Source: Bdellovibrio sp. 22V
Lineage (GTDB): Bacteria > Bdellovibrionota > Bdellovibrionia > Bdellovibrionales > Bdellovibrionaceae
Reading direction: 5' to 3'
DNA: 64,000 bases
NCBI RefSeq assembly: GCF_030169785.1
Contig: NZ_CP125854.1
Coordinates: 434,001 to 498,000 of the forward strand
Part shown: one piece after another, positions 1-64,000 of the stretch
Numbering within the stretch: position 1 is the first letter of the stretch
Layout of the letters: every line of letters starts with the position of its first letter
Notes under the pieces: generated by a model
What the model was told of the DNA's origin: nothing
Databases searched by the model: none
What the model saw: the letters and a program-made list of their open reading frames with translations, nothing else
Made by a program: the position numbers and the translations under genes

Positions 1-584
1 AAAATACAGCGATGTTATATCTTGGCAACACGACTCAAAACCTACAAATCGCCTCACCTCACGCCAGCGGAGTGATTCGTTTTAATATCGGTGGATTTTC
101 TTCTGCAACCTCGGAACGGATGCGCATCGACTCGACAGGAAAAGTCGGTATCGGTACGGCTTCTCCAACGGCGACTCTAGATGTGAACGGAAAAATTCGC
201 GGTGTTGCGAGCATTGGTTACGGGAGAATAGATGCGCCCGGCATTTCGACAACTTCCACGACGAGCACATTTATCTCCACACTCAGCGCCTCCGTCGACG
301 TGCAAGATGGTGACGTCGTCAAAGCGGAATTGTCTTGCAGTATGAATAACAGCGGTGGTGTGACGTACATTCGCCCCGAGGTTTTTGCAACTCCAGGAGG
401 AACTTGGCTACTTCCCTCTAATTGGGCTTCTGCGAGTATGACGACATGGACTTCGGGTTCGAGCTTTGGTCTTTATAAAGCCTCTGCCAACGGAACACTG
501 ACATTCCGAGGTTACTGGCATGTGGGCTCTGGCACGGGCGGCATTGTCTACTGCAATATTCTCGCACAAGTGATCGGAAAATAA
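1..584 (+). CDS. C-terminal part of a trimeric fibre / tail-fibre-like surface adhesin (5' end outside window)
   Basis: The reading frame is open from the left edge (in-frame codons begin at base 3), so this is the end of a longer gene. The first ~65 visible residues carry the signature of phage-tail-fibre-like stems: SERMRIDSTGKVGIGT followed by SPTATLDVNGKIRG. The last ~125 residues are Ser/Thr/Gly-rich with alternating hydrophobics, as expected for a beta-sandwich tip domain, ending in LAQVIGK. In Bdellovibrio, proteins with this stem form trimeric fibres (the 'MAT' proteins) that recognise prey. Assigning this one to that group is inference. No transmembrane anchor is visible in this part. 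The gene converges on the minus-strand gene at 587 with a 2-bp gap. The alternative is a prophage remnant, but no other phage gene is nearby. Confidence 0.72.
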   Translation, partial: NTAMLYLGNTTQNLQIASPHASGVIRFNIGGFSSATSERMRIDSTGKVGIGTASPTATLDVNGKIRGVASIGYGRIDAPGISTTSTTSTFISTLSASVDVQDGDVVKAELSCSMNNSGGVTYIRPEVFATPGGTWLLPSNWASASMTTWTSGSSFGLYKASANGTLTFRGYWHVGSGTGGIVYCNILAQVIGK

Positions 585-586
585 TT

Positions 587-1153
587 TTAGAGGCAGTTAT
601 GGAATTCTTCGAAGTAGCGTTGGCAGATGGAGTACTGCGAATTGCAATCGCTCACGTCTGAAGATGTATAACGAGCATTGGGGCACGTACGTGCGGGGCC
701 GCGCTTTACAAGGACTCGGAAAGTTCCTTCAGCAAGAGGCTCTGCATAATGGCCACCGTTAATCGTGTAACGAATCGACGTCACACCGTTTTCAAGCAAA
801 GGTTTTTGGAACAAAGTTGAAATCCACAAATTGAACGCTTCACCGCTGCGACCACGTGTACCTTCGTAGTCCGCCGATTTCGTGCGTGATGAACCGTCTT
901 CATGAGACGCCACCAAAGTCACACGATCCGCTCTTGCATCACGCGGGCCCAAAAAAACATCATAAGCTTGAGGATCTAAAACAAGATCACGGCAAGTGTA
1001 AACAGCGGAACCACTCCCGTTGAAACCGCTGCACGTAACTTGGACTTGTCCTTGAATGGGAGTGGCTGTGAATTGATCGCCGCGAGAAAAGCCGACGTAG
1101 TCCGCTTTCGCAAATGAACAGAATGTCAGTAAAAGAACTGCGATCTTCAACAT
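587..1153 (-). CDS. Small exported protein of unknown function
   Basis: 188 residues beginning MLKIAVLLLTFCSFAKADY, a clear signal peptide with likely cleavage after AKA. I chose the ATG at 1153 because a Shine-Dalgarno-like GAGGGGG lies just upstream. The longer open frame to 1222 would put a charged, unlikely leader in front of the signal peptide. The mature part is soluble-looking and contains six cysteines, three of them in the last 36 residues (CPNARYTSSDVSDCNSQYSIC region), which suggests disulphides in the periplasm or outside. It follows ctpA after a 72-bp gap and may be a tail member of the ftsEX-envC-ctpA unit or have its own promoter. I do not recognise a family. Confidence 0.7.
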   Translation of the reverse strand: MLKIAVLLLTFCSFAKADYVGFSRGDQFTATPIQGQVQVTCSGFNGSGSAVYTCRDLVLDPQAYDVFLGPRDARADRVTLVASHEDGSSRTKSADYEGTRGRSGEAFNLWISTLFQKPLLENGVTSIRYTINGGHYAEPLAEGTFRVLVKRGPARTCPNARYTSSDVSDCNSQYSICQRYFEEFHNCL

Positions 1154-1225
1154 CAGTAAGGCCCCCTCTGCCTCGCCTTGTCTATGTGGCGCTAGAGTAG
1201 GGCCTCTAAATATCAGAATCAATAA

Positions 1226-2605
1226 CTAGCGCGTCAAAGTCTTTAGCGTACCCCACGCTTTAAGGTAGCTAAACGCCTGATATGCTTGATAATCGGCTTT
1301 CAACAATTTTTCGCGCGGCGAAAGCTTTTCGTCTTTTTTCGAACCCACGTCTTTCCACCAAGCCAAAGCACCTTCTTCGACGCCTTGTTTAGTATCAAGT
1401 TTTTCAGCGGCTTTTTCGCGATCTCCTTTTAAGTGGCCTGCAATATCGCCCTCGCGAGTCGTTTGATTTTTCACAACCGCTTTTGCAAATGCATCTGGAT
1501 CGACATCATCAATTTCGATATCAGGATGAATCCCTTCCGCCTGAATTGAGACACCACTTGGCGTGTAATAGCGGGCCACCGTAAGTTTCAAGCCGCTTCC
1601 GTCACCCAATTTAATAACTGATTGAACAGACCCTTTACCGAAAGTACGTTGCCCCACAATCAATGCACGTTTGTTATCTTGGAGAGCACCCGAAACGATC
1701 TCACTCGCACTTGCTGTGTATTCATTGACAAGAATCACAACAGGGAAATTTGTGTATTGACCTTTTTTCGTGGCTACAGCGACTTCTTTGTCGTTTTTGT
1801 TGCGACCAATGGTGCTTACGATAGTTCCGTCTTTAAGAAACATGTCGCTGACTTTCACGGCTTGATCCAAAAGACCACCTGGATTTCTGCGCAAGTCGAT
1901 TAAAAGACCCGCCATTTTTCCATCATGTTCTTTCATGTGTTTTTCAATCGCCTTTTGCAGATCTTTCGCTGTGTTCTCGATGAAGCTTGTGATTTTGATG
2001 TAAGCAAAATCGTCACCCATATCCGTATACTTCACAGATTTGATTTTCACGCTGCCACGAACAACAGTGATGTCGCGAGGTTTTTCTTCGCCGTCGCGCA
2101 CGACACGCAAAATAACTTTGCTGCCTTTTTTCCCGCGCATCAATTGAGACGCTTCGACAAGACTCACACCCTTCGTGCTGTTGCCATCGACGGCGATGAC
2201 TTTGTCGCCCGCTTTGATGCCGGCTTCCCAAGCTGGTGCATCCTCGATCGGAGAGATAATCGTCAGAATGCCGTTTTGAATCGATATCTCGATCCCAAGG
2301 CCACCGAATTCTCCGCTTGTTTCCGTCTCGAAATCTTTAAAAATATCTGGCGGCATAAAGTTCGTGTGCGGATCAAGTTCACGCAACATACCTTTGATAG
2401 CGCCATAGACAAGCTTCTTTGTGTTCACCTCTTCAACATAGTATTGCTGAATTAGATTGAGCACCTTACTGAAATTTTGTAGATCCGCGTAACGTTCTTG
2501 GGCGAAAGCACGAACCTGAAAACCTGATTCTGCCATGATGAACAACGTCACCAGGAGGACGAAGCCTAGAATATAGGTTTTCCAGTAGCGTTTGAGTGAT
2601 TGCAT
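1226..2605 (-). CDS. ctpA: Carboxyl-terminal processing serine protease (S41A, Ctp/Prc family)
   Basis: 459 residues: an N-terminal membrane segment (about 9-30), a PDZ domain (about 95-175) and an S41 protease domain. The Ser/Lys dyad is visible as TASASEI (Ser299) and TFGKGS (Lys324), with the 25-residue spacing usual for the family. Such proteases sit in the periplasm and cut target proteins near the C-terminus. In many bacteria they control peptidoglycan hydrolases or their activators. Only 4 bp separate its ATG from the stop of the EnvC-like gene upstream, so it is the last core gene of an ftsE-ftsX-envC-ctpA operon. That suggests, by inference, that it acts on the FtsEX-EnvC-amidase pathway. 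Confidence 0.93.
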   Translation of the reverse strand: MQSLKRYWKTYILGFVLLVTLFIMAESGFQVRAFAQERYADLQNFSKVLNLIQQYYVEEVNTKKLVYGAIKGMLRELDPHTNFMPPDIFKDFETETSGEFGGLGIEISIQNGILTIISPIEDAPAWEAGIKAGDKVIAVDGNSTKGVSLVEASQLMRGKKGSKVILRVVRDGEEKPRDITVVRGSVKIKSVKYTDMGDDFAYIKITSFIENTAKDLQKAIEKHMKEHDGKMAGLLIDLRRNPGGLLDQAVKVSDMFLKDGTIVSTIGRNKNDKEVAVATKKGQYTNFPVVILVNEYTASASEIVSGALQDNKRALIVGQRTFGKGSVQSVIKLGDGSGLKLTVARYYTPSGVSIQAEGIHPDIEIDDVDPDAFAKAVVKNQTTREGDIAGHLKGDREKAAEKLDTKQGVEEGALAWWKDVGSKKDEKLSPREKLLKADYQAYQAFSYLKAWGTLKTLTR

Positions 2606-2609
2606 AGTG

Positions 2610-3725
2610 TTAGAGTCCTTTCATCCACTGTTGCGGGTCGTAGGGTTCTGAAAAATGTCTAATTTCAAAATATAATCCGGGATTGCTTTCTTGAGGCGCA
2701 TCGCCCACTTGAGCAATGATTTGAGACTGCGTGATCTCATCCCCTGTATTCACTTTCACTTCTTCCGCGTGTGCGTAAACACTGTAATAGTGATCTCCAT
2801 GATCCACGATCAGCGTTTTACCAAATCCAGGAAGCTCACCGATATAACTGACCTTGCCATCAAAGACAGATTTAATCGGACTTCCTTTTGCAGCAGAAAT
2901 GAAAATTCCCTTCTGGGTTAAAGTATAAGGGTGATCGTCACCTTTCATAAGTCCAAATTTTTTGGTGATAACACCCGCCAATGGCGAAGGCAGCTCGCCC
3001 TTTTGGTCTGCAAAGGAAGGTTTGAAAAGAAGATCGAAGAGTCCAGTATCGTCAATATTGAACTGCAAGGACTTTTCCCGCAATCCATTGATCTTATTAA
3101 GAGCAAAAAGTTTGCTCTTGCGGATCCCATCAAGGAGCTTGCCCTTAAGCTCTTGCTCTTTGCGAAGTTGCTTTTCCTGACTTACGATTTTTTGTTCGAC
3201 GCTTTTTAAACTTTCCAGACGGTTCGCCAGCATCTTTTTCTTATTTTGCAGCTCTTTAAGGTCGCGGCTGTAGTTTTTAATCATATCCATGTCGCGACCG
3301 GCGACAATGCCAAGGATCTTAAGATTTCTTTCCAAATTCACAGAACTCGAAGAAGAGAAAACAAAACGCGCCAGAGAAGGACCACCCAATTTATAGATCG
3401 CGCGCAAACGCTCTGCCAGAAGAGCTTTTTGAGATTTATTCTTTTGCTCCAACTCTTCCACTTTTTGCGAAAGATTGCGGATATTGACTTCCAAGAATGC
3501 TCTTTGTTGCGACATCTCTCCGCGATCCGTCACAATCTTTTTGATTTTTTTATTCAGTTGATAGAGCGCCGAAAGGACTTGTCGCTGCTTTAGCTCCGCA
3601 TCTTCCAACTTCTTTTTAGTGGCCTCAAAATCCTTGGCGATAGTATCCACCTCCGCCGGGGCCGAAGCCTTCACGCCGACGGAAAACGAAATTATACCTG
3701 CCAAAAGAAGTTGTGCTAATTTCAA
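2610..3725 (-). CDS. envC: EnvC-like murein hydrolase activator (coiled coil + degenerate LytM/M23 domain)
   Basis: 371 residues with a signal peptide, a long coiled coil (about 22-215) and a C-terminal M23/LytM fold (about 250-371). The zinc ligands of active M23 enzymes are missing: the HxxxD motif reads Q271...F275 (QKGIF), and the HxH motif reads GLYFE (G350, Y352), although YAH319 is kept. This is the EnvC pattern: the protein does not cut peptidoglycan itself but activates amidases when pulled by FtsEX. The start is a TTG directly abutting the ftsX stop codon, with AGAGG upstream on the minus strand. It lies between ftsX and ctpA. The context strongly supports the FtsEX-partner role; the amidase itself is not in this window. 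Confidence 0.9.
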   Translation of the reverse strand: MKLAQLLLAGIISFSVGVKASAPAEVDTIAKDFEATKKKLEDAELKQRQVLSALYQLNKKIKKIVTDRGEMSQQRAFLEVNIRNLSQKVEELEQKNKSQKALLAERLRAIYKLGGPSLARFVFSSSSSVNLERNLKILGIVAGRDMDMIKNYSRDLKELQNKKKMLANRLESLKSVEQKIVSQEKQLRKEQELKGKLLDGIRKSKLFALNKINGLREKSLQFNIDDTGLFDLLFKPSFADQKGELPSPLAGVITKKFGLMKGDDHPYTLTQKGIFISAAKGSPIKSVFDGKVSYIGELPGFGKTLIVDHGDHYYSVYAHAEEVKVNTGDEITQSQIIAQVGDAPQESNPGLYFEIRHFSEPYDPQQWMKGL

Positions 3726-4619
3726 CTAGGACCTCTGACTTCCTGCATAGCCATCATTGATACGACGAACACAGATATAAGAAGCCAAGGCACCCAAACA
3801 CGTGCCGCCCACAATGAAAAGAACCAAAGCTGTCGGAGTCAAAAAGCGCAGATGTTCGCCTAATTGAAGGAAGCTCAATTTGGTCATCAGAAGATTTTTA
3901 ATCCCCGTAAACAGAACAAAACAGGCTGTGATAGAGAGCAGTGACGAGATCAAACCCACCGTCGCCCCTTCCACCATGAAGGGTTTGCGTATCGACGAAA
4001 AAGTGGCGCCGATCATTTCCATCACAACGATTTCATCTTTGCGGTTTTGCACAGACGCGCGAATCGCATTAGAGATTACAAACACAGCCGCAGCCAGGAT
4101 AACAAGACTTAGAAGGTGCAATGTCATTTCGATGGCCATGACTAAGGCTGAATATTTTTCGATCCAGTCTTGTCCATAACTGACTTCATCAACACCGTTC
4201 ATTCCTTTGACCGAATCAGCCAGACTCCGCAGAACCGAAATCTGTTCTGCAGTCGTTACGGAGCCAGCAAGACGCACCTGCAAACTTGACGGAATCAGTT
4301 TCAGAAGCTCTTCATCCTGCGAAAGATCCGGCGCATAGCTTGCGAGCTGAGCGCGGAAATCACCCAATGCCTTTTCTTGAGTTACAAGATGAATGCTGCC
4401 GACTTTACCGGATTTTTTTAATGTTTCTTCAATACTTTGACGGCCCTGTTCGGAAAGATCTTGTGACAGATACACTGTCATCTGGACATCTTCTCCCCAA
4501 AGTGTCAGAAGATTTTTGAAATTTTGTGAAACTAATAAAGACGCCGCCATCACCGCGAAACACGCAGTCACAACAACGAGAGTTGAAACTTTAAGAGCCC
4601 AATTCTTGGAGGATCTCAT
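3726..4619 (-). CDS. ftsX: Cell division protein FtsX (permease-like subunit)
   Basis: 297 residues with FtsX topology: one N-terminal membrane helix (about 9-30), a periplasmic domain of ~120 residues, then three membrane helices in the C-terminal half, including LLSLVILAAAVFVISNAIR. FtsX forms a complex with the ATPase FtsE. It does not transport a solute but transmits ATP hydrolysis across the membrane to a periplasmic hydrolase activator. The start overlaps the ftsE stop by 4 bp (ATGA), so the two are translationally coupled. The EnvC-like gene begins directly after its stop. Length and topology are normal for the family. Confidence 0.92.
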   Translation of the reverse strand: MRSSKNWALKVSTLVVVTACFAVMAASLLVSQNFKNLLTLWGEDVQMTVYLSQDLSEQGRQSIEETLKKSGKVGSIHLVTQEKALGDFRAQLASYAPDLSQDEELLKLIPSSLQVRLAGSVTTAEQISVLRSLADSVKGMNGVDEVSYGQDWIEKYSALVMAIEMTLHLLSLVILAAAVFVISNAIRASVQNRKDEIVVMEMIGATFSSIRKPFMVEGATVGLISSLLSITACFVLFTGIKNLLMTKLSFLQLGEHLRFLTPTALVLFIVGGTCLGALASYICVRRINDGYAGSQRS

Positions 4620-5278
4620 TTACTATCCCCCACGATCATGCCATCGCGTAATTCAAGAGTTCTTTTATTACGACGCTTGACCATCTCATGATCGTGAGTC
4701 GCCACGAACACTGTGGTTCCTTGCGAACAGACACGCTCTAAAAGATCCATGATCTCTTCGCTGAGTCGCGGATCCAAGTTCCCCGTCGGTTCATCGGCAA
4801 TCAAAACGCCGGGTTGATGAATGATCGCGCGGGCGATCGCGGTCCGCTGCTGTTCCCCGCCTGAAATAAAATCAGGATACTGATCATGTTTGTGAGCAAG
4901 GCCCACTTGTTCCAAAACCTCGTAAACGCGGCGTTGGATGGAAGGGGCCTTGTCGCCGCGAACCTGCAAAGGCAAAGCCACATTCTCAAAGATTGTTTTA
5001 TCTTTCAGCAGTTTGAAATCTTGGAAAACAACGCCGATTTTTCTGCGGAAAAAAGGAATTTGGGAATTCTTAATGGATAAAAGATCATGGCCCGCGACTT
5101 TGACGTCTCCGGATGTTGCGACGTCATATGCAGAAATCATTTTAAAAAGAGTTGTTTTGCCCGCGCCGCTGGGACCCGTAAGAAAAACGAATTCACCTTT
5201 GTCGATGCGCAAGTCGATATTCTTGAGCGCATGAACAGGCCCGGGATAAGTCTTGTAGACATGTGAGAATTCAATCAT
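4616..5278 (-). CDS. ftsE: Cell division ATP-binding protein FtsE
   Basis: 220 residues, a single ABC ATPase domain. Walker A is GPSGAGKTT (about 35-43), the signature is ISGGEQQR, Walker B reads VLIADEPTGNLDP, and the switch histidine is in VATHDHE. It begins with the family-typical MIEFSHVYKTYPG. FtsE drives FtsX at the division septum and, with EnvC, controls septal peptidoglycan hydrolysis. It is the first gene of the minus-strand operon ftsE-ftsX-envC-ctpA. No strong promoter was recognised in the 71 bp between it and the gene at 5350. Confidence 0.95.
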   Translation of the reverse strand: MIEFSHVYKTYPGPVHALKNIDLRIDKGEFVFLTGPSGAGKTTLFKMISAYDVATSGDVKVAGHDLLSIKNSQIPFFRRKIGVVFQDFKLLKDKTIFENVALPLQVRGDKAPSIQRRVYEVLEQVGLAHKHDQYPDFISGGEQQRTAIARAIIHQPGVLIADEPTGNLDPRLSEEIMDLLERVCSQGTTVFVATHDHEMVKRRNKRTLELRDGMIVGDSK

Positions 5279-5349
5279 CTCTCTATCTTATGAAAGACGA
5301 GGGACGTTGGATACTCGCCCGAAGTCGAGGTTTTTATCTTTCTTGGAAA

Positions 5350-5610
5350 TTAAACAGTTCCGCCTGCCATCAAGGTGTCGATGATCGTGGAATGTTGACG
5401 ATGCAAAGCTTGCTTAATTGCTTCCTCGGACCGCGTTGAGCCCAAACGAAGAACGGAATCATAAGGTGTTTTGATTGTTTTCATCACAGCGCCGTTGCAG
5501 AAAATTCGACTTACAAGAAATGGATTTTGTACGCCCCAATCTTCTGTCTGCACATGGAATTTTTGACCGCGAACCGTGATATCTGAATTAAAACCTTTTT
5601 GCACTGCCAC
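5350..5610 (-). CDS. Small protein of unknown function (86 aa)
   Basis: 86 residues starting at a GTG (5610); a second GTG two codons later (5604) has better spacing to an upstream GAGG and may be the true start. The sequence has alternating charged and hydrophobic residues (DITVRGQKFHVQTEDWG...) and no signal peptide or membrane segment, so it is probably cytoplasmic. The opening resembles a small beta-rich fold followed by an amphipathic helix (SEEAIKQALHRQHSTIIDTL). It is transcribed toward ftsE with 71 bp between them. I do not recognise the family; coding is supported by the start context and by the absence of a competing frame. Confidence 0.6.
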   Translation of the reverse strand: MAVQKGFNSDITVRGQKFHVQTEDWGVQNPFLVSRIFCNGAVMKTIKTPYDSVLRLGSTRSEEAIKQALHRQHSTIIDTLMAGGTV

Positions 5611-5662
5611 AAACCTCGAACATAACGTAACAGAATTTCATGGGATTCTCATCAAATTTTTC

Positions 5663-5692
5663 TTGGACTCATCTGTCAAATGAAACTAAAGT
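5663..5692 (+). promoter_or_regulatory. Possible housekeeping promoter for the DUF481 gene
   Basis: TTGGAC followed 18 bp later by TAAAGT, about 25 bp upstream of the AAAGGAG ribosome site and ATG at 5718. Both hexamers are imperfect matches to the sigma-70 consensus, so this is only a candidate. Confidence 0.3.
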
Positions 5693-5717
5693 CAGTAAAT
5701 CAAAGGAGATTTAAGGA

Positions 5718-6440
5718 ATGAAACTTTTTGCGTCCCTCGTCAGTGCGTTCACACTTGTATTTTCAACTATCGCTTTCGCACAAGAAGCGCCTCCTCCCTT
5801 CAAAGGTGAAGCAGAGGCTGGTGCGGTCATTGTTTCTGGGAATACAGATTCAGAAAGTTATGCTGCGAAGATCAAAACTACTTACACTCACGAAAAGAAT
5901 GTTTACACAGCTTTCGGTCGTTACCTTAAAACTCTTTCCAACGGCGTTGAAAGTGCACGTCAATGGGATGCCGGTGTTCGTTATGAGCGCGAGTTGACTG
6001 ACTACTTCAGCTTCTTCGTCGGATATAAAAGTGAAAGTGATATCTTCGCTGGTTATTTGCAACGTGATTCGACTGATGCCGGTTTGAAGTACTACCTTCT
6101 AAAACAAGATGACATGAACTGGATCCTTGAAGCCGGTCTTCGTTATACGAAAACTCAACCGACTGTGGGCAACACGATGTATGACAACTTCGGTCGTCTT
6201 TACACGGAATTTAACAAAAACCTGGATAAAACTTTGTCGTTTAGATACTGGGCTGAATATCTTCCCAACTTTACTGATAGCGAAGCATGGCAAGGCAACA
6301 CAGAAGCTTCTTTGAACATCATGCTCAACTCTATTTTCTCGTTGAAGCTTGCTTACCTATTACAATATCAAAACGAACCTCCTGCGAATGGAAAAAACAC
6401 GACGTCTACGACTACAATGAACCTTGTGGCAAAGTTCTAA
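5718..6440 (+). CDS. DUF481 (YdiY-like) outer-membrane beta-barrel protein
   Basis: 240 residues with a signal peptide (MKLFASLVSAFTLVFSTIAFAQ). The mature part is made of alternating beta-strand segments with many aromatics and ends in NLVAKF, the terminal aromatic typical of outer-membrane barrels. The opening KGEAEAGAVIVSGNTDSESY resembles the DUF481/YdiY family, which often begins with a strand plus 'GNT' turn. An AAAGGAG ribosome site precedes the ATG. The function of the family is unclear (some members respond to acid or salt). It stands just upstream of mscL (19-bp gap), so co-transcription is likely. Confidence 0.8.
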   Translation: MKLFASLVSAFTLVFSTIAFAQEAPPPFKGEAEAGAVIVSGNTDSESYAAKIKTTYTHEKNVYTAFGRYLKTLSNGVESARQWDAGVRYERELTDYFSFFVGYKSESDIFAGYLQRDSTDAGLKYYLLKQDDMNWILEAGLRYTKTQPTVGNTMYDNFGRLYTEFNKNLDKTLSFRYWAEYLPNFTDSEAWQGNTEASLNIMLNSIFSLKLAYLLQYQNEPPANGKNTTSTTTMNLVAKF

Positions 6441-6459
6441 GACCTAGGAAGGACATTTT

Positions 6460-6894
6460 ATGTGGAAAGAGTTTAAAACCTTTATCATGCGCGGCAATGT
6501 TCTCGACATGGCCGTGGGTATCATCATCGGTGCTGCGTTTGGCAAGATCGTATCTTCCTTCGTCGCAGATATCCTGACGCCGGTTCTTAGCTTGGCTTTG
6601 GGCAAAGTGGATTTCTCGAATTTGTTCGTGGCATTGAATGGCGAAACTTATGCTACTTTAGATGAAGCAAAAAAAGCAGGCGTGGCTACCGTCAACTACG
6701 GACTCTTCATCAATATGGTGTTGGACTTTATTATTGTTGCGTTTGCTATCTTCATTATTGTGAAAATGGCGAACAAACTTAAAAGAGCCGAGGAACCGCC
6801 TCCTCCAGGAACCAAAGAGTGCCCAGAGTGCCTCTCTGTTATTCCTGTTAAAGCTCGTAAGTGCTCTCACTGTACGTCATCTCTTCCCGCTTAG
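6460..6894 (+). CDS. mscL: Large-conductance mechanosensitive channel MscL with zinc ribbon
   Basis: 144 residues. It starts with the conserved N-terminal helix and TM1 ([21 protein letters not shown]...), has a periplasmic loop and TM2 (about 79-101), and ends with a Cys4 element CPEC...CSHC that could bind zinc. The channel opens when the membrane is stretched and releases solutes during osmotic downshock. The zinc-ribbon tail is found in a subset of MscL proteins. A strong terminator follows at 6905, so the DUF481-mscL unit ends here. Confidence 0.95.
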
Positions 6895-6904
6895 GATTTC
6901 TGTA

Positions 6905-6933
6905 AAAGCCCGGTATTTTTCCGGGCTTTATTC
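6905..6933 (+). terminator. Rho-independent terminator after mscL
   Basis: AAAGCCCGG / CCGGGCTTT stem with a short T-rich loop (TATTTTT) and a following TTTATTC tract, 10 bp after the mscL stop codon. Confidence 0.85.
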
Positions 6934-6971
6934 TATATCCGTTTTTACAATTCTCGTCTCACTTTGATACG

Positions 6972-6999
6972 TAAACTTTTTGAGCGCACCTGCCGATAA
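6972..6999 (+). promoter_or_regulatory. FliA (sigma-28)-like promoter
   Basis: TAAACTTT followed after 12 bp by GCCGATAA. The -10 is identical to the enterobacterial sigma-28 consensus GCCGATAA, and the -35 differs from TAAAGTTT at one position. The spacer is one base longer than the usual 11. The predicted start is about 40 bp upstream of the ATG at 7046. In Bdellovibrio, FliA is known to drive attack-phase transcription; applying that here is inference. Confidence 0.6.
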
Positions 7000-7000
7000 T

Positions 7001-7016
7001 TGGTACTGGTATTGCA
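7001..7016 (+). promoter_or_regulatory. Sigma-54-like promoter
   Basis: TGGTACTGGTATTGCA matches the consensus TGGCAC-N5-TTGCA with one mismatch and has the required GG-N10-GC spacing (GG at 7002, GC at 7014). The predicted start, near 7027, lies 19 bp before the ATG at 7046. It directly follows the FliA-like element. Confidence 0.65.
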
Positions 7017-7045
7017 CCATCTATTTTCATCGGGGAGGAACTCAA

Positions 7046-8488
7046 ATGAATAAGATTTCAGACAAAAACGAAAGAACAGTTGTCAAAATCTTTATCAACA
7101 TCCTGGCTTGCGCGTCTTTGCTTTCCTACTCACCGGGCGCATTTGCTGAGACGACAACTAATAACAACAATACTAATAATAATGGCTCTGGTAACACGCA
7201 AAACCAAGCGCCTCAACAGCCTTATGGTTTTGGAATGGGCTATCCACCAGACTATAAAGATGTGCGTGAATCAGAAGCTTGTCGTCAGCTGACAGATAAG
7301 ATTGATGAAGCGACTCGTAAAATCGGCGAAGCCTGCAGAAAAGCGGGTTTATCTGGTGGCTCAAACTGTGTTGCTAAAGCGAAGAACTGCGCAGGCACTT
7401 CCGGCGAAGATTCGTTCAATACAGTGGATGCATTTGCGACAGTAATGGGTTTACCTGCAGGAAGTCTTGCAAACGTCAGTGCAGCATGTCCGCAAATGAG
7501 TGGCCGCGATTACTTCACTGAAAAAGATAAAATTCAAAAAGAGATCAAAGACACTGAAAAAGAGTTGGCGGATCTCAACGACGATAAAGCTCAGATCCAA
7601 GATGACTACAATAAAGAGATGGAAGAGATTCAAAAAACTCTGACAGAAGCGCAAGAGAACTATAAAAAGAAAGAGTTGGAGATCGGCGAAAAAGAGCGTG
7701 AGCGTATTGCTGAATTTAATGCCAGCCAAACACAAGCTAAAGAAGAAATGCGCAAAAAAGCGACGGAAATTCTGCGTGTCCGTGGGCAACTGATTCAATC
7801 TCAGCGCGACAAGGCCTTGAAGTTGATCGCGATGACAGAGGCTTCGGGCAAACGCGCCTGCATGAAAGCTGTTACGGATGCGAGAAAGAGTTACGAAAGT
7901 GTTTCTGCGTCTACAAGTGCAAATCACATTGCGCAAGCTAAGAAAAAGAAACAAGAGCTTATCAACATCTATAATGACTGTATGGATGCTTTCGATCAAC
8001 AACGTGTGGCTTTGAATGAATCCAAACGTCAAGAGCAAGATGAGCTCACGAAGCAGATCAATGACTTGCAAACGAGCATGGATGAAGTGCAGAACAGTTT
8101 GAATCTTGCACAAAACCAGCTCGAAGAAATGAAACAGGCTTCCGCAAAAGAAAAGAACGATGCTTTACAAAGCGTGATCGACCTCGGTAACCGTTTGAAT
8201 CAAAGAATGCAGGCCGCTTATACAAAAATGCAAGAGAACCTAAAAACTCTCGCTGCAAAAAGCGCGAGCCTTCAGGCCGCATTGAATCGCGCCAATCAGT
8301 CGCTTATGACCTTAGGTCCTGCTCCGAAGAATAAGAGTTCGGACTACGCTCCTAGCGATGCTTCATCAGAGATCGAAGCACAGATCAGCATCATCGAGCG
8401 CGCCGATCGCAATGCCCCTTCGTCTTGCAGATCCAAAGTTTCTGATTCGAAGAGAGAAGCCCTAGACTCTCTCAAAGGTACAAAATAA
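7046..8488 (+). CDS. Exported coiled-coil protein of unknown function
   Basis: 480 residues from the ATG at 7046, which has a strong GGGGAGGAA ribosome site 5 bp upstream. The open frame runs back to 6980, but that stretch holds the two promoter elements. A signal sequence ends at about GAFAE, followed by an Asn/Thr/Gln-rich low-complexity linker. A short Cys-containing domain (CRQLTD...ACRKAG...CVAKAKNCAG) comes next, then a long highly charged coiled coil (roughly 160-420) rich in Lys/Glu/Gln, with two further cysteines. It is probably periplasmic or surface-attached. It is monocistronic, and dual FliA/sigma-54-type promoters suggest growth-phase control. The family is not recognised. Confidence 0.85.
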   Translation: MNKISDKNERTVVKIFINILACASLLSYSPGAFAETTTNNNNTNNNGSGNTQNQAPQQPYGFGMGYPPDYKDVRESEACRQLTDKIDEATRKIGEACRKAGLSGGSNCVAKAKNCAGTSGEDSFNTVDAFATVMGLPAGSLANVSAACPQMSGRDYFTEKDKIQKEIKDTEKELADLNDDKAQIQDDYNKEMEEIQKTLTEAQENYKKKELEIGEKERERIAEFNASQTQAKEEMRKKATEILRVRGQLIQSQRDKALKLIAMTEASGKRACMKAVTDARKSYESVSASTSANHIAQAKKKKQELINIYNDCMDAFDQQRVALNESKRQEQDELTKQINDLQTSMDEVQNSLNLAQNQLEEMKQASAKEKNDALQSVIDLGNRLNQRMQAAYTKMQENLKTLAAKSASLQAALNRANQSLMTLGPAPKNKSSDYAPSDASSEIEAQISIIERADRNAPSSCRSKVSDSKREALDSLKGTK

Positions 8489-8570
8489 TATCCCAGTCTT
8501 CGGACCAGTGTCCCTAGACCCTCCCTATTCACACTGCTAGAATGGGGGCTTGTTAAAGGAGCCCCCACCA

Positions 8571-11243
8571 GTGTTAAAAAAGATCGTACTGTCTATTGTC
8601 GCCCTCGGCCTTATTGGCATTCTCAGTCTCTACTTAATTGTTAAGTCAGTTCAATCCGGCCTTCCGCAATTGATCACTGTGAAAGACTATCAGCCATTGC
8701 TTGTAAGTCAGGTGTATGACCGACACGGTAAAAAGATCGGTGAATTCTTTCGTGAGCGCAGAACACTTGTTCCTTACGACAAAATTCCAAAGAACTTAGT
8801 GAACTCATTCCTTGCTGCCGAAGACGACCAGTTCTTTGAGCATAAAGGCATCAATCCTCAAGCAATTTTCCGTGCCGCTCTTGCCAACCTTCGTGCTGGT
8901 CGTTCTGTTCAAGGGGGATCGACGATCACGCAACAGGTGGCAAAAACACTTTTACTTTCGTCTGAAAAAACGCTGACACGTAAACTGCGTGACATCCTTT
9001 TGGCCATTGAAATGGAAAAGAACTTAAGCAAAGAAGACATTCTTTTCCTTTATTTGAACCAAATTTACTTCGGGCAAGGCGCTTATGGTGTTGAGCAGGC
9101 GGCGCAAACATATTTCCGTAAACCTGTCAGTAAGTTGGAACTTCCAGAGATGGCGATTCTTGCCGGCCTTCCTCAGGCTCCGAGCAAATACTCTCCCGTA
9201 CGTAATCCTTTAAGAGCGAAAGAAAGACAAATTTACGTTCTTCGTCGTATGGCTGACGTGGGTTACATTTCCAAAGATGAAGCAGAAAAAGCGATCAAAG
9301 AACCTGTGAAAGTCTATGTTCGTGAGAACTATGAAGAGTTCGCTCCGTTTTTCCTAGAAACGGTTCGTCAGCTTCTTGTCGTGCAATTGGGTGAGGACAT
9401 GGTTCTTGATAAGGGACTTCGCATTCACACAAGTCTTGATCTCAAAAAGCAGCTTGCCGCACAAGAATCCGTGATGGCAGGTTTAAAATCCTTGGATAAA
9501 CGCCAAGGCTACCGTGGTCCTTTGAAAAATCTCTCTGATGAAGATGCGATCACAGAGTTCCTAAAAGAAACGCAAAAGAAATTGATCTCCGACTTCACAC
9601 CGGAAAGAACGATTCTTCCGGATGGAACTTTCGCTGATATCGTTCCGGTTAAAAACCCAAAAGATACTAAAGAACATCCGTTGCTTCCTCCCTACATCAA
9701 GCTGAACGACACCGTTCAAGCTGTCGTTCAAAATGTTGATGATGGCTTGGGACTTGTTTTCGTAACTTTGCCAGACGCGCAGGGTTTGATTGACATAGAG
9801 ACAATGACTTGGGCGCGCAAGCCCGACACGGAAGTGCGCTACGATTTGGGTCAGATTAAGAAACCTTCAGAGGCTTTGAAAAAAGGCGACGTGATTCTTG
9901 TAAAAATCACGGCCGACAAATTTGAATCAAGCCGTTTGCAAAATTCTAAAAAGAAAACTCCCAATCAGGCTCTCCCTGACTTTGCGAAATATTTAGCTTT
10001 GGAATTGGATCAAGAACCGCAAGTCGAAGGGGCTTTGATTTCATTCGACCAGACATCTCAAGATGTGGTGGCGATGGTGGGTGGTTCTAGCTTTGCGAAA
10101 AGCGAATTCAATCGCGCTATTCAAGCTCCTCGTCAAACGGGCTCCGCATTTAAGGCCATTGTTTACGCTTCGGCCTTGGATAAAGGTTATACGCCGGCAA
10201 CTCCAATCATGGACGCTCCTATCGTTTACGAAGAAGGCGGTGCCGCTGACGATTCTGAAGGACAAGGCGATCCAAAAGTTTGGAAACCATCCAATCACTC
10301 GAAAAGCTTTGGTGGGGATATTCTTTTCCGCAATGCTTTGGTGAAATCTCTTAATATCCCAACTGTAAAAATCATCGAAGACGTCGGCGTGCCTTGGGCG
10401 ATGGATTATGCAAAACGCCTGGGTATCTACAGTCCTCTGAATCCTGATTTTACATTGGCTCTTGGCTCCAGCAGCGTGACTTTGTATGAGATGACAAAAG
10501 TCTTTGCAGAGTTCGGCCGCCTTGGAAAAAGAATTTCTCCGCTGCTGATCCACAAAGTGGAAGATGCTCAAGGCAAAAATCTTTTGCAAACAATGACATT
10601 GGACACACGTTTTGAAAAAGAAATCAAAACGGCGGCTGATGACTTCGAACAACGTCGCAAGGCTTATTTGGAAGTCGCTGGCGACCCTGCAAAGCTCGAA
10701 GAGTTTAAAAAGAACAATAAGAATGCAAAACTCGACGAAAGCATTTTCTTCCAGGATCCAGAGCAATTGATTCGTCCAACAACCGCTTATGTGATGACGA
10801 CATTGTTAAAAGGCGTTGTTGAAGATGCCGGGGGTACTGGCGGACGAGCACGCGCTGTTGGCCGTGAAGTCGCTGGTAAAACCGGATCTACAAACAACTA
10901 CTTTGACGCGTGGTTTATTGGTTACAGCCCGCAAATCGCAACAGGTGTTTGGGTGGGATTCGACAAAGAAAAGAGTATCGGTAAGGGCGAAGTCGGTGGA
11001 CGTGCGGCGTTACCTATCTGGGTGGACTATATGAAAGCCGCTCACGACGGACTGCCTCAGATGACTTTCCCTGTGCCTGACGGTATCGTGTTTGCTAATA
11101 TTGATAGCGAAACTGGAAAGCTTGCTTCCGCTTCAACAAAGAAAATTATTCGCCAAGCTTTCGTCGAAGGAACAGAACCAACGGCTGCGGCTAATAAAGC
11201 TGAAGAAGCCACAGACTTTTACAAACAGGATCTCTCTGAATGA
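8571..11243 (+). CDS. mrcA: Class A penicillin-binding protein 1A (transglycosylase/transpeptidase)
   Basis: 890 residues from the GTG at 8571, chosen because AAAGGAG (8555-8561) is correctly spaced; the TTG at 8550 lies upstream of that site. It has one N-terminal membrane anchor, then a GT51 glycosyltransferase domain (EDDQFFEHKGI, QGGSTITQQVAK, LNQIYFGQGAYG), an intermediate OB-like region, and a transpeptidase domain with GSAFK (SxxK), LGSSSVT (SxN-like) and KTGSTNN (KTG). It polymerises and cross-links peptidoglycan at the inner membrane's outer face. The C-terminal tail is short. It overlaps uvrA by 4 bp (ATGA), so the two are coupled. Confidence 0.96.
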   Translation: MLKKIVLSIVALGLIGILSLYLIVKSVQSGLPQLITVKDYQPLLVSQVYDRHGKKIGEFFRERRTLVPYDKIPKNLVNSFLAAEDDQFFEHKGINPQAIFRAALANLRAGRSVQGGSTITQQVAKTLLLSSEKTLTRKLRDILLAIEMEKNLSKEDILFLYLNQIYFGQGAYGVEQAAQTYFRKPVSKLELPEMAILAGLPQAPSKYSPVRNPLRAKERQIYVLRRMADVGYISKDEAEKAIKEPVKVYVRENYEEFAPFFLETVRQLLVVQLGEDMVLDKGLRIHTSLDLKKQLAAQESVMAGLKSLDKRQGYRGPLKNLSDEDAITEFLKETQKKLISDFTPERTILPDGTFADIVPVKNPKDTKEHPLLPPYIKLNDTVQAVVQNVDDGLGLVFVTLPDAQGLIDIETMTWARKPDTEVRYDLGQIKKPSEALKKGDVILVKITADKFESSRLQNSKKKTPNQALPDFAKYLALELDQEPQVEGALISFDQTSQDVVAMVGGSSFAKSEFNRAIQAPRQTGSAFKAIVYASALDKGYTPATPIMDAPIVYEEGGAADDSEGQGDPKVWKPSNHSKSFGGDILFRNALVKSLNIPTVKIIEDVGVPWAMDYAKRLGIYSPLNPDFTLALGSSSVTLYEMTKVFAEFGRLGKRISPLLIHKVEDAQGKNLLQTMTLDTRFEKEIKTAADDFEQRRKAYLEVAGDPAKLEEFKKNNKNAKLDESIFFQDPEQLIRPTTAYVMTTLLKGVVEDAGGTGGRARAVGREVAGKTGSTNNYFDAWFIGYSPQIATGVWVGFDKEKSIGKGEVGGRAALPIWVDYMKAAHDGLPQMTFPVPDGIVFANIDSETGKLASASTKKIIRQAFVEGTEPTAAANKAEEATDFYKQDLSE

Positions 11244-14191
11244 AAGATATTCACCTCTGGGGGGTGAAACAAAACAATTTGAAGAATATTGAGGTGAAGA
11301 TTCCCGTCGGATCTATGACGGTGATCTGCGGCCCCAGTGGATCAGGGAAGTCCTCCTTGGCCTTCGAGACTCTTTTTGCCGAAGGCCAGCGACGTTTCAT
11401 CGAAAGCATGTCGAACTATGCTCGACAGTTTTTGAATAAAGCGCCGAAGCCTGACATTGAGGGTATCAATAATATTCCTCCGGCGATTTCTATCGAGCAA
11501 AAGAACACGGTGAAAAGTTCTCGCTCTACCGTCGGAACGACGACAGAGATCATTGATTACTTGCGCCTGCTTTTTGAAAAGATTGGGAAGTCCTATTGCC
11601 CGACTCATCATTGTCCGACGGAAAAAGAGAGTGTCACTGAAGCCACTGACAAAGTGATAAAAAATTTCACCGGTAAACGTGGCTACATTCTTGTCGAAAT
11701 CACGGAAGCGGGCCGAGTGGCGCAAGCCAAGAAACTTCATTCTTTGCTTCTCCAAGACGGTTATCTTCGTATTTACGTTCCTAAGATTGCTGAAAGCAAA
11801 CCTGCGACCGCAGCAAAAGCAGCGACTAAAAAAGCAAGCGCAAAGAAAGTTTCCAAAAAAACAACCGAAGTGAAAATTCCCGAGCCTGTCATCGTCAATG
11901 GTGGCGTGACTTTGGAAGAGATGGGAACTGTTCTTGAGATCGGTGACGCTGCCGCCATCAAAAAGGGTCTTCCGAAAGAAACTTTCTATCTTGTTATCGA
12001 TCGTATGAGCTTTAATGAAGATGAGCGTGGTCGTATCGCTGATTCACTGACTCAGGCTTATGAAGCCAGCATTAAGTACAATACAAATTTAATCACTCGT
12101 CGTGCAACAATTCTGACAACTGAAGGACAGCGCCTGCAGGTCAGCGAAGAAGCCTCTTGTCCAGTGTGTGGCTACACGCCGCCGCCTTTGACTTCGCGAT
12201 TGTTCAGTTTCAACTCTCCGATCGGCGCTTGCCCTACTTGCAAAGGTTTCGGCAATATCCTTGATATCGACGAAGAGAAAGTTATTCCAAATCCCAACAT
12301 GTCTTTAGCACAAGGGGCTTTGAGTCCTTTCTGGATGCCGAGTGCCGCGCACGAGAAAAAACAACTTCTCGCATTCTGTAAAAAAGCGAAGATCGATGTG
12401 CACTCGCCATGGAATGAGTTGCCGAAAGATCAACGCGACGTTATCTGGAACGGTAATAAAGAGTTCTTCGGCGTGCGTGGTCTTTTTGAATACTTGGATC
12501 AAATAAAATATAAGATGCACGTTCGCGTCTTTATTTCGCGTTTCCGCAGTCCTTTCCAATGTCCTACATGTAAAGGGGCACGTCTGCGTGAAGAGGCAAA
12601 TCACGTGCTTATTGGAAATTCCAATATCAATGATCTTTCAACGGTCACGATTGAGGATCTGCATCAGTTCTTCCAAAAGCTTGAAGTGTCACCTCATCAA
12701 GAAGAAGTAGCTGGTGAAGTTTTAAAACAAATTCGCTCACGCTTAGAGTTCCTTATGCGTGTTGGAGTTCATTATCTGTCTTTGAGTCGTGAAACTCGCA
12801 CTCTTTCGGGTGGTGAATATCAGCGTTTGATTCTTGCGAATCAACTGGGCATGGGACTTTCGCAAGCCCTTTATGTTCTTGATGAGCCCACCGTAGGTTT
12901 GCATCCTCGCGACAACGATCGTTTGATTTCCATTCTGAAAGATCTGAAGGAACTCGGAAATACGTTGGTTATTGTGGAACACGATCACGACGTCATTAAA
13001 GCCAGCGAACACATTATCGAAATGGGTCCCGGATCTGGATATCTTGGTGGAGAAGTCGTTTACGCAGGCGCCACCGATGAATTCTATGACTACGAGAAAT
13101 CCAATACCGTCCCTTACTTAAAACCCAACAAGAGCGTCGCGGCTTTAAGAACGATTCGTCCTGTTGATGTGGACTCTTATAAGGTAAAAATCGAATTGAA
13201 GGGCGCTAAAGGCCACAACCTTAAAAACCTGGATGTCGTTTTCCCCCTGAATCGGATTGTAACGGTCACGGGTGTCAGTGGATCGGGAAAATCTACTCTG
13301 ATTTCGAAGACTCTGTATCCGGCTTTAGCTCGAGCGCTGGATTTGGAATACTTACCGTCGCAAGAATACGCCGCTCTTGAAGGTGTCGAGCATATTAAGA
13401 ACGTGCTTTTGATTGACCAGTCTCCGATTGGTAAGTCCGCGCGCAGTTCGCCTGTAACTTATCTTAAAGCCTTCGATGCCATTCGTACGATCATGGCCGG
13501 CACTCAGGAAGCACAAGCCCGCGGTTATACTCCAGGCACGTTCAGCTTGAACGTCGATGGTGGACGCTGTCCTGCTTGTAAAGGCACCGGCTATGAAGAA
13601 ATCGATATGATGTTCATGGATAACGTTGTTATTCCTTGTGACGTCTGCGATGGAAAGAAATACCGCCCTGAGATTTTAGAAATCCAATATAAAAATAAAA
13701 ACGTTCACGAAATCCTTTCGATGACTGTGAACGAAGCGATGAATTTCTTCGTCGCTCATCCGAATATTCGCAAACCTTTAAGCGTTCTTAAAGAAGTTGG
13801 TTTGGATTATTTGCAACTGGGACAACCCGCGAACTCTTTAAGCGGAGGCGAATCGCAGCGCTTAAAGATCGCGAAAGAACTTTCACAAGTACAGCAGAAG
13901 TCCACGTTGTATATCCTTGATGAGCCGACGACAGGCCTGCATTTCCGCGAGGTCGATCTATTGATGAAGGTCCTCAATAAATTGATTGAGACCGGCGGCA
14001 GCGTCGTCGTCGTAGAACACAATCTCGATGTTATTCGCGCCTCTGATTATATTATTGACCTAGGCCCGGAAGCGGGTAAAAAAGGCGGAAATATTGTCGC
14101 CCAAGGATCCCCGGAAGATATTATGAAGGTGAAAAAGAGCCTCACGGGGCAGTATTTAAAACGCTATATCGACGGTCAGAAAAGTCCGTAA
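11240..14191 (+). CDS. uvrA: Excinuclease ABC subunit UvrA
   Basis: 983 residues with the two-ABC layout of UvrA: Walker A GPSGSGKSS (about 31-39) and GVSGSGKST, signatures LSGGEYQR and LSGGESQR, and the zinc modules CPVC...CPTC and CPAC...CDVC. It scans DNA for lesions with UvrB and starts nucleotide excision repair. It is ~40 residues longer than the common ~940. The extra length includes a Lys/Ala-rich insert at about residues 187-212 (AAKAATKKASAKKVSKK). It is translationally coupled to the PBP1A gene upstream and lies 15 bp before the MsbA-type exporter, a mixed operon. Confidence 0.97.
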   Translation: MKDIHLWGVKQNNLKNIEVKIPVGSMTVICGPSGSGKSSLAFETLFAEGQRRFIESMSNYARQFLNKAPKPDIEGINNIPPAISIEQKNTVKSSRSTVGTTTEIIDYLRLLFEKIGKSYCPTHHCPTEKESVTEATDKVIKNFTGKRGYILVEITEAGRVAQAKKLHSLLLQDGYLRIYVPKIAESKPATAAKAATKKASAKKVSKKTTEVKIPEPVIVNGGVTLEEMGTVLEIGDAAAIKKGLPKETFYLVIDRMSFNEDERGRIADSLTQAYEASIKYNTNLITRRATILTTEGQRLQVSEEASCPVCGYTPPPLTSRLFSFNSPIGACPTCKGFGNILDIDEEKVIPNPNMSLAQGALSPFWMPSAAHEKKQLLAFCKKAKIDVHSPWNELPKDQRDVIWNGNKEFFGVRGLFEYLDQIKYKMHVRVFISRFRSPFQCPTCKGARLREEANHVLIGNSNINDLSTVTIEDLHQFFQKLEVSPHQEEVAGEVLKQIRSRLEFLMRVGVHYLSLSRETRTLSGGEYQRLILANQLGMGLSQALYVLDEPTVGLHPRDNDRLISILKDLKELGNTLVIVEHDHDVIKASEHIIEMGPGSGYLGGEVVYAGATDEFYDYEKSNTVPYLKPNKSVAALRTIRPVDVDSYKVKIELKGAKGHNLKNLDVVFPLNRIVTVTGVSGSGKSTLISKTLYPALARALDLEYLPSQEYAALEGVEHIKNVLLIDQSPIGKSARSSPVTYLKAFDAIRTIMAGTQEAQARGYTPGTFSLNVDGGRCPACKGTGYEEIDMMFMDNVVIPCDVCDGKKYRPEILEIQYKNKNVHEILSMTVNEAMNFFVAHPNIRKPLSVLKEVGLDYLQLGQPANSLSGGESQRLKIAKELSQVQQKSTLYILDEPTTGLHFREVDLLMKVLNKLIETGGSVVVVEHNLDVIRASDYIIDLGPEAGKKGGNIVAQGSPEDIMKVKKSLTGQYLKRYIDGQKSP

Positions 14192-14206
14192 TTTTGGAAA
14201 TAACTC

Positions 14207-15925
14207 ATGTTAGTGCAAATTAAGAAGATTCTCGGCGAAGTTAAAGTTTACAAAAAGCTGATTGCCATCGTCGCCGTAGCGGGAGTTATTCACGCGGCCG
14301 CGTATGCTCAACTGGGTTACATGATTAAGCCACTTTTTGATAATTTGGCCGGCGCTAATTTCGATCAAGTATTACACCTCGTTCCTTTTGCCTTAGGTCT
14401 GTCGGTCGTTGCAGGTATAGCTCGTTACTTTCATATTTACCTGATGAACTACGTTGCCGAGTGTGTCGTTCAAGGAATGCGCCAAAAGTTGCAACAGAAG
14501 TTTATGCGTTTGAACCTGACCTTCCATAATAGTTTCACGACAGGTTCGGGCGGTCTTATCAGCCGTATTCTCAATGACATCAACGTGATTCAAGACGGTT
14601 TAAGAATGGTTGCGGATATTTTCCTGCACCCCTTGCTCTTTATCTTTTTGCTTAAAAATCTTCTTTTGATTGACTGGAAACTAACGCTTGCAACTTTGCT
14701 GGCGGTTCCTGTCATCGGCGTTTTTCTTAAAAACATTTCTCGCAGTCTGCGTAAATACGTTCCTATCGGGCAGCAAGTGCTGGAAAGAATGACCTCCACG
14801 ATTAAAGAAAGTCTGGATGGCGTGCGTATCATTCAGTCGTTCAATCTTGAAAAAGTCATGGCTGATAAACTTAGAGACGAGTCGAAAGAATATTTGGCGG
14901 CGAGAAAACTTGTTCACGCACGCACAGAAGCCATGGGACCTGTGACTGAGTTTGTGGCGGCCTCCATTATGATGTCAGTTCTTCTTTATACGACGTATGA
15001 AGTTTCGCAAGGGCGCGCAACTCCGGGAACGTTCGTTGGATTCGTGACGTCCCTTCTTATGATCAACCAGCCTATTAAAAAGTTCCAAGAGTCTTACGTG
15101 CGTATGCAACAAGTTGTCGTTGCCTCAGAGCGCGTGTTCGCCATCATTGAAGCGGACCAGGAAGTTCCTGAAAGTACCGTGAATAAGTCTTTCCCTAAAG
15201 ATTGGCAGAAGCTTGTTTATAAAGACGTGCGCTTCGGCTATGGCAAAGAAATGATTCTTAAAGGGATCAATTTGGAGATTAAGCGCGGCGAAGTGATCGC
15301 CTTAGTCGGAGCCAGTGGAAGCGGCAAGTCCACGATCGTAAATCTTCTTGAAAGATTTTTTGATGCTTCCAGCGGCGAAATTCTAATCGACAATACAAAT
15401 ATCCTCGATATCAATTTGAAAGATCTTCGTCGTAATATCGCGCTTGTTACACAAGACGTTTTCTTATTCAGTGATACGATTGAAAAGAACATCCAAGCCG
15501 GAAATTTCGATCGCAGCACCGAAGACATTCCGAAAATGGCGAAGCTTGCAAATGCACATGACTTCATTATGAAGACTCCGCAAGGATACCAAACTCGCGT
15601 CGGCGACCGCGGAAATCTTCTTTCTGGTGGCGAAAAGCAACGTATCAGTATTGCTCGCGCCATGTTCAAAGATGCTCCTATCTTGATTCTAGATGAGGCG
15701 ACAAGCGCCCTGGACACGGCGAGTGAGATTGAAGTACAAAAGGGTCTTGATCATTTGATGGAAGGCCGTACGGCTCTCGTTATCGCGCACCGACTTTCTA
15801 CTATCCAAAAGGCTGACAAGATCGTTGTCCTTAAAGATGGTGAGATTATCGAGATCGGAACTCACCAGGGATTGCTGTCTCAGCAAGGTGAATACTTCCG
15901 TTTCCACAGCCTGCAACACAGTTAG
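14207..15925 (+). CDS. msbA: MsbA-type ABC exporter (lipid A / lipid flippase family)
   Basis: 572 residues: six-helix exporter membrane domain (about 15-320) fused to an ABC ATPase with Walker A GASGSGKST, signature LLSGGEKQR, Walker B ILILDEATSALD and switch His in IAHRLST. The half-transporter works as a homodimer. MsbA flips lipid A-core across the inner membrane, and length and motifs fit that family, but multidrug or other lipid exporters look the same at this level. It is the last gene of the PBP1A-uvrA-msbA operon. The PBP1A neighbourhood favours an envelope role. Confidence 0.88.
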   Translation: MLVQIKKILGEVKVYKKLIAIVAVAGVIHAAAYAQLGYMIKPLFDNLAGANFDQVLHLVPFALGLSVVAGIARYFHIYLMNYVAECVVQGMRQKLQQKFMRLNLTFHNSFTTGSGGLISRILNDINVIQDGLRMVADIFLHPLLFIFLLKNLLLIDWKLTLATLLAVPVIGVFLKNISRSLRKYVPIGQQVLERMTSTIKESLDGVRIIQSFNLEKVMADKLRDESKEYLAARKLVHARTEAMGPVTEFVAASIMMSVLLYTTYEVSQGRATPGTFVGFVTSLLMINQPIKKFQESYVRMQQVVVASERVFAIIEADQEVPESTVNKSFPKDWQKLVYKDVRFGYGKEMILKGINLEIKRGEVIALVGASGSGKSTIVNLLERFFDASSGEILIDNTNILDINLKDLRRNIALVTQDVFLFSDTIEKNIQAGNFDRSTEDIPKMAKLANAHDFIMKTPQGYQTRVGDRGNLLSGGEKQRISIARAMFKDAPILILDEATSALDTASEIEVQKGLDHLMEGRTALVIAHRLSTIQKADKIVVLKDGEIIEIGTHQGLLSQQGEYFRFHSLQHS

Positions 15926-15929
15926 ACAC

Positions 15930-15954
15930 CCGGTGTTTCAGAGTGAAACATCGG
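15930..15954. repeat. Inverted repeat containing the TTTCA-N3-TGAAA dyad
   Basis: CCGGTGTTTCA / TGAAACATCGG with a 3-base centre, directly after the msbA stop. One G-T wobble; no T-run, so it is a poor terminator. Its core matches three other intergenic sites in the window (23563-23578, 32987-33002 and, inverted, 38980-38995). It could be a protein-binding operator. Confidence 0.5.
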
Positions 15955-16025
15955 ACACAGACCATGGTCTAGGTTTGAACTCACTTTAGACAGTCCCTCT
16001 CAAGTTCGTCTACTTTCTTGACGAT

Positions 16026-16043
16026 AAAAGTATCGATACTTTT
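16026..16043. promoter_or_regulatory. 18-bp perfect palindrome upstream of the sigma-54 activator
   Basis: AAAAGTATCGATACTTTT is perfectly self-complementary and ends 25 bp before the ATG at 16069. It overlaps a TTGACA-like hexamer. Possible operator for autoregulation; no binding protein is known to me. Confidence 0.45.
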
Positions 16044-16068
16044 GACAGTCAATGAAAGGAAAGAACTT

Positions 16069-17625
16069 ATGATTAATTGGGATGAGTTTGAACATATACA
16101 TGTGATCAACAAGCTCAAACAAATTCTCAGCGCGTGGTGGAACATTGACGTGGTTTTCACGGATGAGCGTGGCGCCCTTAAAGGGTATGACTCTGATAAA
16201 GTCACTTTCAACAATCCAGCTATCAGTGCTCTTGTAAAAAAAGAAGCAGGCCAAGCTAGCATTGCAGAGTTAGTTTCTAAATCTTTGGATGATCTTCGCA
16301 CTTCGCAAAATCGCTTTAGCCTACGCAAGTGGGACATTGTTGGTTTCGACGTTGGTGTTTTCCCAATCATGATTGAAAATGATTGCGTGGGGACTGTTGT
16401 TGCGATGGGCTTCTTCCGAGAAGCGAACTTCACAGCTCGTATGAGTGAAATCCGTGAGCGCTTGGCTGCTTTCGGCATGTCTGGTGAAGTGATTGAGAAA
16501 TGTTTGGGCAAGTTGAAATTCTTGGACGATCAAGAGCGCGCTCACTTCGGCGAGCTTTGCGAACTTGTGGCTCAAGAGATTGTAACTCTTCACTTGGAAA
16601 TTTCTTCTCGTGAAGACCGCATCAAAGAATTGAACAAAGAATTGGGCAACCGTTTCAAGTATGACAACATGATCGGTAAATCTAAACCAATGCAGTCTTT
16701 GTATGCTCTTCTTGATAAGATCAAAGGTGCGGACTCTACTGTGCTGGTGCAAGGTGAAAACGGTACTGGTAAAGAGTTGATTGCAAAATCAATCCACTAC
16801 AATTCCAACCGTAAAGACAAACCTTTCATTATCCAAAACTGTTCTGCATTCAATGACAACCTCTTGGAATCTGAACTTTTCGGTCACGTGAAGGGCTCGT
16901 TCACAGGCGCTCTAAAAGATAAAAAAGGTCTTTTCGAGATGGCTGATAAAGGAACTTTCTTCCTTGACGAGATCGGTGATACATCTCCGCAAATGCAAGT
17001 TAAACTTCTTCGCGTATTGCAAGAAGGTACTTTCATGCCAGTAGGTGCGACAGAGTCTAGAAAAGTTGACGTGCGCATCGTAGCAGCGACAAACCGCAAC
17101 TTGAAAGAGATGGTAGAGCAAGGAACATTCCGTGAAGACTTGTACTATCGCTTGAATGTTATCAACATCCGCGTTCCGCCTCTTCGTGAAAGAAAAGAAG
17201 ACATTCCATTCCTTGTGGATTTCTTCTTGAGCAAAATCCACGATCAGCAAGGCGGTCCAAAACGTCAAATCACGAAACGTGCATTGGAAAAGTTGTATGA
17301 CTATCCATGGCCAGGTAACGTGCGTGAATTGCAAAATGAAATCGAAAGACTTTGTGTTCTTTCCGGCGACGAAACAAAATTGATGGCGGAACTTCTTTCT
17401 CCAAAAGTTTTGGAAGCTGGCGAAAAGAACAAAGTTCAAGGTTCCCGTTTGCAAGGTAAGTTGAAAGATGCGTTGGAAGATCTTGAGCGCGAAATGATCC
17501 GTGAAGGTCTTCGCCGCACAGGTTGGAATAAATCCAAACTTGCAAAAGAATTGGGTATCAGCCGCGCAGGTCTTATCATGAAGGTCGAAAAATACGGCCT
17601 CGATAAACGTAAACTCGCTCGCTAA
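16069..17625 (+). CDS. Sigma-54-dependent transcriptional activator (PocR/GAF-like sensor, AAA+, Fis-type HTH)
   Basis: 518 residues from the ATG at 16069, preceded by AAAGGAAAG. An N-terminal sensory domain (about 1-180) resembles ligand-binding PocR/GAF-type folds and lacks a receiver aspartate pattern. The central AAA+ domain has Walker A GENGTGKE, a sigma-54 contact loop reading GSFTGA instead of GAFTGA, Walker B GTFFLDEIGD, and arginine-finger region FREDLYYRLNV. A C-terminal Fis-type helix-turn-helix (GWNKSKLAKELGISRAGL) binds DNA. Such proteins open sigma-54 promoters using ATP. The two sigma-54-like promoters in this window (7001, 17874) are obvious candidate targets, but this is inference. 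Two terminators follow. Confidence 0.93.
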   Translation: MINWDEFEHIHVINKLKQILSAWWNIDVVFTDERGALKGYDSDKVTFNNPAISALVKKEAGQASIAELVSKSLDDLRTSQNRFSLRKWDIVGFDVGVFPIMIENDCVGTVVAMGFFREANFTARMSEIRERLAAFGMSGEVIEKCLGKLKFLDDQERAHFGELCELVAQEIVTLHLEISSREDRIKELNKELGNRFKYDNMIGKSKPMQSLYALLDKIKGADSTVLVQGENGTGKELIAKSIHYNSNRKDKPFIIQNCSAFNDNLLESELFGHVKGSFTGALKDKKGLFEMADKGTFFLDEIGDTSPQMQVKLLRVLQEGTFMPVGATESRKVDVRIVAATNRNLKEMVEQGTFREDLYYRLNVINIRVPPLRERKEDIPFLVDFFLSKIHDQQGGPKRQITKRALEKLYDYPWPGNVRELQNEIERLCVLSGDETKLMAELLSPKVLEAGEKNKVQGSRLQGKLKDALEDLEREMIREGLRRTGWNKSKLAKELGISRAGLIMKVEKYGLDKRKLAR

Positions 17626-17627
17626 GA

Positions 17628-17648
17628 AAAAGGTACCAGATACCTTTT
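17628..17648 (+). terminator. Terminator directly after the sigma-54 activator
   Basis: AAAAGGTA / TACCTTTT perfect 8-bp stem with a 5-base loop, starting 2 bp after the stop codon and ending in four T's. Confidence 0.6.
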
Positions 17649-17657
17649 CCCAACTCC

Positions 17658-17694
17658 AAGAGCTCTGTGCAAAACACAGGGCTCTTTGTTTTTT
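17658..17694 (+). terminator. Second, stronger terminator after the sigma-54 activator
   Basis: 12-bp stem AAGAGCTCTGTG / CACAGGGCTCTT (one G-T pair), 5-base loop, followed by TGTTTTTT. Confidence 0.85.
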
Positions 17695-17873
17695 CAGGCA
17701 CCCTCGCCCCGGCCAAAAACTCGTCGTGCCGCTTTCTGTTTCTTACCCTAAATAAATTACCTGTGTGATCGAAACTTAGCAGGTATTTCGGGACCCTCGC
17801 CCCGCCTGTTTTTTAGTCGGGCGAAGGTCCTAAGCCGCTGGAATCTATAGAGGAATTGGTTTTGAGAAGCCGC
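17695..17873. other. Noncoding region with direct repeats and a GC-rich hairpin
   Basis: No gene is supported here. ACCCTCGCCCCG occurs twice (17700-17711 and 17793-17804). The second copy forms a 12-bp hairpin with CGGGCGAAGGTCC (17818-17830) around a T-rich loop. AAGCCGCTGG occurs twice (17832-17841 and 17867-17876), and the second copy runs into the sigma-54-like -24 element. The layout resembles an upstream activating region for the following gene. Confidence 0.5.
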
Positions 17874-17889
17874 TGGCACCACTCTTGTA
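17874..17889 (+). promoter_or_regulatory. Sigma-54-like promoter for the degenerate activator gene
   Basis: TGGCAC-CACTC-TTGTA: a perfect -24 element and a -12 element with GT in place of GC at the correct GG-N10 distance. It lies 33 bp upstream of the ATG at 17922, which supports that start. ACTCTT/AAGAGT (17881-17896) forms a small inverted repeat over the -12 region. Confidence 0.5.
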
Positions 17890-17921
17890 ATAAGAGTCCT
17901 TTCGTAAGGGGTACGTGGTTT

Positions 17922-18797
17922 ATGCAGCACTCAACATTGGACAGCTCTTTCGTAAATCGATTGAAGCAAATTCTCGCTAGCCGCTATGGGAAGGGTTTAC
18001 AGATTCGTCAGTTGATGGATCTGGCGGAATTGAAATCAGGAGAAGAAGCTTTTACGCGGGGGCGTGATCTTCATATTCCTATTCAAGTGAACGGCGCATT
18101 TTTGGGAACCGCCGTCGTTCCTTCGGCTGACGATCTCAACGCCGAAAAAAAACAGGGTGTTACACAACTTGTGCGTATGGTTCTAGAACCAGCCATGTAC
18201 AAATGGTATCTTGAACAAAAGGAATCCAATCTTCTGGAACTGAATAAAGCGCAGTTGGAACTGGATAACGTGCGTTTGTTCGGAGAGTCTCTCCCCACTA
18301 TCGACGACATTTTGAATGATGAAGAGTTGAACGACGACCTGACCGAAGGTCCTGCAAGCGAATTGATTTCTCACCTGATTCATTTGGAAGGTCGCTCTGA
18401 AAACACCAATAAAAAAGTCGCTTTGCAACTGCATGAGCTGACTTCAAGATGGGCCTTTGTACCTTTCAACGATATCAAAGGGCAGCTTCACTCCGCACAA
18501 GATATCGCTAAAATGGGCGCAATGACGATCTTCATCGAAAACGTCGAGAATCTGAACGCGGCTGAGCAAGAACTCGTGCTGGATTACATCTCTGAAGGGC
18601 ACTCAGCAGACGAACCTCTTATCATTACAAGCTCATTGTTAAGTCTTGAAGATCTTGGCAAGTCTTCACTGACGTCCAATCTTGTTGATGAACTGTCCGT
18701 GAATTGTTTCGAGGTCGACCGAGCTCCTCTGACGACGCAAGGTCTTAAAGAGGTCTTGGAGCTTTTCTTCATGAAGGACTCCCCTCTCGACGCTTAA
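17922..18797 (+). CDS. Degenerate sigma-54-activator-like protein, probably without ATPase activity
   Basis: 291 residues from the ATG at 17922 (AAGGGG upstream); the frame extends back to 17856, but a sigma-54-like promoter occupies that part. The N-terminal ~100 residues could be a GAF-like sensory domain (IPIQVNGAFLGTAVVP). The rest has the length and order of part of an AAA+ core: AMTIFIENVENLNAAEQELVLDYI sits where Walker B and sensor regions would be. There is no Walker A GxxxxGK, no GAFTGA loop and no C-terminal HTH. It may be a regulatory partner or decoy for the activator encoded just upstream. The homology is my reading of pattern, not a search result. Confidence 0.7.
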   Translation: MQHSTLDSSFVNRLKQILASRYGKGLQIRQLMDLAELKSGEEAFTRGRDLHIPIQVNGAFLGTAVVPSADDLNAEKKQGVTQLVRMVLEPAMYKWYLEQKESNLLELNKAQLELDNVRLFGESLPTIDDILNDEELNDDLTEGPASELISHLIHLEGRSENTNKKVALQLHELTSRWAFVPFNDIKGQLHSAQDIAKMGAMTIFIENVENLNAAEQELVLDYISEGHSADEPLIITSSLLSLEDLGKSSLTSNLVDELSVNCFEVDRAPLTTQGLKEVLELFFMKDSPLDA

Positions 18798-18823
18798 AAG
18801 TTTAATCCTTGAAAATAGCATGA

Positions 18824-19864
18824 GTGTCTGTGAGAATTTTTCTTATGGTCACTCATGATGAATATCTAAATCCGTTTTTAACTCGTTCTCTTCAATCCAG
18901 CGCGTACAAGGTTTTCTCCCTTGCCGGCGATGCTTCTAACCGCCGCTACTATCGCGTCGTCCTTGATCACAATTCTTGGGTCCTTATGCGTTGGGAGCCT
19001 TTCCAGCCAGAGAACTATCCCTTCCTGAGTGTCCTTAATCATTTCGCAAAAAACGGCGTTCATGTGCCGCAAGTAATTGCTATGTCTCCGCAAGAAGGCC
19101 TTGTGCTTTTGGAAGACCTCGGTGACCTGACACTAGAAAGAAAATTCTGGGAGAACCAAAATCAAGAAGCGTCCTTGGAGTTTTATCAAATGGCCGTGGA
19201 TGAAATCGTAAAGATTCATCATCCAGCGACTTTGGATAAATCCGAGTGCACAGCTTTTAAGATGAAGTTTGATACTGAAAAGTTCTTGTGGGAAATGAAT
19301 TACGGAAAAGACAATTTGCTTTCCGGAATTCTTAAGTTTCATTTCAGCGACTCTTTGAACAAAGAGATGGCGGATATTTTCACAAGCATTTGCTCTCGCT
19401 TGGATGCGGAACCAAAACGTATTGCTCATCGTGACTATCACTCACGCAATCTTATGATCAAACTTGATCAAATGAGTGTGATTGATTTCCAAGATGCTCG
19501 CCTGGGTCCTATTCAGTATGACCTTGTGAGCTTGATGCGCGACTCTTACGTCGACATGAACGACTCTATGGCAAAAACTCTTTTGGATTATTATTTGGAT
19601 AAATCCAAAGAATATTTGCCAAAAGATTTTTCGCGTGAACACTTCGATCATATTTACGAACTGCAGTCCATTCAACGGTGCTTTAAAGCCTGCGGAAGTT
19701 TTGCTAGCTTCTTCCACCAACGCGAAGACCGTCGTTACTTGAAATATCTGTCGGGAACTCTGCGTCGTGTGATGAAGGCGATCAATGAGTTTCCCGAATA
19801 CAAAACATTTGCCGATGTTCTTATTGATTCGGGTGCTTTGGAAAGAAAGTACGAATCCCTATGA
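18824..19864 (+). CDS. amgK: Anomeric MurNAc/GlcNAc kinase, AmgK-like (aminoglycoside phosphotransferase fold)
   Basis: 346 residues of the APH/choline kinase fold. The catalytic loop is HRDYHSRN (H202, D204, N209) and the metal-binding Asp is in VIDFQDARLGP (D221). The stretches SLAGDASNRRYYRV and GPIQYDLVSLMRDSY are typical of AmgK. AmgK phosphorylates MurNAc (or GlcNAc) at C1. MurU then makes UDP-MurNAc, bypassing de novo synthesis and the fosfomycin target MurA. The start is a GTG at 18824 without a clear ribosome site; ATG at 18845 is an alternative. It overlaps the MurU gene by 4 bp, which is the gene pairing known from Pseudomonas and makes the call firm. Confidence 0.88.
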   Translation: MSVRIFLMVTHDEYLNPFLTRSLQSSAYKVFSLAGDASNRRYYRVVLDHNSWVLMRWEPFQPENYPFLSVLNHFAKNGVHVPQVIAMSPQEGLVLLEDLGDLTLERKFWENQNQEASLEFYQMAVDEIVKIHHPATLDKSECTAFKMKFDTEKFLWEMNYGKDNLLSGILKFHFSDSLNKEMADIFTSICSRLDAEPKRIAHRDYHSRNLMIKLDQMSVIDFQDARLGPIQYDLVSLMRDSYVDMNDSMAKTLLDYYLDKSKEYLPKDFSREHFDHIYELQSIQRCFKACGSFASFFHQREDRRYLKYLSGTLRRVMKAINEFPEYKTFADVLIDSGALERKYESL

Positions 19865-20856
19865 ATGTGATGCTTCTCGCGGCGGGAGAAGGAACTCGCC
19901 TTCGCCCTTATACAACTGTGTTGCCTAAACCGGCGATCCCGTTTTTAACGGTGCCTTTAGCGGCGCACAGTCTTGGATTTCTGCGCGGGAACAAAATCAA
20001 TAAGCTTGTGGTGAACACTTATCATTTGCCAAGAAAAATCCATGAGCTTTTCCACAGACTTCCCCACAAGGCGGAAAGTCTGCACTTTTCAAACGAGACC
20101 GATCAAATCTTGGGAAGTGGCGGAGGACTCAATAAAGCCCGTGAGCACTTCATCGGTGGCGGCGATTTTATTTTGATGAATGCGGATGAGATTATTCTTC
20201 CTCGCGACTCCTCGATCTTGCAAAAAGCCATTCAACATCACAAGCAATCCGGTGCCCTTTCTACTATTATGGTTATGGACCATCCCGGCGTGGGCACTCA
20301 GTTTGGTGGCGTGTGGACTGACGAAAGAAACCAGGTTCTTGGATTTGGAAAAAATGCTTTTCCAAACGCATTTAAAGCTTGGCATTTTATCGGTGTGCAG
20401 ATTCTTTCGGAAAGAATTTTTGACTATCTCCCGAAAGAGGGCGAATCGAACATACTTTACGACGCCGTGACAGCGGCCATTCAAAAAGGCGAACTTGTTC
20501 AAGCATATCCTTTTGATTGCAGCTGGTTTGAAACAGGAAATCCTCAGGATTTTCTGGAAGCGTCCAAGAAATGTTTTACTTATTTAAACTCTCCACAAAA
20601 CTCTTTTCAGAAGGATGCTTTGCTGGCAACTCTTCAGGATTTTGCTCCGAAAAGTATCAAGATTTCATCAGAGTTCGGTGGGCAACGAGTGATCTCGGAA
20701 AATGCTCGGATTGATATCTCTGCACAAATCTCGGGTTTATTCTGCGCAGGTCCCGGCAGTTCCGTAGCATCAGATTGTCAGTTGGAAAACGTGATCGTTG
20801 GTGATGGCGTTCAAGTTCCTGCTGGAACTAAAGCCGCCAACACCCTTTTGCTTTAG
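19861..20856 (+). CDS. murU: MurNAc-1-phosphate uridylyltransferase, MurU-like nucleotidyltransferase
   Basis: 331 residues. The N-terminal half is a sugar nucleotidyltransferase with LLAAGEGTRLRPYT at residues 5-18 and the lysine of LPKPAIP. ILMNADEIIL-type metal motifs follow. The C-terminal ~100 residues add a hexapeptide-like repeat stretch (ARIDISAQISGLFCAGPGSSVASDC), so the protein is longer than the ~225-residue Pseudomonas MurU. It is translationally coupled to amgK; together they would convert MurNAc to UDP-MurNAc. A mannose- or glucose-1-phosphate transferase is possible from sequence alone, but the amgK coupling favours MurU. Confidence 0.85.
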   Translation: MNVMLLAAGEGTRLRPYTTVLPKPAIPFLTVPLAAHSLGFLRGNKINKLVVNTYHLPRKIHELFHRLPHKAESLHFSNETDQILGSGGGLNKAREHFIGGGDFILMNADEIILPRDSSILQKAIQHHKQSGALSTIMVMDHPGVGTQFGGVWTDERNQVLGFGKNAFPNAFKAWHFIGVQILSERIFDYLPKEGESNILYDAVTAAIQKGELVQAYPFDCSWFETGNPQDFLEASKKCFTYLNSPQNSFQKDALLATLQDFAPKSIKISSEFGGQRVISENARIDISAQISGLFCAGPGSSVASDCQLENVIVGDGVQVPAGTKAANTLLL

Positions 20857-20858
20857 AG

Positions 20859-21869
20859 TTATTTTTGGAGAGCCAAGTCCGCGTCTGTATAGAAAGACTC
20901 TTGGCTTTCTTTGACCTTATATCGACGAGTCATCATCAAGAAAATACTATCTGCCGCGACACCAATTGGTTCGCCGTTATAATTTTTCTGCATACCCGCT
21001 AAACTTGATGGATCGCGATCAAGAGCATTTCTGCCAAGACCCTCACCGGCACCGCTGTAACCCGCGACTCCACCGGAAAGATCGTCCTCCATCGGAGGAG
21101 CAGAACCAAGTCCGCCGCCACCGCCTTCTTCATAACCGTTGGAAGCAGTCATCGCGCCGATTTTCAACTTATCAGCTTTGTCTGCCGCTTTTTTTGATGC
21201 GTCAGATGCAAAGGCGTAAGCTCCATCAATCGCACCCTGTGGGAATCCTGCCGCCGCCATCGCTTCTTTCGAAGCAAAGTCAGAAACATTGTACTCTTTC
21301 CCCATCGGCGTTTTAATTTTCCCCGTCTTTGGATCGTACAAACCATTTTTCTGAAGTTGTGCAAGATTTCCTTTTACTGCATTGAAAGCGGGATCTTTAT
21401 TCAAAGGGTTTTTAGGGTTGTCTAAATCTAAGGGATTTGTATCCGCTCCATCATAAAGGCCTAAACCATCCGATTGAAGGCCCGTGATTCCCGCCATGCC
21501 TGAAGATTTTCCGTGCTGCTTTCCCTGAGCAAGAGACAGCAAGCCCATACCGATCTGAATCGGGCCGGTAACACAACCAGATTGGCAGCCTGTATTACAG
21601 CATGTCGACAGATCGCGCACTCCCATCGCAATATGCATCGCACCTTGCAAGAAAGACATCGCCTGACCTTTGTCGTTCTGACTTTTCGTATTATCAGCAG
21701 AGTTATTAACAGATGGCTGACTCACTGGTGTTGGAGTTTTAGTTTCAACACCTTTGGAGCCGCTTTCTTTAGTTGGGGTCGTAGGCGTTTTTGTTGGTGA
21801 TTCAGCGAAAGCCACCGGAGAGAAACTAAGGCTTAAGATACATGCAAGTTTGATAAGATTCTTTCCCAT
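20859..21869 (-). CDS. Exported Gly-rich protein with Cys cluster, family A
   Basis: 336 residues: signal peptide (cleavage near AFAES), a Thr/Pro/Lys/Ser-rich linker, then a short helical region with a cysteine cluster CCNTGCQSGC (about 89-98). A central Asp/Asn/Pro/Lys-rich segment, a Gly-rich patch and a basic C-terminal end (SIFLMMTRRYKVKE) follow. It starts with AGGGGAATCTT immediately upstream of the ATG, the same leader as the next gene at 23501. The architecture parallels that neighbour. It is probably secreted or surface-exposed and may work with the TadG-like protein. Function unknown. Confidence 0.78.
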   Translation of the reverse strand: MGKNLIKLACILSLSFSPVAFAESPTKTPTTPTKESGSKGVETKTPTPVSQPSVNNSADNTKSQNDKGQAMSFLQGAMHIAMGVRDLSTCCNTGCQSGCVTGPIQIGMGLLSLAQGKQHGKSSGMAGITGLQSDGLGLYDGADTNPLDLDNPKNPLNKDPAFNAVKGNLAQLQKNGLYDPKTGKIKTPMGKEYNVSDFASKEAMAAAGFPQGAIDGAYAFASDASKKAADKADKLKIGAMTASNGYEEGGGGGLGSAPPMEDDLSGGVAGYSGAGEGLGRNALDRDPSSLAGMQKNYNGEPIGVAADSIFLMMTRRYKVKESQESFYTDADLALQK

Positions 21870-21878
21870 AAGATTCCC

Positions 21879-23501
21879 CTAGTTATTAAGAAGCGTGTTG
21901 CGGTTATCACGGTAACGCTCTTTCACCTTGTCCCAATTGGATTTTCCACCCTGGCCCGTGACTTCGTTTTTCCAAGCTTGCTGTTGCCCCGCAACTCCTT
22001 TGCTTGGATCTTTCGCTCCGCCTGGCAAGTAAGCGCGATAATTTGAACCACCACCACCAAAGGAACCAAATCCACCTCCGCCACCACCACCAGCGCCGGA
22101 AAGAATGTCTGTGTTCAAACCTTTTTTCGTCGAAGCTTCATCTTTACCTGCGACTCCACCTGAGCCACCGCCACCACTGCCGCTGAGACCTGCACCGCCA
22201 CCTGTTGGAGCTCCTGGCAAGCCACCATCGCCAGCGCTGCTTTCATTGCGGCCCATATCTCCCAAACCATTTCCTGAAGATGTATCAATATCTGAAGGGC
22301 CACGCGTTGGATTGACGTTGGCTTTGTCAGTCACACCCGTACCCACTTGAGCTAAAGAGCTTTCGCCTGGTTTTTGATAACTGTTAGAACAACCTGGCGT
22401 ACGAGGATTTGCTTTACAAATACACTCTGGCAATTGCGCATTTGCAGGGTCCGCACATTTTTCTCCAGCGGCAACCGTAGGGTCAGTCCCACCAGTACCG
22501 TTAGATTCCTCTTCACACTTTTCACCTTGTTTCGCCGAATTTATGAGACCCATGATTCCCGTCGCTGCCGACGCTGCAAGCTGCGCGTACTTACCTGTAC
22601 ACAAACTTGTTTTACCTGAGATAGAGCGTTTGTCGGCTTTGTTCTGTTCTTGCTTCGTGTATTGAAGCATAGCCTGCAACCGAGAGAGATATGCTTGCTT
22701 ATTAGTGTTACATGCAGCTCCGCCATCTGTTGCGTTAGTTGGAGCACATTGTGCGGATTTGGAAGCCATCGTTGCATACTTTTCCATATCCTCGAGACCG
22801 CTGCGGGATTTTACGCAAGAAAATCCACAGCCCGCCTTCATAAGTCCGCAAGCTGACGTATAAGCAGTAAGACCTGCCTTCGCAAGATCCATCGCTTTAG
22901 AAAAATTGTTACACGTATCTTTGACGGCCATTCCGCCGAGTGTAGAAAGAAGAATGTTAATATTAGATGCCGTGCCAGCAAGGTCGGGACTCCAACTTTC
23001 TAAACAAGCTGTAGCAGCGCGAGAGTGATTGGATAGGCAGCTTTTTCTCCAACCCGTATACTGTTCATAGGCCGCATTGATCTTTTCGAAATGATCGTTC
23101 ACGAGACCGTTACCTCGGTAAGAGCTGATGACAGTCTTGAGATCATCCATGTCTTTCTTAATACCCTCACAGGCCTCTTTATTTCCTTTGCCAGACAGAT
23201 CCTTATTTTGTTCTTCTGGCTTAACTGTTCCGGTTGCTGCCGTCATTGGAGGAGTGCCAGGCTCACCTTCTTCAGTATTTGCACAAGGGTCACCGCCACC
23301 AGCGGCTCCGCCTCCACCGCCTGCACCACCGGGACCAGCACTGCCAACAGCAGGGTCCGCGCCTGTTGCAGGAGAACTATCGCCTGCGCTGGCGTCAGCA
23401 GACTTAGACGTACCATCTGCGGGATTTGCAAAAGAAAGGGACGTGAATGAAATGAGTGCGGCACAAACCGCGATGGCTTTGAATAGACTCATAGTTTTCA
23501 T
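21879..23501 (-). CDS. Exported Gly-rich protein with Cys-rich helical domain, family B
   Basis: 540 residues: signal peptide (cleavage near SFANP), a Ser/Ala/Asp/Gly low-complexity linker, and a helical Cys-rich core (about 110-360, with CGLMKAGCGFSC). A long Gly/Ser-rich region and a charged C-terminal end (NWDKVKERYRDN) follow. The order signal peptide, linker, Cys module, Gly-rich, basic Arg-Tyr tail matches the gene at 20859, 9 bp downstream, so the two are likely distant paralogues in one operon. Upstream on the minus strand are a 14-bp palindrome and a TTTCA-type dyad. Function unknown; the context suggests an extracellular assembly. Confidence 0.8.
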   Translation of the reverse strand: MKTMSLFKAIAVCAALISFTSLSFANPADGTSKSADASAGDSSPATGADPAVGSAGPGGAGGGGGAAGGGDPCANTEEGEPGTPPMTAATGTVKPEEQNKDLSGKGNKEACEGIKKDMDDLKTVISSYRGNGLVNDHFEKINAAYEQYTGWRKSCLSNHSRAATACLESWSPDLAGTASNINILLSTLGGMAVKDTCNNFSKAMDLAKAGLTAYTSACGLMKAGCGFSCVKSRSGLEDMEKYATMASKSAQCAPTNATDGGAACNTNKQAYLSRLQAMLQYTKQEQNKADKRSISGKTSLCTGKYAQLAASAATGIMGLINSAKQGEKCEEESNGTGGTDPTVAAGEKCADPANAQLPECICKANPRTPGCSNSYQKPGESSLAQVGTGVTDKANVNPTRGPSDIDTSSGNGLGDMGRNESSAGDGGLPGAPTGGGAGLSGSGGGGSGGVAGKDEASTKKGLNTDILSGAGGGGGGGFGSFGGGGSNYRAYLPGGAKDPSKGVAGQQQAWKNEVTGQGGKSNWDKVKERYRDNRNTLLNN

Positions 23502-23562
23502 AAGATTCCCCTATGTCTCACTTTTCGGACAAAGGTCAGTCATTCTTAAATATTTTCTTGGT

Positions 23563-23591
23563 GTCTCAGAATGAAACGATTCGCGCGAATC
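23563..23591. promoter_or_regulatory. TTTCA-type dyad joined to a 14-bp perfect palindrome
   Basis: GTCTCAGAATGAAACG (23563-23578) matches the dispersed dyad motif and runs directly into GATTCGCGCGAATC (23578-23591), a perfect palindrome. The site lies between the TadG-like stop codon and the start of the Gly-rich gene B. It may be an operator or an RNA hairpin separating the two. Confidence 0.45.
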
Positions 23592-23593
23592 TA

Positions 23594-25813
23594 TTAGAAT
23601 TCGTCGTCAGCGGGAGGTGGATTAAGAAGAGGGCCCGATCCTCCGGCCTCACCACCTAGAGTGAGCTCGGAAGATCTCAGGTAATCAGAAGAAACCATTT
23701 TGACAGAATAACCCGTGGTACCGCCGACAACACAGTTTCCGGATGTTGCTGGTTGAGGATTGTTTTTGTCAGAACCCGTTGCAGGAATTTGGCACTTCCC
23801 TAGTTTGTTTGTATCCAGAGAATAGTCATTCAAAGTTTTGGGCGCCCAGCTTGTCAGCATGTGCTTCCAATCCATCGTGGTAAACGTAAATTGATCTTTG
23901 ATGAGGCCGTTTGTATTCACAACATCACCCGGATCCTTCACGGTTTCATATTGATTCTTAATGCTGAATTCTTCGAAATTATAACTGCCTTGCTTGTAAC
24001 CACGGTGGTAACCAATATCCGGTCTAAAAGATTTATTAAATCCTTTTCCAGGGCCTTGAAAATATCCGTCGCGAATTCGCTTGTAGTAAAGGTGATAAAA
24101 GTCAGGCTCAATAGAGTAATAAGTTATATCGAATTGGTCTGGCAGAATAGCAGCCGTTTCCAAGATGCGCATTGCTGACGGACGATTCGTTTTTGAATCC
24201 CACGCCAAAATGTCGCCAGAACCCTGAGACTTTACAAAGTTGAATGGAATGTCTTCCCAGTGATCGAAATTGGGAGCATCGCCGCCGTCATAAACACTCT
24301 GACCATTTCCATTATCTGGTGTCACAGAACCGCTTCGCCATCCTGGATCCAAGTTGTAAATAGCCTGACCATAGTAAGCGAGCATCTTGTAAGTTTTAAG
24401 ACCGAACGGGTCACCGACAAAGCGACTGTAGTTCGACGCGCGAATTGAGTCATTCGCTGGATCGGAGCCAATATTGCCCAAAGCAGAAACATCCGTCACA
24501 CGCGGAGGCAACAACGGATCGGTTTTGTCGTTGGCGCTTCCTTCCGACATGGCTGAACCACGTCTCCACATCTTGTAATACCACGGGCCCATGCGACCAC
24601 CGAACGGTTTATAAAACGCGCGAGCCTTGAGTTTCACAGTTCCGAAAGGAGAGAATGGAATCTTCGGCTCTGCAGTTGCAGAAACACCTGTGTAGGCCAT
24701 GCACCATGGGTTCTTTTCAACACCAACAGAAAAGTTGTAGTTGTCGTTAAGATTGGAGCGATAACCGATGAACTGCGCGAGCGTATCGATGTTCGCGGAT
24801 AAGTCGGGCACGGAATCTTTGTGAATTGGGAATGATTGAGGATTGCCCGTCAGTTCTTTAGGAGTCGTCGAAATATCTTTACTACAATCCGTATCAACAT
24901 AACGGAAACCGGGATAAATTCGGATAGGCGTCAGCCACTTTGCAGGTTGGCCTTCCGCCGCCCCCATAGCATTACATCCGTCAGCACCTAATGAGTTAAA
25001 CACACTCATATTCGCAGTCGCACGGTTCGCAGACGTTAAATTATTAAGAAGTGTTTTTTCAATTCCGGCTTTAACGCTTTGACCATCAAGATCGTAAAAG
25101 TCGTCTTCTTTAAAACTTGTCGCTCGAGATAATGCCGAGATCGCGGCCATTCTGTCGCCCTGATCAACGTTAAATGCCACAATAAATTTTCCGAGCATCA
25201 CGTAGTTGTAGGATCCGAAATATCGACAACGAGCCAAGGCATTCGCTCTTAAAACTTCACTGGCATTTCTAATTGATCCCGAGAAAGCCTGGTGACCCGC
25301 GATATGCGGAGGCGACACCCACATTCTAATGGGGCTCATCGTCGCCATGTACTTACAGGTATTTTCTCCCGGAGGCATTGGCTTAAACGGAATGTAAGTA
25401 ATGCAGAATGCGGGAGCCTCTTGGAAGTTCTTTCCCAGAATATTCGATGAATCTATGATATCACCCGTTTTTGCGGGATTTATTTGCCGGCTCGTCTTAT
25501 TGTACGGATGAAATTCCCATTCCCCCGCGCTTCCCAGCATACGATAGCGCCACGCGAGCAACTTCCAACTTTGACGAATCTGATAGTTGATGTGCGCGAT
25601 CGCGTTCATGTTTTCAGCTTGCTTCATGGCGCCGTAATAGGCCGCAAGATCCACGGAGTTTTGCAGATTGATTTTATGGTGAACGAGCAAACCGACATTG
25701 ATCACCATCGCAAAAAATAGAAATAGAATCTGAAAGATCAACGCAATGAAAAGAGCCACTTGGCCTTTGCGATTGTAGAGATTCTGAATAAAAGTACTTC
25801 GTCGGTTCAACAT
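23594..25813 (-). CDS. TadE/TadG-like pilus-associated exported protein
   Basis: 739 residues. A short basic N-terminus is followed by a pilin-like membrane helix (GQVALFIALIFQILFLFFAMV, about 18-38) and then NVGLLVHHKINLQNSVDLAAYYGA. This is the Tad/TadG-like opening in which the helix anchors a large extracytoplasmic domain. The remaining ~680 residues are beta-rich and unlike typical TadG, with no vWA MIDAS motif recognised. In tad systems such minor pilins join the Flp pilus machinery. No tad ATPase or secretin is nearby; the closest partners are the two secreted proteins downstream (78 bp and beyond) and a TadB/TadC-like pair at 57832-58997. Confidence 0.75.
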   Translation of the reverse strand: MLNRRSTFIQNLYNRKGQVALFIALIFQILFLFFAMVINVGLLVHHKINLQNSVDLAAYYGAMKQAENMNAIAHINYQIRQSWKLLAWRYRMLGSAGEWEFHPYNKTSRQINPAKTGDIIDSSNILGKNFQEAPAFCITYIPFKPMPPGENTCKYMATMSPIRMWVSPPHIAGHQAFSGSIRNASEVLRANALARCRYFGSYNYVMLGKFIVAFNVDQGDRMAAISALSRATSFKEDDFYDLDGQSVKAGIEKTLLNNLTSANRATANMSVFNSLGADGCNAMGAAEGQPAKWLTPIRIYPGFRYVDTDCSKDISTTPKELTGNPQSFPIHKDSVPDLSANIDTLAQFIGYRSNLNDNYNFSVGVEKNPWCMAYTGVSATAEPKIPFSPFGTVKLKARAFYKPFGGRMGPWYYKMWRRGSAMSEGSANDKTDPLLPPRVTDVSALGNIGSDPANDSIRASNYSRFVGDPFGLKTYKMLAYYGQAIYNLDPGWRSGSVTPDNGNGQSVYDGGDAPNFDHWEDIPFNFVKSQGSGDILAWDSKTNRPSAMRILETAAILPDQFDITYYSIEPDFYHLYYKRIRDGYFQGPGKGFNKSFRPDIGYHRGYKQGSYNFEEFSIKNQYETVKDPGDVVNTNGLIKDQFTFTTMDWKHMLTSWAPKTLNDYSLDTNKLGKCQIPATGSDKNNPQPATSGNCVVGGTTGYSVKMVSSDYLRSSELTLGGEAGGSGPLLNPPPADDEF

Positions 25814-25933
25814 TGTGTTTAAACATTCTCTCTTAGCTTGCGACGAGAGGCAATAACTCGACCTCGAAAACTTTGACTTGTTCTATAGTGAGATGACAGA
25901 CTTTTGCCATAGTTCTTCGGAGGCAACTCGACG

Positions 25934-26815
25934 ATGGTCCGATCACTTTTTCTCTTTATATGCGTTTCTTTCCTGAGTGCTCAGGCGGCCCGCGCAGAAA
26001 TCCTTTTTGAGGGCTATTCAAAAATTCTTTCTGGCGAAGAGCATATTGGTTACGTTATCTCCCGCTACGAGTTCGACAGCAAAAAGAAGCATTTCGTATC
26101 GACCTATTTCTCAAAAGTGGGAAAAGGCGCCGGCGAAGTCACGGAAAGCCTCAAAGCTATCGCGGATTCGGAACTCGCCCCGATCTCTTATGAGTACACT
26201 CTTTTAGCAAACAAAGAGAGCACGCTTATCGACGCCAAATTTAAAGGCGGAGCTCTGAGCGGCATTATGAAAAAAGGCAAAAAGGTACAAAGAATCGAAA
26301 AGAAAATTCCCAAAGGGACTTTCCTTTCAACTTTCCTTGTTTATCTGATGTTGAAAAGTAAAGAAGGCCTAAGATCTGAAACCAACTATGAGTATCAGGC
26401 CATTGCGGAAGAAGATGCTAACATCTATAAGGGCCAAGCTCTTGTTGGCAAAGAAGAGATGTTCAACGGCTTCAAGGTGTTTAAAATTCTAAACACTTTC
26501 AAAGACATCAAATTTTTGAGTTACGTTAACGAACGTGGCGAAGTGCTTGGAACAAATGCCATGGGGCAAGGAATTACGACAGAGCTTGTCGCAAATCCTT
26601 CCGAAGCAACAAGCGGTCAATCCTATAGCGCGACACTTTTAAAAACTCTTTTCGGCTCAGTGCCTGCAGGACAAGACAACGTTATGGCTCGCGCGCAAAA
26701 GCTGAAAGAACGTGAAGCAAACGCCCCCCCACCTTCAAAACAAATGGGTGTGCCTCAAGGCCAGGGAATTATTATCAAAGCTCAACCAGAGAAAGCAGAT
26801 AGTAAAGGAAACTAG
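25934..26815 (+). CDS. Exported protein of unknown function upstream of nagZ
   Basis: 293 residues with a signal peptide (cleavage near ARAEI) and GGAGG (25919) before the ATG. The mature part (LFEGYSKILSGEEHIGYVISRYEFD...) has the look of a beta-rich periplasmic domain that may bind a hydrophobic ligand, reminiscent of DUF3108-type proteins, but I am not certain. The C-terminal ~50 residues are charged and Pro/Gln-rich. It ends one base before the nagZ start codon, so the two are co-translated and may share a cell-envelope role. Confidence 0.75.
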   Translation: MVRSLFLFICVSFLSAQAARAEILFEGYSKILSGEEHIGYVISRYEFDSKKKHFVSTYFSKVGKGAGEVTESLKAIADSELAPISYEYTLLANKESTLIDAKFKGGALSGIMKKGKKVQRIEKKIPKGTFLSTFLVYLMLKSKEGLRSETNYEYQAIAEEDANIYKGQALVGKEEMFNGFKVFKILNTFKDIKFLSYVNERGEVLGTNAMGQGITTELVANPSEATSGQSYSATLLKTLFGSVPAGQDNVMARAQKLKEREANAPPPSKQMGVPQGQGIIIKAQPEKADSKGN

Positions 26816-26816
26816 T

Positions 26817-27929
26817 ATGAGCATGACGAAAACAATCGGTCAGCATTTCATTATCGGACTTTCAGGACACGCCCTGACTGCTGACGAAAAAAAATTCATC
26901 GTAGATAACAACATCGGTGGTGTTTGCTTATTTGGTCGCAATGTCGCTGATCCAAAACAAGTTCATGAGCTGTGTTCTGAGTTGCAGTCACTTCGTCACA
27001 AACAAGCTGACAAAGCCCCGCTTTTCATTGGTATTGACATGGAAGGAGGCCGCGTTCATCGCCTCAAAGCTCCTTTCACAGTCTGGCCGCCTCTAAGAAA
27101 ACTGGGCGATCTTGATGCTCCTACGGTGTCTTTTCACTTCGCGAATAAAATGGGCCAAGAGCTTAAGGCCGTCGGTATTAATTTAGATTTTGCTCCTTGC
27201 GTGGATGTTTTTACGAATCCTGCAAATACTGTGATTGGCGATCGCTCTGTCAGCTCGGATCCTGAAATGGTTGCAAAACATGCTTCTGCCTTGGTTCGTG
27301 GTTACATCAAAGCCGAAGTTCTTACTTGCGCAAAACATTTCCCGGGTCACGGCAACACGGTCATCGACAGTCATGAAGATCTTCCTGTTGAGAACGTGGA
27401 TCTTGAGCGTTTGGAATCTTGCGAGATGATTCCTTTTAAGAAAACATTCAAGGCGCGCGTGGATATGGTGATGACCTCACACATTAAATTCCCAAAAATT
27501 GATCCCGACTGGCCGGTAACTTTGTCAGAGAAATTCGTTCGCGGTATTATTCGCGATGAATGCCGCTATAAAGGGCTTATCATCACGGACGATTTAGGAA
27601 TGAAAGCGATGACAAAACACTACGGCATTGATGAAGTTCCCGTTCGCGCCTTGAAAGCCGGCGTCGATCTTCTTCTTTACTGCAATGACCCGGAAGTTCC
27701 GCCGCAAGCCTTTGAAGCTGTTCTTGAAGCTACCGCGCAAGGAACTTTGAGTGTTGCGGAACTTGAAGAGGGACATCGTCGCATTCTTGAGTTGAAGAAA
27801 ATGAAAATTCCAAATCCTGATCCTATTTCACTGTCTGAGGCGGTCAACATTGTCGGGCATCCCGATCATTTGAAAATCGCGTCGGCAATTGCGCATGGTC
27901 AGGTGCCAGACGGTCTTCTTCCAGAGTAG
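26817..27929 (+). CDS. nagZ: Beta-N-acetylglucosaminidase NagZ (GH3)
   Basis: 370 residues from the ATG at 26817 (AAAGGAA upstream). It shows GH3/NagZ motifs: GIDMEGGRVHRL, the His-Asp general-acid loop KHFPGHGNTVIDSHEDLP, and the nucleophile region IITDDLGMKAM. It removes GlcNAc from GlcNAc-anhydroMurNAc muropeptides in the cytoplasm and so supplies peptidoglycan recycling. With AmgK and MurU 6 kb away, this gives several steps of a MurNAc salvage route. It is co-translated with the exported protein upstream. A perfect hairpin follows at 27948. Confidence 0.94.
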   Translation: MSMTKTIGQHFIIGLSGHALTADEKKFIVDNNIGGVCLFGRNVADPKQVHELCSELQSLRHKQADKAPLFIGIDMEGGRVHRLKAPFTVWPPLRKLGDLDAPTVSFHFANKMGQELKAVGINLDFAPCVDVFTNPANTVIGDRSVSSDPEMVAKHASALVRGYIKAEVLTCAKHFPGHGNTVIDSHEDLPVENVDLERLESCEMIPFKKTFKARVDMVMTSHIKFPKIDPDWPVTLSEKFVRGIIRDECRYKGLIITDDLGMKAMTKHYGIDEVPVRALKAGVDLLLYCNDPEVPPQAFEAVLEATAQGTLSVAELEEGHRRILELKKMKIPNPDPISLSEAVNIVGHPDHLKIASAIAHGQVPDGLLPE

Positions 27930-27947
27930 GCTGACAAGCGCGCGTAC

Positions 27948-27970
27948 AGGCTTGTATTTAATACAAGCCT
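27948..27970 (+). terminator. Perfect inverted repeat after nagZ, possible terminator
   Basis: AGGCTTGTATT and AATACAAGCCT are perfectly complementary around one base, 19 bp after the nagZ stop. There is no T-run after it, so it may act as an operator or an RNA end rather than a classic terminator. Confidence 0.5.
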
Positions 27971-28026
27971 CCCCTCTTCCAACTGAAACTGAAGCCCTGC
28001 CCGGGTGGCCCGGGAATTGATAATGC

Positions 28027-28048
28027 AACTCCTGATAGCACAGGAGTT
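28027..28048 (+). promoter_or_regulatory. Hairpin that hides the ribosome site of the TonB-family gene
   Basis: AACTCCTG and CAGGAGTT form an 8-bp perfect stem around ATAGCA. The 3' arm contains AGGAG, the only Shine-Dalgarno sequence for the ATG at 28052. Folding would block translation, so this is a candidate translational switch (thermosensor, protein- or RNA-controlled). Confidence 0.6.
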
Positions 28049-28051
28049 TTT

Positions 28052-29437
28052 ATGGGTTTCAGCTTCGATAACGACAAATCCAATAACGGCGATAATCAGC
28101 TTAGCCTTTTTGATTTTCAAATGGCGAAGGCTGACTTTGTGCAAACTCCTGCAAGAAAAGAAGTGTCCGACGAAGGATCTTCAGCGATTGATTTCAACGC
28201 TTTTTTAATGGCTCACCGTGAACCCGAGCAAAGTAAAACTTCACGCTTTATGACGATGTCTGCGGCAGTCCACGCAGCGGCGCTCCTCGCAATTGCTGTT
28301 ATGACGGTGCCACTTGTTGAGCAAGCTAAAACAGAAACAATCACGATTGAAATTGAAGACGTTGCTCCACCAAAGAAAATGGCTCGCGGAGTGCGAGTGC
28401 CTCCTACACAAGGTGGAACTCCCGCAAAACTTGAAACACCTATCGTAGAAAAAATGGAAGAGGCCGGAAGCCCTGACGATATTGTCGTCGCTAAACCAAA
28501 AGCTGCGGCGAAAGCAGCGATGGCTACGAAGGCATCCCCTGCGAAATCCAAAGCGACGGCCAAAGCCGCAAAAATTTCTGACAAAGTGGCAAGTTCTGCA
28601 AAACCCGCAGCCCGCAGTATCGCGCCGAAAACGACTTTTAAAGCTGTGCCAATGACGATTGACGATATCGAAGCTCCCGAATTAGATGAAGGCGAATTGG
28701 CGAATACAACCGTTCAGTCTCATCTCAGCGAAGACTTTAATGAAGACTTCGAGCACATTGATCAATCACAAAAAGCCAAAGTAGAAAATGAAAGACGCTC
28801 GATGGATGCTATGGCAGCGGCCCTCGCTGCTGAACAAGATGAAAACTTGGCGTCTTTGGACGAGGCTAATAAAGAAGAAGCGAACCGTTTAGCTTCTGCT
28901 CAGGATTCTTTGCGAAAGAAAAACGCCAATGCGATTGCCTCCGCTTTGGCTGCGGAAAGAGCTGCCGCTTTAGCGGCTGCACGACAAGCCGCCGCTCGTG
29001 AAGAGGCCGCGAAAAAAGCAGGCCTTGGCGGTAATGGCAACGGTTACGGCACAAAACAAGGCAACGGCGCTGGCAACAACGGTTCCCAAGGACCTGGAAC
29101 GCAAGTCGCGGGTTCTCCTTCGGGAGTTCGTAGCCTTGATCAGCTTCGTCAAATGCCAGGCAACCCTCGCCCTCACTACGACCGTGAAGAGCGTCGCCGT
29201 GGTGACCAAGGTGAAATCGGTTTCGTCGCTTACGTAACGAAAGATGGCTATCTAACAAAATTCAAAATGACCAAATCCACAGGGTTCAGAAATCTAGACG
29301 CTAAGACCTTAGCAGCCCTTAAAAAATGGCGTTTCTATCCTGGCCAAGAGGGATGGGTCGAACTTCCATTCCGTTGGGACCTTAAGGGCGGAATTCAAGA
29401 AGATGGCGGCCGCCTGCGTATTTCCAGCAGACAATAA
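28052..29437 (+). CDS. TonB-family energy-transducer-like protein
   Basis: 461 residues. A cytoplasmic N-terminal stretch of ~65 residues precedes one membrane helix (SAAVHAAALLAIAVMTVPLV). A long Ala/Lys/Pro-rich periplasmic spacer with charged coiled-coil parts follows, and then a TonB C-terminal domain (GEIGFVAYVTKDGYLTKF...LKKWRFYPGQEGWVELPF). TonB proteins transmit proton-motive force from ExbBD-like motors to outer-membrane partners. No exbBD genes are adjacent. The long N-terminal cytoplasmic part is unusual for TonB and recalls multidomain TonB-like proteins of gliding or motility machines. Translation may be gated by the hairpin at 28027. Confidence 0.85.
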   Translation: MGFSFDNDKSNNGDNQLSLFDFQMAKADFVQTPARKEVSDEGSSAIDFNAFLMAHREPEQSKTSRFMTMSAAVHAAALLAIAVMTVPLVEQAKTETITIEIEDVAPPKKMARGVRVPPTQGGTPAKLETPIVEKMEEAGSPDDIVVAKPKAAAKAAMATKASPAKSKATAKAAKISDKVASSAKPAARSIAPKTTFKAVPMTIDDIEAPELDEGELANTTVQSHLSEDFNEDFEHIDQSQKAKVENERRSMDAMAAALAAEQDENLASLDEANKEEANRLASAQDSLRKKNANAIASALAAERAAALAAARQAAAREEAAKKAGLGGNGNGYGTKQGNGAGNNGSQGPGTQVAGSPSGVRSLDQLRQMPGNPRPHYDREERRRGDQGEIGFVAYVTKDGYLTKFKMTKSTGFRNLDAKTLAALKKWRFYPGQEGWVELPFRWDLKGGIQEDGGRLRISSRQ

Positions 29438-29454
29438 AACCCCGAAAGGGGTTT
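29437..29454 (+). terminator. Short terminator-like hairpin after the TonB-family gene
   Basis: AAACCCC-GAAA-GGGGTTT, a 7-bp stem with a GAAA tetraloop starting at the stop codon. The T-run is only three bases. Confidence 0.6.
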
Positions 29455-29471
29455 AGGCATGAGCTCAAAGT

Positions 29472-29505
29472 AAAAAAAAAGCTTTGAGTCGTCACCCAAA
29501 GCTTT
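29472..29505 (-). terminator. Rho-independent terminator for the 42-aa basic protein gene
   Basis: On the minus strand AAAGCTTTG and CAAAGCTTT form a perfect 9-bp stem with a 10-base loop, followed by a run of T's. It sits 25 bp after the stop of the small gene at 29530 and supports that gene as a real transcription unit. Confidence 0.8.
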
Positions 29506-29529
29506 TAAGTATCTGAAATCAAAGAACAA

Positions 29530-29658
29530 TTAGTCTTTGAAAAGAACTTTTGCAGATTTAGTTGTCCCTTTAGTGCGAACAGCAGCTTTACGCTTCTTAC
29601 CGCTAGTGGACTTTTTCTTTTCACGAATATATTCAGTGCGTTTTGTTTTAGAAGCCAT
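29530..29658 (-). CDS. 42-residue highly basic protein
   Basis: A short frame coding for 42 residues, starting MASKTKRTEYIREKKKSTSG, continuing with Lys/Arg-rich KKRKAAVRTKGTTKSAK, and ending VLFKD. About 40% of residues are Lys or Arg. A strong ribosome site (GGGGAG) precedes the ATG at 29658, and a perfect terminator follows on the same strand. Size and charge fit a ribosome- or nucleic-acid-associated protein, but I cannot place it in a known ribosomal family. It is transcribed alone, between a TonB-family gene and an outer-membrane protein gene. Confidence 0.8.
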   Translation of the reverse strand: MASKTKRTEYIREKKKSTSGKKRKAAVRTKGTTKSAKVLFKD

Positions 29659-29695
29659 TTTTCTCCCCTGGGTTTTTAACGGAACGAGTTAATTA

Positions 29696-30520
29696 TCAAA
29701 ACGGAATCTCCAAGTCAACCGAATGACGGTAATCCTCCGAGTTTTGCGTATTTCCCTGGTAAGCGTAATTTAAAGCGAAACGAGGGCCCTTAAATCCAGC
29801 GCCGGCGGTAATAAGTTCTCGGTCATCATCCGCATCTTTCTGGTATCCGAGGCGGGTTATAATAAACTGATTGATGTAGGTTTCCACCCCCCCCATATAA
29901 ACAGACTCAGAATCAACGTCCACGCGAAAGCGCACCATGGCGTGATAGATGTAATTAAAGCCCCCGGCAAAAACGGTCTTCTGGCGAAGCTCCTTAGGCA
30001 CATCATCCTTTTCGCCGAACACATTGTAAGCCACCAAGGCCCAACCGATGTTTGATTTGGGAGTATAGATCAAACCGAAATCCGCGTTGATTTGGTGATA
30101 AGTTGCATTGGGAATTTCTTGCGTTAGATAGTGGCCTGTAACTCCCAAAGAAAGTTTATCAACGACAAACTCTGCAAGCGACAATGTGAAATCCTGAGTT
30201 TGCAAATCACCACCCGCTGCATAATCCGATTTTTTCTTCACAAAGCTTAATGCAGAGGGAAGAAAACTTTCTGGAGAGCTGTCACTGATGTTGATTGCCA
30301 ATTCATCTTTCGCGAACGACGAAAAAAAGTTTCGGCCTTTTAAGTGCACCAAAGTTCCAGGATTCAAGAATGCCGCGTCTCCCGCTTCCACCGCCGCACG
30401 TCCAGTTCCGCCCGTCGCTGCAGAGATTGAGGAATTATAAACTTGGGCCGAGGCTGCGTTCACGATAAGATAAACAAACAGGAAAACAGGAAGTTTAACT
30501 AAGCTCAAAGGATGGGGCAT
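29696..30520 (-). CDS. Outer-membrane beta-barrel protein, PorV/FadL-like
   Basis: 274 residues with a signal peptide (cleavage near ASAQV). The mature opening SAATGGTGRAAVEAGDAAFLNPGTL is the 'G-x-G-A...aNPA' start seen in PorV/UPF0164/FadL-like barrels. The C-terminus is SVDLEIPF with terminal Phe, the outer-membrane insertion signal. Alternating strands fill the rest. The ATG (30520) overlaps the divergent M23 gene start by 2 bp; GAGGTG upstream on this strand lies inside that gene. The cargo or role is unknown. Confidence 0.8.
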   Translation of the reverse strand: MPHPLSLVKLPVFLFVYLIVNAASAQVYNSSISAATGGTGRAAVEAGDAAFLNPGTLVHLKGRNFFSSFAKDELAINISDSSPESFLPSALSFVKKKSDYAAGGDLQTQDFTLSLAEFVVDKLSLGVTGHYLTQEIPNATYHQINADFGLIYTPKSNIGWALVAYNVFGEKDDVPKELRQKTVFAGGFNYIYHAMVRFRVDVDSESVYMGGVETYINQFIITRLGYQKDADDDRELITAGAGFKGPRFALNYAYQGNTQNSEDYRHSVDLEIPF

Positions 30521-31625
30521 GACTTTTCACCTCGCAAGTATCGTGAGTGCATTTCTTTTGGCATTCACATCCTACCAATCCGCTTACGCCGGAGCCAACA
30601 CTTTTACTGCAAAACCTGTTCGTGTTGGCGACAATCTCCTCTCAATTCTAAGACAACAAGGCTTTACAGAAAGACAGCGCGAAACTGTTTTAGCTTCCCA
30701 TCGCGGGTTGCGTAACCTGTTTTTGACTTTGGATACGCGCTATTTAGTTCGTCGTGCACCAGGCGAAGTGGAACTGCGTATGTTTGACTCGCAAACTTCA
30801 GATGCTTTCCGCATTCTTAAAAAAGGGAATTCCGTTCAAGCTTCCTCCTATGATCCTAAGTACAAAGTGACGTTAGCGCGTATCGAAGGCCGCGTTTTTG
30901 GTTCGTTGCTGGGAAGTATTCTTGCGAAAATCAATAGCAACTGGGTCGCAACTCGTTTTATGGACGCTTACGTTTTCGATATGGCAAGTCCGCGCGATGT
31001 GGCTCGCGGTGCAAAGTTCTGGTTTACGGTCGAGAAGAAGTACGAAGCCGGTCAGTTTGTAAAATACGGTGAAGTTCTGCATACTTCTTTAGATGTTAAT
31101 GGCTCTCCGGTTCAGAAAAAATTTATCCGCTATAAAGACGGAGGCGTGTTTTTCAATGCTCAGGATCTTTTGGAAGATCGACCGTTTTATGCTCCTGTCG
31201 AATACATCAAAGTCGCGAGCCGTTTTAAACCAAATCGTTTGCATCCGATCACAGGGCGTTTGCAACCGCACTTGGGCATTGATTTCGAGCTGCCTATAGG
31301 AGATCCCGTTTTTGCTCCTCGCAAGGGTACGGTCGTCCGCTACGGTCATAATCGTGCCGCAGGCAATTACATTGTTCTTCTGCACTCGAATGGCATTGAA
31401 ACCGCCTACAACCATCTTCACCGGATCGATAAGCGTATCCGCCAGGGCTTGAAAGTCGCAGCAGGAGAAAAGATCGGCGAGGTGGGTTGCACAGGATATT
31501 GCACACGAGCGCACTTGCATTTCGCAGTAAAGAAAAAGGGTCGAATGGTCGACCCTGTAAAATTCATTAAACCTTATCCGATTCAGATGGAACGACTGCT
31601 CGAAGAAAGAGTCGCTGCTAATTAA
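30519..31625 (+). CDS. M23 (LytM) metallopeptidase with intact zinc site
   Basis: 368 residues: signal peptide (cleavage near AYAGA), an OapA/LysM-like N-terminal region (VRVGDNLLSILRQQG), a linker domain, and a C-terminal M23 domain with the full metal site HLGID (HxxxD) and HLHF (HxH). It is expected to cut peptide cross-links in peptidoglycan in the periplasm or, in a predator, in prey wall; the latter is inference. The domain order is that of MepM-type endopeptidases. The start ATG shares the CATG at 30518-30521 with the divergent gene; AAAGGA lies upstream. The 3' end overlaps the convergent gene by 4 bp. Confidence 0.92.
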   Translation: MTFHLASIVSAFLLAFTSYQSAYAGANTFTAKPVRVGDNLLSILRQQGFTERQRETVLASHRGLRNLFLTLDTRYLVRRAPGEVELRMFDSQTSDAFRILKKGNSVQASSYDPKYKVTLARIEGRVFGSLLGSILAKINSNWVATRFMDAYVFDMASPRDVARGAKFWFTVEKKYEAGQFVKYGEVLHTSLDVNGSPVQKKFIRYKDGGVFFNAQDLLEDRPFYAPVEYIKVASRFKPNRLHPITGRLQPHLGIDFELPIGDPVFAPRKGTVVRYGHNRAAGNYIVLLHSNGIETAYNHLHRIDKRIRQGLKVAAGEKIGEVGCTGYCTRAHLHFAVKKKGRMVDPVKFIKPYPIQMERLLEERVAAN

Positions 31626-32878
31626 TCACGTGTACAGATTGTCACGTGATGCATACATTTGCTGTTAGGAACTCCGCTGGCGTAGCTTCCGTTTGTGCGG
31701 AAACACTCTTTACTAAGATCATACTCCACAACGGGTGCGCCGTTCACGGTCTCTTCTTTATAGCAAGAGACACCCGTTTTAGGCACAACACAACGGTATT
31801 GAACATTCACATCGTACTGGTGCGCCGGTAAATGACGGCGGACGATATCCAATTCATTTCTGTAGCCGGCATTACCTTGCAATGTCGCATAGGCCATTGT
31901 CGGACACATTGTCGCAGCATCTTGAGAGCGAACCACTTTATAAATACGGCTACAGTTCCAGTTTTTTGCGCCAACACTTGGATTCGCCAAATCATTTTCG
32001 GTCACGGAAGCAAGAACATTGGCTGGGTTAGTCACTGCTTGCCCGCCTATTTGCGGATTTGGTGTAAATACGAGGCTATAACTTTTGCCATAAGCCGTTT
32101 TGACTGGGCTTGCACTGCTTGGCGACCTTACTTTATAAACTTCCGCATTGTTCGCCATGAAAGTTAAAGCCAACACTCCGGAAGTTCCGAAGATATTGCG
32201 ATATTCTTGCGCCAATTCTTCGCTGGAGTTGAAAGTCAAAGTCGATTCCATCACTTTTTGCTCTGGCGAGAATGGGAAATAAGTCGCCGTCGTACCTTTA
32301 CGAGCAAACGAATCCATCACCAGTGAATCCGTTAATGTACCGATCATGGGAATAACGTCCGTCCACAAAGTAACGTTGTTATTCATCGTGTATACATCAT
32401 GCAAACTGTTCTTCACACGCACAGCCACAGCAGGAACCGCGCCGACATTCACAGGCGAGTCGGCAAGAAGTTCTTTATATTGGTTCTCTGACAAAGTTGT
32501 TTCTGGATAGATCGGTTTGAAGTTTTGATCAGCATAATCAAAAAACTCACTTTTGACTTTAAGACCGCCGTTCGAATAAGCGCCCATTTTCAAAGAGAAG
32601 AACGCAGGATTGTTACGCAATTGAGTTTCAGCACAAGAGTTGTAAGTGATCGTGTCGAAAGTCGCGTCAAAGGCAAAGGGGATATTAGAAACTTTCGCCG
32701 CGGTTGAAGTTCCGTATTTAGCAGTGAGTTCCGCGTCAGACAGACCGACGTCCAAACCGCTGTCCAGTTCAGCATCAAAACCGGCTTTACCACAGTTTTG
32801 AAACGACACAACGAGGATAAAAGAGGCAATAATGCCACTTGTTGCCCGCCAAGTCGTCTTATTGAAACGAACTTTCAT
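31622..32878 (-). CDS. Exported protein, possible lipoprotein, unknown function
   Basis: 418 residues from the ATG at 32878, chosen for GGGGAG upstream; the frame extends to 32959 without a ribosome site. The N-terminus KVRFNKTTWRATSG precedes a hydrophobic core (IIASFILVVSFQNCGKAG) that ends in a cysteine, suggesting lipidation, though FQNC departs from the standard L-[AS]-[GA]-C lipobox. The mature part contains several cysteines near the C-terminus (CVVPKTGVSC, CFRTNG, CMHHVTICTRD), likely disulphide-bonded. An inverted repeat, ATCACGTG/CACGTGAT, lies at its 3' end (31625-31650). Function unknown. Confidence 0.75.
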   Translation of the reverse strand: MKVRFNKTTWRATSGIIASFILVVSFQNCGKAGFDAELDSGLDVGLSDAELTAKYGTSTAAKVSNIPFAFDATFDTITYNSCAETQLRNNPAFFSLKMGAYSNGGLKVKSEFFDYADQNFKPIYPETTLSENQYKELLADSPVNVGAVPAVAVRVKNSLHDVYTMNNNVTLWTDVIPMIGTLTDSLVMDSFARKGTTATYFPFSPEQKVMESTLTFNSSEELAQEYRNIFGTSGVLALTFMANNAEVYKVRSPSSASPVKTAYGKSYSLVFTPNPQIGGQAVTNPANVLASVTENDLANPSVGAKNWNCSRIYKVVRSQDAATMCPTMAYATLQGNAGYRNELDIVRRHLPAHQYDVNVQYRCVVPKTGVSCYKEETVNGAPVVEYDLSKECFRTNGSYASGVPNSKCMHHVTICTRD

Positions 32879-32986
32879 GGAATTCTCCCCTAAACACAAG
32901 ACTACCATGTACATTTCGGCAGATTTACAAAAAACCACAACTTTCTCAACGTGCGACAATTGGTCCGCACTGGGGGATTAATTCTT

Positions 32987-33002
32987 GTCTTAGAATGAAA
33001 CG
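32987..33002 (+). promoter_or_regulatory. TTTCA-type dyad upstream of galU
   Basis: GTCTTAGAATGAAACG, 18 bp before the galU ATG. It matches the site at 23563 in 15 of 16 bases. TTAGAAT inside it could also serve as a -10 element. Confidence 0.4.
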
Positions 33003-33019
33003 TTTGAGATTTATAAAGC

Positions 33020-33904
33020 ATGCGACGAATTAAAAAAGCCATCATTCCTGCCGCTGGTCTAGGTACACGTTTTTTACCTGCGACCAAGACAGTTCCTAAA
33101 GAGATGCTCACAATCGTAGACGCCCCTATCATCCTTTATGTGGTGGAAGAAGCGGTCCAGGCGGGAATCGAGGATATTATTCTGATCGCTGGTCGCGGCA
33201 AGCATTCGATCGAGGATTTCTTCGACACGTCTTATGAGCTCGAAGATAAACTTCACAAAGATGGCAAAGAAAAACTTCTAGAGCGTGTCACACGAATTCG
33301 TGACAAAGCGAACATCATCAGCATTCGCCAAAAACATGCGCTAGGTTTGGGACATGCCGTCCTTAGCGGCTTGCCTATTGTCGGCAAAGATCCTTTCGCG
33401 GTTCTTCTTGGTGACGAGATTACAATGGGGTTTCAAGGCGAACCTAACGTCACATCACAACTGGTAAGCTCTTTTGAAGAAACAGGCACATCGACGATTT
33501 CAGTGATGAAAGTCGATGACAAAGATGTTTCCAAGTACGGGATTGCGGAAGTGGAAGACAACGGCAAAGGTTACTTTAAAGTGACCTCGCTTGTGGAAAA
33601 ACCGAAAGCGACGGAAACAAAAAGTCGCTGGGCTTTGCCGGGGCGCTACGTTTTCGACAACAGCATTATGGATATTCTGCATTCAGCAAAGCCAACGTTG
33701 CATGGTGAAATTCAGCTGACCGACAGCATGAAAGAGTTATGCCACCACAAAGGTCTTAATGCGATGACGTTCACGGCGCATCGCTTTGATGCCGGCGATA
33801 AGTTCGGTTACTTGCAAGCCAACATAGAACTGGCCTTGCGCAATCCGGAGCTGAACACGGAAATGAAAAACTACATTCTTCATCTGGCAGAACGCCTCAA
33901 ATAA
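33020..33904 (+). CDS. galU: UTP-glucose-1-phosphate uridylyltransferase GalU
   Basis: 294 residues, the normal GalU length. It has the nucleotidyltransferase motif PAAGLGTRFLPATKTVPKEML at the N-terminus, then IAGRGKHSIEDFFD, LGDEI, VEKP and LPGRYVF, all diagnostic for GalU. It makes UDP-glucose for lipopolysaccharide, polysaccharides or glycolipids. The latter could feed the glycolipid glycosyltransferase domain encoded at 39074. Start ATG with weak ribosome site. The next gene follows after 11 bp, so galU leads a small operon with the exported protein and priA. Confidence 0.95.
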   Translation: MRRIKKAIIPAAGLGTRFLPATKTVPKEMLTIVDAPIILYVVEEAVQAGIEDIILIAGRGKHSIEDFFDTSYELEDKLHKDGKEKLLERVTRIRDKANIISIRQKHALGLGHAVLSGLPIVGKDPFAVLLGDEITMGFQGEPNVTSQLVSSFEETGTSTISVMKVDDKDVSKYGIAEVEDNGKGYFKVTSLVEKPKATETKSRWALPGRYVFDNSIMDILHSAKPTLHGEIQLTDSMKELCHHKGLNAMTFTAHRFDAGDKFGYLQANIELALRNPELNTEMKNYILHLAERLK

Positions 33905-33915
33905 CGAGAGTACTT

Positions 33916-34767
33916 ATGAAAAAATATTTTATCACTGCCCTCGCTTTGTTCCTTTCTTCGATTTCTTCTGCGTACATTTTGCCGACACGCACGATTTTGC
34001 AAAAGACGGTCGAGAACTCCGGATCTGGAATTTACGCTATTGAACAAGAAGTGCAATTTTCCAACGGCGAAGAAACTCTTTCAGTCAAAGAAACTTGGTT
34101 GATTGATAGCGACCGTACAATGCGTTTGACGGTGACTGGCGGAAAAGATCTCGCGAACACGTTCAAGCTGCAATATCTCTACAACGGCAATCAAAGATTC
34201 AGTCTTGTGAATAACGAGCGCAAAGGCGAAAAAGTTTCTGAAGATTTCCTGGAAAAGTTTTTAAACTTCCGCAGCACTGATATCTTCGCGAACAACCTCG
34301 TGCACTACAAAATGATGCCTGTGGGTGCCTTGCAAAAGAAACCGACGCCAAAAACGGGAGCTGATTTTAAACACGAACCTGAATCGTGGGTGCGCTACTC
34401 ACGCACAGGTGGAGTCGTGAACTATGCTTTAGGTGTTGCAACACCGACGGAGCTTGAAGGAAACTACCCTGGAATCTGGATTGAACAAGATCAGTTCGTC
34501 GTGCGCAAACTTCGTCTGCCAAGCCAAGTGGAGATGAGCGCGAACAATTACAATCAGTTCGCACGCGGCCTTTCCTACCCTCGCCAACGCACGATTCGTT
34601 GGGGTAATAACACAGTGACGATTCGTTTGATCAGCGCTTCGGCTCGGCCGCAGACAGCGGTCGCTCTTTTCCAACCCTCTTCACTTGATAGTAACTTGAA
34701 ATGGGATGGAATTCAGTCCTTGCCGGCGAAAGACGTGGTCACGGAGTTTTACTCGAGGTTTAGATGA
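33916..34767 (+). CDS. Exported protein of unknown function between galU and priA
   Basis: 283 residues with a signal peptide (cleavage near SSAYI). The mature protein reads like a periplasmic beta-sheet domain (SGIYAIEQEVQFSNGEETLSVKETWLID...), similar in feel to outer-membrane lipoprotein-sorting (LolA/LolB-like) folds, but I cannot assign it. There is no lipobox and no membrane helix besides the signal. It overlaps priA by 4 bp (ATGA) and follows galU by 11 bp. Confidence 0.78.
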   Translation: MKKYFITALALFLSSISSAYILPTRTILQKTVENSGSGIYAIEQEVQFSNGEETLSVKETWLIDSDRTMRLTVTGGKDLANTFKLQYLYNGNQRFSLVNNERKGEKVSEDFLEKFLNFRSTDIFANNLVHYKMMPVGALQKKPTPKTGADFKHEPESWVRYSRTGGVVNYALGVATPTELEGNYPGIWIEQDQFVVRKLRLPSQVEMSANNYNQFARGLSYPRQRTIRWGNNTVTIRLISASARPQTAVALFQPSSLDSNLKWDGIQSLPAKDVVTEFYSRFR

Positions 34768-36803
34768 GTCAAGACTCCCTATGGAGAGTGGCGGTCGACG
34801 CTCCTCTGCCTGAGGCTCTTACATACAGTTTCAACGGTCCTCTTCAGCGCGGTCAGCTTGTCAATGTCCCTCTTGGACGTCGTAAAGTTAAAGGCTTGGT
34901 TCTAGGCCCCACGGATAAAGTTCCCGATTTCGAAATCAAGAGCATTGATTCCATCGACGAAGAATATCAGGCGCTCCCAGAGCCATTTGTAAAATGGCTG
35001 GAGTGGCTGGCACAGTACTATATTCATCCGATCGGGCAAGTCGTGCAATCGGCCTTTCCGCCACTGCGGAAAACCGACAAGCAACGCCAGTCCAAAAGAC
35101 CCCCCGTCATTCCAAAATTGGAAAGCGACAGCGCCCTTCATTTGACGGAGGAACAAGAGACGTGTTTCAAAGATATTTCTCAACACGCTCACTTTTCCAC
35201 GCATCTGGTTTTCGGTGTGACCGGCTCTGGAAAGACGGAAGTCTATTTGCGCCTTCTTGATAAAGTTCTGCAAGAAGGCAAAAGAGGCCTTGTTCTTGTT
35301 CCGGAAATTTCGTTGACGCCGCAGCTGATTCAAAGATTTGCGCGCCGATTCGGTGATAAAATTGCCGCTCTTCATTCGCAACTCACAGACCGTGAAAGAA
35401 CCAATCAATGGTGGGATATCGTTGAAGGACGAAAATCCATTTTGATTGGCGCTCGCTCGGCTTTGTTTTGCCCGATTGAAGATTTGGGTCTCATTATTGT
35501 CGACGAAGAGCACGAGCCCAGCTTTAAACAAGACGAGAAATTAAAGTACAATGGGCGTGACGCGGCCGTTATGATGGGAAAGATGATGAACTGCCCTGTC
35601 GTTTTAGGATCCGCGACGCCAAGTTTGGAATCTTGGAAAAATGCGCAAGAGGGCAAATACCATCTACATACTTTGCGTCGACGAGTGGCGAATAGATCTC
35701 TTCCGGAAATTGAAGTCATTGATCTGCGCAAACAAAAGTCCGACGATGACGAACAAAAAAAGATCATCACTAAATATTCGCATCTTCCCTTTTGGCTCAG
35801 CCCTGCGCTTTACGAACGCATGCACGAGGTGCTCGCCCGGGGCGATCAGGCCGCTTTGTTTTTGAATCGCCGGGGAGTCGCACAAATGGTGGTTTGTCCC
35901 GCCTGTGGTCACACGCGTGAATGTCCGAACTGTGATATTTCTTTAACTTTGCACGCGCATTCTCATCTGATCTGCCACTATTGCGATTATCACGAGAACT
36001 TCAAATCCAAGTGTCCGGACTGCAAAGAGGGAGAACTCGAAGCGATCGGACTTGGCACCGAACTTCTTGAAACGGATTTGGCGCGCTTGTTTCCCGATAA
36101 AAAAATCGCACGCGCGGATCGCGATGAAGTACAAAGCCGTGCGGACCTTGAAGAGCTTATCGCCAACATGGAAAACGGTGAGATAGATATTCTCGTGGGC
36201 ACGCAAATGATTGCAAAGGGTTTGGACTTTCCAAAGTTAAAACTTGTGGGCCTTGTACTTGCCGACGTGGGTTTTAATCTTCCCGATTTCCGCGCCACCG
36301 AACGAAGCTTTCAGTTGATCACGCAAATGAGCGGTCGCAGCGGTCGCCATGTGAAAGAAGGCGAAAGCCCGGGCCTTGTGATTATCCAAACTTTCAATGT
36401 TGAACACGACAGCATTACGTTCGCCAAGAGCCACGACTTTGAAGGCTTTGCTCAGCATGAATTAAATATTCGCTCACAACTGCACTACCCGCCTGTTGGA
36501 CGTTTGGTGAGTTTCCGTATTCAGGGGCCGCATCTTGGGAAAGTCGAAGAGACCGCACGACTTTTAGCGAGACGAGCGCAGGCACTGAAGGCGCAATTTC
36601 CTCAATATGCCTCCATTGAAGTTTTAGGGCCTGCCGAGGCGCCACTTTCGAAGTTGCGCGGGCAATTTCGTTATCATCTCCTCATAAAGTCAACCCAGGT
36701 CGCGGCGGCAAATCCGTTCTCAAGACAGCTTTTGGGCGATCAGGAGTGGGTTCCTTCCGGAATAAAAATTTTGATCGATATTGACCCAATGAGTTTGCTT
36801 TAA
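34764..36803 (+). CDS. priA: Primosomal replication helicase PriA
   Basis: 679 residues. The N-terminal DNA 3'-end binding domain opens WRVAVDAPLPEALTYSF. The helicase core has Walker A GVTGSGKTE, the DEEH box (IIVDEEHEPSFKQ), and the Cys-rich zinc module inserted between helicase lobes (CPACGHTRECPNCD...CHYC...CPDC). Motifs GTQMIAKGLDFP and QMSGRSGR complete it. PriA restarts stalled replication forks. Length is slightly short of E. coli PriA (732) but all motifs are present. It is translationally coupled to the exported protein upstream. Confidence 0.96.
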   Translation: MSQDSLWRVAVDAPLPEALTYSFNGPLQRGQLVNVPLGRRKVKGLVLGPTDKVPDFEIKSIDSIDEEYQALPEPFVKWLEWLAQYYIHPIGQVVQSAFPPLRKTDKQRQSKRPPVIPKLESDSALHLTEEQETCFKDISQHAHFSTHLVFGVTGSGKTEVYLRLLDKVLQEGKRGLVLVPEISLTPQLIQRFARRFGDKIAALHSQLTDRERTNQWWDIVEGRKSILIGARSALFCPIEDLGLIIVDEEHEPSFKQDEKLKYNGRDAAVMMGKMMNCPVVLGSATPSLESWKNAQEGKYHLHTLRRRVANRSLPEIEVIDLRKQKSDDDEQKKIITKYSHLPFWLSPALYERMHEVLARGDQAALFLNRRGVAQMVVCPACGHTRECPNCDISLTLHAHSHLICHYCDYHENFKSKCPDCKEGELEAIGLGTELLETDLARLFPDKKIARADRDEVQSRADLEELIANMENGEIDILVGTQMIAKGLDFPKLKLVGLVLADVGFNLPDFRATERSFQLITQMSGRSGRHVKEGESPGLVIIQTFNVEHDSITFAKSHDFEGFAQHELNIRSQLHYPPVGRLVSFRIQGPHLGKVEETARLLARRAQALKAQFPQYASIEVLGPAEAPLSKLRGQFRYHLLIKSTQVAAANPFSRQLLGDQEWVPSGIKILIDIDPMSLL

Positions 36804-36848
36804 TTTCCAGGCTTTCTTAGAATGGATTGTTAAGGAAACTTTATTGCG

Positions 36849-37685
36849 ATGATTCAATGCCCCCGCTGCGGAATACAAGTAACAGAACTCCACCCTGTGG
36901 ACCCGGAATTGATTACCAAACTCCAGGCTGCGGGTGAGGCGAATTTGCCTCCGCAAGTTTGCGCGGGTTGTATTTCAGATCTTCGTCGCACAGTCGCTTC
37001 CAGCAGCGGCGGTATTTTGATGGCGCAAGAGCGCGCCAAAGAACAACACCGTCTGCAACTTTGGAAAAGTCGCGTGATGCTGATTAAAAAAGCGCGCCTG
37101 TGCATGAGCCAAAAACTTTATTCCGAAGCCGCCGTTTCTTACGAAAAGTATTTAAAAATTCTCGATATCGTTTTTGATATCAAAAAAGGCGAACGCCTTA
37201 AACCGGAAGCCTTTAAAGAAAGTGCGCGTACGACGGAGTTGACTGTTGTTGCATCCGTTTACTGGGATCTTCTGCGCATTTACGATACTCACGACAAGTA
37301 TGCAGATCGTATGTCTCATGCAGCGAAACAGTTGGCCGTATTCATTCAGTTCACGCCGATTTATCCAGACATTATCCGCAAGGCCGAGTCGTTTCAAAAA
37401 ACCGCAAGACATCCTCAGATCGTAAAACAGTTTTTGAAGATGTCGGACAAAGAGCGACCACGTTGCTTTATTGCAACGTCAGCTTTTGAAGATGCGATGG
37501 CGCCTGAAGTGATGAGCTTGCGCGCTTTCCGCGATTTTACACTTCGTAACTCGAAGGCCGGAAGAAAATTCATCGCGCTTTATTATCGTGTTTCTCCTCG
37601 TATTGCTTGCTTACTCGATAAGCAACCTGCGCTCAAACCCGCAGTCAGAGCACTTCTCCGTGTTTTGATTAAATGCGTTAGCTAA
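36849..37685 (+). CDS. CFI-box C-terminal domain protein with N-terminal zinc ribbon
   Basis: 278 residues. An N-terminal Cys4 module (CPRCG...CAGC, about 4-40) looks like a zinc ribbon, followed by helical repeats resembling TPR-like pairs (about 75-190). The C-terminal ~75 residues begin CFIATSAFEDAMAPEVMSLRAFRD, the signature of the 'CFI-box-CTERM' domain, whose role is unknown but whose opening Cys-Phe-Ile is conserved. There is no signal peptide, so it is cytoplasmic or membrane-peripheral. It follows priA by 45 bp, with TTAGAAT-like sequence between. Confidence 0.8.
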   Translation: MIQCPRCGIQVTELHPVDPELITKLQAAGEANLPPQVCAGCISDLRRTVASSSGGILMAQERAKEQHRLQLWKSRVMLIKKARLCMSQKLYSEAAVSYEKYLKILDIVFDIKKGERLKPEAFKESARTTELTVVASVYWDLLRIYDTHDKYADRMSHAAKQLAVFIQFTPIYPDIIRKAESFQKTARHPQIVKQFLKMSDKERPRCFIATSAFEDAMAPEVMSLRAFRDFTLRNSKAGRKFIALYYRVSPRIACLLDKQPALKPAVRALLRVLIKCVS

Positions 37686-37740
37686 GTTTTACTCTCTTTG
37701 ACGCTTGCAAAGGCCCTCTGTTTTGAGGGAATGTATTTGC

Positions 37741-38880
37741 ATGGCTCATATCTATGATTACGCAATTATTGGAAGTGGTTTAACCGGTCTCAGCATCGCG
37801 GCAGCTTTGAGCCGTGAGACAGACAACATCGCGCTTATCGAAGCGTCTGATGTGGCATTTGGTGCAAACAAAAAAGTAAATTTCCCAACAGGCCCGATCA
37901 ATAACGGTCTTCGTTTTGTACCTGACTCCGTGCTTGCGGAAAAAGCCATGCGCTTTCTTGAAAATCTTTTGAATACAAAAGTCGTCGCTGATGTCAGCGA
38001 GGAAGCCCCGATTACTTACGATTCCGGAACTTTCAAAACGTTTTTGGGCTTCGGCGACACGCCGCCTGCTTTCTATGAAGAGCTTTCTTACTTCACATCA
38101 AGCAAACGTATCGATTTAGCTTTGGAGCCGCATCAGTGGACTCAGCTTTTGTTTGAACAATTCAAAGGCGATTTCATGCCTCGTTCTTACGTGACGAAGT
38201 TCCATCAAGAGGGCGAAAAGGTTTCGCACATCACGATCAACGGTTCTAAAACGTTGCATGCGCAAAATTTTATTTTCGCCGGCACTGTGAAGGACTTGGG
38301 TGTCTTGCTTCCGGAAGACGCGATCTCTATCCGCGCTCGCACGAAGCTTTCTAAAAATACTTATTGGACGGCGTTGTGCTTGGACATCTGTCACTCGAAA
38401 ATGGTGACGGAGTCAACGGCAATGCACGTTCTTAATGGAACAACTCAAGACGAGATCGGCCCTTGCGCCGGCCGCTTCTTGCCAGCAGTTGAAGTCGATG
38501 GCCAGCCGATGCAGGCGTCTCAATGGATGACATTCATTGAACAAGAAGTGACTGAAGACAGCGAAGTTGTCGGAATGGCGCTAAAGAAAATCAAGCGTCA
38601 GATCAAGCGCGCCTACCCTGAAGCTCTGGATAATCTGAAGCTTGAAAGAATTTTCGTTGCTCCGATTATTGCGGGTAACGGTGATATCAAGTTAAGTGCA
38701 AATCTCACAATGCCAGAGTTGGAAAATCTTTGGATTGCTTCATCAACAGTAAATGAACAAAAAAATCTTGTCGGCGCTCTTTTGCAAGCAGAAATGATCG
38801 TCGCGTCTCTTGGGTTTAAAGTTCAAGAACAAGAAGTGAGTGCTCCTCAAGAAGAGGCGCAGCACGAAGCTGCTCTCTAA
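37741..38880 (+). CDS. FAD-dependent oxidoreductase, unknown substrate
   Basis: 379 residues from the ATG at 37741 (GAGGGAATG upstream; the frame runs back to 37705). The dinucleotide-binding motif YAIIGSGLTGLSIAAALSRE is at the N-terminus, followed by an acidic residue (ALIEAS) for FAD ribose. The C-terminal part (IAGNGDIKLSANLTMPELENLWIASST...) resembles the second FAD-contact region of DAO/amine-oxidase-like flavoproteins. A tail of Glu/Gln residues closes it. The substrate is unknown. A perfect 11-bp inverted repeat follows at 38890. Confidence 0.8.
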   Translation: MAHIYDYAIIGSGLTGLSIAAALSRETDNIALIEASDVAFGANKKVNFPTGPINNGLRFVPDSVLAEKAMRFLENLLNTKVVADVSEEAPITYDSGTFKTFLGFGDTPPAFYEELSYFTSSKRIDLALEPHQWTQLLFEQFKGDFMPRSYVTKFHQEGEKVSHITINGSKTLHAQNFIFAGTVKDLGVLLPEDAISIRARTKLSKNTYWTALCLDICHSKMVTESTAMHVLNGTTQDEIGPCAGRFLPAVEVDGQPMQASQWMTFIEQEVTEDSEVVGMALKKIKRQIKRAYPEALDNLKLERIFVAPIIAGNGDIKLSANLTMPELENLWIASSTVNEQKNLVGALLQAEMIVASLGFKVQEQEVSAPQEEAQHEAAL

Positions 38881-38889
38881 TTTTCATTC

Positions 38890-38915
38890 GGAGAAGAGGA
38901 ACTCTCCTCTTCTCC
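38890..38915. terminator. Strong inverted repeat after the FAD oxidoreductase
   Basis: GGAGAAGAGGA and TCCTCTTCTCC, a perfect 11-bp stem with a 4-base loop, 9 bp after the stop codon. The 3' side is only mildly T-rich, so termination strength is uncertain. Confidence 0.6.
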
Positions 38916-38979
38916 ATTTCTCAGTGCCAATTCTTGGCGAAATCCTAAAACACCGTTGACAAGAATCTAACGACGAAAG

Positions 38980-38995
38980 CGTTTCACTCTGAGAA
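38980..38995 (-). promoter_or_regulatory. TTTCA-type dyad upstream of the glycosyltransferase fusion
   Basis: On the plus strand CGTTTCACTCTGAGAA, the reverse complement of the dispersed motif with two mismatches, about 80 bp before the ATG at 39074. Confidence 0.4.
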
Positions 38996-39073
38996 TCCCC
39001 TGTTCCACTAGATTCTATGCGTTCCGGAGAGTTCGGCCTGACTTTTGATATTAAGAGGGTCAGGAGGTCTCCC

Positions 39074-41152
39074 ATGAGAGTCCTTTTTAGAATTTCTGTC
39101 TCATTTTTTATCAGTTTGTTTTTCGCGTCTCTCGCGTTTGCGCAGAAGACTTTGATCCTCTATTCCTCTATTGGAATGGGGCACCTGAGCGCTTCACGGG
39201 CGATTGAAGAAAAAATCAAAGCCCAGAATCCGCAGGCGGAAGTGGAGCTTAAAAACATTCGTGATTTCATGCCTTCAATGAGCCGTACTATTGATGAAAA
39301 GATGTATTGGTTTGTCTTTAAAAAAATGCCGCAAACTTTTTCGAATGCGTATTTAAGTTCGATGCAAAAAGGTATGCAAGTTCGTGATCTCAGCGATATT
39401 AAAACAGGATACAACGAAACGGCGTTGCTCGATTATATTCGTAAATCCGGCGCGGAGACAGTGATCGCCACTCACTATGGCTCAGCTATCAATCTTGGAA
39501 ATCTAAAGTCTTCTGGCAAACTTCCCGGCATTAAAACGGCGTGGGTGCACACGGACTATATTGAACATTATTTCCCGCGCATCTCGCAGCGTTTGGATAA
39601 AACATTCGTTGGCCACAATGAATTGGCGAATTCGTGGAAAGAGTTCGGTGTTAAAGCTGAAAAAGTGGAAGTCACAGGCATTCCTGTCAGAAATCTCCCC
39701 GAGCCCGGCGAAGTGCAACGGGGCGCTGTTCTTGAAGCCGTTGGTTTAAAAGCAGAACCTGTGACATTCGTGATGTCAGGAGGCTCAGAAGGTTTGCGTG
39801 ACTATCCGACGGCCGTGAAATCACTTGCACAACAGTTTAAAGATCCCATTCAAATCGTTGCAGTTTGCGGAAAGAATGAAAAAGCGCGCAGCGAATTGGA
39901 AAAATTGGCGGCAACACTTCCGCCGCATGTAACGCTGAAACCTCTTGGCTTTATTCCGAACAAGCAACTTATTGATCTTATTTCCGTGGCGGATCTTTAC
40001 GTCACGAAGTCAGGCGGTCTTTCACCGACGGAGGGTGCACTTTTGATGAAGCCTCTTGTGTTGATCAATGAGTACGGCGGACACGAAGCAGAAAATGCAG
40101 AGTTTTTCAAAAAAACAAAGATGGCAGAAATCGTGAACTCTTCCGCGGAGCTTGGCGGAAAAGCCGTGTCCGTCTTAGCAAATCCGGAACTGATGAAACA
40201 AATGATGGAGCATCAGCGTGAATACCGTAACTCTGTCAACCTAGACTACATCGCGAACTGGACACTCAACGATAAAGCACAAGAGACCGTACGCATTGAC
40301 CTGGGACTTAAGGAAGGCGCCATGGTCGAGGGCACAACAGAAGCTCTTGCAAAGCTTTCGCGCGACTTCCCTGGTGATGTCGAAGTTTTGCTAAGTTACC
40401 CAAAATCCAAAACCGGCACTTACTTTGGCGACGGAAAAGAATCGAATCCATTCGGCCACATCGCCATTCGCGTCGGTGAAAACGTCTACACGATCAATCA
40501 CATGGCAGAGCGTGGCAGTGAACCGCACATCGTTCACAAATCCAGCTTAGCTGAATACCTTTACTCGACAAAAACTTATTATCGCAATGAAGAGTTCACA
40601 GGCATGCAAGGTCAAGCCTACGCCAAAGACACCTTGGCTGTGCGCCTTGATGGTCTTTCCAACGAGGCTATCAAAAACATGCTCAATGAAATTGCGACCA
40701 TCGACCGCGACTGGAAAGAGGGACGTCTTAATTATGTGGCGAAAACGTGCAACTGCGCGGATGTGACGTTGAGAGTTCTTAAAGCAGGTGGCGTTGTGGT
40801 TGACGGTAAAATCTTTAAGCGTTCGATTAAGATGCCATTGGATGTTTTCGATGCTGTCGTAAAGGCGGCGGAAAACAGACCTGACTTGCAAAGCTCTCTG
40901 ATTCACTATGGTTACGTGAAGAGTTCAAAGAATGAATTCAAAACAGCGGGCTTCCCTTTGAGTCTTTATCAAATTAAACGCGCCATCGTGAATATGTTTA
41001 AAAAAGGCCGCGACAAAATCGAAACACGCATCAACGCGCGTTTGACGGTGAATAAAGATTCGTCTGAATTGAGTTACGAAAAAACGAAAACTGTGCAAAA
41101 GACAGCACCGAAAGGCGCCGTCGGCATGCGCTGCGAAGCTGTCTTTAATTAA
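39074..41152 (+). CDS. Exported MGDG-synthase-like glycosyltransferase fused to a permuted papain-like (NlpC/LRAT-type) domain
   Basis: 692 residues from the ATG at 39074 with AGGAGG 6 bp upstream. Residues 1-23 are a signal peptide ending AFAQ. Residues ~24-405 are a GT28/MGDG-synthase-like glycosyltransferase: ILYSSIGMGHLSASRAIEE is the family's opening motif, with IATHYGSA and CGKNEKARSELEK later and the donor-site region KSGGLSPTEGALLMKPLV. Residues ~420-600 form a separate domain with FGHIAIRV (His462) and, ~100 residues later, CNCADVTL (Cys559/Cys561). This His-then-Cys order is that of circularly permuted papain-like hydrolases/acyltransferases. The C-terminal tail is Lys-rich. Family members of the first domain normally act inside the cell, so the signal peptide is unexpected. 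Confidence 0.82.
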   Translation: MRVLFRISVSFFISLFFASLAFAQKTLILYSSIGMGHLSASRAIEEKIKAQNPQAEVELKNIRDFMPSMSRTIDEKMYWFVFKKMPQTFSNAYLSSMQKGMQVRDLSDIKTGYNETALLDYIRKSGAETVIATHYGSAINLGNLKSSGKLPGIKTAWVHTDYIEHYFPRISQRLDKTFVGHNELANSWKEFGVKAEKVEVTGIPVRNLPEPGEVQRGAVLEAVGLKAEPVTFVMSGGSEGLRDYPTAVKSLAQQFKDPIQIVAVCGKNEKARSELEKLAATLPPHVTLKPLGFIPNKQLIDLISVADLYVTKSGGLSPTEGALLMKPLVLINEYGGHEAENAEFFKKTKMAEIVNSSAELGGKAVSVLANPELMKQMMEHQREYRNSVNLDYIANWTLNDKAQETVRIDLGLKEGAMVEGTTEALAKLSRDFPGDVEVLLSYPKSKTGTYFGDGKESNPFGHIAIRVGENVYTINHMAERGSEPHIVHKSSLAEYLYSTKTYYRNEEFTGMQGQAYAKDTLAVRLDGLSNEAIKNMLNEIATIDRDWKEGRLNYVAKTCNCADVTLRVLKAGGVVVDGKIFKRSIKMPLDVFDAVVKAAENRPDLQSSLIHYGYVKSSKNEFKTAGFPLSLYQIKRAIVNMFKKGRDKIETRINARLTVNKDSSELSYEKTKTVQKTAPKGAVGMRCEAVFN

Positions 41153-42497
41153 CCTCTTCAAGAGGAAGGGAGAAGGAGAACGTCGTTCCTTCTCCCACTT
41201 TGCTGTCCACGGAAATCTGCCCGCCCATAAGCTCCACAAGATTTTTTGAAATCATCAAACCTAAACCGGAGCCTCCGTACTTGCGTGAAACCGAAGCGTC
41301 TTCTTGATAGAAGCTGCGGAAAAGCTTTTTGATGTTGTCGTAGTGAATGCCTTTACCGGTGTCTTGGACGTGCCACCGGTACGTTTGCGTTTTGATATCT
41401 TTACGAACAGCAATTCGCACTTTGCCTTTTTCTGTAAACTTGACGGCATTACCGACTAGATTCGTGAGCACTTGGCGCAAGCGGTGCGAATCCCCCATGG
41501 CGTGACGAGGAATTTCTTCGTCCATTTCCAGCTCCAACTCCAAACCTTTTTCCTGACATTTCACCGAAAACATTTTGTGAATGTCTGAATGAAGCTCTTT
41601 GAAATCAAAACGATGACGGTCAATTTGCAAAAGGCCGTTTTCAATTTTTGAAATATCGAGAATATCATTAATCAGATGAAGCAACGAATCCGAACAACGA
41701 TGAATCGTTCCTACGTACTCCGTCTGTTCCTCATCGAGTTTCGTGTCGCGAAGAATGTCGGAAAAGCCGATGATACTGTTAAGCGGAGTACGAATCTCAT
41801 GGCTCATGTTACTAAGGAAACTGGATTTCAACGATGACAGACGAAGAGCATCTTCGCGCGCTGACATCAGCTCATACTTGGAATAAGCCATGTCTTTGAG
41901 TTCTTCCCGGATCCGTCCAATTCCCAGAATTAAAATAATATCTTCGAAAGCCACCCACAGGGCGTGCTCCACCCAACGCCATTCCATCCCGACACCTTCA
42001 CCATAAACGGTCATCGGCAAAAGAATCCCGCGCAAAGCATGGTCGATAATCACGATCAGAGAAGCCAAAAGTAAAATAGAGATGTCTTTATAGAAGGCCA
42101 AGGCGGCCAAAGAAACGAAGACATGGAAATGCGTTTCGATCCTCCCCCCTGTTAAATATATAAGGAGGATCGAGAAGCACATCTGTGCGACGGAGATCAC
42201 AACACGGGTGATTTTTTGACCAGGAAGAATCAAGGCACAATATAAGGAAGGAAGGGCGAAAAGGCCGCCAAAGATGACACCAACCAGAGCGTTTTCCAAA
42301 GAGCCACTAAACTGCCCTAGCCAGGTCCCGGGAGTTATATAAATTCCCAAGAGTACACACGCAACCCATTGAATTATCATGAGAAAAGCAAAACCGCGAT
42401 CCATACGCACGCAGATTTCGTGCGCCTGTTGCTGGAAAATTTTTTCCACTTCAGGGTGGTTCCGAGCTTGGTTTTGTTTCATTTCCCTACTCATCAA
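41145..42497 (-). CDS. Membrane sensor histidine kinase
   Basis: 450 residues. After ~30 polar residues come about six membrane helices (roughly 35-200) forming an uncharacterised integral-membrane sensor. HisKA follows with the phospho-acceptor in FLSNMSHEIRTPLNSIIGF, then HATPase_c with NLVGNAVKFTEKG (N box), DTGKGI (G1) and GSGLGLMISKNLVELMGG (G2). There is no receiver or PAS domain in the protein and no response regulator gene next to it, so it is probably an orphan. The start is uncertain among ATGs at 42497, 42494 and 42482. It overlaps the convergent fusion gene by 8 bp. Confidence 0.9.
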   Translation of the reverse strand: MMSREMKQNQARNHPEVEKIFQQQAHEICVRMDRGFAFLMIIQWVACVLLGIYITPGTWLGQFSGSLENALVGVIFGGLFALPSLYCALILPGQKITRVVISVAQMCFSILLIYLTGGRIETHFHVFVSLAALAFYKDISILLLASLIVIIDHALRGILLPMTVYGEGVGMEWRWVEHALWVAFEDIILILGIGRIREELKDMAYSKYELMSAREDALRLSSLKSSFLSNMSHEIRTPLNSIIGFSDILRDTKLDEEQTEYVGTIHRCSDSLLHLINDILDISKIENGLLQIDRHRFDFKELHSDIHKMFSVKCQEKGLELELEMDEEIPRHAMGDSHRLRQVLTNLVGNAVKFTEKGKVRIAVRKDIKTQTYRWHVQDTGKGIHYDNIKKLFRSFYQEDASVSRKYGGSGLGLMISKNLVELMGGQISVDSKVGEGTTFSFSLPLEEVN

Positions 42498-42771
42498 CGT
42501 TCTACAATTGGGACTACGACTAGAGTATCGGCTTTAGTTCGCCGCGTCTAAACAAACTTTAATGGGAGCTGGAAAATTTAATCTAGACGTCTCGAAAGCA
42601 GACGGACAAAGATGCTTGCGATCCATGGCACCGTGTGATATCCCCAAACTCCAACAATAAGCACTCCCAGGCATTAACTGGTCCCCCAAGTACTGAAATA
42701 GGGGGTCTTCCGGCGAAAAAAAGAAGCTGGCTCTACCTGAGAGGACGATTAACCAGAAAGGAAGTACTGCC
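42498..42771 (+). other. Leader region of rpsB
   Basis: 274 bp without a supported gene. It contains a hairpin GTCCCCC...GGGGGTC (42681-42707, one mismatch) about 65 bp before the rpsB ATG and an AGTACT repeated in the loop and near the start codon. Ribosomal protein S2 leaders are autoregulated in E. coli. Whether this leader binds S2 cannot be told from sequence alone. A 32-codon open frame at 42561 has no ribosome site and is not called. Confidence 0.35.
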
Positions 42772-43707
42772 ATGGCACAAGTGACCATGAAAGAAATGTT
42801 AGACGCTGGCGTCCACTTCGGACATCAAACTCAGCGTTGGAACCCAAAAATGAAACCTTATGTTTACACAGCTCGCGGAGGCATTCATATCATTGACCTT
42901 CAAAAGACTGTTGTACGCGCAAACAAAGCTGCTGACTTCGTAAAAGAAATCGCTGCTAACGGCGGTCGTTTGATCTTCGTTGGAACTAAGAAGCAAGCTA
43001 TCGAGCCAATCCAAGAAGCGGCTCAAAAATGCGGTCAGTACTACGTAACTAAGCGTTGGTTGGGTGGTATGATGACGAATTTCGAAACGATCAAATCTTC
43101 TATCGATCGTCTTCGCAAAATCGACACAATGAAAGAAAAAGGCGAATTCAACTACTTGACTAAGAAAGAGCGCGCGAAGCTTGAAAAAGAATACCTTCGC
43201 TTGACTGAGTTCTTGTCTGGTATCCGTGAAATGAAGGAAATGCCATCTGCTATGTTCGTAGTAGACCTTCCTAAAGAACACATCGCTGTTGCTGAAGCTA
43301 AACGCTTGGGCATCCCAGTTGTTGCTATCGCTGATACAAACTCTGATCCAGAGTCTGTTGAGTTCGCGATCCCAGGTAACGACGATGCGATCCGTTCTAT
43401 CAAATTGTTCGCAAACCTAGTTGCTGAAGCTTACCTAGAAGGTGCTAAAACTTGGGAACAAAAACTTCGCACAATGACTGACAAACAGTCTGACGTTGCT
43501 AAAGAAGCGAAAGCTGAAGGCAAAGAAGAAGCTCCTAAGCGTCGTGGCGCTCCTAAAGCTGGCGGAAAAGAAGCTCCTAAAAAAGCGGCTGGTCCTGCAG
43601 TTGTTAAAGCTACGAAAGCTCGCAAACTTGTTGCTGCTGGTACAGCAGAAGAAGTTGAAATCCAAGCTGAGCTTGAGAACAAAGAAAACGAAGATTCTGC
43701 GGAGTAA
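42772..43707 (+). CDS. rpsB: 30S ribosomal protein S2 with long C-terminal extension
   Basis: 311 residues. The first ~240 are canonical S2 (MKEMLDAGVHFGHQTQRWNPKM, GTKKQAIEPIQEAA, RWLGGMMTNF, DTNSDPESVEFAIPGNDDAIR). The last ~70 residues are an Ala/Lys/Glu/Pro-rich extension (APKRRGAPKAGGKEAPKK...), probably disordered. AAAGGAAG precedes the ATG. Codon choice is strongly biased (GCT, GAA, AAA, CGT/CGC), as expected for a highly expressed gene. A terminator follows, partly separating rpsB from tsf. Confidence 0.97.
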   Translation: MAQVTMKEMLDAGVHFGHQTQRWNPKMKPYVYTARGGIHIIDLQKTVVRANKAADFVKEIAANGGRLIFVGTKKQAIEPIQEAAQKCGQYYVTKRWLGGMMTNFETIKSSIDRLRKIDTMKEKGEFNYLTKKERAKLEKEYLRLTEFLSGIREMKEMPSAMFVVDLPKEHIAVAEAKRLGIPVVAIADTNSDPESVEFAIPGNDDAIRSIKLFANLVAEAYLEGAKTWEQKLRTMTDKQSDVAKEAKAEGKEEAPKRRGAPKAGGKEAPKKAAGPAVVKATKARKLVAAGTAEEVEIQAELENKENEDSAE

Positions 43708-43726
43708 TCTCCCGGTGAACGAAATG

Positions 43727-43751
43727 AAAAAGGTGGCCTAGCCACCTTTTT
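43727..43751 (+). terminator. Terminator/attenuator between rpsB and tsf
   Basis: AAAAAGGTGG / CCACCTTTTT stem with a CCTAG centre and T-run, 20 bp after the rpsB stop. Confidence 0.85.
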
Positions 43752-43848
43752 CATAAGTTCCATCCGCTGAAGCTGCAATGCCGAGGCGATTCGTCTTTCT
43801 AAATCGAACTTGTCTTTATTCTAAATTATCATTGAAGGAGTCTTCCTA

Positions 43849-45490
<1,642 letters not shown>

Positions 45491-45499
45491 GAGGCAACA

Positions 45500-46060
45500 A
45501 TGGCTATTGCAGATGTAAAAAAGAACGCTCAAGCAAAGATGGACAAAACTTTGGCTGCTTTGGGTGAAGAACTTAAGAAGATCCGCACGGGTCGTGCTCA
45601 AGTTTCTATGCTTGATGGTATCCGCGTAAATTACTACGGTACGCCATCTCCTCTTTCTCAAGTGGCTTCTATCTCTACTCCAGATGCGAAATCTTTCCTT
45701 ATCGCACCTTGGGAAGTTTCTATCCTTAAAGAAATCGAACAAGCGATCATCAAGTCTGAGCTTGGCATGGCGCCAATGAATGACGGCAAAGTGATTCGTT
45801 TGAAAGTTCCAGATTTGACAGAAGAACGCCGTAAAGACTTGGCAAAACAAGTTAAGAAAATCGCTGAAGAAGCTCGCGTAGCTGTTCGTATGGCTCGTCG
45901 TGATGCGAATGACGAAGTTAAAAAACTTCAAAAAGACAAAGCGATCAGCGAAGACGAAGGCAAAAAGGCAGAAGCTGACATTCAAAAAGTCACTGACGAT
46001 TTTATCAAAAAAGTTGATCAGGTTGCTGACGAAAAAGAAAAGTCCATCTTGACGATCTAA
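45500..46060 (+). CDS. frr: Ribosome recycling factor
   Basis: 186 residues, the standard length. Motifs KIRTGRAQVSMLDGIRVNYYG and LPLSQVASI-like PSPLSQVASISTPDA are diagnostic. It splits ribosomes with EF-G after termination. TAGGAGGCAACA precedes the ATG, an ideal ribosome site. Nine bp follow pyrH. Confidence 0.98.
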   Translation: MAIADVKKNAQAKMDKTLAALGEELKKIRTGRAQVSMLDGIRVNYYGTPSPLSQVASISTPDAKSFLIAPWEVSILKEIEQAIIKSELGMAPMNDGKVIRLKVPDLTEERRKDLAKQVKKIAEEARVAVRMARRDANDEVKKLQKDKAISEDEGKKAEADIQKVTDDFIKKVDQVADEKEKSILTI

Positions 46061-46073
46061 GCTCAAGGAGCCC

Positions 46074-46805
46074 ATGACTCTGCCAAAGCATATCGCAATC
46101 ATTATGGATGGTAACGGTCGTTGGGCTCAGCTCAAACGTCGCCCGCGCACGTTTGGACATATCAAAGGCACTCGCGTCGCTAAGAAGATCATTACGGCTT
46201 GTTCGCGACGCGGGATTAAGAATCTCACTCTTTATGCATTCAGCACTGAAAACTGGTTCCGCCCACAAGCGGAAGTCAGCTTGTTGATGCAAATTCTGCG
46301 TCGCTATTTGAAACGCGAAACTGAAAACCTTGTTAAAGAAAACATTCGTTTTTCCGTCATCGGCGATGTATCCCGCATCCCGGCAGACGTCGCAGAAGCG
46401 ATCGGAAGATCTATTGAAGCTACATCCCAGTGCACAGGCCTTAACTTGGTCTTTGCGTTGAGCTATGGCTCTCGTCAAGAGATCACTCAAGCTGTGCGCG
46501 ATATCGCAACTCGCGTCGCTTCGGGGGAGCTTGCGCCGGAAGAGATCGATGAAGAGACTATTAATTCTTCATTAAGCACTTTCCCGACTCCAGATCCTGA
46601 TCTTATCATCCGCACCAGCGGTGAACAGCGACTTTCAAACTTCCTTATGTGGCAAGCCGCATACTCTGAGTTCTATTTCACAGACGTATTGTGGCCTAAC
46701 TTTACCGAGTCTCATCTTGATGAAGCGCTCAAAGCTTTTTCTGTGAGACAACGCCGTTTCGGCAAGGTTTCAGCGAATGACAACGTGGAAAAGTTTTCTA
46801 ACTAG
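46074..46805 (+). CDS. uppS: Undecaprenyl diphosphate synthase
   Basis: 243 residues with the cis-prenyltransferase motifs IIMDGNGRWAQ, LYAFSTENWFRP and DLIIRTSGEQRLSNFLMWQ. It makes the C55 lipid carrier for peptidoglycan and other wall polymers. AAGGAG precedes the ATG. It overlaps cdsA by 29 bp. Confidence 0.97.
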   Translation: MTLPKHIAIIMDGNGRWAQLKRRPRTFGHIKGTRVAKKIITACSRRGIKNLTLYAFSTENWFRPQAEVSLLMQILRRYLKRETENLVKENIRFSVIGDVSRIPADVAEAIGRSIEATSQCTGLNLVFALSYGSRQEITQAVRDIATRVASGELAPEEIDEETINSSLSTFPTPDPDLIIRTSGEQRLSNFLMWQAAYSEFYFTDVLWPNFTESHLDEALKAFSVRQRRFGKVSANDNVEKFSN

Positions 46806-47610
46806 AGCTGCTTCTGCGGTTGTTGCTCTTGCACTTATTTTCTTTCTTTATTTCATGTGGGCGATCAATGGTCTTAAAGCGGCCGTTGCCGTGATTGTCG
46901 CGATTGGAACTTGGGAGCTTGTTTGTATTCTCTTTAAAAACAGTTCGTCCAAGTTTTTGAAGTTCCTTTTTTTCGCACTTACGCTCGTTGTTTTTGCGGC
47001 GACTTGCGTTTCATTGAGTACGGGTTCGTTGATTTTCGCTCTCGCCTTGATTGTTTTGATCATCGCCAATCTTCTTGTGGAAAATAAAGCGGGCGATTTG
47101 AATGCGATGACCTCTTATCATTCAAAGGCGGCGCTAGGTTTGTTCTATATGGGACTTCTTCCTGCGTTTGCGTATCGCCTGTTGGATCAACACAATGGAT
47201 TGGCGTGGTTTGCGTTTTTACTCGCATCCGTTTTCGCCGGCGACACAATGGCGTATGTTTTTGGCGTTCTTTTTGGAAAACACAAAGTTATGCCCTCTGT
47301 TTCTCCGAAGAAAACATGGGAAGGCTCTTTGGGTGGATTTTTAGGTTCATTGGCAGCCGGTCTTCTTTGTTGGCTGTTCTTTTTCCCCGAAGGATCTGCT
47401 TTGTTTATGGTGATTTTGGCCGGTGTCTCAGGATTCGTCGGTCAGTTCGGAGATTTCTTCGAATCTCTCTTAAAACGAGTCGCTGACGTGAAAGATTCGG
47501 GAAAAATTATGCCGGGCCACGGTGGTGTTTTGGATCGCATAGATGGCGTCCTATTCGCAAGTCCTGTTGTTCTATCCGGAATTCTGATCTTGTCTCATCT
47601 TTTGTCGTAA
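46777..47610 (+). CDS. cdsA: Phosphatidate cytidylyltransferase
   Basis: 277 residues, about eight membrane helices. The family signature appears in the C-terminal part: SPKKTWEGSLGGF, then GQFGDFFESLLKR, KDSGKIMPGHGGVLDRIDG. It converts phosphatidic acid to CDP-diacylglycerol, the branch point of phospholipid synthesis. The ATG lies 29 bp inside the uppS end; translation is presumably coupled. Confidence 0.95.
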   Translation: MTTWKSFLTRAASAVVALALIFFLYFMWAINGLKAAVAVIVAIGTWELVCILFKNSSSKFLKFLFFALTLVVFAATCVSLSTGSLIFALALIVLIIANLLVENKAGDLNAMTSYHSKAALGLFYMGLLPAFAYRLLDQHNGLAWFAFLLASVFAGDTMAYVFGVLFGKHKVMPSVSPKKTWEGSLGGFLGSLAAGLLCWLFFFPEGSALFMVILAGVSGFVGQFGDFFESLLKRVADVKDSGKIMPGHGGVLDRIDGVLFASPVVLSGILILSHLLS

Positions 47611-47669
47611 GAAGAAGGTCGAGCCCGTCCGCACAAACACTTTAATTTCCTAGCTCACCCTCCAGGCGA

Positions 47670-47689
47670 CCATTAGAATATTCGAATGG
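47670..47689. promoter_or_regulatory. Palindrome overlapping the rseP start codon
   Basis: CCATTAGAATATTCGAATGG is a 20-bp palindrome with one mismatched pair. Its right end contains the rseP ATG (47686). No ribosome site is recognisable here, so the structure may influence start selection or hold a TAGAAT -10 element. Confidence 0.35.
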
Positions 47690-49359
47690 ATATTTTTTCA
47701 TTTTTACACCAAGGTTTGTCTGCGATTGTTCCATTTGTTGTTTTGCTCGGAATTTTGATTTTCGTGCATGAACTCGGTCACTTCCTCGTGGCGCGCTGGT
47801 GCGGAGTACGTGTTGAAGTGTTCAGCCTTGGTTTCGGTAAAAAAATCCTGAAATACAAAAAAGGCGATACGACTTACGCTCTTTCACTGATTCCATTAGG
47901 TGGATACGTGAAAATGTTCGGCGAGCAGCCGGGCGATAATATTTCTGAAGAGGACAAAAAACATTCTTTTACACATAAAAATGTGTGGCAAAGAATTGCC
48001 GTCGTTCTTGCCGGTCCTTTGATGAACTTCTTCTTTGCGATCTTGGTGTTCTTTGCCGTTGCTTTGATTGGCGAAGACGCAAAAACTCCGGTTGTGGGTG
48101 ACGTTCCTGCGGCTTCTTCCGCTTATGCTGCGGGTTTCCGCTCCGGCGATAAAATCGTTTCCGTGAATGAAAAAGCGATCACGACTTGGGAAGACGTGCA
48201 GAAGTCTTTGAGCCTCAAAGAAAGTCACGATCTTCACTTGGACGTTGTCGTTCAACGTGAAGGCACGAATGAATCGGTCAACATTGCGACAACGGCGAAA
48301 GCTGAGCCAAATCCCAATGTTTTGAGTTCGTTTGAATACATCGCGAATGTAGAAGGTCTGACTCCTTATTCTGCTGGCACAACTGTGGGTGTTCTTGAGA
48401 ATTCTCCGCTTCATGCGCTGGGCTTGAAAACAGGCGACACGATTACTGCGATCAATGGTCAAAAAGTAGGTTATTGGAGACAGCTGGATTCTACATTTGC
48501 AAAAATGAATTCCGGTGAACCATTGACGATTGAAGCGATCGGTGTGCGCGAAGGCGACAAAGAGCCTAAACCTTTGACTGTGACGATGGCGCCACTGACT
48601 TCAATTAAGTCTTTCTCTTTACAAAGCCTAGGCCTTGAGAGTTCCGAACTCTATTTGAGCAAAGTGATGAAGGACTCCCCGGCGCAAGCAGCGGGCCTCC
48701 GTGACGGCGACCGTTTGGTCACGATCAACAATGTGAAATTGCAAAAATGGGAAGATGTTATCAATAACATCAAGTCGTTTGACGGGAAAAACCCGGTTGC
48801 AATCTCTGTGCTGCGCGCGGGTCAGATGATTGATTTGAAGATCACGCCAAAAATGACGACACAAATGTTGCCTACAGGAACGGAAGAAAAACGTTACACA
48901 ATCGGTATCGCTCCGATCGCCAACTTGGCAGCGCCTGAATTGATGGTTCTTCGCACGTCGAATCCTATCGACGCTTTGGTGCGCGGAACGGAAAAAACTT
49001 GGGACGTGTCAGTGATGACGGTCATGAGTTTCGTTCGTTTGTTCCAAGCAAAGATCTCTCCGAAAAACATCGGTGGCGTGATCTCAATCGGGCAAGCGGC
49101 TAGTGAGACTTTCAAAATTGGTTTGACTCAGTTCTTGCAAATGATGGCAATCATTTCCGTGAACTTGTTCATTCTGAATTTGATGCCGGTTCCAGTTCTT
49201 GACGGTGGACACTTGGTGTTCTACATCATTGAGCTTGTGAAAGGCGCTCCACTGAGCATGAGAAAAATGGAAGTCGCACAGCAAGTAGGGTTGGCTCTTC
49301 TTATGAGCTTGATGATCTTTGCGCTGTTTAACGACTTCACTCGTTTACTAGGTCTATGA
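47686..49359 (+). CDS. rseP: Site-2 zinc metalloprotease RseP with three PDZ domains
   Basis: 557 residues. The zinc motif HELGH (28-32) lies in TM1; GPLMNFFFAIL and the late NLMPVPVLDGGHL (second active-site segment) are present. Between them are three PDZ-like units (about 145-210, 225-300, 320-390), each with a GD(K/T/R)I/LV-type motif (SGDKIVSV, TGDTITAI, DGDRLVTI), where E. coli RseP has two. It cuts membrane-embedded substrates such as anti-sigma factors and cleaved signal peptides. It is larger than the ~450-residue standard. It overlaps tsaB by 4 bp. Confidence 0.94.
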   Translation: MDIFSFLHQGLSAIVPFVVLLGILIFVHELGHFLVARWCGVRVEVFSLGFGKKILKYKKGDTTYALSLIPLGGYVKMFGEQPGDNISEEDKKHSFTHKNVWQRIAVVLAGPLMNFFFAILVFFAVALIGEDAKTPVVGDVPAASSAYAAGFRSGDKIVSVNEKAITTWEDVQKSLSLKESHDLHLDVVVQREGTNESVNIATTAKAEPNPNVLSSFEYIANVEGLTPYSAGTTVGVLENSPLHALGLKTGDTITAINGQKVGYWRQLDSTFAKMNSGEPLTIEAIGVREGDKEPKPLTVTMAPLTSIKSFSLQSLGLESSELYLSKVMKDSPAQAAGLRDGDRLVTINNVKLQKWEDVINNIKSFDGKNPVAISVLRAGQMIDLKITPKMTTQMLPTGTEEKRYTIGIAPIANLAAPELMVLRTSNPIDALVRGTEKTWDVSVMTVMSFVRLFQAKISPKNIGGVISIGQAASETFKIGLTQFLQMMAIISVNLFILNLMPVPVLDGGHLVFYIIELVKGAPLSMRKMEVAQQVGLALLMSLMIFALFNDFTRLLGL

Positions 49360-50060
49360 AAATCTTAGCAATGGAAACCAGCACCGCCCTTGGGGGCGTT
49401 GCTGTCGTGATCGACGGACAAGTCGTCGCAGAGGAATCCTCTTTGCGACAAAAATCTCATAGCGAAAATATCAGTCCGTTCGTGGACCATTGTTTACAAA
49501 AAGCCCAATTAAAACTTGAAGATATCGACGTGTTTGCTGTGGGCCAGGGTCCCGGCAGTTTCACTGGTATTCGTGTAGCAGCGAATGCAGGAAAAGCGTA
49601 CGCTTATGCGTTTAACAAACCGATGATCACGATTGATTCGTTGATGTTACTGGCGCATCAAGCTCAAGGCTCTGATAAACCTATACTTGCAATTATCAAC
49701 GCCTACAAGAATATGGTTTATCTTGGCCTTTTCGACGTACGCGGAGCAGAACCCGTTTATATCAAAGGTCCTGAAGCAATTCCTGTCCGTGACTTGAAAA
49801 ACCACATTCAACAGGATTGCGTTGTTGTCGGTGATGGCTGGGAAGCTTATCACGAATACTTCCCTGAAGAGCTGATGAAACATCTTTCCCGTGACGCGAA
49901 ATTGCCTGACGAGCCCTTGGCCTCGACGCTGGGTAAACTTGCGGAATATCGAGCGAAAAAAGGTCAAACCTTGGACTGGAAATCGTTCGTGCCACTTTAT
50001 ATTCGCGCTTCCGAAGCCGAAGAGACAAAAAAAGGAATTTTAATCTCTCCGCTCAAGTAG
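49356..50060 (+). CDS. tsaB: tRNA t6A37 threonylcarbamoyl transfer protein TsaB
   Basis: 234 residues with the ASKHA opening ILAMETSTALGGVAVV and the TsaB motif GQGPGSFTGIRVAANAGKAYA. It partners TsaD in making t6A on ANN-decoding tRNAs. It lacks the metal-binding histidines of TsaD, as expected. It is translationally coupled to rseP; the ParA-like gene follows after 20 bp. Confidence 0.93.
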   Translation: MKILAMETSTALGGVAVVIDGQVVAEESSLRQKSHSENISPFVDHCLQKAQLKLEDIDVFAVGQGPGSFTGIRVAANAGKAYAYAFNKPMITIDSLMLLAHQAQGSDKPILAIINAYKNMVYLGLFDVRGAEPVYIKGPEAIPVRDLKNHIQQDCVVVGDGWEAYHEYFPEELMKHLSRDAKLPDEPLASTLGKLAEYRAKKGQTLDWKSFVPLYIRASEAEETKKGILISPLK

Positions 50061-50080
50061 CACATTAAGAGGAAGCAGCC

Positions 50081-51052
50081 ATGGAAGATGTTGAAGTAGG
50101 ACACCTAAGCGAACTTGATTTCAAAACATCTAAAGCTGAAGAAAAAGCCGACACAAAGCTGTGGGTTGTGGCATCTGGCAAAGGTGGCGTCGGAAAAACC
50201 TTTGTCTCTACAAGCTTGGGCATCACACTTTCGAAACTAGGTCATTCTGTTGTTGTTGTTGATTTAGATTTGAGTGGCGCCAATGTCCATACGTCTTTAG
50301 GTCTTCCTCCTTCACACATGAATATCCGTCATTACTTTGAAGGCGTGAAGTCCCTGCAGGAAATCGTGATTCCAACACCTTTCCCGCATCTTTCTTATGT
50401 GCAAGGTTTCTGGGATTCTTGGACGCCGACGGAGATTTCATTCACACAAATTCAAAATCTGATTCCTGAAATTAAAAAACTTCGCGCAGACTATGTGATT
50501 GTTGATCTCGGTGCCGGAGCTTTGGAAGCGCACCTCGAGCTTTTCAAAGCCGCTGACGAAAAATTCTTGATCACAACACCAGAGCCGACAAGCATTGAAA
50601 AGACATATCGCTTTCTTGAATCTTTCGTATGTTACTCTTTGCGCGCAGATTCAACGCCGGATGCTTACGGTGAAATGATTACGACTTTGCGTGATCACCG
50701 CCAAAGAACTTTGGCGAAGCCTTTTTCTTTCCGCTCGTATCTGAAAGAACAAACTGGAATTAATTATAATTTCTTTGAAGCGCTATCATCGACGCCAGTT
50801 CGTCTTCTGGTGAACTCCGCACGCACACAAATTAACTGTGATTTGGGTCATTCAATTAAGAGTGTCTGCAATAAGTACTACGACTTAGGTATTGATTATG
50901 CGGGCTCCATCGATTTTGACAATGCGGTGTGGCAGTCAGTGCGCTCTCGAGAGCACGTCTTGCAAGCACAGCCTTTCACGCCACTCGCAGGACAATTTTT
51001 GGCTACCTGCAAACAACTTATTGATCCGGAAGAGCTTCGCGCCGTAGTATAA
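50081..51052 (+). CDS. ParA/MinD-family ATPase
   Basis: 323 residues with the deviant Walker A KGGVGKTFVS near residue 35, VDLDLSGANVHTSLG (Walker A' region) and VIVDLGAGALEAHLELF (switch). The N-terminal ~25 residues are a charged lead-in. The layout fits MinD/FlhG-like positioning ATPases better than plasmid ParA, and there is no ParB gene nearby. It is followed 7 bp later by a J-like/RodZ-like HTH protein, a pairing that suggests a cytoskeletal or polar-positioning role. GAGGAAG lies upstream of the ATG. Confidence 0.85.
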   Translation: MEDVEVGHLSELDFKTSKAEEKADTKLWVVASGKGGVGKTFVSTSLGITLSKLGHSVVVVDLDLSGANVHTSLGLPPSHMNIRHYFEGVKSLQEIVIPTPFPHLSYVQGFWDSWTPTEISFTQIQNLIPEIKKLRADYVIVDLGAGALEAHLELFKAADEKFLITTPEPTSIEKTYRFLESFVCYSLRADSTPDAYGEMITTLRDHRQRTLAKPFSFRSYLKEQTGINYNFFEALSSTPVRLLVNSARTQINCDLGHSIKSVCNKYYDLGIDYAGSIDFDNAVWQSVRSREHVLQAQPFTPLAGQFLATCKQLIDPEELRAVV

Positions 51053-51059
51053 TACTACG
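51043..51059 (+). promoter_or_regulatory. Perfect palindrome containing TATAAT right before the next ATG
   Basis: CGTAGTATAATACTACG is a perfect 17-bp palindrome holding a consensus -10 TATAAT (51048-51053), and the stop codon of the ParA-like gene is inside it. The ATG of the next gene is at 51060 with no ribosome site, so a transcript starting here could be leaderless. No good -35 at 17 bp was found. Confidence 0.4.
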
Positions 51060-51686
51060 ATGCAAGCTACTTCTCGTTATAACTATTATGAAATTCTTGA
51101 ACTGAGCGCGAATGCACCTCAACACGAGGTCACGACCGCTTACGAAAGAGCTCGTTCGACATACTCCGGTGACAACCCTGCTATTTACACTATCTTCTCT
51201 GAGCAGGAAGCCCGCGAGTTGTTAGTTCTTATCGAAGAAGCCTACGAAATTCTTGGCAACAAAATTCTTCGCAATATCTATGACCAACGCTTGCTGAGTG
51301 GCCGCGCTTCTTTGAATGATCTGACTTACGCTTCAATCATTGAAGCAAGCAAGCAGATCTTTCCAGAACAAAAGCCACAGCCCGTGCAAAATACTTATAA
51401 AAAAGACGAAGCTTTTGAAGCCGAAATCCAAGCTCAAACGAACTGGGATGGCGCTTTCCTTAAAAAGGTTCGTGAATACAAACAAATCTCCCCTCAACGT
51501 CTGAGTGAAATCACGAAGATCAATCCTTACTATGTGACAGCAGTAGAAGGAATGAATGCGGAAAATCTTCCGGCAGTGGTTTTTGTCAGAGGTTACGTCG
51601 TACAAATGGCGAAAGCTTTGGGTCTGGACGAGAAAAAAGTCGCCGACTCATACATGAAAAATTTCAAGAACAGTCTTGGAAAATAG
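51060..51686 (+). CDS. J-domain-like plus RodZ-type helix-turn-helix protein
   Basis: 208 residues. The N-terminal ~75 residues resemble a DnaJ J-domain (YNYYEILELSANAPQHEVTTAY ... AYEILGNKILRNIYDQRL) but the HPD tripeptide needed to stimulate DnaK is absent. The C-terminal ~75 residues form a RodZ-like HTH_25 domain (GAFLKKVREYKQISPQRLSEITKINPYYVTAVE...). No membrane helix follows, unlike RodZ. In RodZ the HTH binds MreB; here a scaffold or regulator working with the upstream ParA-like ATPase is plausible. Confidence 0.82.
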   Translation: MQATSRYNYYEILELSANAPQHEVTTAYERARSTYSGDNPAIYTIFSEQEARELLVLIEEAYEILGNKILRNIYDQRLLSGRASLNDLTYASIIEASKQIFPEQKPQPVQNTYKKDEAFEAEIQAQTNWDGAFLKKVREYKQISPQRLSEITKINPYYVTAVEGMNAENLPAVVFVRGYVVQMAKALGLDEKKVADSYMKNFKNSLGK

Positions 51687-52689
51687 TTCCTCTCCGGGTC
51701 AAAAAATCAATATCATCGCCACTGCTGAAATGGACGGACTACGTCTTGATAAAGCGTTGGCGCTTGTTCCAGAAGTGGGAACGAGATCCCGTGCGGCTCA
51801 TCTTATCGAAAATTCCGCTGTTCTTGTGAATGGAAAATCCGTTAAAGCCTCGGCCGCTATTAAAGAGAATGACTCGATCGATATTGAATTGCCAGCGCCA
51901 GAGCCGACAGAACTTCAACCCTATGACTTAAAACTTCACGTTCTTTTCGAAGATGAAGATCTTATCGTCATCAATAAGCCGGCGGGACTTGTCGTGCATC
52001 CAGCGGCAGGGCACGCGCATGACACTTTGGTGAATGCGCTGATCGCCCATACCGACGATCTTTCAATGAAGTTTGGTGAAGAAAGACCCGGGATTGTCCA
52101 TCGTCTTGATAAAGAAACCAGCGGTGTGATTGTTATCGCTAAAAATGACAAAACACATGAAGCCTTAACGGCGCAGTTTAAAGAGCGTTCCACACACCGG
52201 ATCTACTATGCAGTTTGCATCGGAACAGCTCGAACATTGAAGGGCACCTTCAAAAGTTTCTTGGCTCGCCATCCGATTGATCGCAAGCGCTACGCTTCTG
52301 TTTTGGGAGATGACCGTAAGCCTTTGCAAGACAAAGACGATCCGCCGATGATTGGGAAATGGGCGGTGACACATTATGAAGTCATCTCTAGGAAAAGCGG
52401 TTTAAGTTATCTTAAACTTAAACTGGAAACCGGCAGAACGCATCAGATCCGCGTTCATTTGTCTGAGAACGGTCTTCCGATTGCCGGGGACGTTATTTAC
52501 GGCGCCGATAAAAAAATCAAGAATGTCGAAGCGCGAAGCACTCAAGAGGATATTCGCAATCTTCCCCGTTTCTTGTTGCATGCCGCAGAGCTGGCCTTCA
52601 CTCATCCGCGCACGCAAGAACGAATGTCTTTCACGCAGGATTGGCCTTCAGACATTCAGCTTCTAATCAAAAAATGGGGGCTGACGTGA
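51676..52689 (+). CDS. rluD: RluD-family 23S rRNA pseudouridine synthase
   Basis: 337 residues: N-terminal S4 domain (DGLRLDKALALVPEVGTRSRA) and RluA-family catalytic domain with GIVHRLDKETSGVIVIAK (catalytic Asp in HRLDK) and LETGRTHQIRVHLS. The start is a TTG at 51676 overlapping the upstream gene by 11 bp; an ATG at 51730 would cut into the S4 domain. It modifies uridines in the large-subunit rRNA; the RluD class (positions 1911/1915/1917 in E. coli) is inferred from the S4 domain. It overlaps pgeF by 4 bp. Confidence 0.92.
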   Translation: MENSSSPGQKINIIATAEMDGLRLDKALALVPEVGTRSRAAHLIENSAVLVNGKSVKASAAIKENDSIDIELPAPEPTELQPYDLKLHVLFEDEDLIVINKPAGLVVHPAAGHAHDTLVNALIAHTDDLSMKFGEERPGIVHRLDKETSGVIVIAKNDKTHEALTAQFKERSTHRIYYAVCIGTARTLKGTFKSFLARHPIDRKRYASVLGDDRKPLQDKDDPPMIGKWAVTHYEVISRKSGLSYLKLKLETGRTHQIRVHLSENGLPIAGDVIYGADKKIKNVEARSTQEDIRNLPRFLLHAAELAFTHPRTQERMSFTQDWPSDIQLLIKKWGLT

Positions 52690-53384
52690 ATTTAGAACAA
52701 ACGCATTTGGGTTATGAACTCAAGACGCCTCATTTGACGGTTTTCTTCGGCGGCATCAACGCGCCTTTGAGCACGCTCGCTGAAGCTTACCCGCAATTTA
52801 CACTTGTTCGTCTTAAGCAAATTCACAGTGACGCGGTTGTCGAAACCAAAGATGCTCAGCTTGATTATCAAGTGATCGCGGACTCCCACTATACTCGCGA
52901 AAAGAATCTTGCGCTTTGTGTGATCACGGCCGACTGTGTGCCGATTTTCTTTTATCATCACGATCTTGGCATCATCGCTGGCGCTCATGCGGGTTGGCGT
53001 GGCGTTGCCAGCAGAATTATTCCTAAAACTATTGAGAGGCTAAAATCTTTGGGTGCTTCACCCGAGAAACTTGAAGTCATTATCGGGCCGCACATTCAAA
53101 AGTCCAGCTTTGAAGTCGGTAATGATGTACGCGATCAAATTCTTACAAGCCTCGGTCCGTTAAGCATTCAAGAAAGAGCGCTTTTTAGTGAAGCTTTGCC
53201 AGAATCAAAATCCCTTGTGGATCTGAATCAAGTCGTGCGCACGCAGCTTCTGCAAGAAGGTGTCGAGATGGAGCGCGTTTTTGATTTACACATTGATACG
53301 TTCACGAATCCGGATTTTCACTCTCACCGTCGCGACAAAGAAAAGGCTGGAAGACAGATCAGCTTTATCTGTCGCACTCTATGA
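52686..53384 (+). CDS. pgeF: PgeF/YfiH multi-copper-like polyphenol oxidase fold protein
   Basis: 232 residues from the GTG at 52686, which overlaps the rluD stop (GTGA); ATG at 52674 is an alternative. Family motifs CVITADCVPIFF and AHAGWRGVASRI, plus VIGPHIQKSSFEVG, are present. Proteins of this family act on purine nucleosides. In E. coli, PgeF prevents or removes misincorporated amino acids in peptidoglycan stem peptides. The second role would fit the wall theme of the window. It is coupled to mpg by 4 bp. Confidence 0.92.
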   Translation: MNLEQTHLGYELKTPHLTVFFGGINAPLSTLAEAYPQFTLVRLKQIHSDAVVETKDAQLDYQVIADSHYTREKNLALCVITADCVPIFFYHHDLGIIAGAHAGWRGVASRIIPKTIERLKSLGASPEKLEVIIGPHIQKSSFEVGNDVRDQILTSLGPLSIQERALFSEALPESKSLVDLNQVVRTQLLQEGVEMERVFDLHIDTFTNPDFHSHRRDKEKAGRQISFICRTL

Positions 53385-53962
53385 TCCTTCCCCAGGATTT
53401 TTATTATCAAGATACAACAACGGTCGCGAAAGCGCTGCTTGGCAAAGTTTTGCATATTAAAGACAAAGACCAAGGGGAACACCGCGCGCGTATCGTTGAG
53501 GTCGAAGCGTATTTAGGTGTCGAGGATCCTGCCTGCCATACCTTCGGCGACCGTCGTACACAAAGAACCAAGTCGATGTATCTGAATGGCGGTCACAGTT
53601 ATGTTTATCTTATCTATGGTATGTACCATTGTTTGAATTTTGTGACTCGCACAGAAGAACATCCCGAGGCGGTTTTGATTCGCGCCGTGGAGCCGTTTGA
53701 AGCTCCCGCCAATCCAAAGAAAAAAGATCTAAAGACCAATGGCCCCGGAAAGCTCTGCCGGCATTATCACATCACGAAAGATCATGATGGTTTGCGTTTG
53801 TGGAAAAAAAATTCCGAACTGTACGTGAGTGAAGACGATTTCAAAGTTTCTTCGCGACAAATTATCTCTACAACCCGTGTTGGCGTTGACTACGCCGGGG
53901 AAGCGGCATCCTGGCCTCTGCGCTTTTACCTTAAAGACAATCTTTACGTCTCTCGCCGTTAG
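53381..53962 (+). CDS. mpg: DNA-3-methyladenine glycosylase (AAG/Mpg family)
   Basis: 193 residues. ILPQDFYYQDTTTVAKALLGK, the catalytic region VEVEAYLGVEDPACH, and NGGHSYVYLIYGMYHCLNFV with GPGKLCRHYHI are standard AAG motifs. It excises alkylated purines such as 3-methyladenine. Third gene of the tightly coupled rluD-pgeF-mpg group. Its end overlaps the convergent gene by 4 bp with no terminator between. Confidence 0.95.
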   Translation: MILPQDFYYQDTTTVAKALLGKVLHIKDKDQGEHRARIVEVEAYLGVEDPACHTFGDRRTQRTKSMYLNGGHSYVYLIYGMYHCLNFVTRTEEHPEAVLIRAVEPFEAPANPKKKDLKTNGPGKLCRHYHITKDHDGLRLWKKNSELYVSEDDFKVSSRQIISTTRVGVDYAGEAASWPLRFYLKDNLYVSRR

Positions 53963-54477
53963 TTTTTAAAACGGCACTCCTCAGGGGAATACGACATAGG
54001 AATGTCATAATTCATGCCTTCAAAGAGAAACGAGAAAACAACTTGATGCGCTTTGAAAGAGTATTCGTAAACTTTGGTTTCTACGAGTCTCGTCACAACG
54101 CTATAGCCTTTGATATCAAGGCCGTTGATCTCAATCGGATCACTCGACGAACACGAATAGAGATCATCCCCGAATGTTTCACAGTTCTTCGTTTTGAAAG
54201 TCACGTTGATTTTATCGCCAAGCTTTCGCAAAAGTTTTGATTTCTTTTCAAGATGCGCGAAATCGTAAGCCGTCACAACTCCATTATGTACGGGTACGGC
54301 ATCGGCGCCAAAGTGATGAACGATCTGCATTTCTGTGGTCGGTTCGCTCTGCGAATTAAATGATTTCACATAAAAGCTGGTAGTCGGAAACTCCGTCATG
54401 CAAACGAACTCAGGACTAACGTTTGATTTGGCGAATGAAATTGAAAAGCTAAACATCACTAAGAAAAAAAGTTTCAT
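53959..54477 (-). CDS. Small exported protein of unknown function
   Basis: 172 residues: signal peptide (MKLFFLVMFSFSISFAKSN), then a mostly beta-looking domain with four cysteines (CMTEF, CETFGDDLYSC, CRFKN), which suggests two disulphides. No lipobox, no other membrane segment. It converges with mpg (4-bp overlap). I do not recognise a family. Confidence 0.72.
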   Translation of the reverse strand: MKLFFLVMFSFSISFAKSNVSPEFVCMTEFPTTSFYVKSFNSQSEPTTEMQIVHHFGADAVPVHNGVVTAYDFAHLEKKSKLLRKLGDKINVTFKTKNCETFGDDLYSCSSSDPIEINGLDIKGYSVVTRLVETKVYEYSFKAHQVVFSFLFEGMNYDIPMSYSPEECRFKN

Positions 54478-54505
54478 CGATAACCTCTCAATAAAAATAT
54501 TAAGT

Positions 54506-54537
54506 TGGCGACTCGTCTGCAGGCAATGTTAACATTG
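54506..54537 (+). promoter_or_regulatory. Weak sigma-54-like element and 14-bp palindrome upstream of trhA
   Basis: TGGCGACTCGTCTGCA (54506-54521) has GG-N10-GC spacing but misses parts of both consensus boxes. Directly after it, CAATGTTAACATTG (54524-54537) is a perfect palindrome 5 bp before the ATG at 54543. The palindrome is the more solid observation. Confidence 0.35.
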
Positions 54538-54542
54538 ATGTG

Positions 54543-55181
54543 ATGGAAAAGATTATACCGCACGTACAGGACGGGGAACGTTTCAACACCTTCTCTCACG
54601 CTGTGGGCGCTATTCTAGCACTTATTGGTTCGGCACTTTTGGTGTACTTGGCCGCTTACAAGCAGGATACTTGGCGTCTTTTTTCATTCACTGTTTATGC
54701 TTTCACAACCGTGGGCCTTTATTGCATTTCAACGATTTATCACGGCTCACACGGACAGAAGAAAGAGTTCTATCGCAAGCTTGATTACATTGGAATTTAT
54801 CTGAAGATCGCCGGCAACTACACGCCTTACGCGATTCTTGCTCTTCGTGGAAAAACCGGTTGGATGGTTTTGGGCGTTGTTTGGACTTTGGCGGTTGTTG
54901 GAATAATGTGGGAGCTTGTCGTTTCGCCGAAGAATCGCAGTCTTTCTTTGGCCCTTTACGGAGTCATGAGTGTCACGGTCCTCCCCGCTCTGAAACAACT
55001 TATGGATGCGATTCCTCCGGTGGGATTTGCGATGATTATGGCGGGATATATTTCCTACGCGATCGGCGTTTACTTCTTTTTCAACGATACGAAAATCAAG
55101 CACGGTCACGGAATGTGGCACTTATGCGTGATGGCCGGAACCGCATTTCAATATTTGTGCGTGTTGATTTATCTTACGTAA
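54543..55181 (+). CDS. trhA: TrhA / hemolysin III family membrane protein
   Basis: 212 residues with seven membrane helices. The family histidines are visible in FSHAVGAILALIGS, STIYHGSHG and HGHGMWHLCVMAG, with DYIGIYLKIAGNYTPYAI between. The PAQR/hemolysin III family are integral proteins; E. coli TrhA (YqfA) is linked to membrane energetics and fatty-acid control rather than haemolysis. A GTG in the same frame sits one codon upstream of the ATG (54543). Confidence 0.92.
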   Translation: MEKIIPHVQDGERFNTFSHAVGAILALIGSALLVYLAAYKQDTWRLFSFTVYAFTTVGLYCISTIYHGSHGQKKEFYRKLDYIGIYLKIAGNYTPYAILALRGKTGWMVLGVVWTLAVVGIMWELVVSPKNRSLSLALYGVMSVTVLPALKQLMDAIPPVGFAMIMAGYISYAIGVYFFFNDTKIKHGHGMWHLCVMAGTAFQYLCVLIYLT

Positions 55182-55186
55182 AAACG

Positions 55187-55211
55187 AAAAAACCCGCTCA
55201 CTGGCGGGTTT
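55187..55211. terminator. Bidirectional terminator between trhA and tRNA-Phe
   Basis: AAACCCGC / GCGGGTTT stem with a 6-base loop. On the minus strand it ends in six T's, serving the tRNA; on the plus strand it follows the trhA stop by 5 bp. A second small hairpin, CCCC-TTCTC-GGGG (55217-55229), lies between it and the tRNA. Confidence 0.8.
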
Positions 55212-55238
55212 CGGCTCCCCTTCTCGGGGGTAAAAAAA

Positions 55239-55314
<76 letters not shown>

Positions 55315-55367
55315 ACGGAAATCAAAGAGACCAAATGTGTATCTTTTGGCCTCTTTGATGTCAACAA

Positions 55368-56531
55368 TTAGGCTTTATCAAAGGCAAATTTTAAATCCGC
55401 CAACAGGTCATTGATGTCTTCAACACCCACTGAGAGGCGAATGAGAGAGTCATCAATTCCCAAAGTCTTACGAGTCTCCGGCGGCACGGAGGCGTGCGTC
55501 ATAATCGCAGGGTGCTCAATAAGGCTTTCTACGCCTCCTAAACTCTCGGCCAAAGAGAAAACATTCACGTTTTCCAAGAATTTACGAGCCGATTCCATGC
55601 CCCCTTTGATGTAGAAAGTGATCATACCGCCGAAGCCATGCATCTGCTCTTTTGCGAGAGCATGTTGAGGATGGCTTTCAAGACCGGGATAGATAACTTT
55701 TTCAACTTTCGGGTGAGACTCCAAGAATCGTGCAATAGTCATCGCATTTTCTTGGTGCGCCTTCATACGCAGAGGCAAAGTTTTCAAACTGCGCAAGCAC
55801 ATGAAAGAATCAAAAGGACCTTGAATCGCGCCCATTCCGTTACTCAAGAAGGCCAATTTTTCTGCCAGGTCTTCACGTGATGTCACTGCAACACCGCCAA
55901 CCACGTCACTGTGACCACCGATATATTTTGTGGCAGAGTGAACCACGATATCCGCGCCCAACTCCAGAGGTCTTTGGAAGTAAGGGCTCATGAACGTGTT
56001 ATCAACAGCGACAATAATCCCTTTGCTTTTCGCAATGGCAGAAATTTTCTTAATATCAACAAGCTTCAAAGTCGGATTCGTCGGAGTTTCAAGCCACACC
56101 ATTTTTGTGTTGGGCTTGATCGCCTTTTCAAAGTTTTCAACCTTCGTCAAATCGACAAAGGAAAACTCCATCCCGTCATGCTTAAGAACTTTATCGAAAA
56201 GACGGAAAGTTCCGCCGTACATATCATCCATGGCGATGACGTGATCGCCGCCTTTCAGAATGTGCAAGATCGTCGTCGTTGCCGCGCAACCTGAAGCAAA
56301 GGCAAAACCGTATTTACCGCTTTCAAGATTCGCCAAGCAGTTTTCATAAGCACGGCGAGTGGGGTTATGTGTGCGAGAATACTCCCATCCTTTATGAACG
56401 CCCGGAGATTCTTGTACATAAGTCGAGGTCAAATATACAGGAGTCATGATCGCTCCTGTTGTCGGGTCCGGAGACTGACCTGCGTGGATCGCTCTTGTCG
56501 CAAAACCTAAGTTTTCAGTTACCTTTTTCAT
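55368..56531 (-). CDS. mccB: Cystathionine gamma-lyase/synthase (Cys/Met PLP enzyme)
   Basis: 387 residues of the trans-sulfuration PLP family: TRAIHAGQSPDPTTGAIMTP, YSRTHNPTR, FASGCAAT, and the PLP lysine in VHSATKYIGGHSDVVGG. It starts 7 bp after the cystathionine beta-synthase stop. With that partner, the simplest reading is gamma-lyase in reverse trans-sulfuration (cystathionine to cysteine), but gamma-synthase activity cannot be excluded from sequence. Confidence 0.9.
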   Translation of the reverse strand: MKKVTENLGFATRAIHAGQSPDPTTGAIMTPVYLTSTYVQESPGVHKGWEYSRTHNPTRRAYENCLANLESGKYGFAFASGCAATTTILHILKGGDHVIAMDDMYGGTFRLFDKVLKHDGMEFSFVDLTKVENFEKAIKPNTKMVWLETPTNPTLKLVDIKKISAIAKSKGIIVAVDNTFMSPYFQRPLELGADIVVHSATKYIGGHSDVVGGVAVTSREDLAEKLAFLSNGMGAIQGPFDSFMCLRSLKTLPLRMKAHQENAMTIARFLESHPKVEKVIYPGLESHPQHALAKEQMHGFGGMITFYIKGGMESARKFLENVNVFSLAESLGGVESLIEHPAIMTHASVPPETRKTLGIDDSLIRLSVGVEDINDLLADLKFAFDKA

Positions 56532-56538
56532 GTCACAC

Positions 56539-57588
56539 CTATTTTTTAGAAAGATTTTTTAACGCTTCTTCCGCAGAGATCACGCGATTGAATACATTTT
56601 TTACTTCGTCGGCTTTGATAAAGCCCGCTTCAACCATCCACTGATCATTGAACGCTTTACTCAAATACTGACGGCCGCTATCAGGGAAGATAACAACGAT
56701 ATTCGATGGCTTTTCAAGCTTTTCGGCGTACTTCATGGCACCAATCAAAGCCGTCGCACTGGAAGGTCCCACCAGAAGGCCTTCTTCTTTCACAAGACGA
56801 CGGGTCATTTCAAAGGCTTCCGGATCTGAAACGCGCACAAAGCCGTCCATCACATCCATATGCATATTGCCGGGAAGCATGTCCTCGCCGATCCCTTCCA
56901 CTTTATAAGAGCCCGGAGGATCTACGATTTTTTTATGATAAAACAAGTCGTAAAGGATGCTTCCAATCGGATCCGCGCACACGATTTTCACATCGTGTTT
57001 TTGCTCTTTGAGATACTTGCCGCAACCTGAAAGGGTTCCGCCGGTTCCAGCTCCGCCGACAAGCACGTCGATTTTTCCATCCATTTGTTTCCAAATCTCT
57101 GGACCTGTTGTTTTGTAATGACGAGTTGGGTTGTCTGCATTGAAGAACTGATTCACCAAGAATCCACCCGGAGTTTCATCCGCGATTCTTTTTGAGACAT
57201 TGTAGTGGCTCATCGGATGATCCGGATCCACCATCGGAGTGATCACAACTTGCGCTCCGTAAGCACGCAAGATGGCGCGTTTTTCTTCGCTCATCTTTTC
57301 TGGCATGACGAAAATACATTTATAACCTTTTACGGCCGCCGCAAGAGCCAAACCCACGCCTGTATTTCCCGAAGTGGCTTCAACGATCACGCCACCTGGC
57401 TTCAAATCGCCTCTTTTTTCCGCCTCTTCGATCATCGCAACAGCGACGCGGTCTTTGATGCTGCCACCGGGATTGAAATACTCCACTTTCGCGAAGAATT
57501 TATGTTTGGAGCCTTTAGTAACGTTATGAAGCGCCACCATTGGAGTGTTGCCAACGGTATCCAAAATCGAATTATAGATTTGTGACAT
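56539..57588 (-). CDS. cbs: Cystathionine beta-synthase (no regulatory CBS domain)
   Basis: 349 residues. PLP lysine in FNPGGSIKDRVAVAM, phosphate-binding EATSGNTGVGLALAA and GGAGTGGTLSG place it in the CysK/CBS family. The segment GSILYD ... YKVEGIGEDMLPGNMHMDVMDG and EEGLLVGPSSATAL is the CBS-type version, distinguishing it from O-acetylserine sulfhydrylase. It would condense homocysteine and serine. There is no C-terminal CBS domain pair. It is co-transcribed with the gamma-lyase downstream and a 69-aa gene upstream. Confidence 0.9.
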   Translation of the reverse strand: MSQIYNSILDTVGNTPMVALHNVTKGSKHKFFAKVEYFNPGGSIKDRVAVAMIEEAEKRGDLKPGGVIVEATSGNTGVGLALAAAVKGYKCIFVMPEKMSEEKRAILRAYGAQVVITPMVDPDHPMSHYNVSKRIADETPGGFLVNQFFNADNPTRHYKTTGPEIWKQMDGKIDVLVGGAGTGGTLSGCGKYLKEQKHDVKIVCADPIGSILYDLFYHKKIVDPPGSYKVEGIGEDMLPGNMHMDVMDGFVRVSDPEAFEMTRRLVKEEGLLVGPSSATALIGAMKYAEKLEKPSNIVVIFPDSGRQYLSKAFNDQWMVEAGFIKADEVKNVFNRVISAEEALKNLSKK

Positions 57589-57594
57589 GTCTTT

Positions 57595-57804
57595 TTATCT
57601 TTCTAAGTCTTTTCTTCTGTTGGAACGAAGATAAACGGAGTTCATCGACTGCAAAACTGTATTCATTTGAGTCAAAGGATCGACGGAATAAGCCATTCCG
57701 AGTTCGGAAGTAAGTTGCTTGACGGTTTGACGGTTCGGCTGATCTTTCATCAACTCATCCACCAATTTTTCCAGCGCCACTTGCTTTTTATCGGACTGTG
57801 CCAT
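57595..57804 (-). CDS. Small protein of unknown function (69 aa) upstream of cbs
   Basis: 69 residues, helical and charged (MAQSDKKQVALEKLVDELMKDQPN...), soluble. A strong GGAGGAAAA site precedes the ATG, and its stop lies 6 bp before the cbs start, so it is part of the same transcript. There is no family I recognise. It could be a small regulator or an unrelated passenger. Confidence 0.75.
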   Translation of the reverse strand: MAQSDKKQVALEKLVDELMKDQPNRQTVKQLTSELGMAYSVDPLTQMNTVLQSMNSVYLRSNRRKDLER

Positions 57805-57831
57805 GGCTTTTCCTCCAACAGGAGCACTCTA

Positions 57832-58269
57832 TCACCCCCCTCCCAAAGAGTGAAAAAAATTTTTGAGAAGTGGGCCAAAAAGGAGCATGAGAAAGGCGGG
57901 AAACTGAAATAACAGTAATGGGATCAGCAATAGAAACGGCAATTGCGCAATTTTATTTGTTATTTCCTCATGACAGCTTTCAATCAGCTCCTCTTCTAAA
58001 CGCAAAAGCACATTATAAATGGACTCACCGCGAAGCCCGCGCTCCAAAATCTGCAAAAGAGTCCGCCGATGGAGGGATGAAATGCCCTGAACGCATTCCC
58101 TTGGATCCTGCCCCTGTTGCAGAAGAGCGAGCCATTGCGTAACTTGCGCGGGAAATTCGCCACGATTCTTTTTAACATAAGATAAGACACCCTGTTTGAC
58201 CGATTGCCCCTTCTCAATCGACCGTTTAATGCTTAATAAAAGTTCTAACGGTGGCGCTAAACCTTCCAT
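57832..58269 (-). CDS. TadC-like type II secretion F-domain protein (short)
   Basis: 145 residues from the ATG at 58269, with GGAGG 6 bp upstream; a longer frame reaches 58299. It holds one T2SF/GspF-type helical domain (about 10-105) and a C-terminal membrane hairpin (LPFLLLIPLLLFQFPAFLMLLFGP), the arrangement at the end of TadC. Ordinary TadC has ~290-320 residues, so this is a reduced form. It overlaps the TadB-like gene by 13 bp. Confidence 0.75.
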   Translation of the reverse strand: MEGLAPPLELLLSIKRSIEKGQSVKQGVLSYVKKNRGEFPAQVTQWLALLQQGQDPRECVQGISSLHRRTLLQILERGLRGESIYNVLLRLEEELIESCHEEITNKIAQLPFLLLIPLLLFQFPAFLMLLFGPLLKNFFHSLGGG

Positions 58270-58997
58270 TGCAGCCTCCGACCCACTGAAAATATCCAAA
58301 TAAGGCCCGCGGAAAAGACAAAAAAGGAAAACAAAATCAGAAATCGATGTGCAACGAAGCCGAACTGCACAATCACAAAAGAAAAAAGCGCGAGATAAAG
58401 CGCGGTGACAATTATCGCCTGCATTTTTATTTGTTGGGTGACTTGTCCAGACCTACGTCGAAAATCTTCGTGCATTTTTAATTCTCTGCGGAGCGCGCGA
58501 ACTTGTTCCACGCAACGATTCTGTGATCGATCAATCTCGATCAACTCCTCGCGGAAATCCTTGAGCAGAGCGGATTCTACGGCGATCTCTTTTTGTGTTA
58601 CATGCAAGGATTCGAAAAGTTCCACGAGCTGAAGACGCTGCCATCCGCTTTGCATATCGATCGCTGCGTGAAGCGACGAGCGGAAAGATTTTCCCGTTTG
58701 CAGACCCAAAATCACGCAATCAAGAAGTGGAATGAGCGCACTTCGCAGTCTGCGAAGAAGGAAAAAACGCAAAATCTGCGGAAAAAACTTTAAAGTTATT
58801 AAAAGAATGCCGATGAAAAGCCAGAGTGTGGTGGGCGAAAGAGCACTGCTCGCGGTTAGAAAGCAGATCACAGCAAGGTTTGATATCAAAAGAGATCGAA
58901 CCAAGTGTTGAGAGAATGCAAAATCACGAGCCATCGACATAAGAGTCCGATGAATGAGTGCATGTCCGAGCAATGAAATCGAGAAAACGATGAGCAA
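58257..58997 (-). CDS. TadB-like type II secretion F-domain protein
   Basis: 246 residues from a TTG at 58997, chosen because GGAGG sits 5 bp upstream; an ATG at 59039 lacks any ribosome site. Membrane helices near the N-terminus lead to a T2SF domain (LIPLLDCVILGLQTGKSFRSSLHAA ... LKDFREELIEIDRSQ) and two C-terminal helices. In tad systems TadB and TadC form the inner-membrane platform for the pilus motor. No ATPase or prepilin is next to it. Confidence 0.75.
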   Translation of the reverse strand: MLIVFSISLLGHALIHRTLMSMARDFAFSQHLVRSLLISNLAVICFLTASSALSPTTLWLFIGILLITLKFFPQILRFFLLRRLRSALIPLLDCVILGLQTGKSFRSSLHAAIDMQSGWQRLQLVELFESLHVTQKEIAVESALLKDFREELIEIDRSQNRCVEQVRALRRELKMHEDFRRRSGQVTQQIKMQAIIVTALYLALFSFVIVQFGFVAHRFLILFSFFVFSAGLIWIFSVGRRLQWKV

Positions 58998-59144
58998 AGG
59001 GCACCTCCACCGCCACGAGTGCTCGCAAAAAATATGCAAGGTAAATTTTTTGTTGACGGCGCTGGTCGAATTGCGGAAGACTTAAAGTAAGTAAAGTTTT
59101 TAAAGTTAGAAACAACAACAACGTTTGCATCCTAGGAGGAGCAC

Positions 59145-59255
59145 ATGGCAAAGAAAGCAGCAAAAAAAGCTACTAAGAAAGCAGCTAAGAAAACTACTAA
59201 AAAAGCCGCTAAGAAAACTACAAAGAAAGCTACTAAAAAAGCTTCTAAGAAGTAA
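59145..59255 (+). CDS. 36-residue histone-H1-like Lys/Ala repeat peptide
   Basis: The product is 36 residues of KKAAKK/KKTTKK/KKATKK repeats after MA, containing only Met, Ala, Lys, Thr and one Ser. A strong AGGAGGAG site precedes the ATG, and a perfect GAAA-loop terminator follows at 59285, so it is a self-contained gene. Such sequences resemble H1-like nucleoproteins (compare Chlamydia Hct) and probably bind DNA or RNA. The coding DNA repeats with a ~12-base period. Confidence 0.85.
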   Translation: MAKKAAKKATKKAAKKTTKKAAKKTTKKATKKASKK

Positions 59256-59284
59256 TTCTTACGGAACTAATTTAGTTCTAAAAG

Positions 59285-59313
59285 AAACCCCAGAGGAAAC
59301 TCTGGGGTTTTTT
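59285..59313 (+). terminator. Rho-independent terminator of the Lys/Ala peptide gene
   Basis: AAACCCCAGAG-GAAA-CTCTGGGGTTT with a following TTT tract: 11-bp perfect stem, GAAA tetraloop, six T's. Confidence 0.92.
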
Positions 59314-59606
59314 GTTTTGGGCCATCGTGGCCCAAAACCCCTTCGGGGCTGGCGCGCAAAAATAGCATCCTGCTATTTTTGTACTTTTCTAAAACCCGCG
59401 TCCACAGCGGATTCTAGGGGCATAAGCCAAACAGAAACGCCTCTTCAAATTTTCCGGGAAACCAAAAGATAATCTTTCCAAAAAAGCTGCGACGCCCGGA
59501 ACGGGCAAGCCAAAACAACCCATAGAGGTTGATCAAAAAGGTTCGGATGCGAGGCGGAGGGTTTTTTCTGAAACGCAGGCGTGCTCCAAGCACGTCGGAG
59601 AGAAAG
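59314..59606. other. Noncoding region dense in short-loop hairpins
   Basis: No gene is supported. Perfect hairpins with 3-base loops occur at 59314-59338 (GTTTTGGGCCA/TGGCCCAAAAC), 59358-59380 (AAAAATAGCA/TGCTATTTTT), 59494-59506 (GCCCG/CGGGC) and 59580-59594 (CGTGCT/AGCACG), plus CCCC-TTC-GGGG at 59338-59348. It could be a structured RNA, a series of terminators, or protein-binding sites. A 77-codon frame on the minus strand (59414-59647) overlaps a terminator and is not called. Confidence 0.5.
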
Positions 59607-59641
59607 AAAAAGCCCGACAACGAAGTCAGCCGGGCCTTTTT
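59607..59641. terminator. Bidirectional terminator downstream of the gene at 59653
   Basis: AAAAAGCCCG ... CGGGCCTTTTT with a ~14-base loop and one bulged C. On the minus strand it begins 12 bp after the stop of the outer-membrane protein gene and ends in five T's. Confidence 0.8.
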
Positions 59642-59652
59642 CATCAACCGGA

Positions 59653-60441
59653 TCAGAAATAGTAAAGTGCGCCGATAGAGCCGTTCGGGACGATGATAGA
59701 ACGCTTCACTTCTAGCATCCCAACCAACTCCCCAAAGAAAGACAACCCTGCAAAGTCGCCGGAAAGCTGATTATATTGCAGACCGATCGATGCATTCACA
59801 AAATCCGTGCCAAAACGGCCGTCTTTTTTCTCTCCATCTGTTAAAACGCGGTCTAGGATGTCTGAATTTTCGTATTCGTGGGAACGACCGCGAGAATTGT
59901 ACCAGCGCGAATATCCTACTGTTGTGTAGGGAGCGATGTAGTCGCCGTCGAAGGCATGTTTCCATGAAAGAGAAATAGCGTTGTAACCTGGTCCTGTGCC
60001 AAATCCCGCAACGACGCCGTCGGCATCTTCAAAGTTAAGTTCTAAGTTGGCGCCGATAGCTCCACTGACTCCGCCGGCAGTCAAACCCAATCCTACTTTT
60101 CGGGATTCGCGCATTTTCAATGTCGAATCATAGTGAGCAGCACTCAAGCCAGAGAAATAAGTGTTGTTGGCGCCAGGAATCGAGCGGATGTCGCGATATT
60201 GCGGCGGAACATTGTTAGAGACAGGGGCCGATCCTTCTTCGATAGTCAAAGCGCCTTGATGCCCGCTGTTCTCAGAGACTTGATTTTCCATGCGCATGCT
60301 ACGGCTGTATTCTTTTTCGATCGCTTGCGATTTCATTTTGATGGAATTCGCATCGGAACCTAAATTCAAAGACGCCGCTTGCGCCTGAAGAGAGCCGATA
60401 AGAAGTGCGGCTCCTACGAAACGTACTGAAAGGGAATGCAT
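59653..60441 (-). CDS. Outer-membrane beta-barrel protein of unknown function
   Basis: 262 residues. Signal peptide (cleavage near AQAAS), a ~70-residue polar N-terminal part, then beta-strand repeats (LGLTAGGVSGAIGANLELNFEDADG...) and a C-terminal GALYYF ending in Phe, the barrel-assembly signal. An AAGGAGG-type site precedes the ATG. It follows the MCE-domain gene by 23 bp on the same strand, so it may be part of the lipid-transport operon. Substrate unknown. Confidence 0.8.
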   Translation of the reverse strand: MHSLSVRFVGAALLIGSLQAQAASLNLGSDANSIKMKSQAIEKEYSRSMRMENQVSENSGHQGALTIEEGSAPVSNNVPPQYRDIRSIPGANNTYFSGLSAAHYDSTLKMRESRKVGLGLTAGGVSGAIGANLELNFEDADGVVAGFGTGPGYNAISLSWKHAFDGDYIAPYTTVGYSRWYNSRGRSHEYENSDILDRVLTDGEKKDGRFGTDFVNASIGLQYNQLSGDFAGLSFFGELVGMLEVKRSIIVPNGSIGALYYF

Positions 60442-60464
60442 AAAACCTCCTTTTTTACGGAGAT

Positions 60465-61241
60465 CTAGAAAATGCGCGCTCTCACGCCTTCTTCTTGGAA
60501 GAACTTTTTGATTGCCGGGCCATCAAGTGGCTCCAATCTGAAAAGGAGCTTATGAACGAGGTCATAAGTTTCTTCCGCTTTCTTAGATCTCAAGTTATGC
60601 GTCATGTAAGAAACGTCATCGCTGATTTTGACCGCATTATCAAGAAGTCTTGCGACTTCACGATTCTTGGTCGTTTTATCCAAAAGAACGAGGGTTTTAT
60701 TGAAGTTGGTGGTCAAACGATCCAATTGTTGAATCATATTTGTCACGGAGCCTTCATTTTTCTCCACCAACTCGATGATTTTGCCGGCCAAACCGTAACT
60801 TTGTGAGATCAATTGATCAATTCTTGGCGGATCTTCGCCACGAACATAATCGCCGGAAGAAAATTCGGCCGCCTCAGAACTCCCCGGGGAAACTTCTAAA
60901 AACTTTTCGCCGATCACACCGGCAAGATTGATGAAAAATTTGGAATCTTTACGGACACTGGTCCAGGCTTTTTTATCAATTGTGATGGTGAGACGCAATT
61001 TAACCTCTTCACCATTCGCCATTTTAAAAGAGGGATCGAAGGAAATACTTTTTACTTTTCCAACTTTAATACCCATGACACGCACTGGAGAACCTTCTTC
61101 AATTCCGCCAGCATAGTTGTACATAACATTGAGCTCTTTAGCGCTAGAGAAAGGAGAAACAAAACCCATGAAGTAAGCAAAAACCACCACGAGTACTATG
61201 GAAAGAAACGCTAGCAAACCAACCTTGGTTTCGACTTTCAT
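60465..61241 (-). CDS. mlaD: MCE-domain lipid-binding protein MlaD
   Basis: 258 residues: one N-terminal membrane helix (about 6-28), an MCE domain (about 38-115, with GSPVRVMGIKVGKVKSI), then a helical coiled C-terminal part. MlaD hexamers hold phospholipid in the periplasm and contact the MlaFE ATPase-permease in the inner membrane. Longer than E. coli MlaD (183). It follows the permease genes by 59 bp. Confidence 0.92.
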   Translation of the reverse strand: MKVETKVGLLAFLSIVLVVVFAYFMGFVSPFSSAKELNVMYNYAGGIEEGSPVRVMGIKVGKVKSISFDPSFKMANGEEVKLRLTITIDKKAWTSVRKDSKFFINLAGVIGEKFLEVSPGSSEAAEFSSGDYVRGEDPPRIDQLISQSYGLAGKIIELVEKNEGSVTNMIQQLDRLTTNFNKTLVLLDKTTKNREVARLLDNAVKISDDVSYMTHNLRSKKAEETYDLVHKLLFRLEPLDGPAIKKFFQEEGVRARIF

Positions 61242-61300
61242 AAAACGTCCTTATCTACTTCAGCTTGAGGGCCTCGTGCCCACAGCTCTGTTCGCCGTCC

Positions 61301-62020
61301 CTAATAAAGATAACTAAAAGTATAGGATAAAATAAAATCAATCACAATAATTGCGATGGAGGCCACGACCACAGTATTTGTTGTCGCTCTGCCAACACCT
61401 TCGGCTCCCGATTCACAGCGAAAACCGAAATAACATGCCACTAGAGGAATCACTCCTCCGAAGCAAGCGCCTTTAATGATTGCAAAAACCATGTCCTTAA
61501 ACTGAACAAACCGGTCCATCGAAGTTAAAAACATCGAAGGTGTATAACCCAGATAAGAACTGCTAACCAACATCGCCGATCCGATACAGGCCATGTTCGC
61601 AATGATAGTTAAAATAATTCCGCCCAAGACACAGGCAAGGAATCTTGGCACCACGAGATAGTTCACGGGATCAATTCCCAACATACGAAGCGCATCGATC
61701 TGTTCCGTGATCTGCATGGAACCGACTTCCGAAGCATACCCGGCTCCCACTCGTGACGTCAGAAGAAGCGCTGTTACCACAGCACCTAACTCTCGTAGGA
61801 TAAGAAGGGCGGCAAAACCCGGAACCATGGAATCATTTTGAATCACCATTTTCATATGAAAAGACGACTCAAGAATGGTGACAATGGCCGCGAAAGAAAC
61901 GCAGAAAACGATGATAAGTAAGCTTTTATTTGCCACGAAATACAGCTGTTGGAAGAACTCTTTTCTTCTAAATGGCGGAAGGAAAATGCCGGTGATAGTT
62001 TCAGCAATAAGAGCGATCAT
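61301..62020 (-). CDS. mlaE: MlaE-family permease, second copy
   Basis: 239 residues, multi-pass, of the MlaE/YrbE family. LRELGAVVTALLLTSRVGAGYASEVGSMQITEQIDALRMLGIDPVNYLVVPR is the family signature. It overlaps the upstream permease gene by 4 bp. The two proteins have the same fold but differ clearly in sequence, so they may form a heterodimer around the MlaF ATPase. Confidence 0.9.
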   Translation of the reverse strand: MIALIAETITGIFLPPFRRKEFFQQLYFVANKSLLIIVFCVSFAAIVTILESSFHMKMVIQNDSMVPGFAALLILRELGAVVTALLLTSRVGAGYASEVGSMQITEQIDALRMLGIDPVNYLVVPRFLACVLGGIILTIIANMACIGSAMLVSSSYLGYTPSMFLTSMDRFVQFKDMVFAIIKGACFGGVIPLVACYFGFRCESGAEGVGRATTNTVVVASIAIIVIDFILSYTFSYLY

Positions 62021-62796
62021 GAGCGATATCCCCGAATCATTTGCAGAATAATCTCACCCAAAAAGCTTGTGAGCCAATCCATCACCACAATACAAACCAT
62101 TGTTGTGACGGCTGTGGCAACCACCGATCGACCCACGCCTTTTGCTCCGCCTGTCGTTGTATAACCGCGGAAAGTACAGACCGTCGCCAGAACCAAAGAG
62201 AAAAAGAAGCATTTCACAAGTCCGCTAAGAACAGAGACAGGACTAACAATCGTCGGAACATGACGAAGATATTCTTCAAAGTTCACGCCCGCAAAAGCCT
62301 GTCCCATAAGCATGCCGCCAAAGACAGACATAATCAGGCCGCCTCCTAACAGGAAGAAGCTTGAGATAATAATTCCGATAAATCGCGGGACAATAATTTC
62401 CTGCATCGGATCTGCACCAAGACAGCGAACGGCATCAATTTGTTCTGTCACTCGCATCGTTCCAAGTTCAGCGGAGGTGAATGCTCCCACTTTTCCGCTG
62501 AGCATAAAGGCAATTAAAAGAGGACCCACTTCGCGGAAGGTTCCGCTGGTTGCCAGTCCTCCCAAGTATCCGAGAGCTCCAAACTCTTTCATTTGCATCG
62601 CAAACTGGACTGTCATAATAGCGCCGACAAAAAATCCAGCCATTGCTGTCGTGAAAAAACTGTCCGCTGTGACTTTCCAAATCTGCTCAAAAACTTCATG
62701 GGTTTTCAGCTTCTTTTGAAAAAGTGTTCTTAGAATATTGCGAAGGAAAAGAAGTGTTCCGCCCACTTCGTCGAGAATGGAGATTACGAACGTCAT
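62017..62796 (-). CDS. mlaE: MlaE-family permease, first copy
   Basis: 259 residues, multi-pass. FREVGPLLIAFMLSGKVGAFTSAELGTMRVTEQIDAVRCLGADPMQEIIVPR shows the MlaE signature (E-x-G ... TEQIDA). The N-terminal ~30 residues include an amphipathic region as in MlaE. It overlaps mlaF by 4 bp upstream and the second permease by 4 bp downstream. Confidence 0.9.
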   Translation of the reverse strand: MTFVISILDEVGGTLLFLRNILRTLFQKKLKTHEVFEQIWKVTADSFFTTAMAGFFVGAIMTVQFAMQMKEFGALGYLGGLATSGTFREVGPLLIAFMLSGKVGAFTSAELGTMRVTEQIDAVRCLGADPMQEIIVPRFIGIIISSFFLLGGGLIMSVFGGMLMGQAFAGVNFEEYLRHVPTIVSPVSVLSGLVKCFFFSLVLATVCTFRGYTTTGGAKGVGRSVVATAVTTMVCIVVMDWLTSFLGEIILQMIRGYRS

Positions 62797-63524
62797 GCGC
62801 TGAGAACCTCAGCTAAAAAGTCTTTCACAAGCGGGTGCGTGGATTTTTTTAATTCGTCAGGCGTGCCCAGAGCGACAATCTCGCCTTTGTCTAAAACGAC
62901 AATTCGATCCGCAATAGACAGAGCGCAATTCATGTCATGACTAACCACCAACGAGGTGGTTTTGAGTTCACGGGAAAGATCAAGAATCAACTGATTCACC
63001 GCCGTTGTTGTGACCGGATCCAGTCCCGTCGTCGGCTCGTCGAAAAGCAAAACCCGGGGCTCAAGTGCGATGGTTCGTGCTAAGCTCACTCGTTTTTGCA
63101 TTCCATAAGAAATTTGGCCGGGCTTTTTATTCACGATCCCATGTAAATGCACGAGCTTCAGAGCCTTCATCACTTTGTCTTCAATCGTTTTTTCGTCCAA
63201 GCGATAGTGCCGGCGCAAACCGAAAGCAACGTTTTCAAATATCGTCAATGAATCAAACAAAGCGGGATGTTGAAACACCATTCCGCATTTTTTTCTGACG
63301 GGAAGATATTGTTCTTCGGAAAATTTGGAGACTTCTTCGTTGTCGATCCAAATTTCGCCTTCATCAGGAGTCATCAGACCTACGATATTTTTGAGAAGAA
63401 CCGATTTTCCTGTCCCGGATGTCCCCAAAATAAAAATGATCTCGCCCTCGCGGATTTTCAAATTCAATCCGTTAAGTACCGTCCTTGTACCGAATCTTTT
63501 TACGAGGTTTTTAAACTCAATCAC
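62793..63524 (-). CDS. mlaF: MlaF-type ABC ATPase for lipid transport
   Basis: 243 residues: Walker A GTSGTGKSVLLKN, signature ISYGMQKRVSLAR (SYGMQKR in place of LSGGQ, as is common in MlaF), Walker B VLLFDEPTTGLDPVTT, switch His in SHDMN. It powers lipid movement by the MlaE permeases and MlaD. First gene of the mlaF-mlaE-mlaE-mlaD operon. The direction (import or export of phospholipid) is debated for the family. Confidence 0.94.
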   Translation of the reverse strand: MIEFKNLVKRFGTRTVLNGLNLKIREGEIIFILGTSGTGKSVLLKNIVGLMTPDEGEIWIDNEEVSKFSEEQYLPVRKKCGMVFQHPALFDSLTIFENVAFGLRRHYRLDEKTIEDKVMKALKLVHLHGIVNKKPGQISYGMQKRVSLARTIALEPRVLLFDEPTTGLDPVTTTAVNQLILDLSRELKTTSLVVSHDMNCALSIADRIVVLDKGEIVALGTPDELKKSTHPLVKDFLAEVLSA

Positions 63525-63577
63525 ATAGTCATGTTAGATGCCCGTAAGACAACGGGTCAATAGACAAATCCGAGTAT

Positions 63578-63964
63578 TTATCTGCGTGGAGGAATCCAAA
63601 TGTAGAGTTCCCAGATCAAAAGCGCCACCAAAAGATACTGAAGAGTAAAAATCCAAGGCGGAAATGAAAAGAACATGACTCGTGAAATCCATGTAGCAAT
63701 AAAACCTTGGGAATAGTCGGTCGCTGCCGGATCGCCTTTTCTTAAAGCCTCTTCCCACACCGTCAACGGGCACATCATTCCAATCAAGGATTCAAAAACC
63801 ACAATCAATATCATCGCGAAATGAATTCGCCGCAAGGTTCGGTTGCGTATCCAACTCCAGCCTCTTCGCGCTCCAATCACAATCAGCGGAATCGGCACGA
63901 CAACACCGAGAACATATAAAAAGTGCGCATAAAGAATGATATCCGCAAGGGTTGAAGTATCCAC
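63578..63964 (-). CDS. DUF2784 membrane protein
   Basis: 128 residues with four membrane helices. The layout LADIILYAHFLYVLGVVVPIPLIVIG ... LIGMMCPLTVWEEALRKGDPAATDYSQGFI matches the DUF2784 family, with conserved CPLT and YxxGFI motifs. Function unknown. It lies 53 bp upstream of mlaF on the same strand and could be the first gene of that operon. Confidence 0.85.
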   Translation of the reverse strand: MDTSTLADIILYAHFLYVLGVVVPIPLIVIGARRGWSWIRNRTLRRIHFAMILIVVFESLIGMMCPLTVWEEALRKGDPAATDYSQGFIATWISRVMFFSFPPWIFTLQYLLVALLIWELYIWIPPRR

Positions 63965-64000
63965 ATTTCCACATTCCGTTTCTTCATCTGCAAAAGCAAT

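Follow-up and report, generated by a model that had tools for sequence, protein, structure and literature searches.

Does the exported-type coiled-coil gene that follows mscL in this Bdellovibrio genome carry promoters of two different sigma classes, or do two short stretches of DNA resemble promoters by chance? The window that we analysed, a stretch of 64,000 nucleotides (G000:C1:434001-498000), comes from a single-contig genome of 3,601,631 bases, treated here as Bdellovibrio. A sequence-only reading had placed a FliA-like and a sigma-54-like promoter side by side, the latter with exact GG-N10-GC spacing and both directed at the ATG at 7046, and the abutting FliA-type and sigma-54-type predicted sites were confirmed at every one of these points. 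The FliA-type -35 TAAAC (6972-6976) lies within TAAACTTT (6972-6979), from which 12 bases lead to the -10 GCCGATAA (6992-6999). The sigma-54-type -24/-12 element TGGTAC-N5-TTGCA follows at 7001-7016, with TGGTAC at 7001-7006, TTGCA at 7012-7016, and GG (7002-7003) and GC (7014-7015) standing 10 bases apart. A span of 6972-7016, as that reading drew it, overlooks a third part: a palindrome and putative operator, TCTCACTTTGATA (consensus GTCTCANNNTGAGAC), recognised by its conservation and its family-wide occurrence, which occupies 6957-6969 and begins 15 bases 5' of the -35.

All features of the locus read on the forward strand. The upstream gene, mscL (6460-6894), is followed by a terminator-like inverted repeat, AAAAGCCCGG-loop-CCGGGCTTT (6904-6929), read by eye in the sequence. 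On the other side of the promoters, a ribosome binding site GGGGAGG (7032-7038) in a conserved CATCGGGGAGG block precedes the coiled-coil gene (7046-8488), whose downstream neighbour encodes a class A penicillin-binding protein. A TTG start at 6980 was rejected, as both predicted transcription starts, about 7007 for FliA (from the spacing and offset in sRNA promoters) and 7027-7029 for sigma-54, fall downstream of it. Further along, a strong predicted hairpin at 8531-8574 (-22.2 kcal/mol, z -2.95) pairs part of the penicillin-binding protein gene's ribosome binding site, and similar sequence occurs in relatives.

Taken alone, a FliA-type or a sigma-54-type element is weakly informative. TAAAN{14,17}GCCGATAA has 10 matches in the 3.6 Mb genome versus 3 in the reversed control, and TGGYACN5TTGCW has 8 versus 4. 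When 211 sampled upstream regions were scanned with a simple score for each promoter class, the FliA score of the site was reached by 5/211 and its sigma-54 score by 2/211 (reversed control, 0/211 for both); if the two are taken as independent, both might coincide by accident at about one gene in each genome. Conservation at the orthologous gene throughout the genus rules chance out. The coiled-coil protein has a counterpart in all 24 genus genomes, a set in which the G006 entry is the syntenic L060 rather than L029. The latter (G006:C1:168022-172251) is an additional paralog of the coiled-coil gene, lies outside the syntenic place and lacks the compound promoter. GG-N10-GC with TTGCA stands upstream of 24/24 orthologs and TAAAC upstream of 22/24; 22 have a FliA spacing of N16 and the remaining two one of N15, and the -10 reads CCGATA in 18, ACGATA in 5 and CCGTTA in 1.

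Among 19 dereplicated rows, which exclude five near-identical upstreams (L022, L025, L042, L036 and L060), mean pairwise identity reaches 0.94 at the -35, 0.94 at the -10, 0.93 at the -24 and 1.00 at the -12; it falls to 0.53 within the FliA spacer, to 0.46 past the -12 and to 0.23 over 6900-6950. The composite CGATAANNGGNACTNNNNTTGC is present in exactly one copy per genome, at the coiled-coil gene, in 23/24 genus genomes; it recurs in 2/42 other family genomes, once at a homologous gene, and the reversed control gave 0/66. That few genes carry both classes, as had been suggested, also held up: a looser pattern (CCGAWA, up to 25 bases, TGGYACN5TTGCW) yielded 25 matches in 66 family genomes, of which 18 are the coiled-coil gene (17 in the genus and one a syntenic gene of G033).

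Flagellin upstream regions, tried as a FliA model, contained no correctly oriented CGATA box. CCGATA is thus not a sure FliA mark in this genome, and the model was therefore taken from promoters with listed 5' ends. The available portions of the report by Karunker et al. (PMC3627812) give TTAAG-N16-CCGATA for 92 of 140 attack-phase promoters of strain HD100 and tabulate sRNA start coordinates. In G003, an HD100-like genome, a c-di-GMP-I riboswitch was found at the place listed there for merRNA, so the coordinates in those portions hold in G003. The three sRNAs that they list as FliA-driven are preceded in G003 by TAAAG-N16-CCGAAG, TTTAG-N16-CCGAAA and TAAAG-N16-CCGTAA, with the transcript starting 8 bases after the hexamer in two and 12 in the third; TAAAC-N16-CCGATA of the window has the spacing of all three. 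Compared with the HD100 FliA promoters as far as the same portions (PMC3627812) describe them, the site is alike in its -10 CCGATA, its 16-base spacing and its position at a gene for an exported or surface protein, whereas its -35 is TAAAC instead of TTAAG/TAAAG and it is joined to a palindrome and a sigma-54 element, neither of which those portions mention.

FliA itself is encoded in this genome (TIGR02479, 281.7 bits against a cut-off of 189.6). The -10 matches in 8/8 letters GCCGATAA, the enterobacterial FliA -10 consensus, which in enterobacteria is used with a spacing one base shorter than N16. The -35 scores 4/5 against TAAAG, having C where the consensus has G; the promoters with listed 5' ends read TAAAG, TTTAG and TAAAG.

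The sigma-54-type element agrees with TGGCAC-N5-TTGCW in 10/11 letters. All seven other strict sites in this genome read TGGCAC-N5-TTGCT, from which the window site differs at two bases, and nearly all of its orthologs share this deviation. By-eye reading placed each of the eight strict TGGYACN5TTGCW sites within about 155 bases 5' of a plausible same-strand start, some of them being overlapped by a longest open reading frame that runs back across the site; several precede exported protein genes and one a flgF-like gene (named by reading). RpoN is intact and includes its activator-interacting domain (PF00309, PF04963 and PF04552 above cut-off), and the sigma-54 activator domain PF00158 has 17 matches in the genome, 11 of them near full-length. 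With -24/-12 promoters in general the element shares GG-N10-GC, TTGCA and a genome that encodes RpoN and activators. It departs from typical ones in having TGGTAC for TGGCAC, in overlapping another promoter's predicted start, and in the palindrome 44 bases upstream, nearer than activator sites, which usually lie farther away than that.

Conservation, a spacing as in promoters with listed 5' ends, and intact FliA and RpoN support the dual-promoter reading, in which two sigma classes would serve the exported coiled-coil gene. Overlapping sigma-70 and sigma-54 promoters occur at glmY of enterobacteria, which resembles the present case in that one gene is read by two sigma classes; here, in contrast, the predicted pair is sigma-28 with sigma-54, kept at one gene in 24/24 genomes of a predator genus. 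Sigma-28/sigma-54 and tandem promoters have reportedly been treated in papers on Chlamydia (PMC10597470). Our literature search found no paper on RpoN control in B. bacteriovorus.

Outside the genus, 13 loci hold the coiled-coil gene, recognised by protein match or by position beside the penicillin-binding protein gene, and their upstream regions were scanned over 950 bases in one set and about 335 in the others. A sigma-54-like site scoring at least 8/11 is present in 12/13 loci and one scoring at least 9/11 in 9, as against baselines of 8% and 2%, respectively, in 200-base control windows. The palindrome (at least 9/10) was recovered in 11/13 loci, 41-49 bases from the sigma-54-like site in nine and 70 and 26 bases from it in two. 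Between palindrome and sigma-54-like site, a FliA match of at least 9/11 occurs in 2/13 loci, L219 (genus g8), with TAAAC-N16-CCGATA, and L221 (g20), each of which has all three parts; the idea that the FliA part is limited to the genus was dropped. L044, L047 and L049 carry the sigma-54 element 45 bases 5' of the ATG, as in the window. L222, L226, L232 and L233 showed no exported coiled-coil gene beside PBP1A, while L223, L227, L228 and L231, which are without PBP1A, stand outside the locus counts. At L219 (G033:C19:84500-89500), an exported coiled-coil gene without a protein match to the query occupies the same place under the full three-part promoter, and regulation there seems better conserved than protein sequence.

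Across genera, then, the palindrome and the sigma-54 element look like the best-kept core, and the FliA part, often absent outside the genus, would either be ancient, with frequent loss, or have been gained repeatedly. The sequence-only reading is supported in its two sigma classes; it put FliA first, the part that is kept less often across genera. The wider retention of the sigma-54-like site (12/13 loci versus 2/13 for FliA) would suit an alternative in which only the sigma-54 promoter works and TAAAC...GCCGATAA belongs to another class, ECF or housekeeping, or is a remnant; TAAAC in place of TAAAG points the same way, and AAC at the -35 also suits ECF sigma factors. Yet a sigma-70-class promoter requires just such an arrangement, two separated blocks and between them a variable spacer (15-16 bases), the spacing is identical to that of FliA-type promoters with listed 5' ends, and the -10 is the enterobacterial consensus, and we regard this alternative as unlikely. 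The converse, that only FliA works and the sigma-54-like letters are conserved as the start region or 5' leader of its transcript, appears very unlikely. Such a view draws on the element's position exactly on the predicted FliA start and on its two-base deviation from the genome's usual form, but most loci outside the genus retain the element in the absence of FliA, three of them at an unchanged distance of 45 bases from the ATG, and its GG-N10-GC stays constant around a variable middle.

We consider it probable, from sequence comparison, that the locus holds a conserved compound promoter with two alternating modes, whose best-kept unit would be a palindromic operator plus a sigma-54 promoter, with a FliA (sigma-28) promoter inserted between them. 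Because the predicted FliA start (about 7007) falls inside the sigma-54 element (7001-7016), the two polymerases should exclude each other. During the motile attack phase, FliA polymerase would supply the exported coiled-coil protein. RpoN polymerase would stay closed until a sigma-54 activator fires, placing the protein under a second signal, probably late growth inside prey or a phase change. As long as it is closed it would block FliA starts, and the modes would alternate rather than add. The palindrome would be bound by a regulator that serves sites throughout the genome close to promoters of either class, and this reader would set the choice. Bound sigma-54 polymerase interferes in enterobacteria, and the site could accordingly be read, given the position of the predicted FliA start, as mainly a silencer at which RpoN polymerase without an activator blocks FliA. 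This would leave the retention of the sigma-54 site at loci without FliA unexplained, and we think it quite unlikely relative to a compound promoter with two working modes.

Of the three parts of this putative compound promoter, the palindrome is the most promising unknown. Within the genus it lies exactly 44 bases from the sigma-54 element in 19/24 orthologs and 43, 45, 67 and 71 bases from it in four others; in L027 the best match lies at 80 bases, with a weaker copy next to the -35. L030 and L037 have added bases between palindrome and -35, with both promoters still in register. GTCTCANNNTGAGAC occurs in 346 copies in the 24 genus genomes versus 4 in the reversed control, and is present in 61/66 family genomes (G000-G065). 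A second copy in the window lies at 23564-23576. This genome has at least 38 copies, and among the 38 collected, which come from sequence up to 2.99 Mb, 26 lie in the stretch of about 200 bases 5' of called gene starts, to which 18.6% of the sampled sequence belongs. The genes concerned look exported in 22/34 cases versus 83/211 (p = 0.008, in a test chosen after seeing the genes).

The palindrome is statistically tied to sigma-54-like sites and also to FliA boxes. At distances of up to 200-250 bases from palindromes, sigma-54-like sites of at least 10/11 were found in 6/76 windows versus 2/420 (p = 0.0002), and CCGAWAAG in 11/76 windows versus 21/2100; the 2100-window baseline uses five overlapping positions per gene, which makes its p-values too small, and the 420-window baseline is cleaner. 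The association appeared with windows placed on palindromes, not with fixed windows before called starts, where sigma scores at -220 to +30 were reached by 1/34 versus 2/211 regions for sigma-54 and 3/34 versus 15/211 for FliA. Both in this genome and in G003, a palindrome lies upstream of fliA, within the preceding flhG-like gene, and palindromes precede matching subtilisin-like, lipoprotein and adhesin-like genes (all named by reading). L178 and L174, matching lipoprotein genes of two species, each have a palindrome and a TGGCACCTTCARTGCA site, a candidate further palindrome/sigma-54 promoter. A search of the openly accessible literature, partly swamped by unrelated sequences, found no description of the palindrome.

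A candidate sigma-54 activator is encoded in the window at 16063-17622 on the forward strand, 9 kb downstream of the compound promoter, with an AAA+ domain, a Fis-type helix-turn-helix and a GSFTGA loop. It is 81-98% identical in 24/24 genus genomes (93-98% in most), far better conserved than the coiled-coil gene itself, and 39/42 other family genomes have an ortholog of at least 66% identity. When both are on one contig, it usually lies within about 10 kb of the coiled-coil gene, as judged by comparing coordinates by eye; this linkage is no sign of binding, and the housekeeping genes around it would also preserve the order. After the activator gene, 17910-18794 gives a weak match to a sigma-54-activator domain.

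The gene product, of 480 aa, has a signal-peptide-like start. In a single-sequence structure model (mean pLDDT 72.7) it forms two helices, of 135 and 131 residues, resembling a coiled-coil hairpin, and the only Pfam match is below cut-off. The model and a PDB search returned generic coiled coils only; no relatives were found in phages, and none passed in the genome_contigs collection. The gene order in G003 is uvrA (145762-148710), penicillin-binding protein (148707-151403), the coiled-coil open reading frame (151464-152921) and mscL. According to Table 1 of PMC3593177, a source available in part, uvrA is bd0159; a second uvrA, bd2442, is distant by gene number. Counting on from bd0159 in this order gives Bd0161, which is likely the HD100 ortholog, its numbering being deduced and the gene being the sole uncharacterised one at that place. 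Bd0149, the FliA reporter promoter of PMC12622784, was rejected as the HD100 counterpart; residue 256 of the ortholog is alanine (GCC), and the reported Bd0149 change needs glycine. In the accessible sections of PMC6561027, Bd0161 is listed as hypothetical and placed in class 1, with negative results in attachment, killing and rounding; the transposon mutant BD0161::tn can neither attach to nor kill prey, the killing defect being complemented. Through this deduced counterpart, the gene under the compound promoter is probably needed for prey attachment.

The compound arrangement, kept across the genus, looks like a genuine control switch, and an unusual one. It is possible, though we put it forward tentatively, that an undescribed regulator, shared by the family and controlling the attack programme, has GTCTCA-N3-TGAGAC as its operator, that three inputs meet at the Bd0161-like gene, and that the activator at 16063-17622 reads the palindrome. 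If so, this regulator would act beside FliA and sigma-54 promoters that drive genes for envelope and exported proteins, and its operator also stands 5' of fliA. As of 2013, according to the portions of PMC3627812 available, no motif had been assigned to about one third of the attack-phase promoters mapped in B. bacteriovorus. A conserved palindrome tied to FliA and sigma-54 sites, together with a compound promoter at a probable attachment gene, offers a direct route into the wiring of the phase switch.

Follow-up and report, generated by a model that had tools for sequence, protein, structure and literature searches.

Glycosyltransferases that depend on nucleotide sugars are normally expected in the cytoplasm, which is where their donors occur; a signal peptide on such an enzyme raises the question of where it works and on what. 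This arrangement is found in Bdellovibrio sp. 22V, in a stretch of 64,000 nucleotides (NZ_CP125854.1, positions 434,001 to 498,000; hereafter the window), where a single open reading frame joins a signal peptide, a glycosyltransferase (GT) and a permuted thiol-enzyme domain. We propose, with a probability of about 0.6, that the product is an exported bifunctional glycolipid enzyme, in which sugar transfer is combined with acyl hydrolysis or acyl transfer.

A sequence-only reading of this DNA had given the frame an ideal ribosome site. The frame is real and the site stands: the frame is conserved over its whole length, at 76% in a second genome from the genus and at 35–43% in some 30 distant contigs, and AGGAGG lies six bases ahead of the ATG. 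An alternative in-frame ATG at 39017 lacks a ribosome site and was ruled out, and the opposite strand of the gene offers just short or interrupted frames. The first 23 residues (MRVLFRISVSFFISLFFASLAFA, followed by Q) read directly as a signal peptide with a charged n-region, a hydrophobic core and the AFA-Q site that had been proposed earlier, and export signals recur in all aligned relatives from Bdellovibrionota. The charges around this N-terminal helix place the enzyme outside the cytoplasm, in contrast to what a cytoplasm-facing anchor would do. On these features (charge pattern, hydrophobic core and cleavage motif), which underlie all our export calls, the window enzyme is predicted to cross the inner membrane.

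Table 1. Positions of the features of the fusion gene, counted from the first letter of the window.
Feature	Position	Strand	Basis or remark
Fusion ORF, 692 aa	39074-41152	+	sequence kept full-length in relatives
Shine-Dalgarno AGGAGG	39062..39067	+	6 nt 5' of ATG 39074; direct reading
Sec signal peptide, residues 1-23 (AFA-Q)	39074..39142	+	n/h/c regions read directly
GT-B domain (MGD1/UgtP, GT28), residues 24-405	39143..40288	+	PF06925, PF04101, NF010135; VIA match 4x1t
Predicted permuted NlpC/P60-type thiol domain, residues ~415-645	40316..41008	+	model, VIA and hhalign
His462 codon (NPFGHIAIR)	40457..40459	+	30/31 relatives; strand start in model
Asn475 codon, candidate third catalytic residue	40496..40498	+	31/31 relatives
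Cys561 codon (NCAD), candidate nucleophile	40754..40756	+	30/31 relatives; helix start in model
C-terminal tail and stop	41009..41152	+	place where long relatives carry helical region and PlsC-like domain

The N-terminal domain resembles MGDG synthase and UgtP, as had been suggested. Its match to PF06925 (MGDG synthase; Pfam) scores 53.6 bits against a gathering cut-off of 25 (E 3.7e-14), and superposition of the AlphaFold model of the window protein (pLDDT 87) on MGD1-UDP (4x1t) gave a VIA Z of 31.6 and an rmsd of 2.7 over 309 aligned residues. The superposition aligns residue 24 with MGD1 142 and thereby sets His37, which is conserved among the relatives, on MGD1 His155, the catalytic base (PMC7419546); His37 can be taken as its equivalent. 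With the plant enzyme MGD1 and the Bacillus diglucosyl-DAG synthase UgtP the domain shares the GT-B fold over its whole length, the catalytic His in GxGH and the donor-side motifs GGxxPxE and HExxN; it differs from both in its signal peptide and its fused thiol domain. The UgtP equivalog NF010135 is matched at 130 bits, far below its cut-off of 500, and judged by these scores the domain is a relative of UgtP, not UgtP itself.

The C-terminal domain has no match in Pfam or NCBIfam, and Foldseek alone gave a marginal result (E 4e-3). Modelled on its own (pLDDT 78, pTM 0.81), it was matched by VIA to TseH (Z 12.0, 148 aligned, 4.0 Å), YiiX (Z 10.6), the B. cereus enzyme 3kw0 (10.1) and a RID domain (8.9). 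All of these are permuted thiol enzymes, and a permuted papain-like fold is predicted here. Structure prediction, which the sequence-only reading had proposed as a check, thereby returned MGD1 for the first domain and permuted NlpC/P60 folds (Z 10–12) for the second, with a conserved His and Cys within residues 420–600, where that reading had expected a permuted NlpC/LRAT-type active site. The canonical NlpC/P60 order of Cys before His is not found, as His462 precedes Cys561; these two residues are lost together (to Gln and Ser) in one copy out of 31 relatives. That reading had placed His462 before Cys559/561: the order, His462 and Cys561 hold, and Cys559 does not, its position being C, N, D, F or S in relatives. 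Because Cys561 is conserved while position 559 varies, Cys561 is the candidate nucleophile. His476 was likewise ruled out as the third conserved polar residue, position 476 being variable (H, Y, G, K).

With the permuted NlpC/P60 lipid enzymes YiiX, TseH, Tox-Act1 and LRAT the window domain shares the fold, a His before the Cys and a Cys that starts a helix, and from all of them it differs in being fused to a glycosyltransferase. LRAT proper has a His-His-Cys triad; in the fusion relatives, by contrast, the third place is held by the invariant Asn475, and the second His is not conserved. The permuted NlpC/P60 enzymes are a lipid-acting group, and the toxicity of Tox-Act1 requires its His and Cys (PMC12994826).

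A possible further likeness is to Lnb_N/DUF4105, the lipoprotein N-acyltransferase of Bacteroides. Pfam gives no match to PF13387 (Lnb_N/DUF4105) in the window protein at E up to 1. Alignment by hhalign to Lnb_N proteins of the same phylum scored 37.6 (P 6e-5) at a probability of only 65%, against 16.5 for the best of 40 shuffled controls and 12.4 for the reversed control. The profile alignment brings the His residues and the NC motifs of the two into line, and the pattern GH...R...Y-x5-NC...P is in register, with the same His-Cys order and spacing; the window protein differs in lacking the Lnb-like remainder and in its fusion to the GT. Two genuine Lnb_N (DUF4105) proteins are encoded in the same genome outside the window (G000:C1:1054327-1054788 and 1190711-1191229).

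A contig scan with the single window protein as query found no relatives; an alignment-based search found the GT-thiol fusion in 29 contigs from many phyla, making it more widespread and better supported than could be known from the window alone. Named isolates of Herbaspirillum, Hydrogenophaga and Pseudoxanthomonas carry it, as do two conjugative Polaromonas plasmids; certain MAG labels among the contigs (for example, Methanomethylovorans) may reflect misbinning. Each of the 11 members aligned from Bdellovibrionota carries an export signal, in one case with a lipobox-like LSFAAAAGC. Copies from outside this phylum either start shortly before the GT domain or carry a single transmembrane segment followed by RRRHR, a topology of the betaproteobacterial forms that puts the GT in the cytoplasm. 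The exported and non-exported sets (compared leaving aside L042, a 5'-truncated fragment) are split by one branch with support of 100/100, in a tree that is unrooted for the direction of change. Export is thus predicted to be specific to Bdellovibrionota. Most of the family is predicted to be cytoplasmic and comes from bacteria that are not predators (Polaromonas, Hydrogenophaga, Synergistota and others), so that the core chemistry is not an invention of predation.

Most members from Bdellovibrionota reach a length of about 1200 aa, with an extra helical region plus a PlsC-like domain, for which PF01553 reaches its cut-off in one contig (L021). As a third domain of the long relatives it resembles PlsC-type acyltransferases, from which it differs in its His-Asp spacing (H-x5-D, not H-x4-D); the window copy and those of G005 and G028 lack it. 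One genome, G087, carries two head-to-head fusion copies (L053 4293-7907, minus strand, and 8524-12141, plus strand). In copy A all GT residues checked are intact, and His462, Cys561 and the first PlsC His are lost; in copy B the thiol and PlsC residues are intact, and GT residues 37, 64, 237, 239 and 337 are changed. This complementary decay suggests that the activities are separable and both needed, and the joint loss or retention points to the thiol and PlsC domains as partners in the handling of acyl groups.

The genes found around the fusion point towards lipids. On the Polaromonas plasmids (L051 4354-18918; L052) it lies in a tight co-directional operon in the order TetR, DUF883, DUF6781, AarF/UbiB, fusion, patatin-like phospholipase, polyprenyl synthetase and RND efflux, an arrangement suggestive of a cassette for membrane remodelling and efflux. 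Its neighbours in Bdellovibrionota include neutral-ceramidase-like, GH1 and Lnb_N-like proteins, with an Lnb_N gene just downstream of the G028 relative. Exported proteins with a GHIAL motif also recur beside the fusion (L056 9914-11080, L005 12788-14128 and L053 12143-13348, all on the minus strand), two of the three being weakly Lnb_N-like.

We then compared 141 genomes of the order, 10 with the fusion and 131 without (among the latter G104, whose thiol-profile match was marginal, E 0.0097). Ceramidase is present in 7/10 fusion genomes versus 4/131 others (Fisher 1.9e-7; by genus P 1.7e-3) and UDPGP in 6/10 versus 3/131 (Fisher 1.7e-6), the per-genome Fisher values overstating independence because the genomes of genus g6 are related. 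Fusion-bearing Bdellovibrionota genomes are also enriched for exported GH1. The UDPGP-like proteins of fusion genomes have a signal-like N-terminus in six cases out of six, those of two fusion-less genomes lack one, and the co-occurring ceramidase and GH1 proteins also begin with signal-like sequences. Of the PF01704 profile, the exported UDPGP-like proteins match only the C-terminal part; upstream of this match, all four proteins inspected have a glycine loop, AGTGS or AGTGT. Such exported UDP-sugar-pyrophosphorylase-like proteins (L005 7004-8965, minus strand; L091; L095-L099) occupy an unexpected site for nucleotide-sugar synthesis. The UDPGP-like gene of G059 is divergent from its fusion gene. 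L055:1765-3852 shows no similarity and was ruled out as a second UDPGP.

In the window the fusion gene is flanked by genes for an FAD oxidoreductase (37705-38880, upstream) and a histidine kinase (41145-42497, downstream). In 15 further genomes from this genus the two genes are direct neighbours, and the fusion stands between them only in the window's genome; it is present in 2 of 24 genus genomes, and the G005 copy sits elsewhere. From the empty site and this second location we conclude that the window fusion is an accessory, mobile gene. Its nearness to rpsB/tsf, seen also in L036, was judged coincidental, as the orientation differs. Searches of the window's genome gave no match for UDPGP or ceramidase and only a weak one for GH1.

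The core enzyme is best explained as a mobile enzyme that remodels membrane lipids. The Sec signal peptide would carry it across the inner membrane, where the MGD1/UgtP-like domain, with His37 as base, would transfer sugar from a UDP-sugar to a diacylglycerol- or ceramide-like acceptor; next, or separately, the permuted NlpC/P60 domain would cleave or transfer a lipid acyl chain by way of a thioester on Cys561, together with His462 and Asn475. The identities of the lipid and the sugar, the choice between hydrolysis and transfer, and the site of action (own envelope or prey) are inferred. A lipid role is favoured by the predicted PlsC domain of the long forms, by the operon with patatin and polyprenyl synthetase and by the ceramidase and GH1 neighbours. 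Against the proposal as a whole, a UDP-sugar enzyme is placed outside the cytoplasm although the window's own genome offers no evident donor, and the window protein itself has no PlsC domain, nor are its neighbours lipid enzymes. The Bdellovibrionota form would work outside the cytoplasm, and these bacteria may thus build or modify sugar-lipids in a place where the donor should not exist. In many genomes an exported UDPGP-like protein could supply it there, as an alternative to prey nucleotide sugars; for the window copy, prey UDP-sugars are a reasonable conjecture. It is possible, although on balance doubtful, that in some Bdellovibrionota a whole glycolipid module has moved out of the cytoplasm, in which exported UDPGP would make the donor for the exported transferase and the thiol, PlsC, ceramidase and GH1 activities would edit the product. 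Such a module would amount to nucleotide-sugar-dependent glycosylation beyond the producer's own cytoplasm, most plausibly inside another cell that holds UTP and sugar phosphates.

A sub-case of this explanation concerns the place of action, namely that the enzyme is a predation effector, secreted into prey to remodel or disrupt membranes with the prey's own UDP-sugars and lipids. It would solve the donor problem for the window's genome, and it accords with the restriction of export signals to Bdellovibrionota, with the accessory, mobile distribution and with the existence of permuted NlpC/P60 phospholipase effectors (PMC12994826). However, most members of the genus, which presumably prey alike, lack the fusion, and the exported UDPGP of related genomes is another donor source; we hold this version only tentatively. 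The N-terminal segment could instead anchor a cytoplasmic enzyme that makes glycolipids for the cell itself at their usual site, where the UDP-sugar donor is available and where most of the family, including the betaproteobacterial forms, appears to reside. This is improbable, since the charge precedes the helix and AFA-Q follows it, an orientation in which even an uncleaved segment places the enzyme outside; the pattern is common to all aligned Bdellovibrionota copies, including the one with a lipobox, and the co-occurring UDPGP, ceramidase and GH1 proteins start likewise. Least likely is a cell-wall enzyme, a MurG-like GT with an NlpC/P60 peptidase exported to act on prey or own murein: GT28 includes MurG, and an endopeptidase role was the first proposal made for TseH (discussed in PMC12994826), but MurG matches the GT model clearly less well than MGD1 does (Z 25.8 versus 31.6), the thiol domain is of the permuted kind, whose members act on lipids (PMC12994826), and the cytoplasmic members, the fused PlsC and the neighbouring genes for patatin, polyprenyl synthetase and ceramidase speak for lipids.

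With a family that differs in compartment by lineage and an exported donor-making enzyme in several genomes, the question whether predatory bacteria carry out nucleotide-sugar chemistry in prey becomes testable. In the literature consulted we found no papers on MGDG synthase in Bdellovibrio, on GT-DUF4105 fusions or on exported Bdellovibrio nucleotide-sugar enzymes, and the fusion family appears undescribed, although a 2003 survey of NlpC/P60 proteins may mention it. The analysis defines an unannotated fusion of a GT with a lipid-type thiol enzyme that is found on conjugative plasmids, where the gene is annotated as an LPS N-acetylglucosamine transferase.
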